Origin: Rhizobium leucaenae USDA 9039
GTDB lineage: Bacteria > Pseudomonadota > Alphaproteobacteria > Rhizobiales > Rhizobiaceae
Direction of reading: 5' to 3'
Length of the DNA stretch: 64,000 bases
NCBI RefSeq assembly: GCF_000426285.1
Contig: NZ_AUFB01000001.1
Span: forward strand, 372,001 to 436,000
Positions within the stretch are counted from its first letter, which is position 1; the number at the start of each line of letters is the position of its first letter. Shown piece after piece: positions 1 through 64,000 of the stretch. The translations under genes and the position numbers were made by a program. Below the pieces are notes generated by a model that had not been told where the DNA came from, searched no databases, and worked only from the letters and a program-made list of their open reading frames with translations.

Positions 1-671
1 CGACGCTCAGCGACACGCTGACGGCACTCTATGATCGCTTTGCGGATGGCGTGCTGCCCGAACGCATCTGGACGACGTTGAAGATTTTGGTCACAGGCTA
101 TGTGACGGGGACGGTGCTCGCCGCCATCCTGACCGTCGTTGCGATCAACACGCGTATTGGCACCGATTTTCTCGAGACGATGACGGCGATGTTCAATCCG
201 CTGCCAGCAATCTCGCTGCTGCCGCTGGCTCTCATCTGGTTCGGTCTCGGACCCGCGAGCCTCGTCTTCGTGCTCGTGCATTCCGTGCTCTGGGCGGTTG
301 CCCTCAACACCCATGCCGGCTTTCTCGGCGTTTCGCGCACGCTGCGCATGGTAGGGGCCAACTACGGACTGACTGGACTCTCCTATGTGTTTCGCATTCT
401 CATCCCCGCCGCATTCCCGTCCATCCTGACCGGCCTGAAGATCGGCTGGGCCTTTTCCTGGCGCACGTTGATCGCCGCCGAACTGGTCTTCGGCGTTTCC
501 TCCGGTCAAGGCGGACTTGGATGGTTCATCTTCGAAAACCGCAATCTTCTCGACATCCCGTCGGTCTTCGCAGGCCTGCTGACGGTTATCGTCATCGGCC
601 TCATCGTCGAGAACCTGGTTTTCCAAACGATCGAGCGTCGAACCCTGCAGAAATGGGGCATGAAGGAGTGA
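1..671 (+). CDS. ABC transporter permease, NitT/TauT/SsuC type (5' end missing)
   Basis: The reading frame is already open at the left edge (codons from base 3 read T-L-S-D-T-L), so the gene starts outside the window; the GTG at 51 is internal. The visible 220 or so residues form a hydrophobic BPD_transp_1 domain with about five membrane segments. The loop around GLKIGWAFSWRTLIAAELV is typical of the EAA-type coupling region of SsuC/TauC/NrtB permeases. Such proteins form the inner-membrane channel for sulfonates, taurine, nitrate and similar small solutes. Here it lies 53 bp before a sugar-acid-type dehydratase, so the substrate may instead be an organic acid; that is inference from context. 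Its ATPase and binding protein are probably to the left. Confidence 0.88.
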   Translation, partial: TLSDTLTALYDRFADGVLPERIWTTLKILVTGYVTGTVLAAILTVVAINTRIGTDFLETMTAMFNPLPAISLLPLALIWFGLGPASLVFVLVHSVLWAVALNTHAGFLGVSRTLRMVGANYGLTGLSYVFRILIPAAFPSILTGLKIGWAFSWRTLIAAELVFGVSSGQGGLGWFIFENRNLLDIPSVFAGLLTVIVIGLIVENLVFQTIERRTLQKWGMKE

Positions 672-724
672 TGCGCTCACGCGAATTCATCTCTTCTAAT
701 AGTTGAATATAAGGTTGTAAGACA

Positions 725-2461
725 ATGAATGCCAAAAGGAAATCGGCGGAATTGCGTAGCGCTAGATGGTTCGCGCCCGACGACCTCAGAAGTTCCGGAC
801 ATCGTTCGCGCACCATGCAGATGGGCTATGCGCCGGAGGAATGGGCGGGCAAGCCCGTCATCGCCATTCTCAACACCTGGTCCGACGCCAATCCCTGCCA
901 CGCCCATTTCAAGCACCGGGTCGAAGACGTGAAACGCGGCATCCTTCAGGCCGGCGGCTTTCCTCTCGAACTGCCGGCGCTGTCGCTGTCTGAAAGCTAT
1001 GTCAAACCCACGACCATGCTCTATCGCAACATGCTGGCGATGGAGGCGGAAGAACTGCTGCGTTCGCATCCGGTCGACGGTGCTGTGCTGATGGGCGGTT
1101 GCGACAAGACCACGCCTGGCCTTGTCATGGGTGCGCTCAGCATGGGCCTGCCGATGATCTACCTGCCCGCAGGCCCGATGCTGCGCGGCAATTTTCGCGG
1201 CGAATATCTGGGCTCCGGCTCCGATGCCTGGAAGTTCTGGGACGAGCGCCGCGTGGGCGCTATTTCGGAGAAGGAATGGGTCGAAGTCGAGGCCGGCATT
1301 GCCCGGTCCTATGGCCACTGCATGACGATGGGCACGGCGAGCACGATGACGGCGATTGCCGAGGCATTGGGCCTGACCTTGCCCGGAGCGAGTTCTATCC
1401 CGGCCGCCGACTCCAACCACATCCGTATGTCTTCCGCCGTCGGCCGCCGCATTGTCGAGATGGTCTGGGAGGACCTTGTCCCCGCAAAGATCGTCACGGC
1501 TGCCGCCGTCGGCAACGCCGTCACCGTGGCAATGGCGACCGGCTGTTCGACCAACGCGGTCGTGCATCTGATCGCAATGGCGCGCCGCGCCGGCGTCGAC
1601 CTTACGCTCGACGATCTCGACATGGCCGGCCGGACGACACCGGTGCTCGCCAATATCCGGCCGACGGGCAAGACCTATCTCATGGAGGATTTCTACTATG
1701 CCGGCGGCCTGCGGGCACTGATGGTAAAGCTTGCCTCCAAGCTCGATCTCTCTGCGCTGACCGTTTCCGGCGTCACACTTGGCGAAACCCTGGAGGGCGC
1801 AAAGTGCTACAATGACGACGTCATCCGCTCGCTCGACAATCCCGTCTATTACGAGGGCTCCCTCGCGGTCGTGAAGGGCAATCTCGCGCCCACCGGAGCC
1901 GTCATCAAGCCGGCTGCCTGCGATCCACGCTTCCACAAGCATCAGGGACCGGCCCTGGTGTTCGACAGCTATCCGGAGATGAAAGCGGCGGTGGATGACG
2001 AAAATCTCGACATCACGCCCGATCACGTCATGGTGCTGCGCGGCGCCGGCCCGCACGGCGGTCCCGGCATGCCGGAATGGGGCATGCTGCCGATACCCAA
2101 GGCACTGCTGAAGCAGGGCCATCGCGACATGCTACGGCTATCCGACGCCCGCATGAGCGGCACGAGCTACGGCGCCTGCATCCTGCACGTCTCTCCGGAA
2201 TCGCATGTCGGCGGCCCGCTGGCGCTGTTGAAGAACGGCGACATTGTTCGCCTTGATCTCGAAGCACGGCGGATCGATATGCTCGTGGATGAGGACGAAT
2301 TGCAGCGCCGGCGCGAAGCCTGGGTTAAGCCGCCCGAAAAATTCGGCCGCGGCTACGGCTGGATGTTCGCCCGCCACGTGGCGCAAGCCGACACGGGCTG
2401 CGATTTCGATTTCCTGGAAACCGGTTTCGGCCCGACGCCGGGCGAACCCGATATTTATTGA
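725..2461 (+). CDS. IlvD/Edd family sugar-acid dehydratase (L-arabinonate dehydratase-like)
   Basis: A 578-residue dehydratase of the IlvD/Edd family, which removes water from aldonic acids or dihydroxy acids to give 2-keto-3-deoxy acids. Three cysteines suited to a [2Fe-2S] cluster are visible: C58 (SDANPCHAH), C126 (MGGCDKTTPG, followed by K128, the position of the metal-bridging modified lysine) and C199 (YGHCMTMG). The catalytic serine motif DARMSGTSYG is near residue 479. Length and cysteine spacing match the rhizobial L-arabinonate/D-fuconate-type enzymes better than branched-chain IlvD. It heads a likely operon with the RraA-like gene 16 bp downstream. The substrate (arabinonate, xylonate, fuconate or other) cannot be fixed from sequence. 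Confidence 0.92.
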   Translation: MNAKRKSAELRSARWFAPDDLRSSGHRSRTMQMGYAPEEWAGKPVIAILNTWSDANPCHAHFKHRVEDVKRGILQAGGFPLELPALSLSESYVKPTTMLYRNMLAMEAEELLRSHPVDGAVLMGGCDKTTPGLVMGALSMGLPMIYLPAGPMLRGNFRGEYLGSGSDAWKFWDERRVGAISEKEWVEVEAGIARSYGHCMTMGTASTMTAIAEALGLTLPGASSIPAADSNHIRMSSAVGRRIVEMVWEDLVPAKIVTAAAVGNAVTVAMATGCSTNAVVHLIAMARRAGVDLTLDDLDMAGRTTPVLANIRPTGKTYLMEDFYYAGGLRALMVKLASKLDLSALTVSGVTLGETLEGAKCYNDDVIRSLDNPVYYEGSLAVVKGNLAPTGAVIKPAACDPRFHKHQGPALVFDSYPEMKAAVDDENLDITPDHVMVLRGAGPHGGPGMPEWGMLPIPKALLKQGHRDMLRLSDARMSGTSYGACILHVSPESHVGGPLALLKNGDIVRLDLEARRIDMLVDEDELQRRREAWVKPPEKFGRGYGWMFARHVAQADTGCDFDFLETGFGPTPGEPDIY

Positions 2462-2477
2462 CCGCAAAGGACATATC

Positions 2478-3203
2478 ATGAGCAGTTACGTGCTGAGCAG
2501 CGAGACCCGCAACAAGCTGATGGGCGTTGCCACGCCGACCATCGCCACAGCGCTTTTCAAGCGCGGCCTTCGCAACCAATTCATCCAGGATGTCCGCCCC
2601 GTGGCGCCGAAGAAGGCGAACATGGTCGGCCAAGCCTTCACGCTGCGCTACATCCCCGCGCGCGAAGACCTGAACACGCTCGAAGTTTTCCGCAACCCAG
2701 AGCATCCGCAGCGCGCGGCAGTCGAAAAATGCCCGCCCGGCGCCATCCTAGTCATGGACAGCCGCAAGGATGCACGCGCGGCTTCGGCTGGCTCGATCCT
2801 GATATCGCGGCTGCAGGTGCGCGGCGTTGCCGGCGTCGTGACCGATGGCGGCTTCCGTGACAGCCCGGAAATCGCCAATCTCGATATCCCTGCCTATCAT
2901 CATCGCCCGTCCGCGCCGACAAACCTGACGCTGCACCAGGCCATCGAAATGAACGTGCCGATCGGCTGCGGCGATGTCGCGGTTTTCCCAGGCGATATTC
3001 TCGTCGGCGACAATGAGGGCGTGATCGTTATCCCGGCCCACCTCGCCGACGAAATCGCCGATGAGACTGTCGAAATGACTGCTTACGAGGATTTCGTCAC
3101 TGAAGAAGTCCTGAACGGCGCGACCATCATCGGACTTTACCCGGCCACCAGCGACGCACCGAAGGTCAAGTTCGCCGAGTGGCGCAAGCAGAAAGGCCGC
3201 TGA
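2478..3203 (+). CDS. RraA-like / HMG-aldolase family protein
   Basis: A 241-residue member of the RraA/MenG-like family, which includes 4-hydroxy-4-methyl-2-oxoglutarate aldolases and oxaloacetate decarboxylases as well as the RNase E inhibitor RraA. The typical glycine-rich core is present (VRGVAGVVTDGGFRD near residues 115-130, then GDILVGDNEGVIVIP). I chose the ATG at 2478 because it follows AAAGGA at 2465-2470 and directly follows the dehydratase stop; the open frame upstream only overlaps ilvD-like coding sequence. Homologues beside IlvD/Edd dehydratases are usually thought to act on the 2-keto-3-deoxy acid product, so an aldolase or decarboxylase role is more likely than RNase control. 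The exact substrate is unknown. Confidence 0.85.
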   Translation: MSSYVLSSETRNKLMGVATPTIATALFKRGLRNQFIQDVRPVAPKKANMVGQAFTLRYIPAREDLNTLEVFRNPEHPQRAAVEKCPPGAILVMDSRKDARAASAGSILISRLQVRGVAGVVTDGGFRDSPEIANLDIPAYHHRPSAPTNLTLHQAIEMNVPIGCGDVAVFPGDILVGDNEGVIVIPAHLADEIADETVEMTAYEDFVTEEVLNGATIIGLYPATSDAPKVKFAEWRKQKGR

Positions 3204-3524
3204 TCGGCGCCTTCGCCGCTATGGTACCAAAATCCCGTCACCTATAATGGCGATGGGATTTATATCCCGATAAAATATCTTGATAACAATAGCTTACGCT
3301 TCCAAGCTCATTCCGTTTAGGAAGAGGCTGTCATTGGCGGAGCAAAAAATTCAGCGCCTTTACCGCGTTCCAAGTCGCGTACATCTCGGTCCGAAGCCAA
3401 CAACGACCTCGGCGGCACTTCACCAACTCGTCTCTGGGCGTTGCCAACTATGAGAAGGCCGGTCTATTCAGACGGCATGGCCTATGTTTGCCATAAAAAT
3501 TTGATAGTTAAGGATTGCCAGCCC
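3204..3524. other. Intergenic stretch with one weak hairpin
   Basis: A 321-bp gap between the RraA-like gene and the GlcG-like gene. AAATCCC (3230-3236) can pair with GGGATTT (3255-3261), a 7-bp stem with an 18-nt loop, and GGGAT-TTAT-ATCCC (3255-3268) is an alternative small palindrome. Neither is followed by a T-run, so this may be a weak terminator or an operator. The rest shows no convincing gene. Confidence 0.4.
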
Positions 3525-3944
3525 ATGTCCATTACACGCGAAACCTTGGTCTTGTCTCATGCCGGCGCAATGCAGGCTCTCGCGGCCGCGATAGCCCATG
3601 CCGAGAAGATGGGCATCCCGCAATGTGTCTTCATTGTCGACGCCAGCGGCGAGACCATCGCAAGCATCCGGATGGATGGCGCAAAATCTCTGAGCATGCA
3701 TACGGCCCGCGCCAAGGCGCGCACGGCCGCCTCCATCAACGCGCCGACCGGCGCCATCTCCTTCGAATCCGCCACGGCTGCCGGCATCGCTTCGCAGGGC
3801 GGTGTCACACATCTGCCGGGCGGATTGCCCATTCGTTTCGGCGGCAGGCTTGCCGGCGCGATCGGCGTAGGATCGGGCACGGGCGATCAGGATTTCGAGG
3901 TCGCTCGCGCCGCACTTGCTGCGATTGGAGCCGATGCCGTTTAA
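3525..3944 (+). CDS. GlcG/HbpS family (heme-binding protein-like)
   Basis: A 139-residue GlcG/HbpS-like protein (PF03928), a small family found beside glycolate and other organic-acid catabolic genes; some members bind heme, others have no known activity. The fold signature is visible as an N-terminal helix (LSHAGAMQALAAAIAHAEKMG), a PAS-like strand region (CVFIVDASGETIASIRMDGA) and a C-terminal glycine-rich end (LAGAIGVGSGTGDQDFEVARAA). The ATG at 3525 was chosen because AAGGA lies at 3510-3514 and the family starts here; the frame upstream to 3441 has no family sequence. It may belong functionally to the dehydratase group although 321 bp separate them. It converges with the SelA-like gene 13 bp away. 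Confidence 0.8.
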   Translation: MSITRETLVLSHAGAMQALAAAIAHAEKMGIPQCVFIVDASGETIASIRMDGAKSLSMHTARAKARTAASINAPTGAISFESATAAGIASQGGVTHLPGGLPIRFGGRLAGAIGVGSGTGDQDFEVARAALAAIGADAV

Positions 3945-3957
3945 GGCAAGCCTCTTC

Positions 3958-5160
3958 TCAGTCCGGCCAGTTGCGAACGTTGCGTGTCGACTTCTGCGGC
4001 ACCAGCATCGCGTCGGCCGGCCTTTCCTTCGCCGACAATAGCGAATGAAACTCACGCGTCACGGTCTCGGCTTCCCCCGGATGTAGATTGCAGGGATCGA
4101 GGAAGAAGTGGCCGCGTTCGACCTCATGATTACGGACAATGATCGGTATCTGTGCGCGGGCAAGGGCGGCGGCAAGCCCCGCCGCCGTAAAGCCGCTCTC
4201 CGGACGCACATTGACCTCCAACCTGTCCAGGGGATTGTTGGTCGGATCGGGAACGATGAGGGCTTCGATCCCCGCAAACCCCTCCAGCGTGTTTTTCCAT
4301 AGATCCAGCGCAGCGCGCTCGCGGCGGCGAATGCCGTCATGATCGCGATGCTCCCACGCCTCCAGCGCCGCCATGACACCGGCGATGCTTTCCTTGCCGA
4401 CTTTCATGCCGCGGCCGATCCCGCGGTTCTGCAGAAAAGTAGCCCGCACCAGGTCCTTACGTCCCGCGACAATGCCGGTGGTCGGGCCGCCCAGAAACTT
4501 GTGTCCGCTGTAGACGACGATATCCGCGCCCTGCTGCAGGAAGGTCCGCAGATCGTATTCGGATGCAGCATCGACGATAACCGGGACGTTTTTGGCATGG
4601 CAGATGGCGACGAACTCCGGCAAGGACAGCATGCCGTATTGCACCGTATGGTGGGAGACCACGTAGAGGGCGGCCGCCGTGCGGTCATTGATTGCGTCGG
4701 CGACGTGATAGTCGTTGACGGCACTGACGGTGCCGGCCGCAATCACCTTGCCGCCGGCGAGCCGCACCGCCTGATCGATATTGCCGCCGAAGCTGACCAT
4801 ATGGCCGATCTGCACGATGACTTCCGTCTTCAGCCCCTCAGTGCGGTCCGGAAGGTTCTCGATCGCCAAGAGATTGTCGCCGGTGATTGCAGCCGCCAGC
4901 GACAGGCTGATGCCGCTCGCGCAGGAGGCGGTGACAAAACCGGCTTCGCTGCCCGTGAGACGCGCAATCACCTCGCTCGCCCGCCGGTGCAGATCGTCCA
5001 TCTCGACAAATTGCGAGGCAATTTCGCTCATCGCCTTGATGGCCTCTGGTACGATGATCGACGCACCCAAGGCAGTCATCGTGCCGGAGACATTGATAAT
5101 GGGCCGGAGATTAAGCCGTTCTCTGATCGGCTGTTCGGAGCCTTTGGTGGTCGCAACCAT
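3958..5160 (-). CDS. SelA-like PLP-dependent lyase/transferase
   Basis: A 400-residue fold-type I PLP protein of the SelA-like group, which includes selenocysteine synthase relatives and D-glucosaminate or other beta-eliminating ammonia-lyases. The PLP lysine is K221 in [15 protein letters not shown], with the pyridine-binding aspartate at D197 (VIVDAASE). The N terminus ([17 protein letters not shown]) matches the conserved opening of this family. No selenocysteine gene context is present: it follows a RidA-type gene by 13 bp and a polar amino-acid importer, which suggests catabolism of an imported amino acid or amino sugar acid, with RidA removing reactive enamine by-product. Substrate unknown. 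It is the last gene of the minus-strand operon from 8727. Confidence 0.85.
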
Positions 5161-5173
5161 AAGATCGTGCCTT

Positions 5174-5635
5174 CTAGCTGTGAATTTCGATAATCGCTTC
5201 GATTTCGACGGTGATATTGTTCGGCAGCGAACCGACGCCGATTGCCGAGCGTGCGTGCATGCCGATATCGCCGAAGACGTCGACGAACAAATCCGAACAG
5301 CCGTTGATGACCTTCGGGTGTTCGGTAAATTCCGGCGTCGCGTTCACGAAGCCCAATAGTTTCACAATCTGCTTGACTTGGGCGAGATCGCCGATGCTAT
5401 CAGACAGCGCCGATAGAAGATTGAGCCCCGTCAGCCGCGCATGCTGGTAAGCCGTTGCGACATCCACATCCTGCCCAACCTTGCCCGTGCGGAGCGTGCC
5501 ATCGGCATCGAGAGGCCCCTGTCCCGAGATGAACAGCAGCGCACCGCAGCGGACGACATTGCGGAAATTGCCGATTGGTGTTGGCGGTGTGAAGAGCTCC
5601 AGCCCCAGAGCCTTCAACCGATCATGAGGCGTCAT
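5174..5635 (-). CDS. RidA family protein (YjgF-like)
   Basis: A 153-residue RidA/YjgF-family protein of the YjgF-endoribonuclease-like branch, with the typical order [16 protein letters not shown], then [16 protein letters not shown], then [15 protein letters not shown]. RidA proteins hydrolyse enamine/imine intermediates released by PLP enzymes, which fits the adjacent SelA-like enzyme. Two starts are possible: a GTG at 5659 overlapping the ATPase stop by 4 bp (GTGA), or the ATG at 5635 preceded at 7 nt by GGGAG. I chose 5635 because relatives begin MTPxxRL. Expression is coupled to the upstream transporter either way. Confidence 0.88.
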
Positions 5636-5655
5636 CTCCATACTCCCGTTCGATC

Positions 5656-6459
5656 TCACACAGCCGGGGCCGCATGGAAGCGGGACAGGAAAGCCTTCAG
5701 CCGTTCATTCTCCGCCACAAGCGCCGGAAGGTCCTTCGGTGCGCCCTCAGCAGAGACTTTTCCATCGGCCATGAAGACGATGCGGTTGCTGGCGTCCCTC
5801 GCAAAGGCGATCTCATGGGTGACCATCAGCATCGTCATCCCCTCCTCCGCCAATTGCCGGACAACGTCGAGAACTTCGTTCACCAATTCCGGATCGAGCG
5901 CCGAGGTGATTTCGTCGAGCAGCAGGATCTTGGGGTCCATGGCCACGGCACGCGCGATGCCGACGCGTTGCTGCTGACCACCAGACAGTTCCGACGGAAG
6001 ATTATTGATACGGTGTCCGAGGCCGACGCGATTGAGCCAATGTTCGGCTATCTCCCGCGCCTCCTTCTTCGGCTTGCCGCGGACCTTCTGAAGGCCGAGC
6101 ATCACATTTTCCGCGGCGGTCAGATGCGGAAAGAGGTTGAAGCTCTGAAAGACCATGCCGGTTTCCGCGCGCATGCGCGCAAGGTCCCTCTCGCCGCGAC
6201 GCTGCTGATTGGTGCCGTCGCGATAGCCGACTTCCGCGCCGTCGATCTGGATCGAGCCGCTGTCGTAGCTTTCGAGAAAGTTCACGCAGCGTAAAAGAGT
6301 CGTCTTGCCGCTGCCCGAAGGGCCGATGACCGAGACCACCTCACCTTTGGCGACATCCATATCGATGGATTGCAGAACCTGCACGGCTCCGAACGCCTTG
6401 GCGACATTGCGTATTCTGAGGAGCGGCGTGGCCGATTGCGTGTTGTTCATGACGGTCAT
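5656..6459 (-). CDS. Polar amino acid ABC transporter ATP-binding protein
   Basis: A 267-residue ATPase of the GlnQ/HisP class. Walker A GPSGSGKTT lies near residue 46, the Q-loop region at FQSFNLFPH, the signature LSGGQQQR, and Walker B ILLLDEITSALDPE with the usual switch histidine in MVTHEIAFARD. It powers uptake through the two permeases encoded just upstream. The start ATG overlaps the permease stop as ATGA (6456-6459), a mark of translational coupling. Substrate is not identifiable from the ATPase. Confidence 0.94.
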   Translation of the reverse strand: MTVMNNTQSATPLLRIRNVAKAFGAVQVLQSIDMDVAKGEVVSVIGPSGSGKTTLLRCVNFLESYDSGSIQIDGAEVGYRDGTNQQRRGERDLARMRAETGMVFQSFNLFPHLTAAENVMLGLQKVRGKPKKEAREIAEHWLNRVGLGHRINNLPSELSGGQQQRVGIARAVAMDPKILLLDEITSALDPELVNEVLDVVRQLAEEGMTMLMVTHEIAFARDASNRIVFMADGKVSAEGAPKDLPALVAENERLKAFLSRFHAAPAV

Positions 6460-7103
6460 TCCCTGATGTAGGAGTAGCGGCGCTCCATTCTCCGGCTCAG
6501 GCTGGAGAGACTGTAGTTGATCGCGAAATAGATGAAGGCCCCGAGAAGGTAGAGCGGCATGGCCTCATAGGTTCGGCCGATCACTTCATTGATCGACTGC
6601 ATGAGGTCGACGATGCCGAGAAGCGAGATCAGAGCACTTCCCTTCACCGCATCGGTCACGCCATTGATCCACGGCGGCAGAAAGCGGCGGGTCGCCTGCG
6701 GGAAGATGACATATTGCAGCCGCTGAACAAAGGTCAGGCCGATGGACATGCCGGCTTCCATCTGTCCCCTCGGAATGGAGAGAACGGCACCGCGCACATA
6801 TTCGACCACCTGCGCCGATTTGAACAACGTCAACGCGACGACACCGGCCCAGAAAGCGACGATGTGCAGACCGAGCGCCGGAAATCCGTAATAGACGATG
6901 AAGATAAGAACGAGGATCGGAATGCCGCGGATGCAATCGCTGAAGAAGCGCACGAGGAGCTTGACTGGCCACGGACCATAGATCAACCCGACGCCAAAGA
7001 TGATGCCGATGCAAAGTGAAAGCGCAACGACGATCGCGGAGACCCAAAGCGTGATCAGCAGGCCTTTCAGGAGAAACGGCAGAGCATAGAGAACCGCAGC
7101 CAT
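6456..7103 (-). CDS. Polar amino acid ABC transporter permease (second)
   Basis: A 215-residue inner-membrane permease of the HisMQ/GlnP family with about five helices and the EAA-like loop in GQMEAGMSIGLTFVQRLQYVIFPQA. It pairs with the permease at 7105-7770, from which it is separated by a single base, to form the translocation channel. It overlaps the ATPase gene by 4 bp. Confidence 0.93.
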   Translation of the reverse strand: MAAVLYALPFLLKGLLITLWVSAIVVALSLCIGIIFGVGLIYGPWPVKLLVRFFSDCIRGIPILVLIFIVYYGFPALGLHIVAFWAGVVALTLFKSAQVVEYVRGAVLSIPRGQMEAGMSIGLTFVQRLQYVIFPQATRRFLPPWINGVTDAVKGSALISLLGIVDLMQSINEVIGRTYEAMPLYLLGAFIYFAINYSLSSLSRRMERRYSYIRE

Positions 7104-7104
7104 T

Positions 7105-7770
7105 CTAGCGCTCCACCCTGAAATGACCTTCCAGCCGGCGAAGGCCGAACAGGATGAGATAGCCCGTAACGAGATACATCAGGGTCGTGATGATATAGAC
7201 CTCGACGATGCGGAACGTATTGAAATTGATCCATTGCGCCCCGTATGTGAGCTCGGGAACGGCAATGACCGAGGCGACCGACGTATCCTTGAACAAGGAG
7301 ATGAAGGTGTTGGAAAGCGCCGGGAGGGTAATGCGCGTCATCGTCGGCAGACGGACGTAAAGGAGACGCTGCAGCGGCGTCAGCCCGATCGCCTTGCCGG
7401 CATCGATCTGGCCGCGCGGCACAGCTTCGAGGCCGGACCGGAATACCTCGACGAGATAGGCACCGGCATAGACCGAGAGGGTAATGACGAATGACGTCGT
7501 CGCGCTGTAGGCAATGCTCACTGCAGTCGGAAGTCCATAAAAGACGAGATAGACGAGCAGGATCAACGGTACGTTGCGGATGAATTCGACATAGGCGGCG
7601 ATGAAGCTGCGAACGACTTTGCCCGCCGATACGTACCAAATGGCGAGGACAAGCCCGATCAGGGCACCGATGGCGATGGAAATGACGGCAAGCTCGAGAC
7701 TGAGCAGAAGCCCGCCCCACAGCTTGTCGATATGTCGCCAGATAAGATTGAAATTCAGGTGATAGCCCAT
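7105..7770 (-). CDS. Polar amino acid ABC transporter permease (first)
   Basis: A 221-residue HisMQ/GlnP-family permease. Hydrophobic helices and the cytoplasmic loop GQIDAGKAIGLTPLQRLLYVRLP mark the coupling helix that docks on the ATPase. It follows the binding-protein gene by 81 bp and leads the membrane part of the operon. Confidence 0.93.
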   Translation of the reverse strand: MGYHLNFNLIWRHIDKLWGGLLLSLELAVISIAIGALIGLVLAIWYVSAGKVVRSFIAAYVEFIRNVPLILLVYLVFYGLPTAVSIAYSATTSFVITLSVYAGAYLVEVFRSGLEAVPRGQIDAGKAIGLTPLQRLLYVRLPTMTRITLPALSNTFISLFKDTSVASVIAVPELTYGAQWINFNTFRIVEVYIITTLMYLVTGYLILFGLRRLEGHFRVER

Positions 7771-7851
7771 ACCGGCTGCCGTCTCCTGCTATGCGATCGA
7801 TGTCTGCTGCGGAGCCAGCGCAAGCCACAGGCCGCGCTGGCTCCGTTCAGA

Positions 7852-8727
7852 TCAGATGGCGGGAAAACCCGGTTTGCGCACGGGCGCGTCCAAGCCGAAA
7901 TATTGCTTGAAAGCGGCGTCGTAGAGCGCTGATTCATGGCCGAACATGGCGGTCGTAAACGTCGTGTTGACGAAATACAGCCAGTCGAGATCGCTCTGGC
8001 GGACGGCAGCGCCATAAAGCATGGCATTCCACTGCTTGCCGGCGTCGAAATAACGATCGGGCGTTCGCGACGCGAGCCAGCGTACCGTCGACAGATCGAC
8101 TGCGGCCGCGTCGACACGCTTTGCTTCCAATGCCTGGATGACGTTTGCCTGCGTGTCGATCTGCATGACCTGCGCGTCCGGCAGAACGAGGTGAACGGTC
8201 TTTTCGGCATCCACGTTCTGGAGAATGGAAACGCGCGTGTTGGCGCCGCCGGCCAAGAGCTTGTCAAAAGTCTTGTTGTCGGCGTCGGGACGGGTCAGCA
8301 GGGCGACACCTTCGACATAATAGGGCCGGGAGAAATTGATGAGCTGCGCACGCTGCGCCGACATCGTCATGAACTGGATGGTAATGTCGACCTTGCCGGT
8401 GACGATGTTCGGAATGCGCTGCTGCGCATCCTGCTTGACGAATTCGACCTTGGTTTCATCATCGAACAGGCCCTTGGCAAGAATACGGCCCATGGTGATG
8501 TCCATGCCTACCAGCTCGCCGGCATCGTTCTCGAAATGCCAGGGAGCATTGGTGCTGCCGGTGCCGACGATCAGATGGCCGCGATCCAGCACCGTGCGCA
8601 ACAGGCTGTCGCTGGCTGCCTGAGCTGCCGCCTCTTCGCTGCTGGCCATTAGGCCAACTGCGGTACCGACCGCCAGGCCACCCAGGCCCAGCTTCAAAAA
8701 ATCACGACGCTGCGAAATATCGTTCAT
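7852..8727 (-). CDS. ABC transporter substrate-binding protein, family 3, Tat-type signal
   Basis: A 291-residue periplasmic binding protein of family 3 (amino acids and related). The N terminus has a textbook twin-arginine signal (SQRRDFLKLGLGGLAVG) with an AxA-like cleavage region near residue 35, so it is probably exported folded. The body shows the family pattern LLRTVLDRGHLIVGTG followed by GMDITMGRILAKGLF. I chose the ATG at 8727 because it is preceded by GGAGG at 5 nt and starts just before the signal; the frame upstream to 8847 has no protein-like sequence. It is the first gene of the minus-strand operon and is divergent from the IclR gene, the likely regulator. Ligand unknown. Confidence 0.92.
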   Translation of the reverse strand: MNDISQRRDFLKLGLGGLAVGTAVGLMASSEEAAAQAASDSLLRTVLDRGHLIVGTGSTNAPWHFENDAGELVGMDITMGRILAKGLFDDETKVEFVKQDAQQRIPNIVTGKVDITIQFMTMSAQRAQLINFSRPYYVEGVALLTRPDADNKTFDKLLAGGANTRVSILQNVDAEKTVHLVLPDAQVMQIDTQANVIQALEAKRVDAAAVDLSTVRWLASRTPDRYFDAGKQWNAMLYGAAVRQSDLDWLYFVNTTFTTAMFGHESALYDAAFKQYFGLDAPVRKPGFPAI

Positions 8728-8784
8728 GTTAGCCTCCGCGTTTAAGATAAAGTTCCCGTTAGCAAGCTTGTTTTTCAAGCCTTT

Positions 8785-8820
8785 GTCTTGTATATAAGAC
8801 ACGTTTCTTATATTTAAGAC
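8785..8820. promoter_or_regulatory. Paired palindromes between importer operon and IclR gene
   Basis: Two similar AT-rich inverted repeats lie side by side: GTCTTGTATATAAGAC (8785-8800) and GTTTCTTATATTTAAGAC (8803-8820). Both read GTyTT...AAGAC. Their position in the divergent 152-bp region, the tandem spacing of about two helical turns and the IclR gene alongside make them the best candidates for that regulator's operators. Not verified. Confidence 0.5.
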
Positions 8821-8879
8821 GATATACCGATTTTGGCGCTGGCGCAATGCCAGAGCGGCAGCAATGGAGTATTTTTGGC

Positions 8880-9686
8880 ATGGCTTCGAACGACGAAAGT
8901 GCGCGGAAGACCCGCGAAGCCCACGGACCTCGCGAACGCGGTATCGATAGAGTATTGAAATTGCTCGCTTATTTGAACAGGGCCGGGCAACCGGTGCGCC
9001 TAGCCGACTTGCCGAAAGCGATCGACGCGCCGCGATCGACTATCTACGATCTCGTTGGTATTCTCTCGGACGCTGGTATTCTGGAGACAAATGGCAGCGA
9101 TAACAGGGTTTATTTCGGCAAGCTGCTCTATCTCTACGGCACGCGCTACCTGCAGGAAAACGATATCATTATCCGCGGCAGGGAAGCCGTCGAGCGGCTT
9201 TCGAAACAGACGGGAGAAACGAGCGAGCTCTGCGTGCGCCACAGGAACAAGCAGGCGATCGTCCATGCCGCCCCGGGCTCCCGCCCCCTCCGCATCAGCT
9301 CCGAGATCGGATCGCAGGTGCCGATCCCCTGGACGGCATCGGGACGGTTGCTGCTGTCACATCTTTCCAAGGACGAAATCGGCAGGTTGCTGGAGGAAGG
9401 CGACTTGACCCTTCCCGATGGACGCTCGGTCGACCTTGAGGATTTTGCGCGCGAATGCAGCGAGGCCGGGAAAAAGAAACTGATCGTCACAACAGGCCTG
9501 ATCAACAGCTTCACACAGTGTATGGCCGCGCCCATCTGGAATTCGAACGGCATCGTTGAAGCGACGATCTGTTTCGTCCTGCCGATCGACGTATCCGAGG
9601 ATCATAAGACGGCTCTGGGGGCTGAGCTCGTTCGTACCGCCGAAGCCCTTTCGATCGGCAACAGCTATCTGGCGGCGGCACAATAG
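8880..9686 (+). CDS. IclR family transcriptional regulator
   Basis: A 268-residue IclR-type regulator: an N-terminal winged helix-turn-helix (ERGIDRVLKLLAYL to GILETNGSDNRVYFGKLL, residues about 20-85) followed by the effector-binding GAF-like domain. Such proteins usually control a neighbouring catabolic or uptake operon in response to a small metabolite. It is divergent from the importer/PLP-enzyme operon, which it probably regulates. The ATG at 8880 is preferred over 8847: GGAG sits 10 nt upstream and the domain starts soon after. Confidence 0.9.
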   Translation: MASNDESARKTREAHGPRERGIDRVLKLLAYLNRAGQPVRLADLPKAIDAPRSTIYDLVGILSDAGILETNGSDNRVYFGKLLYLYGTRYLQENDIIIRGREAVERLSKQTGETSELCVRHRNKQAIVHAAPGSRPLRISSEIGSQVPIPWTASGRLLLSHLSKDEIGRLLEEGDLTLPDGRSVDLEDFARECSEAGKKKLIVTTGLINSFTQCMAAPIWNSNGIVEATICFVLPIDVSEDHKTALGAELVRTAEALSIGNSYLAAAQ

Positions 9687-9701
9687 GCCGGTAGCAGGCG
9701 T

Positions 9702-10301
9702 CTACTGCTCCCTCACCAGTCCAAGGACGAGCTGCTGGAGATTGCCGCCGTCGCTGAGTTCGATTTTATCAAAATCCCGGGCTCGCTGCCGCTGCTTGTT
9801 CGAAATCTCGGACAAACGCTTCGTTAGATCGCTCCTGATCTTGCGGCAATCGGGATCGTCGGCCGCGGTCAGGCCAACACTCGCGGTTTCGATCTCCTTC
9901 ACCATGTCCTTGATCATGTCGCCGTGCACGAGTTCGTGCTTGTGCACGCCGGCGATAAAGGTTTCCCAACTTCTCCTTGTCGAGACGGTCAACTGTTCCG
10001 CCGGCTTGGGCAAGGTGTAGGTGATGGTGAGCTTCGGCTGCGCTGAAACCAGCACGCAGGCATCTCCCTGCGGCTCATATTTCCGCGTCCAGGTCAGTTT
10101 GAAGCCCGTATGTGCGATAGCGCGCGCTTTGCCTCCCATCTCGGGACCTCGCGCACCGATCGATTCATAAAGCTCTGCGCCCGATTTCCCGGCTATGGCG
10201 TAGGTCTTCACCTTTTCGACGGCCTGCCATTGCGCATGCGCAACTATCGGCAATGAGGCGAGGCCGGCCGTCAGCAAACAAAATCGAACGACTGCCCTCA
10301 T
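9702..10301 (-). CDS. Secreted DUF922 family protein, predicted Zn-protease
   Basis: A 199-residue exported protein with a clear signal peptide (MRAVVRFCLLTAGLASLPIVAHA). It fits the DUF922 family of predicted zinc proteases, seen in the HExxH motif H122-E-L-V-H126 within AGVHKHELVHGDMI. The ATG at 10301 follows GGAG at 6 nt and begins at the signal peptide; the longer frame upstream is not protein-like. It converges with the IclR gene (15-bp gap). Its target is unknown. Confidence 0.82.
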   Translation of the reverse strand: MRAVVRFCLLTAGLASLPIVAHAQWQAVEKVKTYAIAGKSGAELYESIGARGPEMGGKARAIAHTGFKLTWTRKYEPQGDACVLVSAQPKLTITYTLPKPAEQLTVSTRRSWETFIAGVHKHELVHGDMIKDMVKEIETASVGLTAADDPDCRKIRSDLTKRLSEISNKQRQRARDFDKIELSDGGNLQQLVLGLVREQ

Positions 10302-10396
10302 GCAAATCTCCGCAAACCACGCTCCAATGCGCGCGAAACTATCGGGTGCAGGTTCCGCTTTCAATCGGACCATGAGAATTCGAACCACTTGTCTTG

Positions 10397-10933
10397 CTAG
10401 AAAACCGATGAGGAATGCAGGAGGTCTTCGGCTTCCTCTCGGCTCATATGGAAAATTGTCTTGCCGATCTCAAAGCCGAATCCATTGCGAGCGAATGCGG
10501 ATAGCTCTTTTGTCTTTCGCTTCTCATCGAGCTCGCCTCTTCGAAAGGGCCCGAAGCTACGTTTGCGGGCAAAGATGATCGCCGCGAACAAATCGTTCGT
10601 AGCATCCAAAGCCGCGACCACCGTATCGCTCTCTATGCCTTTGGAAGCGAGTTTATAGGCGATGGCCTTCCTTGATTTGCCGGACCGCACCGCGGACCGC
10701 GTGCTGATCTCGGCATAGGCAACATCGTTGAGAGCCTGCTGGTCGTAAGCGAACTTGACCGCGAAATCAGCGACGGCCTTGATCTGCGTGTCGCTGATGC
10801 CTTCGAACTTCTGTTTCGCTTTTCTCGCAATCGCGTCGAACAACTGCTTCTCGGTCATCATCTTGCGTTCAAGACGATAGATTGTCGAATTGCGTGCCCA
10901 GGCCAGCATTCGGGGTGTGGGAGTTTGGTCCAT
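10397..10933 (-). CDS. recX: Regulatory protein RecX
   Basis: A 178-residue RecX-family protein, a modulator that binds RecA filaments and limits recombinase activity. The alphaproteobacterial pattern is plain: PTPRMLAWARNSTIYRLERKMMTEKQLFDAI, then FAVKFAYDQQALNDVAYAE and SGKSRKAIAYKLASKGI, built from three-helix repeats. ATG at 10933 was chosen; a TTG at 10972 is an alternative and neither has a strong ribosome site. recA is not next to it, which is usual in rhizobia. It is followed downstream by the DUF922 gene after 95 bp. Confidence 0.9.
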   Translation of the reverse strand: MDQTPTPRMLAWARNSTIYRLERKMMTEKQLFDAIARKAKQKFEGISDTQIKAVADFAVKFAYDQQALNDVAYAEISTRSAVRSGKSRKAIAYKLASKGIESDTVVAALDATNDLFAAIIFARKRSFGPFRRGELDEKRKTKELSAFARNGFGFEIGKTIFHMSREEAEDLLHSSSVF

Positions 10934-11015
10934 GGACAGAAGATGTTCGGAATCAGAAAACGGAGAGGCCAAGAGTCTTTACGGCACGCGCTCCGTTTTC
11001 GCAATGAAACGCCTT

Positions 11016-12422
11016 CTAACGAAGAGATTTCAACAGTGAATTCACCCGGTCTCTCCACGCCCTGTTCGCCTGCAATTCCCTGGGGAAAAGCCCCGGAATA
11101 GCAAAGAAAGAAGCTGTTTCGTCGCCCGCCTGCCCCGCATCTGCCGCAGCTTTCAACAGTTCCCCGGAGCGCGGATCGTCGAGAGTATCGGCCTGCCTGA
11201 TAAAGGCTATCCAGACGGCCGTTGCGAAGGCGAATTCCGCTCCGTCGCTTCCCGAAGAAAGGGCATCGACGGCAGGTTGGAAGAGGCGCTGCGGAAGTTT
11301 CTGCGAGCCATCCATCGCAATCTGCAGTGTGCGATGCGCAATGGCGGGATTGGCGAACCGCTCCACAAGCTGATCCATATAGCGGGCAAGATCGATGCCG
11401 GGCACGGGATCGAGCGTGCGAACCGCCGCCTGCATGTGCCGCCGCACCAATGCGACATTCTCCGCCACACCCATGACGTCGCGGACGAATTCAAGCTTCT
11501 GTAACTGCCCGAGATAGGCGATCAGCGAGTGCGAACCGTTCAGCAGCCGCAGCTTCATTTTCTCGTAGGGCTCGACATCCTTGACGAAGAGCGCGCCACC
11601 CGCTTCCCACGCGGGGCGATCCGAAACGAAATCATCCTCTATCACCCATTGCGAAAAGGTTTCCGCCTCGATCGACAGCCTGTCCTCCACTCCCAACAGC
11701 CTTTCGGCACGGGCGCGGGTTTCCGCCGTTGCAGCCGGAACGATGCGATCCACCATGCTGCAGGGAAAGGACACGTTTTCCGCGATCCAGGCAGCAAGCG
11801 CGGGATCCCGCATTTCGGCCATCTCGATCACGAGACGGCGGACGATGCGGCCATTGCTCGGCAGGTTGTCGCAGCAAAGCACGGTGAACGGCCGCTGCCC
11901 TCCGTCCCGCCGCCGGGCAAGCCCTTCGGTCAGATAGCCGATTGCGCCCGTCGGTCGGGTCGGCGATTTCAGATCGCTAGCGATTGCGGGATGAGCGTGA
12001 TCAAGCCCGCCGCCGACGGGATCGATGCCATAAGCCTTTTCGCTGACGGTCAGCGTGACGACATGGACAGCCGGATCGGCAAGCCTCGCGAGGACGGCCT
12101 CCCCATCTTCGCTGGCCGCAATCGCCTCGATGATCGAGCCCACAACCCCTATGCTGTCGCCGGAGCGGTCACGCGCAACAACGCTGTAAAGGCAATCCTG
12201 CGCCTGCATATCATGGGCGATCTCCCTCGACCGGAGGCTGACGCCGACAATGCCCCAGTTTCCAAAGGCATGCGCCAGCGCCGCGTCCGTGTAAACCGCC
12301 TGGTGCGCGCGATGGAAGGCGCCAAGACCGATATGAACGATGCCCGGCCTCAGCGCCTGCCTGTCATAAGCAGGAGAGTGGATCGAATCATGGAGTTGCG
12401 TGCGGGCAGTCAATCGTTCCAT
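11016..12422 (-). CDS. Mannitol dehydrogenase family protein (fructuronate reductase-like)
   Basis: A 468-residue NAD-dependent polyol/uronate dehydrogenase of the long-chain mannitol dehydrogenase family. The Rossmann entry RPGIVHIGLGAFHRAHQAVY lies near residue 27, and the conserved catalytic region KMKLRLLNGSHSLIAYLG (Lys-Asn-His) is present. Family members oxidise mannitol or arabinitol, or reduce fructuronate or tagaturonate. The ATG at 12422 gives a normal N terminus; the 64 extra residues of the longer frame look unrelated. It stands alone, 373 bp from a divergent aldo/keto reductase. Confidence 0.9.
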   Translation of the reverse strand: MERLTARTQLHDSIHSPAYDRQALRPGIVHIGLGAFHRAHQAVYTDAALAHAFGNWGIVGVSLRSREIAHDMQAQDCLYSVVARDRSGDSIGVVGSIIEAIAASEDGEAVLARLADPAVHVVTLTVSEKAYGIDPVGGGLDHAHPAIASDLKSPTRPTGAIGYLTEGLARRRDGGQRPFTVLCCDNLPSNGRIVRRLVIEMAEMRDPALAAWIAENVSFPCSMVDRIVPAATAETRARAERLLGVEDRLSIEAETFSQWVIEDDFVSDRPAWEAGGALFVKDVEPYEKMKLRLLNGSHSLIAYLGQLQKLEFVRDVMGVAENVALVRRHMQAAVRTLDPVPGIDLARYMDQLVERFANPAIAHRTLQIAMDGSQKLPQRLFQPAVDALSSGSDGAEFAFATAVWIAFIRQADTLDDPRSGELLKAAADAGQAGDETASFFAIPGLFPRELQANRAWRDRVNSLLKSLR

Positions 12423-12795
12423 CAGTGGGCCAATCCATATTGGGAATGCGACAAAGAGCGGTCGACGCGAGGCCTTCAACCGGTTGATGGCAGGATAGCC
12501 CGGCTCGGCCCCGCGCGCCAAGTCATTCAAGATTTCCTGGCCGTGATCAAGCCTTATGATCTGAACCCCCTCGGCTTTCCACCAGGAGCTGTGCAGCTTA
12601 TTTTGCAAATTCACTTGGTCACGGCAGCATGATTGGTTATGGTTCCGCCACGGCCGCTGTGCTGGAGCGCGGGGCGCCGAACGTCATCCAGTGGCCGGAG
12701 GCCATCTCAAGCACGACATCGCTATAGATCACGGGCTCTCGCTCCGTCGGCCGCTTTGCGGATCGGGTGCAGGTGCTCCACTAGAGGAGGCAGGA
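12423..12795. other. Divergent intergenic region with unexplained short frame
   Basis: This 373-bp region separates the polyol dehydrogenase from the aldo/keto reductase. A 32-codon plus-strand frame (12629-12727) reads MIGYGSATAAVLERGAPN and onward; it looks protein-like but matches nothing I recognise and lacks a strong ribosome site. It could be a small protein or a gene remnant. No clear operator was seen. Confidence 0.3.
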
Positions 12796-13827
12796 ATGGA
12801 TTATCGCAAACTTGGCCCCAGCGGGGCGGTCGTCACGGCATATTGCCTTGGCACCATGACCTTCGGCGCGGAGGCCGACGAAGCGGCATCTCACAGATTG
12901 CTGGACGACTATTTCGCCTGGGGCGGTAATTTCATCGACACGGCCGATGTTTACAGCGCCGGCAGATCGGAGGAGATCATCGGCCGTTGGCTCAAAGCTC
13001 GGCCGATCGAGGCGCGGCAGGCAGTCATCGCCACCAAGGGACGCTTCCCGATGGGCAACGGGCCGAACGATGTCGGTCTGTCGCGCCGGCATCTCAACCA
13101 GGCTCTGGATGACTCGCTGCGGCGCCTCGACGTCGAACATATCGACCTCTACCAGATGCATGCGTGGGACGCGCTGACGCCGGTCGAAGAGACGCTGCGT
13201 TTCCTCGACGATGCCGTCTGCGCCGGCAAGATCGGCTATTACGGTTTTTCGAATTATCTCGGCTGGCACATCGCCAAGGCCGTCGAAATCGCCAAGGCGC
13301 GCGGCTATACGCGGCCGGTTACTCTTCAGCCGCAATACAACCTGCTTGCCCGCGATATCGAGCTTGAAATCGTTGCGGCCTGCCAGGATGCGGGCATGGG
13401 TTTGTTGCCCTGGTCACCGCTCGGCGGCGGCTGGCTGACCGGCAAGTATAAACGTGACCAGATGCCGACCGGCGCAACCCGCCTCGGTGAAAACCCCAAC
13501 CGCGGTAGCGAATCCTACGCGGCGCGCAATGCGCAGGAACGGACCTGGGCAATCATCACGGTCGTTGAGGAAATCGCCAAGGCACGTGGCGTCAGCATGG
13601 CGCAGGTGGCACTCGCCTGGACGGCAGCGCGGCCCGCCGTGACCTCCGTCATCCTCGGCGCCCGCACGCCGCGGCAGCTTGCCGACAATCTCGGGGCGGC
13701 GGAACTGACACTGTCAGAAGCGGAGATGAACAGGCTCAACGAAGTGAGCGCACCGCAGCCGTCCGAATATCCCTACGGCAAGGGCGGCGCCAACCAGCGT
13801 CATCGCAAAATCGAAGGCGGCCGGTAA
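12796..13827 (+). CDS. Aldo/keto reductase
   Basis: A 343-residue NADPH-dependent aldo/keto reductase, (beta/alpha)8-barrel fold. The catalytic tetrad motifs are visible: Asp and Tyr in FIDTADVYSAGRSEE, Lys in VIATKGRF and His in LYQMHAWD; the cofactor end shows SVILGARTPRQLADNLGA. The start at 12796 is supported by a strong GAGGAGGCAGGA just upstream. The natural carbonyl substrate is unknown. The gene is followed by a double-hairpin terminator. Confidence 0.93.
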   Translation: MDYRKLGPSGAVVTAYCLGTMTFGAEADEAASHRLLDDYFAWGGNFIDTADVYSAGRSEEIIGRWLKARPIEARQAVIATKGRFPMGNGPNDVGLSRRHLNQALDDSLRRLDVEHIDLYQMHAWDALTPVEETLRFLDDAVCAGKIGYYGFSNYLGWHIAKAVEIAKARGYTRPVTLQPQYNLLARDIELEIVAACQDAGMGLLPWSPLGGGWLTGKYKRDQMPTGATRLGENPNRGSESYAARNAQERTWAIITVVEEIAKARGVSMAQVALAWTAARPAVTSVILGARTPRQLADNLGAAELTLSEAEMNRLNEVSAPQPSEYPYGKGGANQRHRKIEGGR

Positions 13828-13890
13828 TATGGCGGCGGCCGCAGGAGCGTTGCTTCTTCGCGGCATTTTTGCGGGGCTGCATAGAATGTA

Positions 13891-13941
13891 TGAGCCCGCC
13901 ATCATCGGGCTCATGGAACGCCCGCCTGCCGGCGGGCGTTC
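13891..13941. terminator. Bidirectional double-hairpin terminator
   Basis: Two adjacent perfect hairpins: TGAGCCCG/CGGGCTCA (13891-13898 with 13906-13913) and an 11-bp stem GAACGCCCGCC/GGCGGGCGTTC (13916-13926 with 13931-13941), followed by TATATTTGT. They sit between two convergent genes, so they can serve both. Confidence 0.8.
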
Positions 13942-13959
13942 TATATTTGTGGGGGATCG

Positions 13960-14934
13960 TTACGCCTTGAAGAAGGCAAGCAGGTCGGCATTGATGACGT
14001 CTGCATGGGTGGTGGCCATGCCGTGCGGGAAGCCCTTGTAGACCTTCAATGTCGCGTTCTTGAGCAGCTTGGAAGAGAGAAGCGCCGAATCCGCGATCGG
14101 CACGATCTGGTCGTCGTCGCCGTGCATCACCAGCACGGGCACATCGATCTTCTTCAAATCCGCAGTGAAATCGGTTTCCGAGAAAGCCTTGATGCAATCA
14201 TAGTGAGCTTTGGCGCCGCCCATCATCCCCTGACGCCACCAATTATCGATGATCCCTTCAGAGACGGTCGCGCCCGGACGATTGAAGCCGTAGAACGGAC
14301 CGGCCGGAATATCGTGGAAGAACTGGGCGCGGTTTGCGGCAAGCGCGGCGCGGAAGCCGTCGAACACTTCGATCGGCAAACCACCGGGATTTTTCTCGGA
14401 TTTGACCATGATCGGCGGGACCGCGCCGATCAGCACCGCCTTGGAAACCCGACCGTTACCGCCGTATTGGGCCACATAGCGAGCGACTTCACCGCCGCCC
14501 GTCGAATGGCCGACGTGAATAGCGCCCTTCAGGTCCAGATGGGCCGTCAGCGCTGCAACATCGGCGGCATAGGTGTCCATTTCGTTGCCGGTCGCCGTCT
14601 GGCTCGATCGGCCGTGGCCACGACGATCATGGGCAATGACGCGGAAACCCTGGTTCAGGAAAAACAGCATCTGCGCATCCCAGTCATCGGCGCTCAGCGG
14701 CCAACCGTGATGAAAGACGATCGGCTGACCGGTGCCCCAGTCCTTGTAGAAGATCTGCACTCCGTCCTTGGTCGTAATCGTGCTGCTGCTCATGATGTCC
14801 TTACCTTTCGAAGACTGTTTTACGGGAGAGGCTTGTGCGGTTTGAGCGAAGGGCATGACAGCCGCCGCAGCGGCCAGGCCGAGTCCGGCCGTCATGACAC
14901 CTCGGCGCGTAGCTTGATTGATCGACTGGCTCAT
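13960..14934 (-). CDS. Tat-exported alpha/beta hydrolase, non-heme haloperoxidase-like
   Basis: A 324-residue alpha/beta hydrolase with the triad S144 (VGHSTGGGE), an aspartate in HGDDDQIVP (about 273-275) and H304 (GFPHGM). The oxyanion-side motif [12 protein letters not shown] is typical of cofactor-free haloperoxidase/perhydrolase and esterase relatives. A twin-arginine type leader ([19 protein letters not shown]) suggests export; many relatives lack one. The ATG at 14934 follows GGAG at 6 nt. It is divergent from an OhrR-like regulator, so it is probably induced by organic peroxides or a related stress; inference from layout. Confidence 0.9.
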
Positions 14935-14953
14935 TTCAATCTCCATTAATTTA

Positions 14954-15032
14954 ATATCGCACGATTTATTATTGCGATATCGACATGCCTAACGCTATTT
15001 TGGATCGTTGTCTACAAAAAATTATCGCGATA
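14954..15032. promoter_or_regulatory. Candidate OhrR/MarR operators
   Basis: The 144-bp divergent region contains ATATCGCA (14954-14961) paired with TGCGATAT (14973-14980), and a separate perfect palindrome TATCGCGATA (15023-15032). All share the core ATCGC/GCGAT. Their arrangement between the hydrolase and the MarR-family gene suggests operator sites for that regulator. Confidence 0.5.
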
Positions 15033-15078
15033 TCATTTTTCGTGATAAAGGAGTGGCGAGCACAATTGGAAGATATCC

Positions 15079-15519
15079 ATGTCTGAACCCAAACCGGTCG
15101 CCTTAGACGATCAGCTTTGTTTTTCGCTATATTCGGCAAGCATAGCCATCAACCGCATGTACAAACCGATGCTGGACTCGATGGGCATAACCTATCCGCA
15201 ATACCTGGTTTTATGTACGTTGGGCGAGAATGATGGGCTGACGGTCGGCGCGATTGCCGTTCGGCTCGCACTGGAATCGAGCACAATTACGCCCCCGGTG
15301 CAGCGTCTGGAACAAGCGGGCCATGTCGAGCGCCGACGCAGTAAGGTCGATGAACGCCAAGTCCATGTTTGGCTGACGGGACAAGGCCGCGAGCTGTTTA
15401 CGCGCAGCCGCTGTCTTGGCGAAACCTTGATGGAGCGCTCGGGCATGATGCCTGCGCAGTTGGAAGCATTAAATGAGCAGGTCCGGGAACTGCGCGACAT
15501 GCTCGCTGGAGAGCAATAG
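15079..15519 (+). CDS. MarR family regulator, OhrR-like
   Basis: A 146-residue MarR-family repressor resembling OhrR. The N-terminal DQLCFSLYSASIAINRMYKP carries C14 at the place of the peroxide-sensing cysteine, and C112 (TRSRCLGE) could be the partner used by two-cysteine OhrR proteins. The winged helix (LTVGAIAVRLALESSTITPPVQRLEQAGHV) and the wing (RRSKVDERQVHVWLT) are intact. Oxidation by organic hydroperoxides normally releases OhrR from DNA. No ohr gene is adjacent; the divergent hydrolase is the likely target. Confidence 0.88.
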   Translation: MSEPKPVALDDQLCFSLYSASIAINRMYKPMLDSMGITYPQYLVLCTLGENDGLTVGAIAVRLALESSTITPPVQRLEQAGHVERRRSKVDERQVHVWLTGQGRELFTRSRCLGETLMERSGMMPAQLEALNEQVRELRDMLAGEQ

Positions 15520-15540
15520 CTGCCGCACGATCCAGTGTGT

Positions 15541-16038
15541 TCAACGTCCCGACAGAGATTGCGCGAGTTCGAGATGCTTCTGCAATGTCGGCAAAGTTTT
15601 GGCGGCAAGTTCGGGAACCTGCCTGTTGCCCTCGCCAGCCTTCTCCTTGAATTCGGAGATAGCCTTCTCGTGGTCCGTCACCATGAAGCTCACGAACTCC
15701 TTGTCAAACTCGGAGCCGGCCAAATGCTGCAGCTTCTCGAGCTCTTGTTGCGCATCTCCCGCAATGCCTTCGGAAACATTCACTTCAAGGTCTGCCGCGA
15801 GTGTGGTGGCTTCGTCCTTCGCTTTGCGATGACCGGTGACCAGTGTCTGCCCGAATGAGCGCACGACATCGCTTCCGCCTTTTTCAGCCGCCAACTGACC
15901 AAGCGTGATTTCCGCATTATCGCCTTTGATCGCGTCGCTTAAAAACTGCTTGTCGCTTTTTGCCATTGCCGATGAGGCTGCCAGGCAGCCGATTATTATC
16001 GTTGCACTCGCTAGGATTATTTTGGTTTGCCTCGCCAC
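15541..16038 (-). CDS. DUF4142 domain exported protein
   Basis: A 165-residue periplasmic protein with a signal peptide (MARQTKIILASATIIIGCLAASSAMA) and a DUF4142 domain: helical, ferritin-like, with SDKQFLSDAIKGDNAEITLGQLAAEKG, then SFGQTLVTGHRKAKDE and FVSFMVTDHEKAISEF. Homologues are abundant in rhizobia and often stress-induced; the biochemical role is unknown. It converges with the OhrR-like gene at a 21-bp gap. Confidence 0.87.
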   Translation of the reverse strand: MARQTKIILASATIIIGCLAASSAMAKSDKQFLSDAIKGDNAEITLGQLAAEKGGSDVVRSFGQTLVTGHRKAKDEATTLAADLEVNVSEGIAGDAQQELEKLQHLAGSEFDKEFVSFMVTDHEKAISEFKEKAGEGNRQVPELAAKTLPTLQKHLELAQSLSGR

Positions 16039-16146
16039 ACCTCGTGTTTCAACGATCCGGCACTATCCACTTGAGCGGCGTTTCTTCGCGCTTAATAAGC
16101 GAGGACGAGATATGATCGCGCTCTCGGTACGGCGCGGCCACGAAAC

Positions 16147-16377
16147 CTACATCGCCGGCACGAACTTCCAAAACACGCCCTCATAGCGTTCCGGATAATA
16201 TTTGAACTCGCATTCGAAGCGGCGGCCATAGGCTTCCGCATTATCGAGGGCCGCTTTGCTGACCGGGTTCATCCCGGTACCTGGAGCAAACCAGTCTTCC
16301 AGCAGGTCCTCGGGCACATAGGCACCGATCCTGAGCGGCAGCTTTCTCAGCACATCGTCCATCTCTTCGGGAGGCAT
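16147..16377 (-). CDS. Small hypothetical protein (76 aa)
   Basis: A 76-residue soluble, acidic and aromatic-rich protein, MPPEEMDDVLRKLPLRIG onward. I do not recognise a family. The ATG at 16377 is supported by GGAG 6 nt upstream, better than the in-frame TTG at 16389. The composition is protein-like and it sits in a row of small minus-strand genes. Confidence 0.6.
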   Translation of the reverse strand: MPPEEMDDVLRKLPLRIGAYVPEDLLEDWFAPGTGMNPVSKAALDNAEAYGRRFECEFKYYPERYEGVFWKFVPAM

Positions 16378-16510
16378 CGTCTTCTCCAACCTGTAACGTC
16401 GATGATATCGAACATCGCCAACCGGAGAGATTTGCTCCGCTCGTTAGGCGCTTGACAGCTCTACCTATGCCGCGGCGCGCGAACCCCGCCCTCAGGCAGA
16501 GCCGTCTTGT

Positions 16511-16828
16511 TTAAATTCTATTGTAGCGCACTGCCCGCGAAAATCCGGAGGCCGGCTGCGGTATCGCCTTGCGAGACGAAATAACCGCCGGCATATCACT
16601 TTCCAGGCAAGCGGCGACAAACGCCTCACGCGCAATCATCGAAGGTATGACGCCATTCAACGCTCCGCGGCATGTCTTGACGGCGCGCTCGTACCGCTCT
16701 CCGTGCCGGACCGGCCACTCGTTTTCGAGGAAATCCAGTGCATCATACGCGCCGGAGAAACTCCGCTCCAGACCAGATTGCAACCGAATGGTGACGGGCC
16801 GTATCCAGGGAACATTGTTGTTTAGCAT
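16511..16828 (-). CDS. DUF982 domain protein
   Basis: A 105-residue member of DUF982, a family of small proteins expanded in Rhizobiales. The typical pattern is visible: WIRPVTIRLQSGLERSF, YDALDFLENEWP, YERAVKTCRGALNG, then AREAFVAACLES. Function unknown. The start at 16828 fits the family N terminus. Confidence 0.85.
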   Translation of the reverse strand: MLNNNVPWIRPVTIRLQSGLERSFSGAYDALDFLENEWPVRHGERYERAVKTCRGALNGVIPSMIAREAFVAACLESDMPAVISSRKAIPQPASGFSRAVRYNRI

Positions 16829-16968
16829 TTTCTTCCTCCCGTCGAATGCCGTCCGAAATCGTTCTGGACTATGAATATTGTCCAGTCCTCCTCATGTTCA
16901 AGGGAGGACCTGCGGCATTTGGAGGTCTCAAGTCTCGGGGACGATTGCTTGAAAATATAGGCACACCA

Positions 16969-17007
16969 GCAAACAGCTTGGGACGGCCTCCGCCCCAAGC
17001 TGTTTGC
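16969..17007. terminator. Long perfect hairpin downstream of the oxidoreductase
   Basis: GCAAACAGCTTGGG (16969-16982) and CCCAAGCTGTTTGC (16994-17007) form a perfect 14-bp stem with an 11-nt loop, 16 bp past the minus-strand oxidoreductase stop. No strong T-run follows on either strand, so it may be a rho-independent terminator of modest strength or a 3' stabiliser. Confidence 0.55.
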
Positions 17008-17023
17008 AAAATAGGGGACCAGA

Positions 17024-18424
17024 TTACCGCCGAGATCGCGGAGCTATGTTCCCCAGGAGCGGACCGAGGCCTTCGGCGATCGTCAGATGGACGATAACGG
17101 CATCGCGAAGTCTTGCGTAAGGCAGCCCGCCCAACATGGCGGTTTGGACGGCGGCCATGACCTCGCCGGCCTCGGAGCCAATCATCGTAAAGCCGAGAAT
17201 GCGGTCGTCTTCGGCGCTGACAAGCACCTTCATGAAACCCTCGGTCTCCTCGGTTGCTTCCGTGCGCAAAACATTGCTCATCGGCAGTGTAGCCACGCGC
17301 ACTGCAATGCCCTGGCGCTGCGCCTCGCCCTCGCTCAGTCCGACACGGGCAAGCGGCGGATCGGTGAACACGACATAGGGAACCAGCCGGTCGTCCGTCC
17401 TGCGGTTGCCGCCCGCCATATTGTCCCTGACAATCCTGAAATCGTCGACCGAGACATGGGTGAACTGCGGACTGCCGGCGCACTCGCCGATCGCCCACAC
17501 GCCGGGCGCGGTCGTTTCCAACCTCTCGGTGACGCGAATGAAACCGCGACCGTTCAGCTCTATCCCGGCCTGCTCCAAGCCGATGTCAGCCGTATTGGGA
17601 ATGCGCCCGACGGCAACAAGGAGATCGCTGCCGTCGATCCTCTGCTCGCCGACAGCTGTGCGCAACGTGACGCTCACCTCATCGCCTGAAAGGCCACGGA
17701 CATTGGCCGGTTCGACACCGAGCAGCACGTCAATGCCCTCATTCGTCAGAATGCGCAGCATTTCCTTGGCGACATCGGCGTCTTCCCGGCCCATCAATTG
17801 CGGGCCGGGCTCGATGATCGTCACACGGCTGCCAAAGCGGCGATAGGCTTGGGCCATTTCGACGCCAATATAGCCGCCGCCAAGCACCAGCAGATGCGCA
17901 GGAATATAGTCGAGTTCCAGGGCCTCGATATGGGTGAGCGCGCGGGCAGCTTCGATGCCGGGAATGTTCGGAATGGCGGCATGCGAGCCGACATTGACAA
18001 CGACCTCGTTGCCCGTCAGCAAACGTGTGCCGCCATCATTCAGCGCCACTTCGATGGTTTTGGGAGCGACGAACCGTCCGCTTCCCATGATGAGCTCGGC
18101 GCCACTGGTTTTATAGGCATTCAGGTGGAAGGCGATCTCGCGATCGATCATTTCCTGTTTACGTTGGCGCACCCTCGCCATGTCGATCTTTACGGGGCCT
18201 GCGATCGTGCCGAACTGAGCGGCATTCTGGACGACGTGCGCGACCCTGGCGCTCCAGATTTCATTCTTGCTGGGCAGACAGGCAACGGCGGGACAAGAGC
18301 CCCCGACCCAACGCCGCTCCACGACGGCAACCTTCTGCCCCGAACGGGCCAAGTGCCAGGCAAGCAACTTGCCACCCTGCCCGCTACCAAGGATCAGGGT
18401 ATCGAAATGTTCTGGATTATACAT
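17024..18424 (-). CDS. Pyridine nucleotide-disulfide oxidoreductase (mercuric reductase/Lpd-like)
   Basis: A 466-residue FAD flavoprotein. The FAD-binding N terminus (FDTLILGSGQGGKLLAWHLA), the redox pair C44/C49 (GGSCPAVACLPSK), an NAD(P) Rossmann motif (LLVLGGGYIGVEMAQAY) and the C-terminal H446-E451 pair (VHLTIAEG) are all present, as in active group I disulfide reductases. No lipoyl-complex, glutathione or mercury genes are nearby, so the substrate is open. The ATG at 18424 follows GGAGGAG. It lies 78 bp downstream of a CxxC peroxiredoxin-like gene on the same strand, so a thiol-redox partnership is plausible. Confidence 0.9.
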   Translation of the reverse strand: MYNPEHFDTLILGSGQGGKLLAWHLARSGQKVAVVERRWVGGSCPAVACLPSKNEIWSARVAHVVQNAAQFGTIAGPVKIDMARVRQRKQEMIDREIAFHLNAYKTSGAELIMGSGRFVAPKTIEVALNDGGTRLLTGNEVVVNVGSHAAIPNIPGIEAARALTHIEALELDYIPAHLLVLGGGYIGVEMAQAYRRFGSRVTIIEPGPQLMGREDADVAKEMLRILTNEGIDVLLGVEPANVRGLSGDEVSVTLRTAVGEQRIDGSDLLVAVGRIPNTADIGLEQAGIELNGRGFIRVTERLETTAPGVWAIGECAGSPQFTHVSVDDFRIVRDNMAGGNRRTDDRLVPYVVFTDPPLARVGLSEGEAQRQGIAVRVATLPMSNVLRTEATEETEGFMKVLVSAEDDRILGFTMIGSEAGEVMAAVQTAMLGGLPYARLRDAVIVHLTIAEGLGPLLGNIAPRSRR

Positions 18425-18502
18425 AAGGTCTCCTCCTTCAGAGATCATTGAAACTGCTGCAATCAGATCGCGGCCATTGGTCCGAGCGCAATGAAGTGGA
18501 TG

Positions 18503-19180
18503 CTAAGCGGCACGCCGGCTCGCCAGAAGGTCGAGCGTCGGCAGAAGCTCCGACGGATCTGGGCGTTTCGTGTAATCGGGGTTGATTTCGGAAAAGGCGA
18601 TCACGCCGTCGCGGTCGATGATGTAGCGGGCGGGCATGGGAAGGGTCCACGAGCTGTTGCCGTTGAAGGTTTCGAGGTCAGCACCGAGGGTCTTATAGAC
18701 GCCGATCATCTCGTCAGACAGCTTCCAGCGAAGTCCGAATTTTGCAGCCAGCTCGTTGCCGGGATCATTCAGCATGGGGAAAGTCAAATTGTGCTGACGA
18801 ATAGACTTTCGGCTGTTAGGAGCAGTCTGGGGCGAGATGGCAACGAGGCTAGCACTGCGGGCGGCAATCTCGGGCAGTGCTTCCTGCAAAGCCGAAAGTT
18901 CCAGGTTGCAGTAGGGACACCATGCGCCGCGGTAGAAGGTCAGCACCGCGGAGCCCTTGGCGAGCAAGTCCAGGAGGCTGACCAGGGTTCCATCTGCGCC
19001 TTCGAGCGTAAAGTTGGGAGCGACGTCGCCGGCCCGCAACGCCCGCTCCGCCTGCCCCGTCGCAATCAGGGCTGCTGTCGAGCGATGGAAAGCATCGATG
19101 ATGGCGCGGGGAATGCTGTAAGGCGGATTGCCGGATTCGAAATCATTTTTGAAAGCGTCGAGACGATCCTGAAGCGACAT
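18503..19180 (-). CDS. Peroxiredoxin-like AhpC/TSA family protein
   Basis: A 225-residue thioredoxin-fold protein of the AhpC/TSA group, with the motif FYRGAWCPYCNLELSAL (C88, C91). The CxxC active site and the long helical N terminus (about 50 residues) distinguish it from classical 2-Cys peroxiredoxins. It probably reduces peroxides or disulfides in the cytoplasm. Divergent from a LysR gene 115 bp away, its likely regulator, and upstream of the flavin disulfide reductase. Confidence 0.88.
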   Translation of the reverse strand: MSLQDRLDAFKNDFESGNPPYSIPRAIIDAFHRSTAALIATGQAERALRAGDVAPNFTLEGADGTLVSLLDLLAKGSAVLTFYRGAWCPYCNLELSALQEALPEIAARSASLVAISPQTAPNSRKSIRQHNLTFPMLNDPGNELAAKFGLRWKLSDEMIGVYKTLGADLETFNGNSSWTLPMPARYIIDRDGVIAFSEINPDYTKRPDPSELLPTLDLLASRRAA

Positions 19181-19295
19181 GGCGATAATCCTTGGCTTTG
19201 CCGATCAGCGCATGCCGATCGCGCAGTCAAAAGATGCTCCATTCGACAGGAAGAGGGTATTCATTGATGCTGGATATGATTTATACGCTGGATGT

Positions 19296-20186
19296 ATGAG
19301 TGATCGGCTTCAGCAATTGACCCTATTCGTGCGTACCGTCGAAGCGGGCAGCTTTTCCAAGGCCGCGCAGGAGTTCGGCCTGTCCCAACCCTCGGTGTCG
19401 CGCAACATTGCCGAACTCGAGGAGCGGATCGGCGTCAAGCTTTTACTGCGAACGACGCGGAAGCTTATGCCTACCGACGCGGGCCGCGTTTTCTTCAAAC
19501 AGGCCAAGGATATCCTCAGCGGGCTCGACGAAGCGGAGAGCGCAGCGCGAGGGGCCGATAGTTTGTCAGGCGTGCTCCGCCTTGCTTTGCCCGTCGCCTT
19601 CGGCACTCGGGAAATCGCACCTCTGCTTCGGCCGTTTCTCGAGCGGCATCCGGCGCTCACGATCGATATGCTGATGGCAGATCGCTTTGAGGATCTGGTT
19701 GCCGAAGGGGTCGATATGGCGTTGCGCCTCGGCCGGCAACCGGATTCGAGCTTCGTCGCGCGCCGGCTCGCCAGCGCACGGCGCCTCATTGTCGCATCGC
19801 CTGATTACCTGGCACGCCACGGTACCCCGACCACGCCCGCTGAGCTCGCCCAACATGATTGCCTGAGGGGACCGTCCGATCCCCACGCGGAAGGCTGGTC
19901 GTTCAAGCATGGCGATACTGTGACCTCCGTCGCCGTGAACGGGCGGGTCCGGGTGAGTTCCGCCAGTGGCCTGATTGCCTGCGCAGTCGAAGGCCTGGGT
20001 TTAGCCCTCGTGTCGTTATGGATGTGCCGCACCGAGCTTGCCGCGGGAAGTCTGATGCCCGTTCTCAGCAACTACACCTTGAATCCTGTTGACGCCTATG
20101 CCGTCTTTCCGGGTGGTCATCAGCCATCCCATAAGGCGCGGGCGCTGACGGAATATTTGGCAAACGCGCTGCGATCCGAACTTTAG
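19296..20186 (+). CDS. LysR family transcriptional regulator
   Basis: A 296-residue LysR regulator. The helix-turn-helix spans residues about 5-62 (LTLFVRTVEAGSFSKAAQEF, LSQPSVSRNIAELEERIG), followed by the periplasmic-binding-like effector domain. It resembles the AaeR/PtrR-like subgroup acting on oxidoreductase genes. The ATG at 19296 is the family-consistent start. It probably controls the divergent peroxiredoxin-like gene. Confidence 0.92.
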   Translation: MSDRLQQLTLFVRTVEAGSFSKAAQEFGLSQPSVSRNIAELEERIGVKLLLRTTRKLMPTDAGRVFFKQAKDILSGLDEAESAARGADSLSGVLRLALPVAFGTREIAPLLRPFLERHPALTIDMLMADRFEDLVAEGVDMALRLGRQPDSSFVARRLASARRLIVASPDYLARHGTPTTPAELAQHDCLRGPSDPHAEGWSFKHGDTVTSVAVNGRVRVSSASGLIACAVEGLGLALVSLWMCRTELAAGSLMPVLSNYTLNPVDAYAVFPGGHQPSHKARALTEYLANALRSEL

Positions 20187-20443
20187 GGCTGAATGCGCCA
20201 CACCTTGCGGGCATGCCTTCAGGCTTTGGGGCCGGTCAGAAGCCCCGCTTGTAAAGATGCGAAGCCTCGGAGTAAGCTGCGATCGTTTCACGCACCAAAG
20301 GAGCCATTCGTGGCCGACGAGTTCCGTCAAATGGCATCAGCCGTTACCGCTCGGGATGACGAACCGATCCGCTCAAGCGCGCCTAAACCACAGCGCCCTG
20401 TTCACGGCGACTTCGATGCCGTCATGCCAATAGCTCGCACTGC

Positions 20444-21196
20444 ATGCTCGTAAGGCAGGGTTCCCACCGCAACGAAAAGATCGATCGCGGCCTTGCGGCA
20501 ACGCTTGCCGGCATCGCCGGCGCTTTGAACGCGTCGGCCTTCTATTCTGTCGGCTTTTTCTCCGCCAACATGACGGGCAACGTCTCTACGCTCTCCGATG
20601 ATTTTGCCGTCGGCCAGTGGCTCTCCGCGCTGTTCTATGGCGGGATCGTGGTGGCGTTCATACTTGGCGCGGCAGTGTCGACGCTGATCGTCAATGAAGG
20701 CCGTCGCCGTCACGTCCACGCCATTTATGCCTACAGCATCCTGACCGAAGCGGCACTCCTTGCCCTCCTCGGCTGCGCGGATCTCTGGCTACTGGCCATC
20801 TGGCGTGTACCGATTCTCGTTCTCGGCCTTGCGTTCCTCATGGGCGTGCAGAATGCTGTCGTCACCCGCATCTCCGATGCCCGCGTGCGCACCACGCACG
20901 TATCCGGCATGGCCACCGATCTTGGAATTGAACTCGCGATTGCCTTCGACATCCTATGTGGCCGCGAGCCCGAGGCAGAAGCACGGCACAATCTGACCAA
21001 GCTCCGGCTGCATCTCTACACAATCGCCGCCTTCCTGATCGGCGGCATTCTTGGCGTCCTCATCTATCGCGCGGTCGGCGGCTATCTACTCATTCTCGCC
21101 GCGACGTTGTTGACGCTGATCGCATTGGATGCCATTCGGCGGGCGAAATCGGCGCTGTCTGCTCCGGGCACCTTTCCGTCCGACATCAATCGGTGA
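20444..21196 (+). CDS. YoaK family (DUF1275) membrane protein
   Basis: A 250-residue DUF1275/YoaK membrane protein with about six helices and the family signatures AGALNASAFYSVGFFSANMTGNVS and GVQNAVVTRISDARVRTTHVSG. Suspected to be a small-molecule transporter; no substrate is known. The ATG at 20444 is the only family-compatible start, though its ribosome site is poor. No partner genes are evident. Confidence 0.87.
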   Translation: MLVRQGSHRNEKIDRGLAATLAGIAGALNASAFYSVGFFSANMTGNVSTLSDDFAVGQWLSALFYGGIVVAFILGAAVSTLIVNEGRRRHVHAIYAYSILTEAALLALLGCADLWLLAIWRVPILVLGLAFLMGVQNAVVTRISDARVRTTHVSGMATDLGIELAIAFDILCGREPEAEARHNLTKLRLHLYTIAAFLIGGILGVLIYRAVGGYLLILAATLLTLIALDAIRRAKSALSAPGTFPSDINR

Positions 21197-21304
21197 TTTC
21201 GAGAATCAAAAAACTCCCGTGTTCAAAGGGCTTAAATAGATTTTCTTAAGTTAAACAAGAACTTTGAGCGCGGACTTCGCACGGCGGTAATCAGCCCGTG
21301 GAGG

Positions 21305-21337
21305 GGGAACGTGGCTCAGATCCAAGCCAGCGTTCCC
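21305..21337. terminator. Hairpin between convergent genes
   Basis: GGGAACGTGGCT (21305-21316) pairs with AGCCAGCGTTCCC (21325-21337) with one bulged base. It lies between the convergent YoaK and 1-Cys peroxiredoxin genes, 8 bp beyond the latter's stop; no T-run. Confidence 0.5.
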
Positions 21338-21345
21338 GGGGCCGT

Positions 21346-22005
21346 TTAGGCCGACGGCTGCTTCGTTTTGCGAAGGTAAGGCAGAACCGTATCGAACGAG
21401 CCGAAGCGCGTGATGGCGTCGTCGTTGGATACGGCGGCGGTGATGATGACATCCTCGCCCTGCTGCCAGTTCGCCGGCGTGGCGACCTGATGCTTCGCCG
21501 TCAATTGAATGGAGTCGATCGCGCGCAGGATTTCGTTGAAGTTGCGGCCCGTCGTCATCGGATAGGTGAGGATGAGCTTGATCTTCTTGTCCGGGCCGAT
21601 GACGAAGACCGAGCGCACGGTGGCGTTGTCGGCGGGCGTGCGGCCTTCCGAGCTTTCGCCGGCGCCGGCAGGCAGCATGTCATAGAGCTTGGCGACTTTG
21701 AGATCCTTATCGCCGATCAGCGGATATTCGACGTCGAATCCGGTTGCCGTCTTGATGTCGCCCTTCCACTTGCTGTGGCTTTCGACCGGATCGACGGAAA
21801 TGCCGATGATCTTGACGCCGCGCTTGGCGAAATCCTGCTCAAGGCCCGCCATTGCCCCAAGCTCCGTCGTGCAGACCGGCGTGAAATTCTTGGGATGGGA
21901 GAACAGCACTGCCCAGCCATCGCCAATCCAGTCATGAAACCGGATCGGTCCGCGGGTCGTGTCGGCGGTAAAGTCGGGTGCGATATCGTTGATACGCAGG
22001 CTCAT
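21346..22005 (-). CDS. 1-Cys peroxiredoxin (Prx6 type)
   Basis: A 219-residue Prx6-type peroxiredoxin with the peroxidatic cysteine C45 in HPKNFTPVCTTELG and no other cysteine, so the sulfenic acid must be resolved by an external thiol. The C-terminal Prx domain (GEDVIITAAVSNDDA) is complete. It reduces hydrogen peroxide and organic hydroperoxides. It is single in its own unit; several other thiol-redox genes lie within 4 kb. Confidence 0.95.
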   Translation of the reverse strand: MSLRINDIAPDFTADTTRGPIRFHDWIGDGWAVLFSHPKNFTPVCTTELGAMAGLEQDFAKRGVKIIGISVDPVESHSKWKGDIKTATGFDVEYPLIGDKDLKVAKLYDMLPAGAGESSEGRTPADNATVRSVFVIGPDKKIKLILTYPMTTGRNFNEILRAIDSIQLTAKHQVATPANWQQGEDVIITAAVSNDDAITRFGSFDTVLPYLRKTKQPSA

Positions 22006-22117
22006 GGTGGGTCCTCCAGATAGTGCTCGCCGTACCTGGCAAAATTGCTGGCGACGAACATTGGGTTAAAATCTACCGCAGGATGCCGGCTAATGCATCC
22101 GAAGAAAAGTCCTCCTT

Positions 22118-22702
22118 TTAGGCAGTCGCGGCAGCCGCGGACATCGACCTTGGCGGTCTCCGGTGTCTAGCCCGCGCCTTCAGCATCTCCAGCAGCCCGT
22201 ACCCGCTCGGCCAGCGCCCGAAGCCGCTGGCAATGTTGATGTGGCCCGCAAGGCCGATATTTCGGATATCGGAATTCCAGAGGTGCCCGAACATCGTGAG
22301 GCGGTCAAGCGTCATGTATATGTCGTTCAGACTGCCGACCGTCAGGCTGGGAAAAGGTAAGGTCGCGGTGGGCATGGTTCCGAAAGAAATATGCCCCGCA
22401 TGAAGCGCCTCGGTCGCCGGAAGATCACAGGGTGCGACGAGCAGCGCGCCTTTGACGCGGCGTGCTGTCGGCCGATCCGCGAGCTGCGCGGCCAGTAGGC
22501 AGCCGAGGCTGTGGGCGACGATGTAGGCCTCCCCCGCCTCTTCCAGCGCCGCATCAAGCCTCCCCATCCAGGCGCGAAGGTTCGGATGATCCCAATCGTC
22601 CTGATCCACTAGGCGTCCGTCCGGCTGATCCTGCAGCCAATAGTGCTGCCAATGCCCTTCGCCCGATCCGAACAGGCCCGGCAAGATCAACACTCTGCTC
22701 AT
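22118..22702 (-). CDS. RBBP9/YdeN family serine hydrolase
   Basis: A 194-residue small alpha/beta hydrolase of the RBBP9/YdeN family: MSRVLILPGLFGSGEGHWQHYW at the start, the nucleophile S65 in VAHSLGCLL, and the C-terminal acid/base region with GHINIASGFGRWPSG. The ATG at 22702 fits the family start; the longer frame upstream is not conserved-looking. Substrate unknown. Confidence 0.87.
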   Translation of the reverse strand: MSRVLILPGLFGSGEGHWQHYWLQDQPDGRLVDQDDWDHPNLRAWMGRLDAALEEAGEAYIVAHSLGCLLAAQLADRPTARRVKGALLVAPCDLPATEALHAGHISFGTMPTATLPFPSLTVGSLNDIYMTLDRLTMFGHLWNSDIRNIGLAGHINIASGFGRWPSGYGLLEMLKARARHRRPPRSMSAAAATA

Positions 22703-22947
22703 GGCATGCCCATCATTGCGTTGCGAGGAAATCGGCAGGACACGGAGCGACTGCTCCGTGCAACGGCTCCGAAATACAGGGTGAGGAGCATCAGAATACT
22801 CCCGCCACAAAGGCGAACAAAAATAGGAAGGATGAGACAACGGAGCAAACTTCGACCCCATAAGCGAGACGGGATCGAATGCCGCTCGAAAGCCGTCTCG
22901 CGACCGGTCGTCGCCGATCGAAGGCCAAGGCCATAATGTGTTTCCTC

Positions 22948-23133
22948 TCAATACCAGGGTGCTGGCGTGGAGCACCAATAGTAGAGCTCGTAGTCGCGCG
23001 CGGATGGATAGCGGCCGTCATCCAGCGGGATCGTTCTTTCGACGGGTCTTCTGGGAGCGCCCGGCTTGCCCGCCCCGTGAAGCACAAGACGGCTGAAGAC
23101 TATCTGCAGGCGACTGATGAAATCGAATTTCAT
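22948..23133 (-). CDS. Small hypothetical protein (61 aa)
   Basis: A 61-residue basic protein starting MKFDFISRLQIVFSRLVL and ending in an aromatic tail (YELYYWCSTPAPWY). The start is supported by GGAGG 5 nt upstream of the ATG at 23133. No family recognised. The amphipathic N terminus could associate with membranes; that is a guess. Confidence 0.55.
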   Translation of the reverse strand: MKFDFISRLQIVFSRLVLHGAGKPGAPRRPVERTIPLDDGRYPSARDYELYYWCSTPAPWY

Positions 23134-23385
23134 GCGATCCTCCATGTCGTTAACCGGCGTTTTGTGACGCAAGAACCGAACCCTGAGCCAGCGGCCGAGG
23201 TTGCGAGCCAATATTCCCTATAAAAACAGTAGATAAAAAGGAACGACCGTCTTTCCTTGCGGGGAAAAGCGGAAATCTGTTCTCGACATCCGCTGTGAAG
23301 GCCAGAACAGGCTCTCCCGCTTTGACGATCCGGGCGAACCAAGGCTGATTAGATCATCCGCTCGGTCATCCGATCGGAGCGAAAG

Positions 23386-23403
23386 CGCTAATACATATTA
23401 GCG
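23386..23403. promoter_or_regulatory. Perfect 18-bp inverted repeat
   Basis: CGCTAAT-ACAT-ATTAGCG has perfect 7-bp arms around a 4-nt centre. It is typical in size for a dimeric repressor site but lies 250 bp from the nearest annotated start on one side and 490 bp on the other, so its gene is unclear. Confidence 0.35.
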
Positions 23404-23520
23404 ACTATTTGGAAGCCCCGGCATGTGGCAAGTATTGAGCGGAATTCGGGGCGGTGCTGAGTCGAAGAATTTCGTGCAGCCACAGAGCGGACAGATGACT
23501 GCTTTGCGGCGGACTGAATG

Positions 23521-23563
23521 AAGAGAACTCGCCGCTATCCGCCAGACGGCAGCGAGTTCTTTT
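23521..23563 (+). terminator. Hairpin with T-run
   Basis: AGAACTCGC (23524-23532) pairs with GCGAGTTCT (23552-23560), extended by a G-T and two A-T pairs, and the right arm runs into TTTT. It resembles a rho-independent terminator without an annotated upstream gene, so it may end a small RNA. Confidence 0.45.
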
Positions 23564-23817
23564 CATGTTCTATACCGCGCATATTACAGGCCGGGCGAGA
23601 GCCGGACGATCTTCATCTTCTAATGAGGAACCGGCTTATCAGTGCCCCTAAAGGGTTCGGCGTTTCGCACACTGCCACCCAATACAATGCCTTGATGTCG
23701 GGTACCCGTGCTGCTTTGAACCTCCCATCGCTACACATCGCGAGTGTGAAGTTCCGCATGCGAAGATTGTCGTTTTCCGACTAATTCGTTGCTTTCCCAT
23801 TCGGTTTTTACGGTGAC

Positions 23818-23842
23818 GGAACAAAGGTCCGTAGCCTGCGTT
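23818..23842 (+). promoter_or_regulatory. EcfG-type general stress promoter
   Basis: GGAAC (23818-23822), 16-bp spacer, CGTT (23839-23842): an exact match to the consensus recognised by the alphaproteobacterial general stress sigma factor EcfG/RpoE4. It lies 48 bp before the 25-aa peptide gene and the downstream membrane-protein gene. Confidence 0.75.
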
Positions 23843-23889
23843 CAACCGCTGCATATCCCAAAGCAGTCGCTTGATACGGAGGTCTCATC

Positions 23890-23967
23890 ATGGGTCGCGG
23901 TATTCTTCTTTGGCTTCTCGGCATTCCCCTGCCGATCGTCATCCTTCTTGTTCTCTTCATGCGATAG
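23890..23967 (+). CDS. 25-aa single-helix membrane peptide
   Basis: A tiny gene: ATG at 23890 with GGAGG at 23878-23882 (7-nt spacing), encoding 25 residues that are almost entirely one hydrophobic helix (GILLWLLGIPLPIVILLVLF) ending in MR. The ribosome site, the stress promoter upstream and the 6-bp gap to the next gene argue that it is translated. Very short peptides of this kind recur in rhizobial genomes beside stress genes, as far as I recall; no function is known. A membrane-resident regulator or stress peptide is possible. Confidence 0.65.
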   Translation: MGRGILLWLLGIPLPIVILLVLFMR

Positions 23968-23973
23968 GAGGCG

Positions 23974-24885
23974 ATGATGTCCGTCTCCATGAACAGGCCC
24001 GAAGCCTCCCTGGCTCCGGTCGAATCCTCCAATTCGGCAATTTCCTGGGGGCCCATCATCGGCGGTGCCGTGGCGGCCACGGGAATCAGTCTCATCCTGC
24101 TTTTGCTCGGCTCCGGCGTTGGCCTCACTATGGTGTCTCCCTGGTCGGCTCAAAGCGCGTCGGCAGGTTCGATCGGCATTACCGCAGCAATCTGGCTGGT
24201 GGTCGTGCAATGGCTGTCGTCAGCCTTCGGCGGCTATCTCACGGGCCGGCTTCGCACAAAATGGGCCGCCATTCATACCGATGAAGTCTTCTTCCGCGAT
24301 ACGGCCCATGGCTTTATAAGCTGGGCATTGGCGACGATCTTCGTCGCTGGTTTTCTGGCCTCATCGCTCACCTCTCTGGCGGGCGCCGGTGCACAGGCCG
24401 TCAGTACAGCCGCAACGACCGCAGGCATCGCCGGAACGGCGGCTGCCGCGTCTTCCGGTGCGCCGGCTACCAATCTCACTACTTCGTATTTCACGGATGT
24501 GCTGCTTCGTCCCGAACAAAACCGCACGCGGACCACCGCCGACGAAAATGCGTCGGCTGCGGAGATTTCGCGCATATTGCTCAACGGCGCAGCTCAAGGT
24601 CAAATTTCCGATGAAGACAAGAATTATCTGGCAACGATGGTCGCATCGAGAACCGGCCTATCGGAGGCGGATGCCAAGGCACGCGTCGATGCCGTATTGA
24701 AGCGGATCGACGATGCCAAGACAGCAGCGCAAAAGGCCGCGGATCAAGCGCGCAAGGCAGCCGTCACAACGACCTTGCTTGGCTCCCTGTCGTTGATTGT
24801 CGGCGCGTTCATCGCCTCTGCCGCAGCCGCCCTTGGCGGCCGACAGCGTGATGAGGAAGAAGATCTCATCAGAACTCGGCTCTGA
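23974..24885 (+). CDS. Four-helix membrane protein, function unknown
   Basis: A 303-residue integral membrane protein: helices near residues 24-50, 67-90, 112-138 and 268-292, with a long central hydrophilic segment (about 170-265) containing a coiled-coil-like Ala/Lys/Asp stretch (RIDDAKTAAQKAADQARKAA). I do not recognise a characterised family. It begins 6 bp after the 25-aa peptide gene; the ATG at 23974 sits right after AGGAGG and the second ATG at 23977 has better spacing. Probably expressed from the stress promoter at 23818 and so linked to envelope or osmotic stress; inference. Confidence 0.8.
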   Translation: MMSVSMNRPEASLAPVESSNSAISWGPIIGGAVAATGISLILLLLGSGVGLTMVSPWSAQSASAGSIGITAAIWLVVVQWLSSAFGGYLTGRLRTKWAAIHTDEVFFRDTAHGFISWALATIFVAGFLASSLTSLAGAGAQAVSTAATTAGIAGTAAAASSGAPATNLTTSYFTDVLLRPEQNRTRTTADENASAAEISRILLNGAAQGQISDEDKNYLATMVASRTGLSEADAKARVDAVLKRIDDAKTAAQKAADQARKAAVTTTLLGSLSLIVGAFIASAAAALGGRQRDEEEDLIRTRL

Positions 24886-25017
24886 CACCGCTCTCGATAT
24901 GGTTCGGGGCACGAGCTTCGTCTCGGCAGAAACGGCCAGATCCCGGTTGAAAACAGGCGTAACGGACTATTTCCGACCCAATCATATCAGCCATTATCTT
25001 GGAAGGATGCTTTTCCA

Positions 25018-25827
25018 ATGGAAAATCAGCCGGTCAACCTTATTCTTGCCGCGCGCGCCGCTTTCAGCCAAGCGGCGGCACTGGTTGTACAATATAGCTT
25101 CTCCATTCTCGGCGCCGTCATTCTTCTCATCGGCGGCTGGATTCTGTCCGGAGCTTTGAGCCGATGGGCCTATCAAGGTCTATCGAGAATACATGGGATC
25201 GATGAGACGCTTGCCCGCTTTTTCGAAAGCGTCCTGCACTATGGCATTCTCATTTTTGTCTTTGTCGCCGTGCTGGCACAATTCGGCATTCAGACCGCCT
25301 CGATTGTTGCCGCTCTCGGCGCTGCAGGCCTGGCGATCGGCTTGGCATTGCAAGGTACGCTTCAAAACATTGCAGCCGGCATCATGCTGCTGGTGCTAAG
25401 GCCGCCGCGCGTGGGTGAGTATATCGAGACCACCAACGTCGAGGGGCGCATCCTGGAAATTGGCTTGTTCGCAACCGAAATGACGACGGCCGACGGGCTC
25501 TACCTGATGGCTCCGAATTCTACGCTCTGGAATACACCGATCAAAAATCACAGCCGCGAAGTCAGCCGGCGGCAGCGACTGTCGGTCGCCGTCGGCAACG
25601 ATGTGGATATCGACATTGCGACGCAGGCGATCCTGGAGCTTGTCAGATCGGACGAACGGGTGCGAAGGGATCCGCCCACTCGCGTCTATTCGGACGATCT
25701 TACCGCCGACAAGACTGTGTTGATGATCGAATATTGGGCAAAAACCAGGGAATGGTCCGAGACGCGCCACTCCGTGATCGAGCGGCTGCGCCGCGGCCTT
25801 TCTGCCAAGGGCATCATGCTCAAGTAA
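25018..25827 (+). CDS. Small-conductance mechanosensitive channel, MscS family
   Basis: A 269-residue MscS-type channel. Two N-terminal helices (residues about 25-50 and 70-90) precede the conserved pore helix rich in Gly and Ala (IVAALGAAGLAIGLALQGTL), then the beta domain starting PRVGEYIETTNVEGRILEIG. Such channels open when membrane tension rises in hypo-osmotic shock and release solutes. It lies 132 bp after the four-helix protein, in the stress island. Length is close to the E. coli protein. Confidence 0.94.
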   Translation: MENQPVNLILAARAAFSQAAALVVQYSFSILGAVILLIGGWILSGALSRWAYQGLSRIHGIDETLARFFESVLHYGILIFVFVAVLAQFGIQTASIVAALGAAGLAIGLALQGTLQNIAAGIMLLVLRPPRVGEYIETTNVEGRILEIGLFATEMTTADGLYLMAPNSTLWNTPIKNHSREVSRRQRLSVAVGNDVDIDIATQAILELVRSDERVRRDPPTRVYSDDLTADKTVLMIEYWAKTREWSETRHSVIERLRRGLSAKGIMLK

Positions 25828-25908
25828 ACCGCCGATGCGTTTGCGTCAGTCCGTGATGTGCCGCCGCAGGAATTTTGGCGTGAATGAACAAAAGGCCGGC
25901 ATGGTCGC

Positions 25909-25933
25909 GGAACATACTCCCCTCATGTCGATT
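25909..25933 (+). promoter_or_regulatory. Possible EcfG-type promoter, degenerate -10
   Basis: GGAAC at 25909-25913 is followed after 16 bp by GATT instead of CGTT, 24 bp before the DUF2934 gene. The -35 is exact but the -10 is poor, so this is a weak call supported mostly by the neighbouring sites. Confidence 0.3.
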
Positions 25934-25956
25934 GATAGGCGAAAAGGAGATGACCG

Positions 25957-26298
25957 ATGGCAGATGACATACCGACCAATTCGCCGACAGTCGATCAATC
26001 ACAAGTAGCGGAACCGGCAACGAGAGATCTCGAAAAGGAAATCAGAGAGCGGGCATACGCCATCTGGGAGAACGAAGGCAGACAAGAAGGCCGACATCTT
26101 GAGCACTGGGAACGTGCCGAAAGGCAGATCAACGGTGAGTTTCATCTCGATAAGACCGAGATCGAGGGCGACGACGTGCCAAACTTGGATGCCCTGCGGG
26201 AAGCAGCCAGAGAGCATACTGACGCATTTCTGGTAAAAAGCGATCTTGAAGACGCCCATATACGGACGGCTGCGCCAGGCATGCGAGAGCAGCCTTAA
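25957..26298 (+). CDS. DUF2934 domain protein
   Basis: A 113-residue soluble protein with a DUF2934 motif near residues 26-54 (EIRERAYAIWENEGRQEGRHLEHWERAERQI), followed by an acidic tail. DUF2934 proteins are common in rhizobia, often several copies, and usually stress-linked; function unknown. The start is preceded by AAAGGAGATGACCG. Confidence 0.88.
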   Translation: MADDIPTNSPTVDQSQVAEPATRDLEKEIRERAYAIWENEGRQEGRHLEHWERAERQINGEFHLDKTEIEGDDVPNLDALREAAREHTDAFLVKSDLEDAHIRTAAPGMREQP

Positions 26299-26617
26299 AA
26301 CGACGATACGGCCGCATTCACCGCAGCTCGACGGCAGCTTCAAGGTTCGTTCACCTGAAGCGGCCGAGCCTACCCTGACGTCCATGTTCTTACGCCCTCA
26401 GCACCGCGGCATCCGTTCGCTGGACGAGCATCTGTTCGGTTGACGACGCAATTCCCCAAGGCGCGACGTATCGGAGGCTGCCTCTGATATGTCGCGTTCT
26501 TCGCAAACGCCCGTTTATCGGCAAGCAAGAACGAACGCAGCCGGCCGCAAACTCTCTCGCCGCTGCGGCAGGAGTTCTCGGATTTTCCACCGTCATATCT
26601 TATGCATCGAGCATTCG
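26299..26617. other. Intergenic stretch with a strong hairpin
   Basis: 319 bp between the convergent DUF2934 gene and the 92-aa hypothetical gene. Apart from the hairpin at 26461-26497 I see no gene or operator. Confidence 0.4.
26461..26497. terminator. 17-bp hairpin between convergent genes
   Basis: Bases 26461-26477 pair with 26481-26497 around a CTG loop, using three G-T pairs and otherwise perfect pairing (core GCGACGTATCGGAGG). Followed by CTTCG. Likely bidirectional terminator, or part of a small RNA. Confidence 0.55.
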
Positions 26618-26896
26618 TCAGGATGATTTCCCGACTGCCTCCGCATATTCGGCAAACGTCCTGGATTTCCCTGGACCCGAATCCTCATTGGCAAGCAGCA
26701 GCAGGCGGATGGGAAAGAGCATGGCTTTCCGATTGGCTTCCGACAGACCGCGGGCCTCGCCGTTGACGCCCTGCTGTGCACGTTCCAACGCCTGTTGCAT
26801 ATCGCTGCGAGAAACGACGCCGCTATCAACAAGAAGTGCATTGATCGAAGCAATCGCGGTAAGAAGACCTTCGAGTTGGAGGTTGGCGGTGTTCAA
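26618..26896 (-). CDS. Hypothetical protein with TTG start, coupled to a 26-aa frame
   Basis: A 92-residue soluble helical protein (NTANLQLEGLLTAIASINAL, then SDMQQALERAQQGV). Family not recognised, though similar short proteins seem common in rhizobia. I chose the TTG at 26896 because AAGGAG lies 7 nt upstream and its bases overlap the stop of the preceding 26-aa frame as TTGA. An ATG at 26920 in the same frame is the alternative, but it has no good ribosome site. Probably driven by the EcfG-type promoter at 27001-27025. Confidence 0.68.
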   Translation of the reverse strand: MNTANLQLEGLLTAIASINALLVDSGVVSRSDMQQALERAQQGVNGEARGLSEANRKAMLFPIRLLLLANEDSGPGKSRTFAEYAEAVGKSS

Positions 26897-26973
26897 GATT
26901 CGACTCCTTCGCTGTTGCATTCCACTGGAGCGGCCGCGTCATTTAACGCGATACCTATGTCGCTGAATTCCAT
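26893..26973 (-). CDS. 26-aa peptide upstream of the TTG-start gene
   Basis: ATG at 26973 with GGGAGGAG just upstream, encoding 26 residues (MEFSDIGIALNDAAAP and on, ending EGVES). Its TGA overlaps the downstream TTG start (TTGA). The strong ribosome site and overlap suggest real translation, either as a small protein or as a leader that couples translation of the next gene. It starts 28 bp after the stress promoter's -10. Confidence 0.5.
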   Translation of the reverse strand: MEFSDIGIALNDAAAPVECNSEGVES

Positions 26974-27000
26974 GATCTCCTCCCATAAAAGATGGCTATA

Positions 27001-27025
27001 AACGGCAGACTGTTCATGAAGTTCC
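27001..27025 (-). promoter_or_regulatory. EcfG-type general stress promoter
   Basis: On the minus strand, GGAAC (27025-27021), a 16-bp spacer and CGTT (27004-27001): an exact consensus match directed toward the 26-aa peptide and TTG-start gene. Confidence 0.75.
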
Positions 27026-27138
27026 GGCTGCCAGAGGCGCTGTCGTAGCAGCCATTCGCTGGTTATCGATGGTATTGCCACGATGATGACCGATTTGCGT
27101 GGTGTTCCCTTCTCCTCCGGCAATGGGACTGCTTACAA

Positions 27139-27663
27139 ATGGAATGGATCAATCGTTACGTCGATCAACCACTGCTCGATGGCGCCGCCAATTGGCTTCG
27201 AAGCTGGCATATTTATTCCGGTCAGCCTCCAGAGCGGCTCGAACCCGCTTGGCACCTTGCCGTACTCCTGTTTCTTTTGATTGCCGCCGAGCATTTTTTA
27301 CGCGGCTCGGGGCTTCTCGTCAGCGTTTCGGCTCTCATCATGCTGGCGCTTCCTTCCCTTTGGAAGCTCCTTTGCTCGATGAAAAAAGCCGATCTGTATG
27401 GTCTTCGTGAATATGCGCGTCTCAGGACACATGCATTCGCCAGACGAGAAGCAGAATGGTCGGTGAGAATGACTGTTTTGTTCATGTCCGCCAGCCTTCC
27501 GTTTTTTGCCGGCTCGGGTGACTCCGTCGGCGCGTATTTTTTGTTCGGAGCAAGTATTTGGTTCGTTCTGACGGCACCTGTCAAATTCTACCTTCAGGCG
27601 GCCGAACCCCCAGAACCCCATGAGGGCGACAGATCATTCCGGAACGCCGTGGAATTTCGGTAG
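27139..27663 (+). CDS. Hypothetical membrane protein
   Basis: A 174-residue protein with about four hydrophobic segments (AWHLAVLLFLLIAAEHFL, GLLVSVSALIMLALPSLW, MTVLFMSASLPFFAG, AYFLFGASIWFVLTAPVKFY). Between the two pairs is a charged loop (MKKADLYGLREYARLRTHAF). Family not recognised. Start ATG at 27139 is preceded by only weak ribosome-site bases. It lies between stress-type genes and may belong with them, but no consensus stress promoter was seen directly upstream. Confidence 0.68.
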   Translation: MEWINRYVDQPLLDGAANWLRSWHIYSGQPPERLEPAWHLAVLLFLLIAAEHFLRGSGLLVSVSALIMLALPSLWKLLCSMKKADLYGLREYARLRTHAFARREAEWSVRMTVLFMSASLPFFAGSGDSVGAYFLFGASIWFVLTAPVKFYLQAAEPPEPHEGDRSFRNAVEFR

Positions 27664-27776
27664 CCAGCCTATAGTTGTTCCCTAGCCAGTTCATCGCCGG
27701 CATTCATTTGCGTGGTTTGAACGATCGGTGCCGTAGGCAAACTCCAAGGATTGGATTGGCTAGGGCATGATGCTTC

Positions 27777-27801
27777 GGAACCAATATCGTGGCGCTCCGT
27801 T
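27777..27801 (+). promoter_or_regulatory. EcfG-type general stress promoter
   Basis: GGAAC (27777-27781), 16-bp spacer, CGTT (27798-27801), exact consensus, 31 bp before the DUF1328 start codon. Confidence 0.78.
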
Positions 27802-27831
27802 ATCTCCTACATCAATCGAAAGGAGACCACG

Positions 27832-27996
27832 ATGCTTTACTATGCTCTCGTGTTTTTGGTTGTGGCGGTGATTGCCGGTGTTCTCGGATTCGGGGGCATT
27901 GCAGGTGCTTCTGCTTCGATCGCGCAATTTCTATTCTTCATCTTCTTGGTTTTGTTCATCGTCTCGCTGGTTATGCGGGTCGTGCGGCGACCATAA
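27832..27996 (+). CDS. DUF1328 small membrane protein
   Basis: A 54-residue two-helix membrane protein of the DUF1328/YtjA family: [20 protein letters not shown] then [20 protein letters not shown]. The ATG at 27832 follows AGGAG. Family members are small stress-induced inner-membrane proteins of unknown role, and the exact EcfG-type promoter upstream agrees with that. Confidence 0.92.
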
Positions 27997-28024
27997 GACA
28001 AAGAATGAAGCAGCCCAATAATGG

Positions 28025-28078
28025 CTCGGCTAGAGAACTACGCCTTTTGTATAATGTGCAGCTCTTTAGCCGAGTTTT
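28025..28078 (+). terminator. Terminator after the DUF1328 gene
   Basis: CTCGGCTA (28025-28032) is complementary to TAGCCGAG (28067-28074), which is followed at once by TTTTCT. The loop is long (34 nt) but the 8-bp stem plus T-run 28 bp past the stop fits an intrinsic terminator. Confidence 0.5.
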
Positions 28079-28479
28079 CTAAAAATTTACTGGAACTTTC
28101 CCATATCGTATTGGTTTGGGCGCGGGTGGCAAGGGGGCGCCACGGGGTGTCGCACAAACCAAGCAGCGATGCCCTGGCCCGTCGCGTGCTTGCCCAGCAT
28201 CGCGGCGGGCCTAAAAGATCACCTGTCATGACTTCGGACAACAAAGGTTCAAATTCCACAGAACGAAAAAGCTCTGTCGGATCGTGGTGGGCCAAATGAT
28301 ATTCCACCAGGCAAAGCGGGCACGCCCGGCGATCGATCTGCACCATATCTTATCACAGCTTCTACACGTCTCTCGACCCACTCCAAGAGGCTTGCGGCAC
28401 ATCTCCGCCGATCTTCCATAAACCAAGCGGGCCTGTCATTTTCGACGCTCGCAACCAGGCTTTTCCCGAACAAAGACAA
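28038..28479 (-). pseudogene. Possible frameshifted gene, split by a GATC duplication
   Basis: Two overlapping minus-strand frames both look like protein and would join into one. The upstream frame (from 28479 or ATG 28419) reads ENDRPAWFMEDRRRCAASLL and continues EWVERRVEAVIRYGAD; the downstream frame reads DRRACPLCLVEYHLAHHDPT and continues ELFRSVEFEPLLSEVM. At the junction the sequence is GATCGATC (28331-28338); removing one GATC unit joins the frames as RYGADRRACPLC. The CPLC pair suggests a small metal or redox site. I do not recognise a family. It could also be two unrelated random frames; confidence is limited. Confidence 0.35.
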
Positions 28480-28491
28480 CGAACCCGCGTT
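28467..28491 (+). promoter_or_regulatory. Probable EcfG-type promoter for CsbD
   Basis: CGAAC (28467-28471), 16-bp spacer, CGTT (28488-28491), differing from the EcfG consensus by one base in the -35, 39 bp before the CsbD start. CsbD-family genes are typical general-stress targets. Confidence 0.55.
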
Positions 28492-28529
28492 ATCCCCTCG
28501 TCAGCAAACGAGATAGCGAGGACAAAATC

Positions 28530-28736
28530 ATGGATTGGCACAGAGTCGAAGGAAACTGGAAACAGTTCAAAGGCAAGGTCAAGGAGCAGTGGGGTAAGCT
28601 CACGGATGACGACCTTGATCAAATCGACGGTCGCTTAGATCAGCTCGAGGGTAAAATTCAGGAACGCTACGGGTTGGAAAGAGACCGCGCTCGGCGCGAC
28701 ATCGATGCTTGGTATAATCGACAGACCTGGCACTGA
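28530..28736 (+). CDS. CsbD family stress protein
   Basis: A 68-residue CsbD-like protein: MDWHRVEGNWKQFKGKVKEQ, WGKLTDDDLDQIDGRLDQLEGKIQERYG, with an extra basic C-terminal segment (RDRARRDIDAWYNRQTWH). Small, hydrophilic and helical; a general-stress marker in many bacteria, molecular function unknown. Start ATG follows AGCGAGGACAAAATC. Confidence 0.93.
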   Translation: MDWHRVEGNWKQFKGKVKEQWGKLTDDDLDQIDGRLDQLEGKIQERYGLERDRARRDIDAWYNRQTWH

Positions 28737-28756
28737 CACCCCTCGTGACGGAAGTG

Positions 28757-28783
28757 CTGCCCTGCCTCGGCGGGGCTTTTTTT
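28757..28783 (+). terminator. Intrinsic terminator after CsbD
   Basis: The G/C-rich stretch TGCCCTGCCTCGGCGGGGC can fold as CCC-GCC against GGC-GGG with one mismatch and is followed by seven T residues, 20 bp past the CsbD stop. Confidence 0.65.
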
Positions 28784-28999
28784 CGCTCGTTCGCGATGCT
28801 CGATGCCAACCCTTTCCCGGCCCGCACGCCATCCTGCAGGGATCAGATCGACGCGCCGACCGAAACTCGTTGAATATCCCGCTCCTCGTGCGCCGCGCGT
28901 TAGTCGAACGCACAAAAGGCGCTCAACACTTTTGAACGTAGAGCATCTTGTCCGCGTGCAGGTCATTCCACCTGCAAGCGAGACTCTTTAGAGCTGGTT

Positions 29000-29263
29000 T
29001 CAAGTATGGGGTAGGACGAGCAGATTCTCCCTGCCATTCCTCATCGCGATCCGAGCTTTCTCGCGAACGAGCCCTCCGAGGTCTATGTCGGGGTCACGTT
29101 CGGGGTCCAGACCATCCCAGTCGAGTGCCACCTGCAGCAACGCCATGTTCGTCAGATGGACAAGGTTGCGAAGCTGTAGCGCTTCGGCTGCCTCCTTCGC
29201 CGAGGAGATCAGCCTAAACATTCTAACAAATTCACGCACTCTCAGACTATCGTCGTCGGGCAT
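29000..29263 (-). CDS. cinS: CinS-like small regulator downstream of cinI
   Basis: An 87-residue soluble helical protein (MPDDDSLRVREFVRMFRLIS, then LVHLTNMALLQVALDWDG). It lies 36 bp downstream of cinI on the same strand, has GGAGG 5 nt before its ATG, and occupies the place and size of CinS. In R. leguminosarum CinS is made together with CinI and acts as an antirepressor by binding the regulator PraR, which links cell density to downstream quorum systems. The name rests on position and size; I did not align it. Confidence 0.7.
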   Translation of the reverse strand: MPDDDSLRVREFVRMFRLISSAKEAAEALQLRNLVHLTNMALLQVALDWDGLDPERDPDIDLGGLVREKARIAMRNGRENLLVLPHT

Positions 29264-29299
29264 GAGCGCCTCCTATTCGAAACACGAAGGTCACGTTTC

Positions 29300-29965
29300 T
29301 CATGCCGCGATGTCCAACAGCCGGGTCGTAACGGATCGCATTGGCTGGGGACGGACATAGAGCGGAGCCGAGACTTTGAGCATGCGCCGCATATTCGCAA
29401 GGACGCGCGGCGAGACCTCGAACGCACCACAGCAAACAGGATATCTCCCGTATCCGTCGCTGCGGCCAAGTTCATCGACTTCGGCGCCTGCCCGCTTGTA
29501 CACCCTCTTGAGATAGGGTTCGTAGTTTGAAATCATCGTGTGGATGCCGTGATCCAGGGCACATTCGCAAAGCGCGAGCAACAACAGACTGAACGCCCGG
29601 CCGGCATCGATGTCGGGAAAATCGTTCGCGATGGCAGCTTCGTCGATGCACATGCGCGTTCCTTCCCAAATCCCCGGGGCAACGAGATCGGTTGCAGCCG
29701 GAAACGTGTCTCTGAAGACGTCATAGAGAAGCGTCGGCCCTGTCGTCGGCATGAGCCGTATCCCGCCGTAGAACCGGATACGGCGTTCGTCGCACCAGAC
29801 GAGATAGGCCGGGCCGAGAGCATCATAGCTATCGCGTTCGTAGGGGCCGACGACGGTTACGTCCCAGCCGAGCGTATCAGCAAAGATTTTCTTACGAAGG
29901 CGGAACATCTGGTCGAGGATGTTCGCATATTTATGATATTCATGTGCCTGAATAACTATGAACAT
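29300..29965 (-). CDS. cinI: N-acyl-homoserine lactone synthase CinI
   Basis: A 221-residue LuxI-family synthase, making acyl-homoserine lactone from SAM and acyl-ACP. All canonical LuxI positions are present in register: R24, F28, W34, D45, D48, R70, F84, E101 and R104. The N terminus (MFIVIQAHEYHKYANILDQM) and C-terminal half (ALCECALDHGIHTMISNYEP) match rhizobial CinI, which makes the long-chain 3-hydroxy-C14:1 lactone. The ATG at 29965 follows GGAGG at 5 nt; the frame upstream to 30016 is not coding. cinR lies 78 bp upstream and cinS 36 bp downstream. A C/G-rich palindrome 75 bp upstream is the likely control site. Confidence 0.94.
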   Translation of the reverse strand: MFIVIQAHEYHKYANILDQMFRLRKKIFADTLGWDVTVVGPYERDSYDALGPAYLVWCDERRIRFYGGIRLMPTTGPTLLYDVFRDTFPAATDLVAPGIWEGTRMCIDEAAIANDFPDIDAGRAFSLLLLALCECALDHGIHTMISNYEPYLKRVYKRAGAEVDELGRSDGYGRYPVCCGAFEVSPRVLANMRRMLKVSAPLYVRPQPMRSVTTRLLDIAA

Positions 29966-30039
29966 TTTCGCCTCCAACAGTTGCTGTCGTAAGGCAAGAA
30001 TGGGCCGGAAAACCATAGTGGGAAATCCCGCAAATGGAG

Positions 30040-30055
30040 CCCCTCATTTGAGGGG
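30040..30055. promoter_or_regulatory. Palindrome upstream of cinI, over the cinR stop
   Basis: CCCCTCATTTGAGGGG has perfect 7-bp arms (CCCCTCA/TGAGGGG). It includes the cinR stop codon and lies about 75 bp before the cinI start, the usual distance for a LuxR-type box overlapping or adjoining the -35. Similar palindromes flank the cinR promoter. Confidence 0.6.
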
Positions 30056-30790
30056 ATTTGTCAGGGGAGTGATGATGCGAAGCTGGACTGCTTTGGTCGT
30101 GGCTGCCGAGAGTGTGGCACAGCCCAGCTTGAACCGTGCCGTCTTTAGATAATCGCGCGTCGTATGTTCGGAAATGTCGAGGATCAGCGCGATGTCTTTG
30201 TAGTCTTTGCCAAGCGCTGTCCAATGCAGACACTCGATTTCCCTTGGGCTCAAGGATGGCACCGGGTCATGTTCGCCATAGAGTTCCTGCACTGCTTTGC
30301 CGTGGATGAGATGCGCCAGTTCCGTCCATTCCTCTCGGCAACTGGCGACCAATTCTTGCCACCTATCAGGCGGCAAACCCGAATTGATCGAGAGCAATGA
30401 CCGCCGCCTGGCCTTGTCGGCCACCGGAATAGAGTAGCCGTTGCCGCCGAGGCCATGCTTCTGCGCGTCGACTAACAGTGCGTAAGCCTCCGGCGTCGGC
30501 TCCACCTCGCTCCAGTCGAACGGAAGCTGACGCAGAAAGCCCTCCCTCACAACGGGATCAATCTTGACGTAACCGTTGAGAAGATATCGGGAGACCCAGG
30601 AATCGGGATAGGTGGTACGAACAAACGGCGCGTCGATCGTATCCATGATGGTCTGGGCAAGATGGTAAGTCACGTAATCGACGTGATATGCCGCCTGCAG
30701 AGATCGAATGGCAGTATCGACATTAGGCGCCGCTTTGATCTCATTGAAAGCGTGCTCAAACCTTGGGTTGTCGGACGTTCCCCGCATCAT
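30044..30790 (-). CDS. cinR: LuxR-family quorum-sensing regulator CinR
   Basis: A 248-residue LuxR-type regulator. The N-terminal autoinducer-binding domain (residues about 20-165) includes [10 protein letters not shown], the region [21 protein letters not shown] with the conserved Trp/Tyr/Asp positions, and the C-terminal helix-turn-helix is [39 protein letters not shown]. It lies directly upstream of cinI on the same strand and should activate it on binding the lactone. Two related palindromes lie 59 and 103 bp upstream of its start. Confidence 0.93.
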
Positions 30791-30848
30791 GCGTCACCCC
30801 AGCTTCATTACCATCTTACCGCGAGATTGGTTCCACAAACAAGAGCAT

Positions 30849-30864
30849 CCCCACATATGAGGGG
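30849..30864. promoter_or_regulatory. Near-palindrome upstream of cinR, similar to the cinI box
   Basis: CCCCACATATGAGGGG differs from a perfect palindrome at one pair and shares the CCCC...GAGGGG frame of the cinI box. It lies 59 bp before the cinR start. Confidence 0.5.
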
Positions 30865-30892
30865 AATGACGTTAACGAAGGCAGTCGTATAT

Positions 30893-30909
30893 CCTCACGT
30901 TAGGTGAGG
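30893..30909. promoter_or_regulatory. Third C/G-rich inverted repeat near cinR
   Basis: CCTCAC (30893-30898) and GTGAGG (30904-30909) flank a 5-bp centre. It lies between cinR and the divergent small gene at 30913, and resembles half-sites of the other two boxes. Confidence 0.4.
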
Positions 30910-30912
30910 GAG

Positions 30913-31137
30913 ATGGGCCAAAGCGAGATGGGCCAAGTGGACGAAGCCGAGGAGGCGGTGAGCCAAGCTGCGATCGGATTGAAAACGAGCTGGCACGATA
31001 TGGCCGGCTCAGAAGCGTTGATACGAGCTCTGATCGCCGAACGAAGCCAACGGACCAGCGAAGCGCTATTTTGGATTCGGGTCTATCGAGCTCTATCCCC
31101 CGAGACGATCGACCCAATCCCTTCTTTTTTCCGATAG
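30913..31137 (+). CDS. Small hypothetical protein divergent from cinR
   Basis: A 74-residue soluble protein (GLKTSWHDMAGSEALIRALI, ERSQRTSEALFWIRVYRALS) with helical, protein-like composition. Starts at 30904 (GTG), 30913 (ATG) and 30928 (ATG) are possible; GAGGGAG is immediately before 30913 so the best start is uncertain. No family recognised. Its position next to the quorum-sensing palindromes suggests it could be cell-density controlled; not shown. Confidence 0.5.
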   Translation: MGQSEMGQVDEAEEAVSQAAIGLKTSWHDMAGSEALIRALIAERSQRTSEALFWIRVYRALSPETIDPIPSFFR

Positions 31138-31544
31138 AACGTTGTTGCCGCTGGGTTTGCCGATTGGCTCGCTGCCTTGGCACCTGGGGCGACCTCCAGC
31201 GGACGCCCTAAGCTTGCGGCCATTCCCCTCACCTCGAAGATTGCTTTAGCAGCATCTGGACGCTGAGCCGCCGCCGCGTGGTTCAGGATTAGCAAAAAGC
31301 TGCCGAATTCTCCGCGATTTCTCCCCACACGAAGCAAAGCGTCACAAATCATGTGATCTTGTTAGTTTAGGCTGTTATGAATTTTGATGGGATGCTATGG
31401 CGCTTCTATAAGTTTTCGGGGGTTTTCTGCCATCTATGCATCCGGCCACGACCGTATAGCCACCCTCCGGTGCAATCGGATTGACATCCTGACAAATATT
31501 GAACTGATCGCAGTCGCTCACAATGGCAAAGGGAGAGAGCTTGA
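31138..31544. other. Region upstream of the aldolase gene
   Basis: 407 bp. A minus-strand frame (31083-31352) is possible but overlaps the divergent small gene and lacks a ribosome site. The notable element is ATCATGTGAT at 31348-31357, repeated upstream of the DeoR gene. Otherwise nothing clear. Confidence 0.4.
31348..31357. promoter_or_regulatory. ATCATGTGAT element upstream of the aldolase gene
   Basis: The exact 10-mer ATCATGTGAT also occurs at 32979-32988 upstream of the DeoR-family gene. In both places a GTTA follows within about 10 bp. Possible shared operator for the DeoR regulator. Confidence 0.4.
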
Positions 31545-32609
31545 ATGGCACGCATCACGTTGAGGCAGTTGCTCGATGACGCAGCAGAACATGGCTATGG
31601 TGTACCCGCATTCAATATCAACAACATGGAACAGGCGCTCGCCATCATGGAGGCGGCCGATGCCGTCAACGCGCCCGTCATCATGCAGGCATCGCGCGGT
31701 GCCAGAGCCTATGCCAACGACATCATGCTGAAGCACATGATGGACGCCGTCGCCGAGATCTATCCTCAGATCCCCCTGTGCGTCCATCTGGATCACGGCA
31801 ACGACCCATCCAGTTGCATGACGGCCATCCAAGCCGGTTTCACTTCGGTGATGATGGACGGTTCTCTCAAAGCCGACGCCAAGACGCCGGCCGATTGGGA
31901 ATACAATGTCGGCGTCACCAAAACGGTCGCCGATATGGCGCATCTCGGCGGCATATCGGTGGAGGGAGAGCTCGGCGTGCTCGGCTCGCTGGAGACCGGC
32001 ATGGGCGAAGCCGAGGACGGCCATGGCGCCGAAGGCAAGCTCTCGCATGACCAGCTTCTCACCAACCCCGACGAGGCAGTCAAATTCGTACGGGAGACCA
32101 AGGTCGATGCCTTGGCGATCGCCATGGGCACATCGCATGGCGCCTACAAGTTCTCGCGCAAGCCCGACGGCAAGGTGCTGGCGATGAATGTGATCGAAGA
32201 GATCCATCGCAAATTGCCGAATACGCATCTGGTGATGCATGGCTCCTCTTCGGTTCCGGAAGAGCTTCAGGAGATCATCAACAAGTACGGCGGCCAGATG
32301 AAACCAACCTGGGGCGTGCCGGTCGAAGAGATCCAGCGCGGCATCAAGAACGGAGTTCGCAAGATCAACATCGACACGGATGGCCGCATGGCCATGACCG
32401 GCCAGATTCGCCGCGTGTTGCAGGAAGACCCGAGCGAATTCGATCCTCGTAAATATATGAAGCCGGCCATGGCGGCACTGACGAAGCTTTGCAAAGAGCG
32501 GTTCGAGCAGTTTGGAACGGCAGGACACGCCGCCCGCATTCGACCGCTTTCCGTCGCGGAAATGGCCAAGCGTTACAAATCCGGCGCGCTCGACCCGATC
32601 TTCTCGTGA
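31545..32609 (+). CDS. Class II fructose-bisphosphate aldolase
   Basis: A 354-residue zinc-dependent aldolase of the Calvin-cycle (CbbA-like) subtype. Zn and substrate motifs are intact: [46 protein letters not shown] and [12 protein letters not shown]. It cleaves fructose-1,6-bisphosphate to DHAP and GAP, or condenses them. The start follows GAGAGCTTGA. Its neighbour tpiB handles the same triose phosphates, which supports a joint catabolic role, possibly for a polyol entering as DHAP. Confidence 0.94.
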
Positions 32610-32665
32610 CGCCATTCGAATAATACCGCTGGACGGTTTTCAGAGCTGAATTGCTCGGCGATGTA

Positions 32666-32689
32666 CCGGCTCAGCCCTCGCTGGGCCGG
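32666..32689 (+). terminator. Hairpin after the aldolase gene
   Basis: CCGGCTCAGC (32666-32675) pairs with GCTGGGCCGG (32680-32689) with one T-G pair and a 4-nt loop. No T-run follows, so termination would be inefficient. Confidence 0.4.
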
Positions 32690-32968
32690 ATCAAATGCCC
32701 TCAACCGGAAGCCGGGGCCGACTGTGGGCTTTCGGAAACAGACGCGCGGCCCGTCGTCCAGCCGTCAGCAATGAAACGTCGGCGTGATCGTGACAACGTC
32801 TTCGATCTCAGCCGTAAGCCTTTGTTCCGTTCACTCAAGCGCTTCGGCGGCGATTGCACCGATATCGCGCAAGCCTCGTCGCCTTGGCTGGCGGCGTTGC
32901 GAAGGCGGACGCCATTCGCGCAGTCCTGCAGTGTTCGCGCCACATGAAATTATAACAAAACAACAAAA

Positions 32969-32988
32969 ATCATGTGTCATCATGTGAT
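32969..32988. promoter_or_regulatory. Direct repeats before the DeoR gene
   Basis: ATCATGTG occurs twice exactly 10 bp apart (32969-32976 and 32979-32986), one helical turn, and the second copy extends to ATCATGTGAT. Direct repeats of this kind are typical of DeoR-family operators; the position 50-70 bp upstream suggests autoregulation. Confidence 0.5.
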
Positions 32989-33039
32989 AAACGTGTTACA
33001 TTGCGAGGCATCCGATCCGGAGAGAACCGGAGCATCAAG

Positions 33040-33804
33040 GTGAAACGAGAAGAACGGCAACAATCGATCATCAACTTGCTCGTCGAACATAAGAGCGTCG
33101 ACCTTGACGACTTGGCCGATCGCTTTGCCGTGTCGAAGATGACCATTCATCGCGATCTCGACGATCTCGAACAGGCAGGTGTCGTCCGCAAGATCCGCGG
33201 CGGCGCGACGATCGATGCGGGGATGCAGTTCGAAAGCGACTTCCGCATTCGCGAACGCCAGGGCAACGAGGCGAAGCTCAGCATGGCGCGGCGCGCACTG
33301 GAACTTGTCGAGCCGGGCATGACAGTCATGGTCAACGACGGCTCCATGGCCGCGGTTCTGGGCGAGATGTTGCTCCAGAAGCGGCCGCTGACGCTGATTA
33401 CCAACAATGCCGCAATCATCGAGAGGCTGAAGAACGAAAGCGGCATCACATTGATTGCGCTGGGCGGCATATACTCGCCGAAATTCAACGCATTTCTTGG
33501 GGTCGTGACCGAGGAAGCTCTGTTTCGCCTTAGGGCGGATATCGCCTTCATCTCGACGCCGGCCGTTTCCGGCACCCTCGCCTATCACATGGATGACAAT
33601 GTGGTGCGCGCAAAGCGGGCTATGATCGCGTCCGCGAGCAAGACCTGCCTGCTGGTCAATCACCAGCGCATCGGACACACCGCCCTGCATGTCATGGCCG
33701 ATCTTTCCGCTTTCGACGCCATCATCACCGACAGCACGCCCGAGCCCGCCGCCGCCGCGCAACTCGAACGCGCCGACATCAATCTGATCATCGCCTCGGA
33801 CTAG
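33040..33804 (+). CDS. DeoR family regulator (EryR-like)
   Basis: A 254-residue DeoR-type repressor: helix-turn-helix REERQQSIINLLVEHKSVDLDDL plus FAVSKMTIHRDLDDLEQAGVVRKIRGGA, then a sugar-phosphate sensor domain (VNDGSMAAVLGEML, LITNNAAIIERL). The GTG at 33040 has GGAG 7 nt upstream; the longer frame is unlikely. It is 8 bp from tpiB. In R. leguminosarum and Brucella a DeoR regulator also precedes tpi and rpiB within the erythritol locus, so EryR-like is a reasonable guess. Confidence 0.9.
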   Translation: MKREERQQSIINLLVEHKSVDLDDLADRFAVSKMTIHRDLDDLEQAGVVRKIRGGATIDAGMQFESDFRIRERQGNEAKLSMARRALELVEPGMTVMVNDGSMAAVLGEMLLQKRPLTLITNNAAIIERLKNESGITLIALGGIYSPKFNAFLGVVTEEALFRLRADIAFISTPAVSGTLAYHMDDNVVRAKRAMIASASKTCLLVNHQRIGHTALHVMADLSAFDAIITDSTPEPAAAAQLERADINLIIASD

Positions 33805-33812
33805 GAGACGAC

Positions 33813-34595
33813 ATGAGCGCCACACCTCTCTTCTGGATCGGAACCAGTTGGAAAATGAACAAGACGCTGGCGGAAGCCACCAGCTATGCCGAGACGCTGC
33901 GCGCCGCCGATGGCGGGCGGGATCCAGCGATCCAGCGTTTCATCATTCCGCCGTTTACGGCGGTGCGGCAGGTCAAGACCCTGCTTGCCGGCACCTCCGT
34001 CAAGGTGGGCGCGCAGAATATGCACTGGGCCGATGAGGGTGCCTGGACCGGCGAGATTTCGCCCCTCATGCTCAGGGATTGCAACCTCGACATCGTCGAG
34101 CTCGGCCATTCGGAACGCCGCGAGCATTTCGGCGAGACCAACGAGACGGTCGGCCTGAAGACCGAAGCCGCTATCCGCCACGCTCTGATCCCGCTCATCT
34201 GCATCGGCGAGACGCTGGCCGATCGGGAAAGCGGCCGGGCGACGGATATTTTGAAAACTCAGGTTCTCGGCGCTTTTTCGAAGCTGTCCGAGGCGCAAAA
34301 GGCCGCAGAGATCCTTCTTGCCTACGAACCTGTCTGGGCAATCGGTGAAAGGGGAATTCCCGCTTCGCCAGATTATGCCGATGCACGCCATGCCGAGATC
34401 ATATCGGTCGCACAGGATGTGCTCGGCCGCCGAGTCCCCTGCCTTTACGGGGGATCGGTCAATCCGGGGAACTGCGAAGAACTCATATCGTGCCCGAATA
34501 TCGACGGGCTTTTCATCGGTCGTTCGGCCTGGAGCGCTGAGGGATATCTCGGCATCCTCGCCCAATGCACCGCCAAACTCCAGGGAGATAGATAA
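33813..34595 (+). CDS. tpiB: Triosephosphate isomerase, TpiB type
   Basis: A 260-residue triosephosphate isomerase interconverting DHAP and GAP. Catalytic residues are in place: K14 ([12 protein letters not shown]), H100 ([15 protein letters not shown]) and E173 ([11 protein letters not shown]), with the phosphate-binding end [14 protein letters not shown]. It belongs to the second rhizobial TPI type that accompanies erythritol or related polyol catabolism, rather than the housekeeping TpiA. AGGAG precedes the start; its stop overlaps rpiB (TAATG). Confidence 0.92.
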
Positions 34596-35050
34596 TGAAG
34601 CTTGCAATCGCAGGAGACAGCGCGGGCGAAGGCCTCGCAAGAGTTCTCGCCGAGCACCTCAAGGACCGCTATGACGTGCAGGAAGTGTCGCGCACCGACG
34701 CCGGCCCCGATGCGTTCTATGCAAATCTTGCCGATCGCATTGCTTCGGGCGTCATTGACGGCACTTACGACAAGGCGATCCTCGTCTGCGGCACCGGGAT
34801 CGGCGTCAGCATTTCGGCGAACAAGGTGCCCGGCATCCGCGCGGCGCTGACGCACGACACCTATTCGGCTGAACGGGCCGCGCTTTCCAACAATGCGCAG
34901 ATCATCACGATGGGCTCCCGCGTCATCGGGCCGGAACTTGCCAAAGCCATCGCCGACACCTTCCTGGCGCATACATTCGATGAAGAGGGTCGCTCGGCCG
35001 GAAACGTCAAGGCAATCAACGAAGTCGACACGAAATATAAAGCCCGTTGA
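34595..35050 (+). CDS. rpiB: Ribose-5-phosphate isomerase B (RpiB/LacAB family)
   Basis: A 151-residue RpiB/LacAB-family isomerase. The catalytic C65 is in [18 protein letters not shown]87 in [20 protein letters not shown]. The N-terminal substrate motif reads AGDSAGEG instead of the more usual GSDHAG, so the enzyme may act on tetrose phosphates: the homologue in erythritol loci is an erythrose-4-phosphate isomerase. Translationally coupled to tpiB by a 1-bp overlap. Confidence 0.9.
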
Positions 35051-35284
35051 TTTGGGCGGTGCGGGCATTGCGTGCTCTCACATGGGCGCGCGACGACACC
35101 AATTTGCTGCCGGGGATGACAACGCCTGGTTCGTCAGTTATAAGATCCCTGCGACTCATGAGGGAGATCAATTAGATGAGACATTTCGGCACCAATCAGC
35201 GCTGAACAGCGATGCCGAATGCGGACTGCTGTTCAGTCCATCCTTGTCTAACAATATGATCTCTCGTGCCCTTGGAGGGCATTC

Positions 35285-37006
35285 ATGTTTCGTCGCTTCT
35301 TTTCCTATTATGCGCGTTATAAGACGCTGTTTTTTCTGGATTTCGGCTGCGCAGTCGTCGCCGGCCTCCTGGAGCTGGGTTTCCCGCTGGCGGTCAAGCT
35401 CTTCGTCGATGAACTGCTGCCAAGCCGTGACTGGGGTCTGATCGCCGCGGTTGCTGCGCTGCTGTTGGTCGTCTATGCGCTGAACACCGGCCTGATGGCC
35501 GTGGTCAACTATTGGGGCCATGCGCTGGGCATCTCGATCGAATCCGACATGCGCCGTCAGGCCTTCGACCACATTCAGAAGCTCTCGTTCCGTTATTTCG
35601 ACAATAACAGGACCGGGCATCTGATCACCCACGTCACCAAGGATCTCGAAGAGGTGGGCGAAATCGCCCATCACGGACCTGAGGACGTCTTCATCGCCAT
35701 TATGACCTTCATTGGCGCTTTCCTGCTGATGTTTTCGGTGCATTGGAAGCTGGCGCTACTGACGACCATCATCGTGCCTTTCATGACTTGGCTTGTCAGC
35801 CGCTATGGCGCCAAGATGACATTGAACTGGCGCAGCCTGTTCACAAAAGTGGGTGATTTCAATATTCGCGTGCAGGAGAGCGTCGGCGGCATTCGCGTCG
35901 TCAAGGCCTTCGCCAATGAGGAATACGAAAGCCGGCTCTTTGCCCGCAACAATGAGGCCTACAGGGCCACCAAACTGAATGCCTACGCCTATATGACGGC
36001 GAGCATCGCGCTCAGCTATTTCAGTACGCGCCTCGTGCAGCTCGTGGTGATGGTGGCCGGAACCTGGTTCGTGGTTTCCGGCGAGCTGACCTATGGTGGT
36101 TTCGTCAGCTTCCTGCTGCTGATCAACGTCTTCTTCCACCCGATCGACAAGATCACGTCGGTGCTCGAAATGTATCCGAAGGGCATTGCCGGCTTCAAAC
36201 GCTTCCTGTCGCTGATCGACACGCAGCCCGACCTCGCCGACCGGCCGAATGCGATCGTGGTCGATCATCTCAGAGGCGATATCGTCTATAAGGATGTCAG
36301 CTTCGGCTATTCGGATCAGGGTACGATCTTCGATGGCCTGAATCTGACGATATCGGCCGGAGAGACGGTCGCTTTCGTCGGCGCTTCGGGAACGGGCAAG
36401 ACGACGATCTGCTCGCTGCTACCGCGCTTCTACGATGTGACCGGCGGCAGCATCACCATCGACGGCATCGACATCCGCGATATGACGCAAGCCTCTTTGC
36501 GCAGCCAGATCGGCATCGTGCAGCAGGACGTGTTCCTGTTCGGATCGACCATTCGCGAGAACATCGCCTATGGAAAGCTTGGCGCGACCGATCAGGACAT
36601 CATGGAGTCGCTGCGCCGCGCATCGCTCGACGAATTCGTCCGCTCCCTGCCCGACGGTCTGGACACGCCGACCGGCGAACGCGGCGTGAAACTGTCGGGC
36701 GGACAGAAGCAGCGTCTCGCCATCGCGCGCATCTTCCTCAAGAACCCGCCGATCCTTATCCTAGACGAGGCAACGTCCGCGCTCGACACGGCAACCGAGT
36801 ATGCCATCCAGCAGGCGCTGGCGGATCTCTCCAAGGGACGCACGACCCTGGTGGTGGCGCATCGGCTGACGACCATCCGCAATGCCGATCGCATCATTGT
36901 CATGGGGCCGGACGGGATCCTCGAGCAGGGATCGCATGCCGAGCTGCTGGCCCGCGGCGGTGGCTACGCCAGACTTCACAACGCTCAGTTCGACATGCTT
37001 CCATGA
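35285..37006 (+). CDS. ABC exporter (fused permease-ATPase, MsbA-like)
   Basis: A 573-residue half-transporter: six membrane helices in residues 1-310, then an ATPase with Walker A VGASGTGKTTICSLLPRFYD, signature KLSGGQKQRLAIARI, Walker B LILDEATSALDTATE and H-loop VVAHRLTTIRNADRI. It acts as a homodimer exporting lipids, drugs or peptides. It is alone, with no accessory membrane fusion protein, so the substrate is unknown. The start ATG at 35285 has GGAGG upstream. Confidence 0.93.
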   Translation: MFRRFFSYYARYKTLFFLDFGCAVVAGLLELGFPLAVKLFVDELLPSRDWGLIAAVAALLLVVYALNTGLMAVVNYWGHALGISIESDMRRQAFDHIQKLSFRYFDNNRTGHLITHVTKDLEEVGEIAHHGPEDVFIAIMTFIGAFLLMFSVHWKLALLTTIIVPFMTWLVSRYGAKMTLNWRSLFTKVGDFNIRVQESVGGIRVVKAFANEEYESRLFARNNEAYRATKLNAYAYMTASIALSYFSTRLVQLVVMVAGTWFVVSGELTYGGFVSFLLLINVFFHPIDKITSVLEMYPKGIAGFKRFLSLIDTQPDLADRPNAIVVDHLRGDIVYKDVSFGYSDQGTIFDGLNLTISAGETVAFVGASGTGKTTICSLLPRFYDVTGGSITIDGIDIRDMTQASLRSQIGIVQQDVFLFGSTIRENIAYGKLGATDQDIMESLRRASLDEFVRSLPDGLDTPTGERGVKLSGGQKQRLAIARIFLKNPPILILDEATSALDTATEYAIQQALADLSKGRTTLVVAHRLTTIRNADRIIVMGPDGILEQGSHAELLARGGGYARLHNAQFDMLP

Positions 37007-37142
37007 AGCAGATGAGCATTGCGGCGGCGGCCAAATAAACGTGTGGACGGGTTCCGAAAGGAGTCCGTCTAGCCTACCATCAGGACGCCCCATAAATTCT
37101 GCCTGGAGCCGGAAATAGCCTCAGCGTCGAAAGAAAAGAACA

Positions 37143-37736
37143 ATGGATGAACTGTTCCCCGCAACCTCGATGCCTGACCGGGATTGGTGGGCAGTCCTTT
37201 GGCCGAGGCCGGCGGAAGTTCTGACTGATCTCGGCATCCGGCCTGACATGACCGTGCTCGACCTGTGCTGTGGGGATGGCTATTTTACCGCGCCGCTTGC
37301 CCGTCTTGTCGATGGCCGCGTCTATGCGCTTGATCTCGATGCGGGGATGATCGAGCAGGCAAAAATCGAGGTGGAGCGCGTCGGAGGCACTGTCTGCAAA
37401 TGGATCAATGCCGATGCGCGCGAGATCGCCTCGCTGCTGTCGGAACCGGTCGACTATGTATTGATGGCCAACACGTTTCATGGCGTGCCCGACAAGCCAG
37501 GTCTGGCACGGGCAGTCAGGCATATCCTACGGCCAGGCGGCTTGTTCGCGATCGTCAACTGGCATCCGATCCCCAGGGAACAAACGGTCGTGTTGGGTCA
37601 GCCGCGCGGCCCAAGGACGGACATGCGCATGTCGCCCGACTCCGTGCAAAGGAGCGTCGAACCGGCGGGGTTTAGCACCGCCCGCATCGCGGAATTACCT
37701 CCCTATCACTACGGCATCATCCTGGAGCGCACTTAG
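37143..37736 (+). CDS. Class I SAM-dependent methyltransferase
   Basis: A 197-residue methyltransferase with the SAM motif I MTVLDLCCGDGYFTAPLA, the acidic loop VYALDLDAGMIEQAKIE (motif II), motif III INADAREI and the post-IV sequence RHILRPGGLFAIVNWHP. Substrate unknown. It converges with the universal stress gene, with a hairpin between. Confidence 0.87.
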   Translation: MDELFPATSMPDRDWWAVLWPRPAEVLTDLGIRPDMTVLDLCCGDGYFTAPLARLVDGRVYALDLDAGMIEQAKIEVERVGGTVCKWINADAREIASLLSEPVDYVLMANTFHGVPDKPGLARAVRHILRPGGLFAIVNWHPIPREQTVVLGQPRGPRTDMRMSPDSVQRSVEPAGFSTARIAELPPYHYGIILERT

Positions 37737-37760
37737 CGGCGAACGCTGTTCGCACATGCG

Positions 37761-37778
37761 GGCGATCAAACGATCGCC
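37761..37778. terminator. Hairpin between convergent genes
   Basis: GGCGATC-AAAC-GATCGCC forms a perfect 7-bp stem between the methyltransferase and universal stress genes, with only 50 bp between the two stops. Confidence 0.5.
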
Positions 37779-37786
37779 TCAAGGAG

Positions 37787-38689
37787 CTAATGTTTCATCA
37801 TCAGGGGAAGCATGGAATGCGACAGGAGATGACGCGTGACGCGGCCGAGAAGCAGCTCCAGGAGATATCCGCGCTTGAATGCTCCGATCAGCAAGCATGT
37901 CGCGGTCGCTGAACGGGCAAAATCAAGGATCGTTTCTCCGACCGACCGGCCTTCGGAACTGATCGCGACCACCTCGCCCTCAAGCCCGAGCCGATCAAGC
38001 AACTCCCTCGCCGTGCGCTGGTAGCTTCCGTCAGTTTTATCGTTGATGCAGAGAACAGTGATGCGATCGGCTGCAACCAGCCAGCGCCTTGCCGCAACGA
38101 CGGCGCGTTGCGCATGTTCATGCGGTTTCCAGCCGATCACCACATGGCCGAGCAAGTTGCCGGTGTAAGCACCGGGAGGCGGCACCAGTACCAGCTTGTG
38201 CTCCTTGAACAGCAGATCATAAAATGCATCGCGGGCATCCATATTGCCGTGGCAGGGAGCGACGACCAGTGCCGTCTCATGGCATTCGGCCGTCACACAG
38301 CGGGCGAGATCGCCGCGGCAATCATCCAGCAACAGGCTTTCGCGGTCGGCTCGGTCCCGCCTCCAATCCGCAAAAGCGCTCGCAATCCGTTCGAATCTAT
38401 GGTTCGGAGAGTCCTCATTCATGTCCCGCAGGATCTGGAGGTCGATTTCCTCAGGCGCGGCGATCATTTTTTCGGGATCAGCACCGATATGAGCTGCCGC
38501 CATGCTGCCGTGGATGGCGCGCGCGGCGTCCTCGGCTGCGTCCAGGCAGTTCCGAACGGTTGCAGGATCCGGTAGCAATGCAAGAACATCGGCGCGGACG
38601 GTCGCTTCACGCAGAGTGCCGGCCGACATAAGACCTGCCCCTTGCGGTGGTGGTTTCGGATCGTTTCTATGTAATGGCGGGCTCATCAT
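37787..38689 (-). CDS. Universal stress protein, two-domain size
   Basis: A 300-residue UspA-family protein. The C-terminal domain (HVVIGWKPHEHAQRAVVAAR, then EGRSVGETILDFARSATATCLLIGAFKRG) shows the ATP-binding pattern G-x2-G-x9-G only partly, with GAFKRGYLLELLLGRVTRH. The N-terminal half has a weaker, second Usp-like domain. Start ATG at 38689 follows GGAGG at 6 nt. Likely cytoplasmic stress protein; ligand unknown. Confidence 0.87.
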   Translation of the reverse strand: MMSPPLHRNDPKPPPQGAGLMSAGTLREATVRADVLALLPDPATVRNCLDAAEDAARAIHGSMAAAHIGADPEKMIAAPEEIDLQILRDMNEDSPNHRFERIASAFADWRRDRADRESLLLDDCRGDLARCVTAECHETALVVAPCHGNMDARDAFYDLLFKEHKLVLVPPPGAYTGNLLGHVVIGWKPHEHAQRAVVAARRWLVAADRITVLCINDKTDGSYQRTARELLDRLGLEGEVVAISSEGRSVGETILDFARSATATCLLIGAFKRGYLLELLLGRVTRHLLSHSMLPLMMKH

Positions 38690-38812
38690 ATCGGACCTCC
38701 TTCCGCGATGCTGCCGTATCGCTTTTGGTCCAATCGGTGGATTCTAGTCCTAGATCAAAGGGCTCGCAACATCGCAGGCATTCCGCTTTAATCCGAGATC
38801 AGGCTTTGCAAT

Positions 38813-39235
38813 CTAATGGCGCGGATGCATGCACTGTCCATGATCGGCCAGAACTTCGATCACTCGGCACTGGTCGATCCGGCCGTGACCGCACCCTTCG
38901 ACCATAGTCTCCAGCTCGGCTTTCAGGGCCGTCAGGCTACGTATCTTTTGTTCGACTTCGATGAGGCGGGCCTTGGCGATGGCGTCAGCGGAGGCGCAGG
39001 ATTGATTGGGATCGTCCTGGAGCGCCAGAAGCGTCCTGATCGCATCGACCTCGAAACCCAATTCGCGGGCGTGGCGAATGAAAGCCAGTCTGTGAAGGTG
39101 CGATTGCTCGTAGGAACGCTGGTTGCCCTCGCTCCGGTCCGGTTCCGCCAAAAGCCCGATGCTTTCGTAGTAGCGGATTGTCGGCACCTTGACGCCGCTT
39201 TGCCGGGCCGCCTCGCCGATCGTGATCTTTTTCAT
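38813..39235 (-). CDS. MerR family heavy-metal regulator (ZntR/CadR-like)
   Basis: A 140-residue MerR-family activator. The winged helix is ITIGEAARQSGVKVPTIRYYESIGLL, followed by a coiled-coil dimer helix and a metal site with C80, C115, H117, C123, C135 and H132, which resembles the ZntR and CadR pattern (C79, C114, H119, C124). It should sense Zn, Cd or Pb and activate the divergent P-type ATPase through the dyad between the genes. Confidence 0.92.
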   Translation of the reverse strand: MKKITIGEAARQSGVKVPTIRYYESIGLLAEPDRSEGNQRSYEQSHLHRLAFIRHARELGFEVDAIRTLLALQDDPNQSCASADAIAKARLIEVEQKIRSLTALKAELETMVEGCGHGRIDQCRVIEVLADHGQCMHPRH

Positions 39236-39245
39236 AATTTTCCTC

Positions 39246-39276
39246 TTGCACCTCTAGCCGCTAGAGGATGTAGGAG
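39246..39276 (+). promoter_or_regulatory. MerR-type promoter and operator of the metal ATPase
   Basis: CCTCTAG-CCG-CTAGAGG (39251-39267) is a perfect dyad lying within a promoter with -35 TTGCAC (39246-39251) and -10 TAGGAG (39271-39276). The 19-bp spacer, longer than normal, is the hallmark of promoters untwisted by MerR-family activators. Confidence 0.75.
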
Positions 39277-39305
39277 AGATGCCATGGTTTGACAAGGAAC
39301 GGATC

Positions 39306-41612
39306 ATGGCTGAGACAGCGGAAGCACGATACAGAGTAAGCGGCATGGACTGCGCATCCTGCGCGGCCAAGATCGATACGGCCGTGAGGCGCATGCCGGG
39401 CGTGGAGGATGTCTCCGTTTCCGTCACCGCAGGAACGATGACCGTTCGTCACGACGAGACCAGCAATCTCGCCGCGATCGAAAAGAAAGTGTCGGGCCTC
39501 GGCTATTCCCTCGCCCCGCTGGCAAGCAAGGCCGAGCGCGCGCCCTCCGAACATTGGCATGACCATCATGATCATGATCACGACCACCATGACCATAACC
39601 ATGATCAACATGATCATGACGGCCATGATCATTCATCGCACGACCACGCCGATCATGATCATCACGACCACGGCGCGAAGGAAATCGAGGGGCTGCATGG
39701 TCACGACCATGCGCCGATGGACGGTCCCTGGTGGAAGAGCAAGAAGGGTCGGCTGACCATCCTCTCGGGCGTGGCATTGGTTGCCGCCTATGCCATTGGC
39801 CATCTCGTACCCTCGATCGCATCCTATGCCTTCATCGTCGCCATGCTGGTCGGTCTCGTGCCGATCGCGCGCCGCGCCGTGATGGCGGCGCTGGCGGGCA
39901 CGCCCTTCTCCATCGAGATGCTGATGACGATTGCGGCCGTCGGCGCGGTCATTATCGATGCCGGTGAAGAGGCGGCAACCGTTGTCTTCCTCTTCCTCGT
40001 CGGCGAACTGCTGGAAGGAGTCGCTGCTGGAAAGGCGCGTGCAAGCATCCAATCATTGACGACCCTGGTCCCGAAAACCGCCCTCATCGAAGAGAATGGC
40101 AAGACCCGCGAAGTTCAGGCCGACAGCCTCAAGGTGGGTGCGGTCATTCTCGTGCGTCCTGGCGACCGCATCGCCGCCGACGGCGTGATCATCGAAGGCG
40201 AGAGCGCCATCGACGAAGCGCCGGTCACCGGAGAAAGCACCCCCGTTCGCAAGGGCGTGGACGCCAAGGTTTTCGCCGGCACAATCAACACGGACGCCGT
40301 GCTGCGCGTCAAAGTCACCGCTGCCGCGACCGATAACACGATAGCCCGTGTGGTGAAGCTGGTCGAGGAGGCGCAGGAATCCAAGGCGCCAACAGAACGC
40401 TTCATCGACCGCTTCTCGCGCTACTACACGCCCGGTGTCGTCGCCGTCGCGGCGCTGGTCGCGGTGACGCCGCCGCTGGCCGCCGGCGCAAGCTGGCTGG
40501 AATGGATCTATAAGGGCCTCGCCATCCTGCTTATCGGCTGCCCCTGCGCCCTAGTAATTTCCACTCCGGCGGCGATCGCGGCGGCGCTGTCGGCAGGCGC
40601 CCGCAGCGGCCTACTGCTGAAAGGCGGCGCTGTTCTGGAGACCATGGGCAAGGTGACGATGGTCGCTTTCGACAAGACCGGCACCCTGACCGAAGGCAAG
40701 CCCAAGGTGACGGACATCGTCGGCTTCGGGCACACCGAGGTAGAGGTCCTTTCGCAGGCTGCCGCTCTCGAAAATGGTTCGAGCCATCCGCTGGCGCTCG
40801 CAATTCTGGAGCGGGCGAAATCCGATAGCGTTCCGGTTCCGCCTGCAGCCGAAGCGAAGGCCCTCCCCGGTAAGGGCGTCAGCGGACGCGTCGGCGGCGA
40901 GACCATGTCCCTCCTCTCTCCCCAGGCAGCCCGGCAGAGCGAGCCATTGTCGGCCGAACAGAGCGCCCGGATCGAAGCGATGAACGACGAAGGCAAGAGC
41001 GTCTCCGTTCTCGTGGTCGGAGGCAAGATCGCCGGCCTGATCGCCATGCGCGACGAGCCTCGCGCCGACGCGCGCACCGGGATCGAGGCATTGCAGACGG
41101 CCGGCATTGGCTCCGTCATGCTGACTGGCGACAATGCCCGTACCGCCGGTGCAATCGCGAAAGGACTCGGCATCGAACCCCGTCCGCAGCTTCTGCCGGA
41201 AGACAAGCAGCGCATCGTGCGCGAACTGCAGGCTAAGAAGCAGATCGTCGCCAAGGTCGGCGACGGTATCAACGATGCACCCGCCTTGGCGGCTGCCGAT
41301 GTCGGCATCGCCATGGGCGGCGGCACCGACGTGGCGCTGGAGACGGCAGACGCCGCCGCTCTCCACGGCCGCGTGACCGATGTCGCCAACATGGTCGTGC
41401 TATCGCGGGCGGCGATGAGCAATATCCACCAGAACATCGGCATGGCGCTTGGCCTGAAGGCGGTGTTCCTGGTGACCACGATTGCCGGCATCACCGGCCT
41501 CTGGCCGGCGATCCTCGCCGATACCGGCGCGACCGTGCTCGTCACCGCAAACGCGATGAGACTGCTGCGATGGAAAGGCGTGTTCGGCGGGCAATCAATG
41601 AAAGCGCGCTGA
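39306..41612 (+). CDS. P1B-type heavy-metal ATPase (Zn/Cd/Pb exporter)
   Basis: A 768-residue metal-exporting P-type ATPase. An N-terminal heavy-metal domain with C16 and C19 (VSGMDCASCAAKI) is followed by a strikingly His/Asp-rich linker (DNA 39556-39700, about 30 histidines), then the membrane part with CPC at residues 412-414 (GCPCALVIST), the phosphorylated D456 (DKTGTLTEGK), the HP motif SSHPLALAI and the hinge GDGINDAPALA. The CPC plus MerR/ZntR-like control point to Zn, Cd or Pb efflux. ATG at 39306 has AAGGA at a suitable distance, better than 39279. Ends 26 bp before a terminator. Confidence 0.95.
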   Translation: MAETAEARYRVSGMDCASCAAKIDTAVRRMPGVEDVSVSVTAGTMTVRHDETSNLAAIEKKVSGLGYSLAPLASKAERAPSEHWHDHHDHDHDHHDHNHDQHDHDGHDHSSHDHADHDHHDHGAKEIEGLHGHDHAPMDGPWWKSKKGRLTILSGVALVAAYAIGHLVPSIASYAFIVAMLVGLVPIARRAVMAALAGTPFSIEMLMTIAAVGAVIIDAGEEAATVVFLFLVGELLEGVAAGKARASIQSLTTLVPKTALIEENGKTREVQADSLKVGAVILVRPGDRIAADGVIIEGESAIDEAPVTGESTPVRKGVDAKVFAGTINTDAVLRVKVTAAATDNTIARVVKLVEEAQESKAPTERFIDRFSRYYTPGVVAVAALVAVTPPLAAGASWLEWIYKGLAILLIGCPCALVISTPAAIAAALSAGARSGLLLKGGAVLETMGKVTMVAFDKTGTLTEGKPKVTDIVGFGHTEVEVLSQAAALENGSSHPLALAILERAKSDSVPVPPAAEAKALPGKGVSGRVGGETMSLLSPQAARQSEPLSAEQSARIEAMNDEGKSVSVLVVGGKIAGLIAMRDEPRADARTGIEALQTAGIGSVMLTGDNARTAGAIAKGLGIEPRPQLLPEDKQRIVRELQAKKQIVAKVGDGINDAPALAAADVGIAMGGGTDVALETADAAALHGRVTDVANMVVLSRAAMSNIHQNIGMALGLKAVFLVTTIAGITGLWPAILADTGATVLVTANAMRLLRWKGVFGGQSMKAR

Positions 41613-41637
41613 TCTCAACCAACATCGGCTGCAACGC

Positions 41638-41680
41638 GGCCCGGCACACCGATTCCACGGGATTGGTGTGTCGGGCCTTT
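41638..41680 (+). terminator. Terminator of the metal ATPase gene
   Basis: GGCCCGGCACACC (41638-41650) pairs with GGTGTGTCGGGCC (41665-41677) with one G-T pair, followed by TTTGCTTTT. A strong hairpin 25 bp past the stop. Confidence 0.75.
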
Positions 41681-41819
41681 GCTTTTGACCACTTCAATCG
41701 ACCCTTCACCCGTTGCCGTTTGTCCGGGTTTTAGTCGCCACTCGCAATGAGAGTGAGAACCCGTCGTCCCATGTGAAAAAACAGGCACATGTATAAAATA
41801 TGGATTGACCTGATGGCAG

Positions 41820-42548
41820 ATGTCAGACCAATTTAAGGTCATGACGAAGGCAATGCTCACTCCTCTTCCATCGATCGACCGGACGCAGCAAGTTATCGAC
41901 GCGCTGTCCGACTTCATCGAGTCTTCGAGGCTCCAGGCCGGTGACCGGCTGCCCACTGAGCGCGAATTGATGGTGGCCCTCTCGGTCGGGCGCTCGACGA
42001 TCCGGGAAGTCGTTACGCATTTTCAAGCCTTGGGCGTCGTGGAAACTCGCAAAGGCAGCGGCACCTATCTGCTGAAACCCGTCTCCAAGGCGACCATTCA
42101 TATGCCCTTGTCGCTCGACACAGCGCATCTGCGCGACGCACTGCTGCAGACCCTGGAGGTTCGCCGCGGCATCGAATGCGAGGCCGGAATGGTTGCAGCC
42201 AAGAGACGCACGCGCAAGGATATTGCGATCATCGAGGAGAAGCTCGATGAGATGGAGCGCGTCCACATGGCGAAGGGCACATCCGGCCCGGAGGACCTGG
42301 CGTTTCACCTCGCCGTCTACGATGCCACCCACAATCCGCTGTTCAAACAACTCCTTGAACAGATGCGCGGGAGTTTCGAGCGGTTCTGGACCCACCCTTT
42401 CGACCGGCAAGATTTTGCCCGCCGGTCCTTCCCCTTTCACCGCACGCTATTCAACGCGATCATCGCCCAGGATCCTGAGGCGGCGCGCGCCGAAACATTG
42501 AAAATTCTCGACGTCGTCGAGGAAGACATCAAGGAAATGTCCAAATGA
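41820..42548 (+). CDS. FadR/GntR family regulator
   Basis: A 242-residue GntR regulator of the FadR subfamily: winged helix QVIDALSDFIESSRLQAGDRLPTERELMVAL then VGRSTIREVVTHFQALGVVETRKGSGTYL, and a helical FCD effector domain with metal-binding-type positions (EDLAFHLAVYDATHNPLFK, FPFHRTLFNAI). Its stop overlaps the next gene as ATGA, so it is the first gene of the operon with the lyase-like enzyme and importer and probably their regulator. Confidence 0.9.
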   Translation: MSDQFKVMTKAMLTPLPSIDRTQQVIDALSDFIESSRLQAGDRLPTERELMVALSVGRSTIREVVTHFQALGVVETRKGSGTYLLKPVSKATIHMPLSLDTAHLRDALLQTLEVRRGIECEAGMVAAKRRTRKDIAIIEEKLDEMERVHMAKGTSGPEDLAFHLAVYDATHNPLFKQLLEQMRGSFERFWTHPFDRQDFARRSFPFHRTLFNAIIAQDPEAARAETLKILDVVEEDIKEMSK

Positions 42549-43711
42549 CTGACGGGCTAGAGCCGTTCGATCTCGCTTCTCTCATCACGGCCCATGACGA
42601 CGGCAATTACGCCGATGCCGTGGTGCCGCCGATTTTTCAGACATCGCTTTTTACCTTTACCAATTACGACGACATGATCGCCTCCTATCGCGGCGAGAAG
42701 GTGCGGCCGATCTATACGCGCGGCCTCAATCCGACAGTACGTATGTTCGAGGAAATGCTGGCAAAACTAGAGGGCGGCGAGGATGCGCTCGGCTTCGCAA
42801 GCGGAATGGCAGCGATCTCTTCGGCCGTGCTGAGCTTTGTCGAACCCGGCGATCGGATCGTCGCGGTCAAGCATGTCTATCCGGATGCCTTCCGTCTTTT
42901 CGGCACGATCCTGAAGCGCATGAAGGTCGAGGTGACCTATGTGGATGGCCGCGACGAGGAGGCCGTCGCCAAGGCGCTTCCCGGTGCAAAGGTCCTTTAT
43001 CTGGAAAGCCCGACAAGCTGGGTGATGGAAGCCCATGATGTCGGCGCGCTCGCTGCACTTGCCAAGCAGCACGGCGCCGTTTCCATGATCGACAACAGTT
43101 GGGCGAGCCCCTATTTCCAGCGGCCGCTAACGCTCGGGGTCGATCTCGTCATCCATTCCGCCTCCAAATATCTTGGCGGCCACAGCGATGTCGTTGCCGG
43201 CGTGGTTGCCGGCTCGAAGGCGATGATTGCGCGGCTGAAAGCCGAGGCATATCCTTATCTCGGCGGCAAGCTTTCGCCTTTCGACGCCTGGCTTCTGATC
43301 CGCGGCCTTCGCACTCTGCCGATCCGCATGCGGGCGCATGAGGCGGCGGCAATGACGATCGCCAAGCGGCTGCAGGAACTCGATGTCGTCGAGCAGGTCT
43401 GCCACCCCGGCCTTGCGAACCGTCTGCCCGCCGGGCTCAACGGCACCTCGGGCCTGTTTTCATTCATCTTCCGCGAAGGCGTCGATATCCGCGCCTTCGC
43501 CGATCACCTCAAGCTCTTCAAACTGGGTGTGAGCTGGGGTGGGCACGAAAGCCTGATCGTACCGGGCGAGGTCGTGCTTCAGCAGAAGGCACAGCCGAAT
43601 TCCGCGCATACCTTCGGTATAAACCCGCGGTCCGTACGTCTCCATGTCGGTCTCGAAGGAACCGAGGCGCTATGGAGAGATATAGAGGAAGCGATCGCCG
43701 CCGCCTCATAA
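42545..43711 (+). CDS. Cys/Met metabolism PLP enzyme (cystathionine lyase-like)
   Basis: A 388-residue fold-type I PLP enzyme of the Cys/Met metabolism family. The lysine K208 is in VIHSASKYLGGHSDVVAG, and the active-site sequences IYTRGLNPTVRMFEEMLAKLEGGE and MIDNSWASPYFQRPL are typical. Members cleave or form C-S bonds (cystathionine beta- and gamma-lyases). It is translationally coupled to the GntR gene and 42 bp before a sugar-binding protein gene; that pairing with a carbohydrate importer is unusual. Possible substrate: an S-linked conjugate taken up by the importer. Confidence 0.88.
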   Translation: MTDGLEPFDLASLITAHDDGNYADAVVPPIFQTSLFTFTNYDDMIASYRGEKVRPIYTRGLNPTVRMFEEMLAKLEGGEDALGFASGMAAISSAVLSFVEPGDRIVAVKHVYPDAFRLFGTILKRMKVEVTYVDGRDEEAVAKALPGAKVLYLESPTSWVMEAHDVGALAALAKQHGAVSMIDNSWASPYFQRPLTLGVDLVIHSASKYLGGHSDVVAGVVAGSKAMIARLKAEAYPYLGGKLSPFDAWLLIRGLRTLPIRMRAHEAAAMTIAKRLQELDVVEQVCHPGLANRLPAGLNGTSGLFSFIFREGVDIRAFADHLKLFKLGVSWGGHESLIVPGEVVLQQKAQPNSAHTFGINPRSVRLHVGLEGTEALWRDIEEAIAAAS

Positions 43712-43753
43712 GATCGTCAACCTGAGAGAAACACCGAAAAGGGGGAACTGAAC

Positions 43754-45013
43754 ATGAAAACACTGATCACGGCAGCACTTTTCGCCACGATGATGGCGGG
43801 CACGGCATTTGCTGATACCACGTTGAAACTGGTCGAAGTTATTACCAGCCCGGAGCGGACGGAGACGCTGAAGTCGATCGTCGGCAAGTTTGAGGCCGCA
43901 AATCCCGGCACCAAGGTCGATATCATCTCCCTGCCTTGGAACGAAGCCTTCCAGAAATTCGCGACGATGGTCTCGGCGGGCGACACGCCCGATGTAATGG
44001 AAATGCCGGATACCTGGCTCTCGCTCTATGGCAATAACGGCATGCTCGAAAGCCTGGAGCCTTATCTCGCGAAGTGGGAGCATACGAGTGAATTGACGCC
44101 GCGTGCTCTTCAACTCGGCCGCGACGTTAAAAACACCGCCTACATGCTGCCCTACGGCTTTTATCTGCGCGCCATGTTCTACAACAAGAAGATCCTGAAG
44201 GACGCCGGCATCGCGGAACCGCCGAAGACGATGGACGATTTCGTCAAGGCATCCGAGGCAATCTCCAAGCTGCCGGGCAAATACGGCTACTGCATGCGCG
44301 GCGGTCCCGGCGGCCTGAACGGCTGGATGATCTTCGCGGCCTCCATGGCAGGGGACAACAAATACTTCAAGGATGACGGCACCTCGACGATGAACAGCCC
44401 CGGCTGGGAGAAGGGCATCGAATGGATGGTCGATCTCTACAAGAAGGGCTATGCGCCGAAGGACAGCGTCAACTGGGGCTTCAACGAGGTCGTCGCCGGC
44501 TTCTATTCCGGCACCTGTGCTTTCCTCGACCAGGATCCGGATGCCTTGATCGCGATCGCCGAACGCATGAACAAGGACGATTTCGGCGTCGCTCCGTTGC
44601 CGAAGGGTCCGGATGGCAAGTCTTTCCCAACGATCGGTTATGCCGGCTGGTCAATGTTCTCGACGAGCCAGAACAAGGACTTATCCTGGAAGCTGATCGC
44701 AACGCTCGAAGGCAAGGAAGGCAATCTCGAATGGAACAAGAAGATCGGAGCCCTGCCGGCCTATACCTCGGCTGAGAAGGACCCCTTCTATGCCGGCGAC
44801 CAGTTCAAGGGTTGGTTCGAGGAATTGGCCGACAAGAACACGGTTCCGACCGTCATGCCGACCTATCTCGAAGAATTTGCCTTCTTCAAGGATTCGCTTG
44901 CCATCAAGACGTCACAACAGGCGCTGCTCGGCGATATTTCGGCCAAGGACCTGGCCGATCAATGGGCAGATTATCTGACCAAGGCGCAGCAGAAATTCCT
45001 CGCCAAGAAATAA
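43754..45013 (+). CDS. Sugar ABC transporter substrate-binding protein
   Basis: A 419-residue family 1 extracellular binding protein with a Sec signal peptide (MKTLITAALFATMMAGTAFA). The pattern SIVGKFEAANPGTKVDIISLPWNEAFQKFATMVSAGDTPDVMEMP is that of sugar-binding proteins. Ligand unknown. A hairpin follows, as is common where the binding protein is needed in excess. Confidence 0.93.
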   Translation: MKTLITAALFATMMAGTAFADTTLKLVEVITSPERTETLKSIVGKFEAANPGTKVDIISLPWNEAFQKFATMVSAGDTPDVMEMPDTWLSLYGNNGMLESLEPYLAKWEHTSELTPRALQLGRDVKNTAYMLPYGFYLRAMFYNKKILKDAGIAEPPKTMDDFVKASEAISKLPGKYGYCMRGGPGGLNGWMIFAASMAGDNKYFKDDGTSTMNSPGWEKGIEWMVDLYKKGYAPKDSVNWGFNEVVAGFYSGTCAFLDQDPDALIAIAERMNKDDFGVAPLPKGPDGKSFPTIGYAGWSMFSTSQNKDLSWKLIATLEGKEGNLEWNKKIGALPAYTSAEKDPFYAGDQFKGWFEELADKNTVPTVMPTYLEEFAFFKDSLAIKTSQQALLGDISAKDLADQWADYLTKAQQKFLAKK

Positions 45014-45024
45014 GTTCGTCCCCC

Positions 45025-45050
45025 GGCGGCGGAGCGATCCGCCGCCGCTT
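45025..45050 (+). terminator. Intra-operon hairpin after the binding-protein gene
   Basis: GGCGGCGGA (45025-45033) and TCCGCCGCC (45038-45046) form a perfect 9-bp stem with a GCGA loop, followed by GCTTTT. Placed between the binding protein and permease genes, it probably reduces read-through or protects the upstream mRNA. Confidence 0.65.
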
Positions 45051-45103
45051 TTGCGCACGTGAAACAGACGGCGTCCGAACGCCGCGAACGGGAACATTGG
45101 CCG

Positions 45104-46039
45104 ATGACCATGACCGCCGACACGCTCGACAGGCGTCACGACCGCAGGCCCTGGCCGAAGCGCCTTGCCGATGCCTCGGAGCCCTATCTCTATAGCGCCC
45201 CCGCGCTTATTCTCATTATCGCCGTCATGCTGGTGCCGCTGGTGATCGGCATTTCCTACGCGTTTCGGGATATTCAACTGCTCAATCCGTTCTCCGGGGG
45301 CTTTATCGGCTTGCAGCATTTCCGCGATCTCTCCAAGGATACAGCTTTCTACTGGGCGCTGAAGAATACGCTTTGGTGGACCGGCGCTTCCGTGGCACTG
45401 CAATTCATCTTCGGGCTGATTCTTGCCCTGCTGCTGGACAAGCCGTTTTTCGGCAGGGCGATCGTCCAGGCACTGGTCTTTCTGCCATGGGCGGTCCCCT
45501 CCTTCCTTGCCGGCCTCAACTGGGCATGGCTCTTCAATCCCGTGATAGGGCCCATCCCGCACTGGCTCTTCGCTCTCGGCCTGATGAAGGAGCCCGGCAA
45601 CATCCTCTCCGATCCGCAATATGCGATGTGGGGGCCGATCGTCGCCAATGTCTGGTGGGGCATCCCCTTCTTCGCCATCACGCTGCTCGCCGCTCTCCAG
45701 GCAATCCCGCGCGATCTTTATGAAGCCGCTTCGATCGACGGCGCCGGCTGGTTCCAGCGCTTCCGCTCGATCACCCTCCCATTCCTCGCTCCGACGATTG
45801 CCATTACAGTGCTCCTACGCACGGTCTGGATCTCGAACTTCGCGGATTTGATCGTCGTCATGACCGGCGGTGGGCCAGCCGATCGCACCCAGATCGTCGC
45901 AAGCTATATCTTCACCCAGGCATTCAAGCGGCTGGATTTCGGCTACGCATCCGCCATCGCCCTCGTCCTGCTCCTGCTGCTGCTTGCCTATTCCATGCTG
46001 ATCATCCTGCTGCGGCAGACCCTGCTGAACAAGGATTGA
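45104..46039 (+). CDS. Sugar ABC transporter permease (MalF-type)
   Basis: A 311-residue permease of the MalF/UgpA class with six helices and the EAA loop EAASIDGAGWFQRFRSITLP. ATG at 45104 was chosen; an in-frame GTG at 45059 is possible. Forms the channel together with the next gene, 3 bp downstream. Confidence 0.93.
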   Translation: MTMTADTLDRRHDRRPWPKRLADASEPYLYSAPALILIIAVMLVPLVIGISYAFRDIQLLNPFSGGFIGLQHFRDLSKDTAFYWALKNTLWWTGASVALQFIFGLILALLLDKPFFGRAIVQALVFLPWAVPSFLAGLNWAWLFNPVIGPIPHWLFALGLMKEPGNILSDPQYAMWGPIVANVWWGIPFFAITLLAALQAIPRDLYEAASIDGAGWFQRFRSITLPFLAPTIAITVLLRTVWISNFADLIVVMTGGGPADRTQIVASYIFTQAFKRLDFGYASAIALVLLLLLLAYSMLIILLRQTLLNKD

Positions 46040-46042
46040 GCC

Positions 46043-46873
46043 ATGAGACGCTCCGTCATCCCCACCATCGCGCATCGCCTCGCAATCCTTTGCTACGTGG
46101 GTTTTGCGCTCTTCCCGCTCTTCTGGCTGCTCAAGGTCTCGGTCACGCCGAATGACCTGCTTTATACCGAAGGCGTGCGTATGTGGCCGTCGCGCACGAC
46201 ATGGGAGCACTATGCTTTCGTCCTGCAACATAGCGATTTCCCGACATTTTTCGAAAACAGTCTGATCGTTTCCGCATCGACGGCGATTGCAGTGACTATC
46301 TGCGCATCGCTTTCCGGCTACGCACTCTCGCGTTTCACCTTCCGCGCCAAATACTGGATCGTCGCCTTGATGCTGCTGACGCAGATGTTTCCGCTGGTCA
46401 TGCTGGTCGCGCCGATCTTCAAGATCCTGACGCCGCTGCATCTGACGAACAGCCTGACCGGCCTCGTCATCGTCTACACGGCGTTCAACGTGCCCTTTGC
46501 CACCTTCCTGATGCAGTCCTTCTTCGACGGCATCCCGAAGGACCTCGAAGAGGCAGCGATGATCGACGGCGCGACTCAGTTCACCGCGTTCCGGCAGATC
46601 ATTCTGCCGCTGACATTACCTGGTATAGCCGCGACGCTCGGTTTCGTCTTCACGGCCGCCTGGAGCGAGCTGCTGTTCGCCCTGATGCTCATCAACGGCA
46701 ACCAGGCGGCGACCTTCCCTGTTGGGCTCCTCACCTTCGTTTCGAAATTCTCCGTGGATTTCGGGCAGATGATGGCAGCAGGCGTCATGGCGCTCATCCC
46801 GGCCGGCCTCTTCTTCCTGCTCATCCAGCGTTATCTCGTGCAGGGTCTGACGGCCGGCGCGGTCAAGGGTTAG
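46043..46873 (+). CDS. Sugar ABC transporter permease (MalG-type)
   Basis: A 276-residue MalG/UgpE-type permease with six helices; the coupling loop reads DLEEAAMIDGATQFTAFRQI. It partners with the MalF-type permease and docks on the MalK-type ATPase encoded 4 bp downstream. Confidence 0.94.
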   Translation: MRRSVIPTIAHRLAILCYVGFALFPLFWLLKVSVTPNDLLYTEGVRMWPSRTTWEHYAFVLQHSDFPTFFENSLIVSASTAIAVTICASLSGYALSRFTFRAKYWIVALMLLTQMFPLVMLVAPIFKILTPLHLTNSLTGLVIVYTAFNVPFATFLMQSFFDGIPKDLEEAAMIDGATQFTAFRQIILPLTLPGIAATLGFVFTAAWSELLFALMLINGNQAATFPVGLLTFVSKFSVDFGQMMAAGVMALIPAGLFFLLIQRYLVQGLTAGAVKG

Positions 46874-46877
46874 TCAC

Positions 46878-47936
46878 ATGGCATCGATCGATATCCAGAA
46901 CGTCAAAAAAGCCTATGGCCACGTGCAGGTGCTGCACGACATCGACCTCAGGATCAAGGATGGCGAATTCGTCGTTCTCGTCGGCCCATCCGGCTGCGGT
47001 AAGTCAACGCTGCTGAGGATGATCGCCGGTCTGGAAGACATCAGCGGCGGAGAAATCCGCATTGCGGACAACCGTGTCAACGAGCTGCATCCGAAAGACC
47101 GCGACATCGCCATGGTGTTCCAGTCCTATGCGCTCTATCCGCACATGAATGTCGCCGGCAATATGAGCTACAGCCTCAAGCTCAGGAAGATTGCCAAGGA
47201 CAAGATCGGAAAAGCCGTCGCCGCAGCAGCGTCGAAACTCGGACTTGATCCGCTGCTCGAACGCCGTCCGAAAGCGCTTTCCGGCGGCCAGCGCCAGCGC
47301 GTCGCCATGGGCCGCGCCATCGTGCGCCAGCCGAAGGCCTTCCTCTTCGACGAGCCGCTTTCAAACCTCGACGCCCGCCTGCGCGAACAGATGCGGGCCG
47401 AAATCAAGAAACTGCATGGCGACCTGAAGGCGACCTCGATCTATGTGACGCATGATCAGATCGAAGCGATGACGCTGGCGGATCGGATCGTTGCCATGCA
47501 TGGCGGGGTGGTCCAACAGGTCGGCAGCCCCCTCGAGCTTTACGATCGTCCTGCCAATCTCTTCGTTGCCGGTTTTATCGGCTCTCCGGGGATGAATTTC
47601 CTCGACGCGACCTATGAAACTGGCGGTCTGCGGCTGAAGGACGGAACCATCGTCCCGCTTTCGACGTCACCGAACCTGCCGGCCGGCGCCAAGGTGACAC
47701 TCGGCATCCGCCCGGAACACGTGGTTTTGTCCACGGACGGCTCCGGCATCAGCGCCGAAGCGGAGCTCATTGAGCCGACCGGCTTCGGCATCATTCTCCA
47801 CCTTTCGCTGCACGGCCTGCCCTTCAAGGTCTTCACGCTCAATCGCGAGGTACTGAAAGCGGGGCCGAAAGTGAACGTGATATTCCCGTCGCAGCATCTG
47901 CACGTCTTCGACAGCGACGGAAGAAGGGCGGGGTAG
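46878..47936 (+). CDS. Sugar ABC transporter ATP-binding protein (MalK/UgpC type)
   Basis: A 352-residue MalK-type ATPase: Walker A GPSGCGKSTLLRMIAGLE, signature LSGGQRQRVAMGRAI, Walker B FLFDEPLSNLDARLR, H-loop YVTHDQIEAMTLADRI, and a C-terminal TOBE/regulatory domain from about residue 235. It energises import by the preceding two permeases and ends the operon begun by the GntR gene. Confidence 0.95.
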   Translation: MASIDIQNVKKAYGHVQVLHDIDLRIKDGEFVVLVGPSGCGKSTLLRMIAGLEDISGGEIRIADNRVNELHPKDRDIAMVFQSYALYPHMNVAGNMSYSLKLRKIAKDKIGKAVAAAASKLGLDPLLERRPKALSGGQRQRVAMGRAIVRQPKAFLFDEPLSNLDARLREQMRAEIKKLHGDLKATSIYVTHDQIEAMTLADRIVAMHGGVVQQVGSPLELYDRPANLFVAGFIGSPGMNFLDATYETGGLRLKDGTIVPLSTSPNLPAGAKVTLGIRPEHVVLSTDGSGISAEAELIEPTGFGIILHLSLHGLPFKVFTLNREVLKAGPKVNVIFPSQHLHVFDSDGRRAG

Positions 47937-48025
47937 CAACTTCTTAAATGGTTGCAAAATTGCCGCATTGAGCTTGCCCGCCGAACATCGTAGGGATCTG
48001 TCTGCAAGAGGGGACGAGGACGACG

Positions 48026-48430
48026 GTGGGGAAGAAGCGCTTCGGCACGATGCAGTGGATGGTGCGCAGCATATGCGTCCTCGCGCTGGTACTTGTCGGC
48101 TTCGCCCATCAGATGCCGATTTCCAATGCCGATGAACTCGCCCCCGCGGCGCTGGCGCAATACCGGTTGCCGGATGGCACATTGCCGGTACTGTGCGTCA
48201 CCGACAAGGGCACTGACGGCAAGGAACACAGCAAGACACATGCACCGGGTTGCGAAGCGTGCCGGATCGCTGCGGCGGCCCTGCTTCCCGCGCCGCCGAC
48301 GGACGTCTGCGAACATCTTGCTGTGGCGGATCAGGATGTGCTCCCGCCTAAAGCCGAAGCTTTCCATCGCCAGCTCTATCCGCCGAACACCGGCCCTCGC
48401 GCTCCACCCATCCTGCAGATCGTTGCCTGA
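48026..48430 (+). CDS. DUF2946-like small exported protein
   Basis: A 134-residue protein with a hydrophobic N-terminal signal or anchor (MVRSICVLALVLVGFAHQM), a central cysteine group (VLCVTDKG, PGCEACR) and a proline-rich end. This matches the general look of DUF2946 proteins, which sit near metal-uptake genes. The GTG at 48026 follows GAGGA at 5 nt; an ATG at 48050 is the alternative. It is 228 bp before a PepSY-TM gene and may be functionally linked, perhaps to copper or iron. Confidence 0.65.
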   Translation: MGKKRFGTMQWMVRSICVLALVLVGFAHQMPISNADELAPAALAQYRLPDGTLPVLCVTDKGTDGKEHSKTHAPGCEACRIAAAALLPAPPTDVCEHLAVADQDVLPPKAEAFHRQLYPPNTGPRAPPILQIVA

Positions 48431-48658
48431 GCCTGTGTTTCGGCGCGAGCCGTGACGCTTGTCATCAACGGCGGCCGGAGATGCACGACACCTGATCGTG
48501 CCGGCTGCGGGCGGACTCCTCCATGCTGATCGCCGCGACGTGAACGGGCCTTTGCATCCCGAACGCGCAGCACGTCCGCATAAGGCTGCGACCGGAACGG
48601 CCGCTCCTCCCACAGACATGACTTTCCGGACCGCCAGCCGATCTCCTGAGGACTTTCT

Positions 48659-50032
48659 ATGTCTGCTTTCACCGCCGCTGAGCCTGCGGCCGCCGCCTCC
48701 CACAACATATCGCTCTACCGCGCAATCTGGCGCTGGCATTTCTTCGCCGGCCTGCTCGTTATTCCCTTCATGCTCAATCTGGCGATCACCGGATCGCTCT
48801 ATCTGTTCAAGGATCAGATCGCCGATACCTTCTACGCCCACCGCAATATCGTCGCGGACGCCGGATCGATGCTGACGCCGCAGCAGATCGTCGATGCCGC
48901 CGTTGCCGCGATCCCAGGCTCCAAGCCGGCTTCCTATCGCGAAGCGCCATCACGTAATCGCTCCGCAGTCGTCGCCGTATCTAAGAACGGCCAATCGACG
49001 ATCGTCTACGTCAATCCGCACAGCGGCGGCGTGCTCGGTTCGGTCGGCTCGAAGCAGGAGTTCAGTTGGGTCGTCAAACGCATCCACAGCCTGCAATATT
49101 TTGGGGATTGGACCAACCGCATTGTCGAGATCGTCGGCGGCTTCGCGCTCATGCTCGTTGTCACCGGCATCTATCTCTGGTGGCCGCGCCAGCAGACCGG
49201 TGGCGTTCTCAGCGTCCGCGGCACACCGTCGCGTCGCGTCTTCTGGCGGGATCTGCACGCCGTCACGGGCGCCGTTGCCGGCATCGTCATCTTCTTCCTC
49301 GCCTTCAGCGGCATGCCTTGGTCGGGCTATTGGGGCGCGAACGTCAATGCCTGGCTGACGGCCCATGATCTCGGCACGCCGGCCGCGCTTTGGGACAATG
49401 TGCCGAAATCTACGAAGGTGACGCAGGATATCGTCGGCCGACCCGGCTGGGTCGTCGAAAATGCGCCCGTTCCGCTGTCTGACATCGCCGCCGCGCAAGC
49501 CGCAAAGCCGATCGATCTCAACAAAGCTGTCGAGATCATGCATGGGTTAGGCATGGCGCCAGGCTCGGACCTCGCGATCCCTGCCAATGAGACGGGTGTT
49601 TATACTGCCAGCCACTATGGAGGCGATCTCGGCAACGAGCGCACCGTCCACATCGACCAATATTCCGGCAAGCCGCTCGTCGATCTCTCGTTCGATCAGT
49701 ATCCCGCGCTGGGTCAAGCAATCGAATGGGGCATCAACGTCCATCAGGGCCAGGAATGGGGCTTGTTCAACCAGCTCCTGATGCTCGTCACTTGCCTGGC
49801 AATCGTCCTTTCCTGCGTGACTGCTATCGTCATGTGGTGGAAGCGCCGGCCGGCGGGACGTCTCGGCGTGCCGCCGATGCCGCCGCAGAAGTCCGTCTAT
49901 ATCGGCCTATGGCTGATCGTGATCGCCTTCAGCGCAATCTTCCCGCTGACCGGACTCGCGGTCATCGTCATGCTGCTCTTCGACCAGATCGTGGTGCGCT
50001 TCGTGCCTCCACTCCGACGCTTCTTCTCTTGA
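48659..50032 (+). CDS. PepSY-associated TM helix protein
   Basis: A 457-residue membrane protein of the PepSY-TM family. Four or more helices are clear (IWRWHFFAGLLVIPFMLNLAITGSLYLF; IVEIVGGFALMLVVTGIYLWWP; the helix of LHAVTGAVAGIVIFFLAFSG; the two C-terminal helices), and periplasmic PepSY regions lie between. HDLxxx-like histidines in helices (RDLHAVTG, HSLQYFGDW) could bind heme, as in siderophore-reducing relatives. Function in iron or copper reduction is inferred from family, not shown. Confidence 0.88.
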   Translation: MSAFTAAEPAAAASHNISLYRAIWRWHFFAGLLVIPFMLNLAITGSLYLFKDQIADTFYAHRNIVADAGSMLTPQQIVDAAVAAIPGSKPASYREAPSRNRSAVVAVSKNGQSTIVYVNPHSGGVLGSVGSKQEFSWVVKRIHSLQYFGDWTNRIVEIVGGFALMLVVTGIYLWWPRQQTGGVLSVRGTPSRRVFWRDLHAVTGAVAGIVIFFLAFSGMPWSGYWGANVNAWLTAHDLGTPAALWDNVPKSTKVTQDIVGRPGWVVENAPVPLSDIAAAQAAKPIDLNKAVEIMHGLGMAPGSDLAIPANETGVYTASHYGGDLGNERTVHIDQYSGKPLVDLSFDQYPALGQAIEWGINVHQGQEWGLFNQLLMLVTCLAIVLSCVTAIVMWWKRRPAGRLGVPPMPPQKSVYIGLWLIVIAFSAIFPLTGLAVIVMLLFDQIVVRFVPPLRRFFS

Positions 50033-50069
50033 GTTTTCCGCCGATCCTGAGGCCGGAAATTTCGACAGG

Positions 50070-50109
50070 AACGCGAAATCAGCGCCCACATGGACGCTGA
50101 TCTCGCGTT
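50070..50109. terminator. Bidirectional terminator
   Basis: AACGCGAAATCAGCG (50070-50084) pairs with CGCTGATCTCGCGTT (50095-50109) with one mismatch and a 10-nt loop. It lies between the convergent PepSY-TM and GT-C-like genes. Confidence 0.7.
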
Positions 50110-50135
50110 TCCGCGGAGAACGACTTCTGGACCGT

Positions 50136-51677
50136 TTATTGAGCGTTCGAACTCTGCCCGGCGGGGACGCTGCGGCCATAAACGGTAAACCGCTCATCCT
50201 TCGCGATGGGATGGTAGTCAGAAAGCAGCGCTGCGAAACGTGGTTGACCAAGGACGTGATCGGTCCAAAGTGGCTCATCCTGTTGGACGACGATCAGATC
50301 ATAGTTGTGGCTGGCGAACTCGGCATATTTGGTGTCGAGATAAGCATCCGACTGTTTCTGAAGGCCGGCGGCATCCGCCAATTCTCCTTTTGTTGACGCC
50401 TCCTGAGCTAGAACGAACGCAAGAGCGCCGAACCAGTCGCCGTTATTGGCAGACAAGAAACGCGCTCCGACCATCCTGGAGAGCGGATGGGCAGCGGCGA
50501 TGTCACTGCCAATGACGCCGAGCGTCGGCTCCTCCTTCGATGCTGCTTTAACGGCAGCAACGAAAGCAGCCGCAGGCTTCTGCGTCGGCAAGAAGGGCAG
50601 CCATGCGAACGCGACGACAATTACACAAAGAGCAGCACGTCCCAGCGTTTCGCGGTTGTAACGCCAGCCGGACGATGCCGCTGCCCTGCAAAGCACGGCA
50701 ACGAAAGCCAGCGAGATCGCAGCAAAAGCATGATAGGGCCAGCCCTTACCCTGATAGACTAACGGCGCCACGGCAGCGAGTGAAGCGAGTAAGGTCACAG
50801 CGCAAAGCGGTGTCACCGGCGCTTTGGGTGCAACCATTCGGAAGAGAAGGACGATCAGCAGGTAAATCGGCCCATAACTTAGCGCGACCCTGAAAGGATC
50901 GCCCGTCTTCATGTAGACATTCACGACCTGTGGCAGGAGGTCCCGCATAAATTCGGGAGTAAGCAAAAAGACGAGCGCGACATAGACGACACCGATAGTG
51001 CCGATGATGCAATTCTCGGGCGCCAGAAGTAACCAAGGATTTCGCCGCCGCCAGGCCACATAGAGCGCGGGCACGATGTAAGCCACGACATAATAGGCTT
51101 TCACCAGAACAAGAATGCTGCCGCAGAGTCCGGCGCCGACAATCAGGGCGATACCGGGTGCGACACGGCGTGTGGTATCGGCGCGCAAGGCCATGAGCGC
51201 CAGCAGCGGCAGAAACAGCACTGTGCCGACATGATCTCTCTCGGTGAAAGCATTGCCGGGGAAAATCATGAAGAGAGCTACGAATAGCGGCAACAGCCGA
51301 AGCAAGGCATGATTTTCGGCAAAGCCCGCTCGCCGGACGATCATGGCGGCCAAACCCAGGCCCACGATGACTGCGAGGCACGTGTAGAGATACATGCCTA
51401 TTTCCGGAGCGATCCCCGCCCATCTCGACGCTACGATCGCCGGTAGGAAAAGCCAGATCGAAAACGGTGGGTTGTTGTCGATCACATCGACGTAGAGCCG
51501 TTCTCCATTGAGTACCCGCTCAGCCTCCGTAATGAGCCAACTGGTGTCGACAATGGTTCCCCATCGCTGCTGCCACAGCGCCGCTACCACGAAGACCACG
51601 GCACTCTGGATCAGAGCGATCCACAGCACCGATGATGTAGTCGCCCTAAATCCGGACGCGTCCGCCGCGCTACTCAT
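50136..51677 (-). CDS. Polytopic membrane protein, GT-C glycosyltransferase-like
   Basis: A 513-residue protein with about ten to twelve hydrophobic helices and a soluble C-terminal domain (about residues 375-513). The first periplasmic loop contains VDTSWLITEAERVLNGERLY, where the Asp/Glu positions recall the catalytic loop of GT-C enzymes such as ArnT and PMT. Members transfer sugars from lipid carriers to lipid A, proteins or polysaccharides. No glycan gene is near, so the acceptor is unknown. The ATG at 51677 has GGGAG 7 nt upstream, better than 51701. Confidence 0.7.
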   Translation of the reverse strand: MSSAADASGFRATTSSVLWIALIQSAVVFVVAALWQQRWGTIVDTSWLITEAERVLNGERLYVDVIDNNPPFSIWLFLPAIVASRWAGIAPEIGMYLYTCLAVIVGLGLAAMIVRRAGFAENHALLRLLPLFVALFMIFPGNAFTERDHVGTVLFLPLLALMALRADTTRRVAPGIALIVGAGLCGSILVLVKAYYVVAYIVPALYVAWRRRNPWLLLAPENCIIGTIGVVYVALVFLLTPEFMRDLLPQVVNVYMKTGDPFRVALSYGPIYLLIVLLFRMVAPKAPVTPLCAVTLLASLAAVAPLVYQGKGWPYHAFAAISLAFVAVLCRAAASSGWRYNRETLGRAALCVIVVAFAWLPFLPTQKPAAAFVAAVKAASKEEPTLGVIGSDIAAAHPLSRMVGARFLSANNGDWFGALAFVLAQEASTKGELADAAGLQKQSDAYLDTKYAEFASHNYDLIVVQQDEPLWTDHVLGQPRFAALLSDYHPIAKDERFTVYGRSVPAGQSSNAQ

Positions 51678-51832
51678 TCGGCTGCTCCCGTCGCGCCGCA
51701 TAGCGGCCGAGCTGTCACCGTCGATGCATCATCACTCATATCGAATGTACCAATCATTCAAAGTTTCGACGCGACTATAGCGCGAACTTGCTAAATCGGC
51801 CGTTAAGGCGGGCGTACGAGCGTATGAGGCCG

Positions 51833-52501
51833 CTACCAGACGAATGGGATGAGCCGATAGCGCACGCGGGCCGCATAGGCTCGATAGCCGCTCAGCTCCG
51901 CGCTCAAAACACGCTCCTCATGCACCGCGCGCCAGGCAATTCCGAGGATGAATACGACAGAGAATGCAAATCCGAGCCGGGAGCCAAGCAATAGAGGAAC
52001 GCCGAGGAGGAAAAACAACGCGCTCGCATACATCGGGTGGCGGACGATAGCATAGGGGCCGGTGTCAATCACCTTCTGGTCCTGTTGAATCTTCACGACC
52101 GGCGCCGCGAAGGTATTTTCGCGAAATGTCCACCAGACGCCGAGCATGTAGATCACCACGCCGAGGCCGCCGAGCACCTGAAGCAATGGCGCCATCGCTC
52201 GGAAACCGGTACGGGCCGCGTCCCAGCTCATGAACCCTATCCAAACGAAGAAGGCCAAGATGAAAAACGTCAGCCACACGCGATCCCACGGCTTTTGATC
52301 GCGTTGCAGCGGTAAAGCCATACGCTCACGCAGAAGGCGCGGGCTGTATTTCGACAACCAAATGGTCATCGCCAAACCGCCGAGCGCAAAGATGATGATC
52401 AAAGCCCAGCCAACCGGAAAGGCCAATGTTCCAGCCGGCCACAGGATCAGGACGGCCATGAAGACCGACCAGGCGAGCAGTTGGATCAAGTAGATCGCCA
52501 C
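51833..52501 (-). CDS. Isoprenylcysteine/phospholipid methyltransferase-like membrane protein
   Basis: A 222-residue protein with five or so helices and the ICMT/PEMT signature near the C terminus: TGPYAIVRHPMYASALFFLLGVPLLLGS followed by RAVHEERVLSAELSGYRAYAARVRYRLIPF. Bacterial homologues are membrane methyltransferases of unclear substrate. It is divergent from the asnC-type gene with 259 bp between. Confidence 0.85.
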   Translation of the reverse strand: MAIYLIQLLAWSVFMAVLILWPAGTLAFPVGWALIIIFALGGLAMTIWLSKYSPRLLRERMALPLQRDQKPWDRVWLTFFILAFFVWIGFMSWDAARTGFRAMAPLLQVLGGLGVVIYMLGVWWTFRENTFAAPVVKIQQDQKVIDTGPYAIVRHPMYASALFFLLGVPLLLGSRLGFAFSVVFILGIAWRAVHEERVLSAELSGYRAYAARVRYRLIPFVW

Positions 52502-52760
52502 GACACACTCCTAAAAGCCCCGATGATATCTGGGTCGCACGAATTCGCGCTTGCGATTTCTTCCCATTTTGCGCTGCTTGACCGAAGAATAAAATCTATT
52601 TCACGTTGATATTGTTCCTCCCTGCATGCCTCACATCCTTCTCGCCGCATGCGCGATCCCCGATGCGGCCGCGAAGCCCAATTCCCGAATATGCGCTTGT
52701 CAGCCCCCGCCTCCAATGTCATTGGTCGAACAATCAGCTCATTCACACGCAGTTCTGCAC

Positions 52761-53255
52761 ATGAAACTTGATGCAATCGATTTGCGCATTTTGGATGCCA
52801 TTCAACGTGATGGCCGCATCACCAAACTCGCGCTCGCCGAAAAGGTAGGACTTTCGCCGACGCCATGCTGGCTTCGTCTGCGCAAGCTCGAGAAGGCCGG
52901 GATTATTGCCGGTTATCATGCCCATCTGGCACCGCGCCGGCTCGCGGCGGTTGCAAGCGTCATGGTCGAGCTCACACTCGCCAACCATCGCCAGAGCGAC
53001 TTCGAGCGCTTCGAGCGGGCAATCTCTTCCATCCCCGAAATCATCGCCTGCTGGTCCGTCGGCGGCGGCGTCGACTATATTCTGAAGATCATGACACCCA
53101 CCATCGACGCCTATCAGCGCCTGATCGACGGCCTTCTGGATCGCGACCTCGGCATCGAGCGTTATTTTACTTACATCGTGACAAAGACCGTGAAGGAAGA
53201 AACCGTGCTTCCAATCGCCAATCTCCTTTCAGCAGAGCCTCAGGGCAACCAATAG
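52761..53255 (+). CDS. Lrp/AsnC family regulator of ectoine catabolism
   Basis: A 164-residue Lrp/AsnC protein: helix-turn-helix MKLDAIDLRILDAIQRDGRI, LALAEKVGLSPTPCWLRLRKLEKAGII, then the RAM ligand domain (ASVMVELTLANHRQSDFERFE to IERYFTYIVTKTVKEE). It lies 120 bp ahead of the dehydrogenase and aminotransferase genes. Lrp-type regulators (AsnC, DoeX) recur in ectoine catabolic clusters and respond to diaminobutyrate intermediates. ATG at 52761 is the family start; an ATG at 52716 is in frame. Confidence 0.9.
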   Translation: MKLDAIDLRILDAIQRDGRITKLALAEKVGLSPTPCWLRLRKLEKAGIIAGYHAHLAPRRLAAVASVMVELTLANHRQSDFERFERAISSIPEIIACWSVGGGVDYILKIMTPTIDAYQRLIDGLLDRDLGIERYFTYIVTKTVKEETVLPIANLLSAEPQGNQ

Positions 53256-53375
53256 AGACTCTCTCTACGGCCGCCTTTCTCTTTAGGCCCTTTCTCTCTT
53301 TCAGCCATGACCAATGGATAATGTCTCGCGGCGTTCCGTGAGAGCATTGCGGCACCTGGAAAGAGAGGTTTGCCG

Positions 53376-54872
53376 ATGACTGCAGTGCGCGCCCGCCCCG
53401 CCTATCACGAAGCCCTGTCACGACTGAACGACCGGCATCTGCTGCGGGATCTCGCCTATATCGGCGGTCGCTGGGTCGCCGCCAAGAACGGCGAGAGCCT
53501 CAACGTCGCCGATCCCGCCTCCGATACCACACTCGCCTGGGTTTCCAGCCTCGGCAGGGATGAGACGTTCGAGGCGATCGACGCTGCGGCGGATGCCTTT
53601 TCAGCCTGGCGCTCGCTCCTGCCGCAGCAGCGCGCATCGATCCTGCGCAAGTGGTACGAACTCATGCTCGCTGCCAAGGAGGATCTGGCGCTGATCATGA
53701 CGCTCGAACAGGGCAAGCCGCTCGCCGAATCCCGCGGCGAGATCGATTACGCCGCCGGCTTCATCGAATGGTATGCGGAGGAAGCCAAGCGGATCAACGC
53801 CGAGAGCGTCACCAGCCATCTGCCGGACACCGAAATGATCGTGCGGCGGGAGGCATTGGGTGTCGTGGGGATTGTCACGCCCTGGAACTTTCCCTCCGCG
53901 ATGCTCACGCGCAAGGCGGCTGCAGCCCTTGCCGCCGGATGCACCGTCGTTGCCCATCCATCATCGGAAACGCCGCTGTCCGCGCTGGCCCTTGCCGAAC
54001 TCGGAGAGCGTGCCGGCCTCCCCGCCGGCGTCTTCAACGTCGTCACCGGGGATGCCGCTACGATCGTCGGCGCTCTCTGCGAGGATGCCCGGGTGCGTGC
54101 CTTGAGCTTTACCGGCTCGACCGGCATCGGCAGACTGATTGCAGGCCAATGCGCTCCGACCATGAAACGGCTGGTGATGGAACTCGGCGGCCATGCGCCG
54201 CTGATCATCTTTGACGACGCCGACCTCGATCGCGCCGTCGATATCGCCATTAATGCCAAATTTGCGACGTCCGGCCAGGATTGCCTGGCCGCCAACCGCA
54301 TCTTCGTGCAGCGGTCGATCATGGAGCCTTTCGTGGCGGCCTTTGCCAAACGGATAGCAGCTCTCAAGGTCGGCAATGGACTGACGGACGGTGTCGAGAT
54401 CGGCCCGCTGATGCACGAGCGGGCCCTGGCGAAAGTCGAGGAACATGTGGCCGATGCGCTGAAACGCGGCGCAAGGCTTGCTGTCGGCGGAAAGCGCCAT
54501 GCGGCAGGCCCGCTCTTCTTCGAACCGACACTGCTCATCGAGCCATCGCCCGATGCGCTGATCATGCATGAGGAGACATTCGGGCCGGTCGCTGCGGTGA
54601 CCTCATTCGATACCGAGGCCGAGGTCGTCGCTCGCGCCAACAATACCGAATATGGCCTCGTCGCCTATGTCGTGACGCAAAACGGCGCCCGGCAGATGCG
54701 CCTCGGCCGAGCACTGGATTACGGCATGGTGGCAATCAACCGCGTGAAGATCACCGGCGGACCGGTTCCCTTCGGCGGCTGGAAGCAATCCGGTCTCGGC
54801 CGGGAAGGCTCGCGCCACGGCATCGAGGCCTTCACCGAGCTCAAATATCTCTGCATCGACACGGCTGCCTGA
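53376..54872 (+). CDS. NAD(P)-dependent aldehyde dehydrogenase of ectoine degradation (Ssd/DoeC-like)
   Basis: A 498-residue aldehyde dehydrogenase of the succinate-semialdehyde dehydrogenase class. Catalytic E269 (VMELGGHAP) and C303 (SGQDCLAANR) are present. In ectoine catabolism the enzyme (Ssd, DoeC) oxidises aspartate semialdehyde to aspartate. The cofactor region reads VVAHPSSETP with H194 where most family members have lysine, which may alter NAD versus NADP preference. ATG at 53376 follows GAGAGG at 7 nt; the TTG two codons upstream is less likely. Next gene is 33 bp downstream. Confidence 0.88.
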   Translation: MTAVRARPAYHEALSRLNDRHLLRDLAYIGGRWVAAKNGESLNVADPASDTTLAWVSSLGRDETFEAIDAAADAFSAWRSLLPQQRASILRKWYELMLAAKEDLALIMTLEQGKPLAESRGEIDYAAGFIEWYAEEAKRINAESVTSHLPDTEMIVRREALGVVGIVTPWNFPSAMLTRKAAAALAAGCTVVAHPSSETPLSALALAELGERAGLPAGVFNVVTGDAATIVGALCEDARVRALSFTGSTGIGRLIAGQCAPTMKRLVMELGGHAPLIIFDDADLDRAVDIAINAKFATSGQDCLAANRIFVQRSIMEPFVAAFAKRIAALKVGNGLTDGVEIGPLMHERALAKVEEHVADALKRGARLAVGGKRHAAGPLFFEPTLLIEPSPDALIMHEETFGPVAAVTSFDTEAEVVARANNTEYGLVAYVVTQNGARQMRLGRALDYGMVAINRVKITGGPVPFGGWKQSGLGREGSRHGIEAFTELKYLCIDTAA

Positions 54873-54905
54873 CGCGCCACCCACTCTCAGCACAAGGAAA
54901 TTATC

Positions 54906-56285
54906 ATGTTGGACAAGCGGAACGAACTGAATGCGTGGGACAGGGATCACTTCTTTCATCCCTCGACCCATATGGGAATGCATGCGCGTGGCGAAACGCC
55001 GACCCGCGTCATTGGCGGCGGCGAAGGCGTGTACATTACCGACACCAGCGGCAAGAAGAGCCTCGATGCCTTTGCCGGCCTCTACTGCGTCAATGTCGGC
55101 TATGGCCGGCAGAAAATCGCCGATGCCATCGCCGAACAGGCGAAGAACCTCGCCTATTATCACGCCTATGTCGGGCACGGCACGGAAGCGTCGATCACCC
55201 TTTCCAAGATGATCATCGACCGGGCGCCGAAAGGTATGAGCCGCGTCTATTACGGCCTTTCCGGCTCCGACGCCAACGAGACGAACATCAAGCTTATCTG
55301 GTACTACAACAACATCCTCGGCCGGCCGGAAAAGAAAAAGATCATTTCGCGCTGGCGCGGTTATCATGGATCAGGGGTCATGACCGGCAGCCTTACCGGC
55401 CTCGAACTCTTCCATAAGGCTTTCGACCTGCCGCGCGAACCGATCCTTCATACGGAAACACCCTATTTCTTCCGCCGCCCCGATCGGTCGATGGATGAGG
55501 AACAATTCGCCCAATATTGTGCGGACAAGCTGGAGGAGATGATTCTCGCCGAAGGCCCGGAAACGGTCGCCGCCTTCATCGGCGAGCCGATCCTCGGCAC
55601 CGGCGGCATCGTTCCGCCGCCGAAGACCTATTGGCAGAAGATCCAGGCCGTGCTCGACAAGTACGATGTCCTTCTCGTCGCCGACGAGGTCGTCACCGGT
55701 TTCGGCCGGCTCGGAACGATGTTCGGCTCGGATCACTACGGTATGAAGCCGGATCTGATCACCATCGCCAAAGGCTTGACGTCGGCCTATACACCGCTGT
55801 CCGGCAGCATCGTCTCCGACAAGATGTGGCAAGTGCTGGTACAGGGTTCCGATCAGCTTGGCGCCATCGGCCATGGCTGGACCTATTCCGCACACCCGAT
55901 CTGTGCGGCTGCCGGCATCGCCAATCTCGAATTGATCGATGAACTCGGCATCGTCGAAAACGCCGGTTTGACGGGTGCCTATTTCCGGTCGGAGCTTGCC
56001 AAGGCTGTCGGCGATCACAAGCATGTCGGCGAGGTCCGTGGCGACGGGCTCATGGCGGCGGTCGAATTCGTCGAAGATAGGGACGACCGCAGGTTTTTCG
56101 ATCCGTCGAAGAAGATCGGCCCGCAAGTGGCGTCGGCTCTGCTCGAGCGCGGCGTGATCGGCCGCGCCATGCCACAGGGAGATATCCTCGGCTTCGCGCC
56201 GCCCCTGTGCCTGACGCGCGACGAAGCGGATATCGTCGTCAAAGCCGCTGCGGACGCGATCAAAAGCGTATTTTCAAATCTCTGA
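54906..56285 (+). CDS. Class III aminotransferase of ectoine degradation (Atf/DoeD-like)
   Basis: A 459-residue class III PLP aminotransferase. The lysine is K289 in LITIAKGLTSAYTPLSG, the cofactor aspartate lies in LLVADEVVTGFGRLG, and YYGLSGSDANETNIKLIWYY marks the omega-aminotransferase group. In ectoine catabolism this enzyme (Atf, DoeD) converts L-2,4-diaminobutyrate to aspartate semialdehyde, the substrate of the preceding dehydrogenase. A GABA or beta-alanine transaminase is the alternative; the neighbours favour the ectoine role. Confidence 0.88.
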   Translation: MLDKRNELNAWDRDHFFHPSTHMGMHARGETPTRVIGGGEGVYITDTSGKKSLDAFAGLYCVNVGYGRQKIADAIAEQAKNLAYYHAYVGHGTEASITLSKMIIDRAPKGMSRVYYGLSGSDANETNIKLIWYYNNILGRPEKKKIISRWRGYHGSGVMTGSLTGLELFHKAFDLPREPILHTETPYFFRRPDRSMDEEQFAQYCADKLEEMILAEGPETVAAFIGEPILGTGGIVPPPKTYWQKIQAVLDKYDVLLVADEVVTGFGRLGTMFGSDHYGMKPDLITIAKGLTSAYTPLSGSIVSDKMWQVLVQGSDQLGAIGHGWTYSAHPICAAAGIANLELIDELGIVENAGLTGAYFRSELAKAVGDHKHVGEVRGDGLMAAVEFVEDRDDRRFFDPSKKIGPQVASALLERGVIGRAMPQGDILGFAPPLCLTRDEADIVVKAAADAIKSVFSNL

Positions 56286-56328
56286 CGCAGCGGCCTAGCG
56301 CCACTGGCCGGCGCAGACCCAGGCGAAC

Positions 56329-56362
56329 ACGCTCAGTCCGTTGTTGATAATGGACTGAGCGT
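56329..56362. promoter_or_regulatory. 11-bp inverted repeat before enuR
   Basis: ACGCTCAGTCC (56329-56339) and GGACTGAGCGT (56352-56362) form perfect arms around 12 bp, 43 bp after the aminotransferase stop and 72 bp before enuR. No T-run follows, so an operator is as likely as a terminator. Confidence 0.5.
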
Positions 56363-56433
56363 ATCGGCTTGGTCATCGCCATGCCGTATTGGATGGTGTA
56401 CATGGATATCCTGAAATTGTACCGGATCAATCC

Positions 56434-57864
56434 ATGCTTCGTCATGATTCAATAGGCCAGCACAACAATGTCTGGAAACCCGTCCTTCAGCACCGCAAGG
56501 GCGTGACCAAGCACAAGCTGCTCACCGATAAGATCATTTCCGATATCGATGATGGCATTCTGCCGGCGCACACGCGGATGCCGACGCATCGCGATTTAGC
56601 CCATGCGCTGGGGATTTCGGTGCAGACCGTGAGCATCAGCTACAAGGAGGCTGAACGGCGCGGCTATCTGCGCGGCGAAGTCGGCCGCGGCACCTTCGTC
56701 CGCAGCCGTGTCACCGAGCGCGCCGACAGTTTCATGCTCGATCGCGATCCGAGCGGCAGTGCCGACCTTTCCATTATTCGGGCCGTCTATACCGAAACGC
56801 ACGAGCGATCGGCGCGTGAGCTGATGCAGGCTCTCGCCGAAAGCGACAACAGCAGCTTCATGCGGCCATGCCGCCCGATCGCCGGCTTGGATGCGCATCG
56901 CGCTGCGGCGCGTTCCTGGCTGGCGCGCCTGTCCGTCAACACGGATCCTGATCGCATCCTGATTACGAACGGCGCCGCTCATGGCCTGTTCCTGGCGGTT
57001 GCGTCGGTGGTCCGGCCCGGCGAGGTCGTCCTGACCGAAAACCTGACCGATCACGGCATTATCGGCCTTGCAAACGTCTTGGGCTTCACGCTGCGCGGCC
57101 TTCCGACCGATCATGAAGGCATTTTGCCTGGCGCCTTCGAGACTGCCTGCGCAGTCGGCGATGTGTCGGCTCTAGTCATCGTTCCATCGCTCGGCAATCC
57201 TACGAGCCATGTCATGGGGGCGGCCCGGCGCCATGCCATTGCCGATATTGCACGTCGGCACGGCGTCTTCGTCATTGAGGATGAGGTGTATAAGCCGATG
57301 CTGCGGGATCCCCTTCCCTCCATGCCGGACCTGCTGCCCGAACTCGGCTTCTTCGTCACCAGCTTTACGAAATCGGTGATGACGGGCTTGCGCATCGGCT
57401 ATCTCGTCGTTCCGGCAAACTATTCCATCCGGGTCGCATCGATCCTGCGCGTCACGGGATGGAGCGCCACCAATGTCGTCGCGGAAATGGCCTCGCGTTG
57501 GGTTCTGGATGGCACCGCTGATGCGCTGATAGCCGTCCAGAGAAGCGAGGCCGAGGCGAGGCAGGCGATCGTATCCGAGGTGATGGGTCCCTTCGTTGCC
57601 GGCAGCCATCCCCTGTCGCTATGCGCGTGGCTTTCGGTGCCCGAGCGCTGGACGGAAGAGGGACTTGTCCGGGTTCTCGCTCGCAAGGGTGTCGCGGTCA
57701 CGCCGTCCGATCCGTTCATCGCTGGCGGGGAACGGCCGGTCGGGGGAATTCGCATCTGTCTTGGCGGTCGCCTGTCTCATTCGGCGCTTCGGTCCGCGTT
57801 GGAAACGGTCCGCGGCGCCTTCGAACAATTGCCACCGATTTTCGACGTGGGATCGATCGCTTAA
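56434..57864 (+). CDS. enuR: MocR-type regulator EnuR
   Basis: A 476-residue MocR/GntR regulator: a GntR winged helix (KLLTDKIISDIDDGILPAHT and THRDLAHALGISVQTVSISYKEAERRGYL) joined to an aminotransferase-like PLP domain with K313 in FVTSFTKSVMTGLRIGYLV and Asp/Tyr positions in VIEDEVYKPM. In ectoine users EnuR is a repressor released by N-acetyl-diaminobutyrate or diaminobutyrate bound to its PLP. The ATG at 56434 gives the normal N terminus; upstream TTG at 56389 is unlikely. It converges with ehuA, 43 bp away, instead of leading the importer as in other species. Confidence 0.88.
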   Translation: MLRHDSIGQHNNVWKPVLQHRKGVTKHKLLTDKIISDIDDGILPAHTRMPTHRDLAHALGISVQTVSISYKEAERRGYLRGEVGRGTFVRSRVTERADSFMLDRDPSGSADLSIIRAVYTETHERSARELMQALAESDNSSFMRPCRPIAGLDAHRAAARSWLARLSVNTDPDRILITNGAAHGLFLAVASVVRPGEVVLTENLTDHGIIGLANVLGFTLRGLPTDHEGILPGAFETACAVGDVSALVIVPSLGNPTSHVMGAARRHAIADIARRHGVFVIEDEVYKPMLRDPLPSMPDLLPELGFFVTSFTKSVMTGLRIGYLVVPANYSIRVASILRVTGWSATNVVAEMASRWVLDGTADALIAVQRSEAEARQAIVSEVMGPFVAGSHPLSLCAWLSVPERWTEEGLVRVLARKGVAVTPSDPFIAGGERPVGGIRICLGGRLSHSALRSALETVRGAFEQLPPIFDVGSIA

Positions 57865-57907
57865 GCAAAACGGATACTGGAATAGGTCGGCATCACGGTT
57901 CCTTTGA

Positions 57908-58672
57908 TCACAGGATTGAACGCAGAAACTCCTTGGTGCGGTCTTCCTTCGGGGTAGTGAAAATCTGTTCGGGCTTGCCCTCTTCGCAGATGCGGCCTTT
58001 GTCGAAGAAGCAGACGCGATCGGACACCTCGCGCGCGAACCGCATTTCGTGGGTGACCAGCAACATCGTCAAATCGTGCTCATGGGCAAGATCGCGGATG
58101 ACGCCGAGCACTTCGCCGACGAGCTGCGGATCGAGCGCGGAGGTCGGCTCGTCGAACAACAGGACCCGAGGGCGCATGGCAAGGGCCCTGGCTATGGCGA
58201 CGCGCTGCTGCTGGCCGCCGGAAAGCTGGCTCGGATAGTGATCCTTTTTCTCGGAAAGACCGACCATACGCAACAGCTCGATGGCGCGGGCCTCCGCTTC
58301 GGCTCGCCCCAATCCGAGCACGCGTGTCGGGGCCTCGACGATGTTGCGCAGCACGGTCATGTGGGGAAACAGATTGAAGCTCTGGAACACCATGCCGACA
58401 TGCGTGCGGATCTGGCGCAGATGCGCCTCACTGGCGCGGAATCGTCCCCTGCCGTTTTCCTGGTGATAGGACATGCCGGCAAGCTGCAATGTGCCTTCCT
58501 GGAAGGGTTCGAGCGTCATCAGGATGCGCAGCACCGTCGATTTGCCCGAGCCGGACGGGCCGATCAACGTCACCTTCTCGCCGGGTGCGACATCGAAACA
58601 GAAATCATCGAGCACGGTGAAATTGCCATAGCGCTTGGTGACGTCGTGAAAGCGGATCAGGGATTCGGTCAT
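57908..58672 (-). CDS. ehuA: Ectoine/hydroxyectoine ABC transporter ATP-binding protein EhuA
   Basis: A 254-residue GlnQ-type ATPase: Walker [16 protein letters not shown], signature [17 protein letters not shown], Walker [17 protein letters not shown]-loop [18 protein letters not shown] at 58672 overlaps the ehuD stop as ATGA and begins [11 protein letters not shown]; the longer frame to 58714 reads through ehuD. Last gene of the ectoine minus-strand operon; it energises the EhuBCD importer. Confidence 0.92.
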
Positions 58673-59361
58673 CTCAAAGCAATTCCGTTTTTCGGCAGCG
58701 TCTTTTCGAGCCAATGAATGGCCGCCGAGCAGACGAGCGTGAGGATGAGAAAGATCAGGCCAACCAGAGACAGCGGCACCAGATATTCGAAGGTCCGATC
58801 GCCGATGAGGTTGGCCAGATTCAGCATGTCGACCACGGTAACGACAGACAGAACCGGCGTCTCCTTGAGCATGGAGACGAGATAATTGCCCATAGCCGGG
58901 ATAATGCGCGGGATCGCCTGCGGGATGATGATGTCGCGGTAGGTGAGGCCGCGTCCCAGATTAAGCGCCGTCGCTGCTTCCCATTGGCCGCGCGGCACGG
59001 CATCCAGGCCGCCGCGATAGACCTCCGACGTATAGGCCGAATATTGCAGGCCGAGCGCCAGCGCTCCCGTAAGAAAGGCCGGCAGGACGATCCCGTAGAT
59101 CGGCAGGACATAATAGAGGAAGAAGAGCTGGACGAGCAGCGGCGTGTCGCGCAGGAACTCGATGATAAAAGCCGTCGGCCAGGAGACCGCCACGAAGCGG
59201 CTGCGCCGCAACAGGGCGAACACCAGGCCAAGAACCAGGGCGATCGCAAATCCGGCAGCCGCCGCCTCCAGCGTCACGATCAATCCGATGCCGAGGATCG
59301 GCAGGATCGACAGCGCGAAGGAGAGTGTCGAGGACGTATCCCAGGTAAAGCCATACATCAT
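58669..59361 (-). CDS. ehuD: Ectoine/hydroxyectoine ABC transporter permease EhuD
   Basis: A 230-residue HisMQ-type permease with five helices; the coupling loop is [25 protein letters not shown]. It overlaps ehuC and ehuA by 4 bp each, showing tight translational coupling. With EhuC it makes the channel for ectoines. Assignment as EhuD rests on the surrounding eut genes. Confidence 0.9.
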
Positions 59362-60023
59362 GCCGGCGCCCTCCCCGGAAAGGCGGCGCCCCGGCGAAGG
59401 ATCGTCTCAAGCCAGCGCATGAAGACGACGAGGATAAGCGCCATGATGAAGTATCCCATCAGCGTCAGCGAATAGATCCTGACGCTGTCCAAGGTGATGT
59501 TGCGCAATTGCTGCGCCTGAAAGGTCAGATCGCTGATCGAGATCAGCGACACCAGCGCCGTGTCCTTCAGGTTCTGGACGGCGAGATTGCCGAATGGCGG
59601 CATCATCTCCACTACGGCCTGAGGCAGCACGATATGAAAGAGTGTCTGTCCCTGCCCGAAGTTCAGGGCGCGCGCCGCCTCGTGCTGCGTATCGGGAACC
59701 GACTGCAGCGCGCCGCGCACCACCTCGGCACCATAGGCACCGATGTTCAGCGCCAGCCCGGCGATACCCGTCGTGATGGGATCGAAGGAGATACCGATCA
59801 GCGGCAGCGCATAATAGAGCCAGAAAAGCTGTACGAGGAGCGATGTGCCCCGGAAAATTTCGATATAAACCAGCGCGATCCAGGACAGCAGGCGTCCGCC
59901 GGCGAACCTCGCGAGACCTGCCGCGAAGGCAAAGAGCGCGCCGAGCAGCATCGATGCGACGGCGATGATCGCCGTCACCTCTGCGCCCTTCAGCAATGCC
60001 GGAAGATAATGCGTCCAGCTCAT
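59358..60023 (-). CDS. ehuC: Ectoine/hydroxyectoine ABC transporter permease EhuC
   Basis: A 221-residue HisMQ-type permease (AEVTAIIAVASMLLGALFAFAAG; coupling loop EAARALNFGQGQTLFHIVLPQA). The ATG at 60023 has GGAGG 10 nt upstream and gives the usual N terminus MSWTHYLP. It follows ehuB by 94 bp and overlaps ehuD. Confidence 0.9.
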   Translation of the reverse strand: MSWTHYLPALLKGAEVTAIIAVASMLLGALFAFAAGLARFAGGRLLSWIALVYIEIFRGTSLLVQLFWLYYALPLIGISFDPITTGIAGLALNIGAYGAEVVRGALQSVPDTQHEAARALNFGQGQTLFHIVLPQAVVEMMPPFGNLAVQNLKDTALVSLISISDLTFQAQQLRNITLDSVRIYSLTLMGYFIMALILVVFMRWLETILRRGAAFPGRAPA

Positions 60024-60117
60024 GCCCGGGTTACCTCCGTCCGCAAGATGCAAGGGGCTGATCGGCCCGATCCCTGCCCGCAGGCAAAGAGCAAGCCGAT
60101 CCCACTACCGGCCAGCC

Positions 60118-60975
60118 TCACTTGCCAGCGCACAGGTCTTCCGTGCTCTTGGTTCGCGCAGCTTCGACACTTTCGGCGCTAAGCCCGTAAGACATCAGGA
60201 TTTTCTTGTAGTCATCCGTCTTCTTGAAAGCGGTGAGCGCGGTATTGAAGGCCTGGTAGAGATCCTTGTCCTCGGGCCGGAAATCGAAACCACCATAGCT
60301 TCTTACCGACTTGCCCTTGATGACCGGATCGGTGAACGGCGCCGCCTGCTCGACATTCGTGCCACCCTGGACCAACTTGGCGACTGTCAGCTCCGTTGCC
60401 GCATAGGCATCGGCACGGCCGGTCTGGATGGTCGAGAGCGCGTCGGCATTAGCCTGGATCATGACGATCTGAGAGTCCGGAATGCCGAGGCCATGGAAGA
60501 AGTCGAGCTGATCGGCGCCCGATACGATCGCAACCTTGAGAGACGGATCCTTCTTGATGTCTTCATAGGAGTGCAGCTTCTTCGGATTGCCCTTCGGCAC
60601 CAGCAGGCCTTCGCCGTAACTTGAATTCGGCGTGGTGAACTGCACCTGCTTGCAGCGCTCCGGCAGGATGTTCTGCTCGGCGGCAACAAAATCGAAGCGC
60701 TTGGCCTTCAGGCCCGGAATTAACGAGCCGAACGGGGTAACCGTCCAATCGATTTCCTTTACGCCCATCGACTTCAGCACGGCCGCGGCGACATCTGGGC
60801 CGATACCCTTGGCGGCTCCGCTCTCGTCCATGTAGCTGTACGGAACCTCGTTGGCGCTGGCGCCGCGGATATAGCCATCCTTCTTGACCTGATCGAGGCT
60901 GGCCGCTTGGGCAGAGGCGGCCAGGCCGAGGGTCAGGCTCATGGCGGCGAGGCTGCGGTAAAAATTCGATCTCAT
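60118..60975 (-). CDS. ehuB: Ectoine/hydroxyectoine-binding protein EhuB
   Basis: A 285-residue periplasmic binding protein of family 3 with a signal peptide (MSLTLGLAASAQAASLDQVK). It shares the EhuB layout: IRGASANEVPYSYMDESG (aromatic ligand-cage region), VTPFGSLIPGLKAKRFDFVAAEQNILPERC, and the C-terminal KILMSYGLSAESVEAARTKS. In Sinorhizobium EhuB captures ectoine and 5-hydroxyectoine. GAGGAG lies 6 nt before the ATG. Strongest support for the ligand is the adjacent eutDE. Confidence 0.9.
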   Translation of the reverse strand: MRSNFYRSLAAMSLTLGLAASAQAASLDQVKKDGYIRGASANEVPYSYMDESGAAKGIGPDVAAAVLKSMGVKEIDWTVTPFGSLIPGLKAKRFDFVAAEQNILPERCKQVQFTTPNSSYGEGLLVPKGNPKKLHSYEDIKKDPSLKVAIVSGADQLDFFHGLGIPDSQIVMIQANADALSTIQTGRADAYAATELTVAKLVQGGTNVEQAAPFTDPVIKGKSVRSYGGFDFRPEDKDLYQAFNTALTAFKKTDDYKKILMSYGLSAESVEAARTKSTEDLCAGK

Positions 60976-61078
60976 GGTTCACTCCTCTGTGGTTGGATAC
61001 CGTCATCGGCTGTCCGGTTTTCCGGATCTTCACCGTGACGGGGGTTCAATCCGCGCCGCGTTGTCGCGGCGCGGCAAT

Positions 61079-62098
61079 TCAGGTGCCGTCCGTCAGCGTT
61101 GCGACGACGGCCAGGCAATCTCCGGTCTTGATGAGGCCGGGGAAATGACGGGCGGCAAGGACACCGTCGAGAGCCGCCCGGTATTCAAACGATACGGACC
61201 CGGTACGGCCGATCGGATGCACACGGGCGATGATCTCCCCGGCAGCAACCACGTCGCCAATATCCTTCACGGGTTCGAAAAGGCCATCCGCCTCGGCAAA
61301 GACGAAGCAATCGTTAGACGGCATATCGAGCCACTGCGTTGCTTGCGTCTCCGGCGCGCCGGCAACGATGCCGGCCTGTTTCAAGATGTTCAGAACGCCG
61401 CGCTTCGCAATGGAAGCCGTGCGCGCCGATATGGTTCCGCCACCCGAAAGCTCGGTTGTCACAAAAACCTTGCCCATTTCCTCGGCAGTCGTGTCATACA
61501 TGCCGACGGCATCGATCTCGATCATCCGCATGGAATAGGGCGCGGAAAACGCGGCGACCAAATCGAAGCACGCCTTTTCCTGCCGCTTGTCCGACAGCGC
61601 GTGGGCTGCGGCATAGGGCAGAAAATCAAGTGTTCGGCCGCCGGAATGGAAATCGAGCACGATGTCCGCGAGCGGCAGCAGGTATCGGGTAAAATAATCG
61701 GCGATCTTTTCCGTCACGCTGCCGTCAGGCCGACCGGGGAAACTGCGATTGAGATTGCCCTTGTCGATCGGGGAGGTGCGGGTGCCGGCCTGAAAGGCGG
61801 GATAGTTCATCGCCGGGACGATGATCACCCTCCCCTTGATCTCCTCCGCCTTCAGCGTGCGGGCAAGATCGAAGAGCGCGACCGGGCCTTCATATTCATC
61901 GCCATGGTTGGCACCGGTCAAAAGCGCCGTCGGGCCATCGCCATTCTTGATGACGCAGATCGGGATCATGATCGAGCCCCAGGCGGAATCGTCGCGCGAC
62001 CAGGGCAGGCGCAGGTGACCATGCTGGACGCCATCTCGATCGAAATCGACGGTCGGCGTTATGGGTGATGGGCGTGTGATCATCGTCATGCTGTTCAT
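61079..62098 (-). CDS. eutE: N-acetyl-diaminobutyrate deacetylase EutE (DoeB)
   Basis: A 339-residue zinc deacetylase of the succinylglutamate desuccinylase/aspartoacylase family. The metal ligands are H65 and E68 in TGANHGDEYEGP and H151 in DFHSGGRTLDF. In ectoine catabolism EutE (DoeB) removes the acetyl group from N-alpha-acetyl-L-2,4-diaminobutyrate. It lies 9 bp after eutD on the same strand and 103 bp before ehuB. Confidence 0.92.
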   Translation of the reverse strand: MNSMTMITRPSPITPTVDFDRDGVQHGHLRLPWSRDDSAWGSIMIPICVIKNGDGPTALLTGANHGDEYEGPVALFDLARTLKAEEIKGRVIIVPAMNYPAFQAGTRTSPIDKGNLNRSFPGRPDGSVTEKIADYFTRYLLPLADIVLDFHSGGRTLDFLPYAAAHALSDKRQEKACFDLVAAFSAPYSMRMIEIDAVGMYDTTAEEMGKVFVTTELSGGGTISARTASIAKRGVLNILKQAGIVAGAPETQATQWLDMPSNDCFVFAEADGLFEPVKDIGDVVAAGEIIARVHPIGRTGSVSFEYRAALDGVLAARHFPGLIKTGDCLAVVATLTDGT

Positions 62099-62107
62099 TT
62101 CGGCGGA

Positions 62108-63286
62108 TCACTTCACGACGAGTTTACGGGGTACGTTGGACAGGCACTCGACGCCGGCCTCGGTAATCACGATGCTTTCCGTGATCTCCATGCCCATGTC
62201 TTCTAGCCACAGGCCCGTCATGAAATGGAAGGTCATGCCGGGCTGCAGCTCCGTGCGATCGCCAGGGCGCAGGCTCATGGTGCGCTCGCCCCAATCCGGC
62301 GGATATGACAGGCCGATCGGGTAGCCGGTCCGGTTGTCCTTGACGATCCCGTATTTCTTCAACACCGCGAAGAAGGCGTTGGCGATGTCCTCGCAGGCAT
62401 TACCGGGCTTCGCGGCCGCAAGGCCCGCATCCATGCCTTCGAGTGTCGCCTTCTCAGCCTCCAGGAAGGCTTGGGTCGGCTTGCCGAGAAAGACGGTTCG
62501 CGACAGCGGGCAATGATAGCGGCGATAGCAGCCCGCTATCTCGAAGAAGGTGCCCTCGCCGCTCTTCATCGGCTTGTCGTCCCAGGTCAGATGCGGCGCA
62601 GAGGCATCGGCACCCGATGGCAGGAGCGGCACGATCGCGGCGTAATCGCCACCGAAGCCATCGACGCCACGAATGCCGGCGTCATAAATCTCTGCAACGA
62701 GATCGGATTTGCGAATGCCCGGCTCAACCTTTTCGACGATCCGCTTGTGCATGGCTTCGACGATGCGGCCGGCCTTGCGCATATAATCGAGTTCGGTCGA
62801 ACTTTTGACGGCGCGCTGCCAGTTCACCAGCCCCTGCGCATCCTTGAAGCGTGCGTTCGGCAAATGCTTGACCAAAGAGGCATAGGCCGCGGCGGTGAAC
62901 CAGTAATTGTCCATTTCGACGGCGATAGAGGCATTCGCCCAGCCGCGCTCCTCGATGATCTTGGACAACAGATCCATCGGATGGCGCTCGGTCGACTGCA
63001 CATAGTGGTCGGGATAGCCGATGATGTTGTCGTGGCTGAGATAGGCGGTGCGCTTCGCACCGTTGGCATCCTGGCCGCGTCCGTACCAGATCGGCTCACC
63101 GGAACCCGGCACCAGCACGCATTGATGCACATAGAAGGACCAGCCGTCATAGCCTGTCAGCCAATGCATGTTCGACGGATCGGTCACGATGACGAGATCG
63201 ACGCCGGCCTTCTCCATGGCGCGCCGCGTCTTGGCGAGCCGATCGGCATATTCGGAGCGGGTGAAGTTGAGGGTTGGTTCGCTCAC
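62108..63286 (-). CDS. eutD: Ectoine hydrolase EutD (DoeA), M24-peptidase fold
   Basis: A 392-residue creatinase/M24-fold enzyme. EutD (DoeA) opens the ectoine ring to N-alpha-acetyl-diaminobutyrate. The N-terminal domain starts MSEPTLNFTRSEYADRLAKT (GTG start), with the sequence DPSNMHWLTGYDGWSFYVHQ typical of this clade; the C-terminal pita-bread domain ends in GMTFHFMTGLWLEDMGMEITESIVITEAG, lacking the usual dinuclear-metal set, as in ectoine hydrolases. The GTG at 63286 has AGGAG upstream and overlaps the eutC stop as GTGA. Confidence 0.93.
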   Translation of the reverse strand: MSEPTLNFTRSEYADRLAKTRRAMEKAGVDLVIVTDPSNMHWLTGYDGWSFYVHQCVLVPGSGEPIWYGRGQDANGAKRTAYLSHDNIIGYPDHYVQSTERHPMDLLSKIIEERGWANASIAVEMDNYWFTAAAYASLVKHLPNARFKDAQGLVNWQRAVKSSTELDYMRKAGRIVEAMHKRIVEKVEPGIRKSDLVAEIYDAGIRGVDGFGGDYAAIVPLLPSGADASAPHLTWDDKPMKSGEGTFFEIAGCYRRYHCPLSRTVFLGKPTQAFLEAEKATLEGMDAGLAAAKPGNACEDIANAFFAVLKKYGIVKDNRTGYPIGLSYPPDWGERTMSLRPGDRTELQPGMTFHFMTGLWLEDMGMEITESIVITEAGVECLSNVPRKLVVK

Positions 63287-64000
63287 GCTGGGTCTCCTGA
63301 TGCTTTGGTCGTTTCGATTGCTTGGCCCGCGCCGGCCGCGATGGCCCGACGATGAGCAAGTGTGGCAATGGCCGTGTCCTGCACGCCGGTGCCGGTCAGA
63401 TCGCAAAGGGTGATCGCTTGGTTCGACTGGCGGCCGGCCACTTGACCGCAGATGATGGCGCCCAGTTCGGGGAAGGCTACATCTTCCCTCACAAGTCCCG
63501 CAGCGATGGCATAATGCAGTTCGCCAAGCCGGCGGGTCTGCTTGAGGCTGTCGGCGACATAGGGGGCGGCACGCAGGATTGCCGCCGGATCGACCTCGTT
63601 CTTGTGCTCGGCATCCGACCCCATGGCGGTGACATGCTGGCCCGGCTCCAGCCAGGAAGCGTCGAGGATCGGCCTGTCCGAAGGCGTGGTGGTGACGATG
63701 ATGTCGGCGCCGCGGCAGGCCCGTTCGGCGTCGGCCTCGGCCGAAACCGGAAAACCGAGTTCGGCGGTAAGCTCGGCGGCAACTTGTTTGGCCTTGTCTG
63801 CATCGCGCGCCCAAATACGGGCAGCCTCGATTGGCCGGACCAAAGTCAATGCGCGGAGCTGCAACCGCGCCTGCATACCGGCCCCGAGGATTGCCGCGAT
63901 CCGGGCATCCGGGCGGGCCAGATTTCTTGCAGCAACCGCGCCGGCGGCCGCAGTGCGCACATCCGTCAAATAGCCGTTGTCCAGCAGAAGCGCCTCGACC
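63283..64000 (-). CDS. eutC: EutC, ornithine cyclodeaminase-like (5' end outside window)
   Basis: At least 239 residues of an ornithine cyclodeaminase/mu-crystallin family protein; the frame is still open at the right edge (reading VEALLLDNGYLTDVRTAAAG), so the start lies beyond 64000. The Rossmann motif is AAILGAGMQARLQLRAL, with ADIIVTTTPSDRPIL following. EutC is part of the EutABC set that converts 5-hydroxyectoine to ectoine. It overlaps eutD by 4 bp. eutB and eutA are expected upstream. Confidence 0.92.
   Translation of the reverse strand, partial: VEALLLDNGYLTDVRTAAAGAVAARNLARPDARIAAILGAGMQARLQLRALTLVRPIEAARIWARDADKAKQVAAELTAELGFPVSAEADAERACRGADIIVTTTPSDRPILDASWLEPGQHVTAMGSDAEHKNEVDPAAILRAAPYVADSLKQTRRLGELHYAIAAGLVREDVAFPELGAIICGQVAGRQSNQAITLCDLTGTGVQDTAIATLAHRRAIAAGAGQAIETTKASGDPA

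Follow-up and report, generated by a model that had tools for sequence, protein, structure and literature searches.

Two palindromes on either side of cinR, together with a half-site nearer to cinI, are probably operators of CinR, through which this regulator would switch on both the synthase gene cinI and a small gene divergent from cinR; we put the probability of this reading, which derives from comparison of related loci and genomes, at about 0.78. The elements lie in a stretch of 64,000 nucleotides from Rhizobium leucaenae USDA 9039 (contig NZ_AUFB01000001.1, positions 372,001 to 436,000; the whole stretch is called the window below, and coordinates are those of the window). The comparison yields an explicit predicted CinR operator, a tandem arrangement with 14-bp spacing at cinI and a correspondence between the recognition helix of CinR and a base of the operator.

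The window encodes on its minus strand an AHL synthase, cinI (29300..29965; Pfam Autoind_synth, E = 2.5e-29; aligned start MFIVIQAHEY), and a LuxR-type regulator, cinR (30044..30790; Autoind_bind PF03472, 8.8e-27; GerE PF00196, 1.1e-10), in which W65, Y69, D78, P79, W93 and G118, which we take to be AHL ligand-pocket residues, are invariant in an 11-row alignment. CinR has 93-95% identity to its counterparts at three named Rhizobium loci; for forty others the value is 74-79%, R. johnstonii 3841 (L086) standing at 78%. In the window cinI lies downstream of cinR, and we infer that the cinR-cinI pair is orthologous to R. leguminosarum cinRI. The cinRI loci of R. leguminosarum/johnstonii 3841 and R. 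etli share with the window the gene order, the two boxes described below and the divergent small gene. They differ from it in that the window group lies, where complete, on replicons of 1.8-2.8 Mb (CinR at 95-96% identity occurs on five such complete replicons: NXC24, CB3060, CB3171, CB3090 and R. jaguaris), that box 1 of the window runs over the cinR stop codon, and that no BLAST match to canonical CinS was obtained for the ORF following cinI. This ORF (87 aa, 29000..29263, minus strand) is conserved both within the window group and in T136/T1473; BLAST against canonical CinS produced no alignment, and hhalign gave a weak one (E 0.038 over 29 ungapped columns, probability 1.35%), so that the ORF is possibly a very divergent CinS. 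CinR relatives at 51-62% identity are common on plasmids.

Box 1, CCCCTCATTTGAGGGG (30040..30055, minus strand; CCCCTCAAATGAGGGG on the cinI strand), is the candidate distal CinR-type operator of cinI, and box 2, CCCCACATATGAGGGG (30849..30864, plus strand), a candidate CinR-type operator in the gap that separates cinR from the divergent small gene. The pattern CCCC-N8-GGGG occurs in the 64-kb window at these two places and no others, and exact CCCCWCATWTGAGGGG is likewise confined to boxes 1 and 2 in the 6.7-Mb genome, where allowing up to 2 mismatches adds one place, against two matches for the reversed control. The sequence-only reading had remarked that the palindromes do not look like standard lux boxes, and this holds, as CCCCnCATATGnGGGG bears no resemblance to the lux-box or tra-box consensus. 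LuxR-type operators of that kind are also even dyads, 16-20 bp long, that precede an AHL synthase gene with its regulator gene alongside, whereas here the half-site is CCCCnCAT and a second half-site follows at a 14-bp step.

Conservation was assessed in two overlapping samples. First, 80 named cin loci were retained of 113 matched, 43 of them with a CinR at least 74% identical; in this group CCCCnCA-N2-TGnGGGG stands between cinR and cinI in 43/43 loci, and upstream of cinR it is exact in 39/43 and has TCCC as its first arm in 4/43. Second, in a whole-genome sample of 80 relatives (24 with CinR at ≥74%, 56 without), the strict motif CCCCNCATNTGNGGGG marked the cin locus in every one of the 24 CinR≥74% genomes (cinI site 24/24, cinR site 23/24); away from cin it turned up 3 times in this group and 12 times in the other 56, with 0 for the reversed control. 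A shorter motif, CCCNCATNTGNGGG, searched in four genomes, returned the cin sites plus 0-1 further place in each (control, 2 matches in total). Judged by these comparisons, boxes 1 and 2 are real, conserved elements: the alignment across Rhizobium that had been proposed as a check, with non-conservation as the outcome speaking against the boxes, came out in favour of these two. The claim of three related palindromes around the cin promoters is thereby borne out for boxes 1 and 2 and fails for the third, which is not conserved and belongs to another family (see below).

An alignment of 45 regions upstream of cinI (44 unique) displayed the distal palindrome followed by a second element with the consensus cccAT.TGaGGGaATTtcC. 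In the window the latter corresponds to box 1' (30026..30041, minus strand), a proximal half-site with its core CCATTTGCGGG at 30037-30027, 14 bp from the centre of box 1. Measured from the distal centre, the right half-site nTGnGGG is 14 bp away in 31/43 loci, 28 bp away in 8 and present at both distances in 3; these are the 42/43 loci counted by script, and in the 43rd, L080, it lies at 14 bp by alignment. At offsets of 8-39 other than 14 and 28, the half-site was absent from all 42 loci scored, and the 11 loci with a 28-bp half-site carry a weaker unit in between. At the cinI promoter of T136/T1473 the matches fall at 741, 755 and 769, which are again 14-bp steps with altered letters; 14-bp steps were also seen by eye in L202. 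As far as this comparison goes, the 14-bp tandem half-site at cinI is a new point. With the inferred cinI -10 element CATTCT (29997..30002, minus strand), which is present in most rows of the alignment, the centres of boxes 1 and 1' (30047.5 and 30033.5) would lie at about -57.5 and -43.5 from the inferred start of cinI, so that, given this inferred start, the full dyad sits at about -57.5 and only the half-site at -43.5, versus a dyad near -43 for LuxR-type regulators. A promoter scan based on the E. coli consensus did not report the proposed sigma70-like elements, which are poor matches to that consensus.

The cinR stop codon (TGA, 30046-30044, minus strand) falls inside box 1, as had been noticed from the letters, together with the suggestion that this overlap links the 3' end of cinR to the control of cinI. 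The overlap is real, and as a needed link it does not hold up: it occurs in 3/43 close loci (L075-L077), and in the other 40 the centre of the box is found 12-424 bp past the cinR stop (424 bp in L080), which argues for a compact arrangement rather than a requirement. Among more distant cinRI pairs (CinR 53-63%), a box in the gap between the two genes is again found in many, and a related box covers the regulator's stop codon in 12/37. The boxes over the regulator stop in L120-L122, L126, L129, L132, L139, L141, L143, L144, L146 and L152 are of the ACCC...GGGT type, and the recognition helix carries Ala, Ser or Gly there.

Box 2 lies between two divergent promoters that we propose from the sequence. 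Toward the small gene, AATGAC (30865-30870) and TATATC (30888-30893) separated by 17 bp would form a promoter at 30865..30893 (plus strand) that places the centre of box 2 at about -43.5; toward cinR, TTGTTT and TAAGAT separated by 18 bp would form one at 30813..30842 (minus strand), with the centre of box 2 at about -50. The phasing was scored in 57 loci, which include three repeat sequences (L199, L200 and L201 equal L145, L140 and L154). On the small-gene side, TGAC lies at +11 from the box 2 centre in 53/57 loci and at +10 in 4. On the cinR side, the first TTG lies at 14 in 40/57, at 15 in 11, at 16 in 1 and at 17 in 5, and because this distance is fairly constant (14-17), box 2 may adjust cinR too.

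We then compared the occurrence of the upstream box with that of the small gene in the 79 loci whose upstream sequence was long enough (L130 excluded), calling a box at 9 of 10 positions. Both were present in 45 loci, the box alone in 0, the gene alone in 3 and neither in 31 (Fisher p 7e-19, a value exaggerated by the relatedness of the loci); leaving out the CinR≥74% group gave 2, 0, 3 and 31, respectively (p 0.016). The three loci with the gene alone, L140, L145 and L154, have a palindrome of their own clade at the upstream site, centred on ACATATGTA. On a contrast tree of 82 proteins (L133 excluded), three independent contrasts were available for the small gene versus the upstream box, of which 2.7 on average went the same way with the strict box and never any the opposite way; when the clade's own box is counted, 3/3 went the same way (p 0.25). 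The placement and co-occurrence of box 2 point to this box, rather than to box 3, as the one positioned to control the small gene, and the close association of this box with a conserved small gene is, by the same comparison, a new point.

A different view of box 2, which we consider rather unlikely, is that it serves mainly the autoregulation of cinR, be it positive or negative, with the small gene as a bystander. Autoregulation is common among luxR-type genes, box 2 is situated some 50 bp upstream of the inferred cinR start, and the TTG on that side keeps to 14-17 bp in 57/57 loci; yet the 31/31 loci without the small gene lack an upstream box at the threshold of at least 9 of 10, four of them (L118, L120, L128 and L147) reaching 8 of 10. 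Moreover, the phasing is tighter toward the small gene than toward cinR (53/57 versus 40/57 at one position), and T136/T1473 (CinR 85%) are without both partners, as neither a tblastn match to the small gene nor an upstream box (best 6 of 10) was detected in them. These two loci, L156/L161 on plasmids of Rhizobium sp., have a different gene annotated upstream of cinR and represent a natural variant of the cin locus.

The small gene itself (30913..31137, plus strand, beside cinR) encodes 69 or 74 aa depending on which of two ATGs is used (30913 or 30928, the latter being conserved). Small proteins of 61-74 aa sharing a core that resembles DMAGSEALIRALVAERNGD...ALFW are specified by a gene divergent from cinR in 43/43 CinR≥74% loci and also in L124, L138, L140, L145 and L154, and tblastn found no match in 32/37 more distant loci. 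A profile search of the 80 relatives detected the gene, in single copy and beside cinR, in 24 genomes, exactly those with CinR at ≥74%, and found it absent from the remaining 56. When the search was extended to 297 family-wide genomes, with at most 20 candidates scored per genome, 10 genomes gave a match, the absences in this set being less firm than those among the 80 relatives, where every candidate was scored. Two of the ten were already known (G000 and G016), seven lie beside cinR-cinI and one lies apart. This tenth match (E 3e-4, within a 459-aa frame) was discarded as spurious, having no cinR-cinI nearby and not being among the known genomes. That the divergent small gene is real, as the sequence-only reading assumed, is thus confirmed by its recurrence beside cinR in relatives. 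Its dN/dS, computed by a counting method, was below 0.3 in ten pairs, and by this measure the gene is under purifying selection.

Matches of the small protein to known families were unconvincing (the lowest E-values were 0.057 for Pfam, 0.01 for NCBIfam, well short of its cut-off, and 0.017 for PHROGs). Homology to CinS, or to the 87-aa ORF that follows cinI, was considered and rejected, hhalign giving E 0.22 and 0.3, respectively. The AlphaFold2 model is a two-helix hairpin with a mean pLDDT of 86.6, for which Foldseek returned 33 hits, the best at E 3.9, and a sequence search of the PDB gave a best E of 0.31.

As binders of the palindromes, the earlier reading had named CinR, PraR or another regulator. 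CinR is likely the protein that binds boxes 1 and 2, a choice that comparison supports well. Across the 80 relatives, presence of the motif tracks presence of cinR. Furthermore, the letters of the boxes vary by clade with the recognition helix of CinR, a pattern that points to the regulator whose gene lies between the two boxes: where the CinR residue aligned to D213 is Asp, the outermost base of the box is C in 48/48 scored cases, where it is Ala or Ser the base is A in 16/16, and where it is Gly the base is C in 1 and A in 2. This scoring covered 83 rows, of which 16 without a clear box were left unscored (5 Arg, 4 Thr, 3 Asp, 3 Gly and 1 with an unreadable helix); 8-of-10 matches starting with ACCC were taken as A, and the base was set by hand for the window, L156 and L161. 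The pattern reduces to two independent contrasts between helix residue and base, one going the same way and one without difference. In the distant cinRI pairs the outermost base is A (ACCC...GGGT) where the helix has Ala or Ser, and 32/37 of these pairs have no match to the small gene, in both respects differing from the window.

The boxes within one locus also tend to vary jointly across clades, Rhizobium having CCCC-N8-GGGG. In the Thr clade both boxes are CGTACATATGTACG-like in L140, L154 and L200-L202, the upstream palindrome of L145/L199 is mixed (ACCCACATATGTACGA), and in L203 both boxes read CCCC-N10-GGGG, the one at cinI having been identified by eye. L199-L202, L140, L145 and L154 make up a cinRI clade with the small gene and two boxes whose half-site is CGTACAT-like, versus CCCCnCAT, and L203 (G142) is a distant cinRI locus with CinR at 46% and the small gene present.

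Published work on R. etli describes binding of CinR to the cinI promoter and also to the katG promoter (PMC13295618) and activation of cinI by CinR without ligand (PMC5977203). In G009, apparently R. etli CFN42, the strict motif has no match outside the cin locus, and since binding at katG is described, the real CinR sites may be more degenerate than our motif. Among the papers listed by our literature searches we met no printed CinR site, though one may exist; the letters of the boxes did not appear there as text, only the terms 'cin box' and 'cin-box'.

An improbable alternative binder of the boxes is the LuxR-type solo regulator ExpR. This view draws on S. meliloti, where, according to PMC5977203, ExpR binds before sinI and before sinR in the same layout; that paper also calls CinI, CinR and ExpR orthologues of SinI, SinR and ExpR. 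The sinRI/ExpR system, which we compare by this description alone, thus resembles the window in having sites before both synthase and regulator gene, and differs in that these sites are assigned to ExpR and not, as we propose here, to the cognate regulator. The same source counts more than 30 ExpR sites in S. meliloti, whereas the motif described here is almost confined to the cin locus; it is regular only where cinR is present, and its letters differ along with the CinR recognition helix.

That the boxes act as RNA hairpins, i.e. as weak terminators or attenuators rather than as protein-bound DNA, is very improbable: a terminator scan did pick out box 2 on the minus strand, with a 5-pair stem and a T-rich tail, but the stem is just 4-5 bp long, the loop core CAnnTG is conserved as well, terminator-like sites number 2 against a shuffle mean of 0.8, and box 2 precedes both inferred start points. 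Least probable of all are PraR operators, for although PraR regulates within the same network, its core is TTGCAA (both from PMC4149787), which is absent from 29000-31200 and unlike CCCC-N8-GGGG, leaving this part of the earlier suggestion unsupported.

In the working that we propose, a CinR dimer, either loaded with AHL or AHL-free as PMC5977203 reports for R. etli, would bind boxes 1, 1' and 2. At cinI, CinR would occupy the strong distal palindrome and the proximal half-site one 14-bp step nearer to the promoter, and the complex at the half-site could contact RNA polymerase from about -43, a class II geometry, to turn cinI on. CinR on box 2 would stand at an equal distance (about -43) from the small-gene promoter and could turn the small gene on in step with cinI, while possibly adjusting cinR in addition. 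The comparison shows that the boxes exist, that they are conserved and vary with cinR, and that box 2 accompanies the small gene; that CinR binds them, that the promoters lie as proposed and that the effect is activation and not repression is what we infer.

PMC5977203 places CinRI at the head of the quorum-sensing cascade of R. leguminosarum. We tentatively suggest that the cin system has an overlooked partner in the form of a helical protein of 60-74 aa, activated by CinR via box 2 and encoded in all CinR≥74% Rhizobium cin loci examined except T136/T1473, although the odds are somewhat against this suggestion as a whole. Because the protein is small, unique to the cin locus and never found without cinR in the searches of 80 and 297 genomes, a dedicated feedback partner or a second output is conceivable: it could bind CinR as an anti-activator or stabiliser, or serve, in addition to CinS, as another output protein. 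Such a conserved companion gene of cinR could explain regulation of or by CinR that is so far unaccounted for.

The third palindrome, box 3 (CCTCACGTTAGGTGAGG, 30893..30909, assigned to neither strand), had been taken for a relative of the other two and for a site that could serve the divergent small gene. It is a dyad of 17 bp and thus of odd length, differing in kind from boxes 1 and 2, and it was rejected as an operator and as a member of their family on the grounds that it is not conserved and that such dyads occur at chance level. The window contains 25 perfect 6-5-6 dyads, and the degenerate pattern of box 3 with one mismatch gave 2 matches versus a shuffle mean of 2.01. Among eight aligned close relatives (L005, L155, L158, L159, L160, L075, L076 and L077) it is intact in 0/8, the equivalent reading CCTTACGTTAGGTGAAGG in CB3090, CCTCACGTTAGGAGAGC in three others and more altered forms in the remaining four, so that the alignment that upheld boxes 1 and 2 speaks against box 3, and control of the small gene would by placement fall to box 2. 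By these comparisons box 3 is a chance match over the ribosome-binding region of the small gene and has no regulatory role.

A purine-rich run directly 5' of the small-gene ATG is the likely ribosome-binding region; the right arm of box 3 lies within it and adjoins a 15-bp tandem duplication of GAGATGGGCCAA, whose copies start at 30910 and 30925 (together spanning 30910-30939). The duplication gives rise to the two in-frame ATGs at 30913 and 30928, the conserved start being 30928, and among the eight aligned relatives it is apparently common to CB3090 only.
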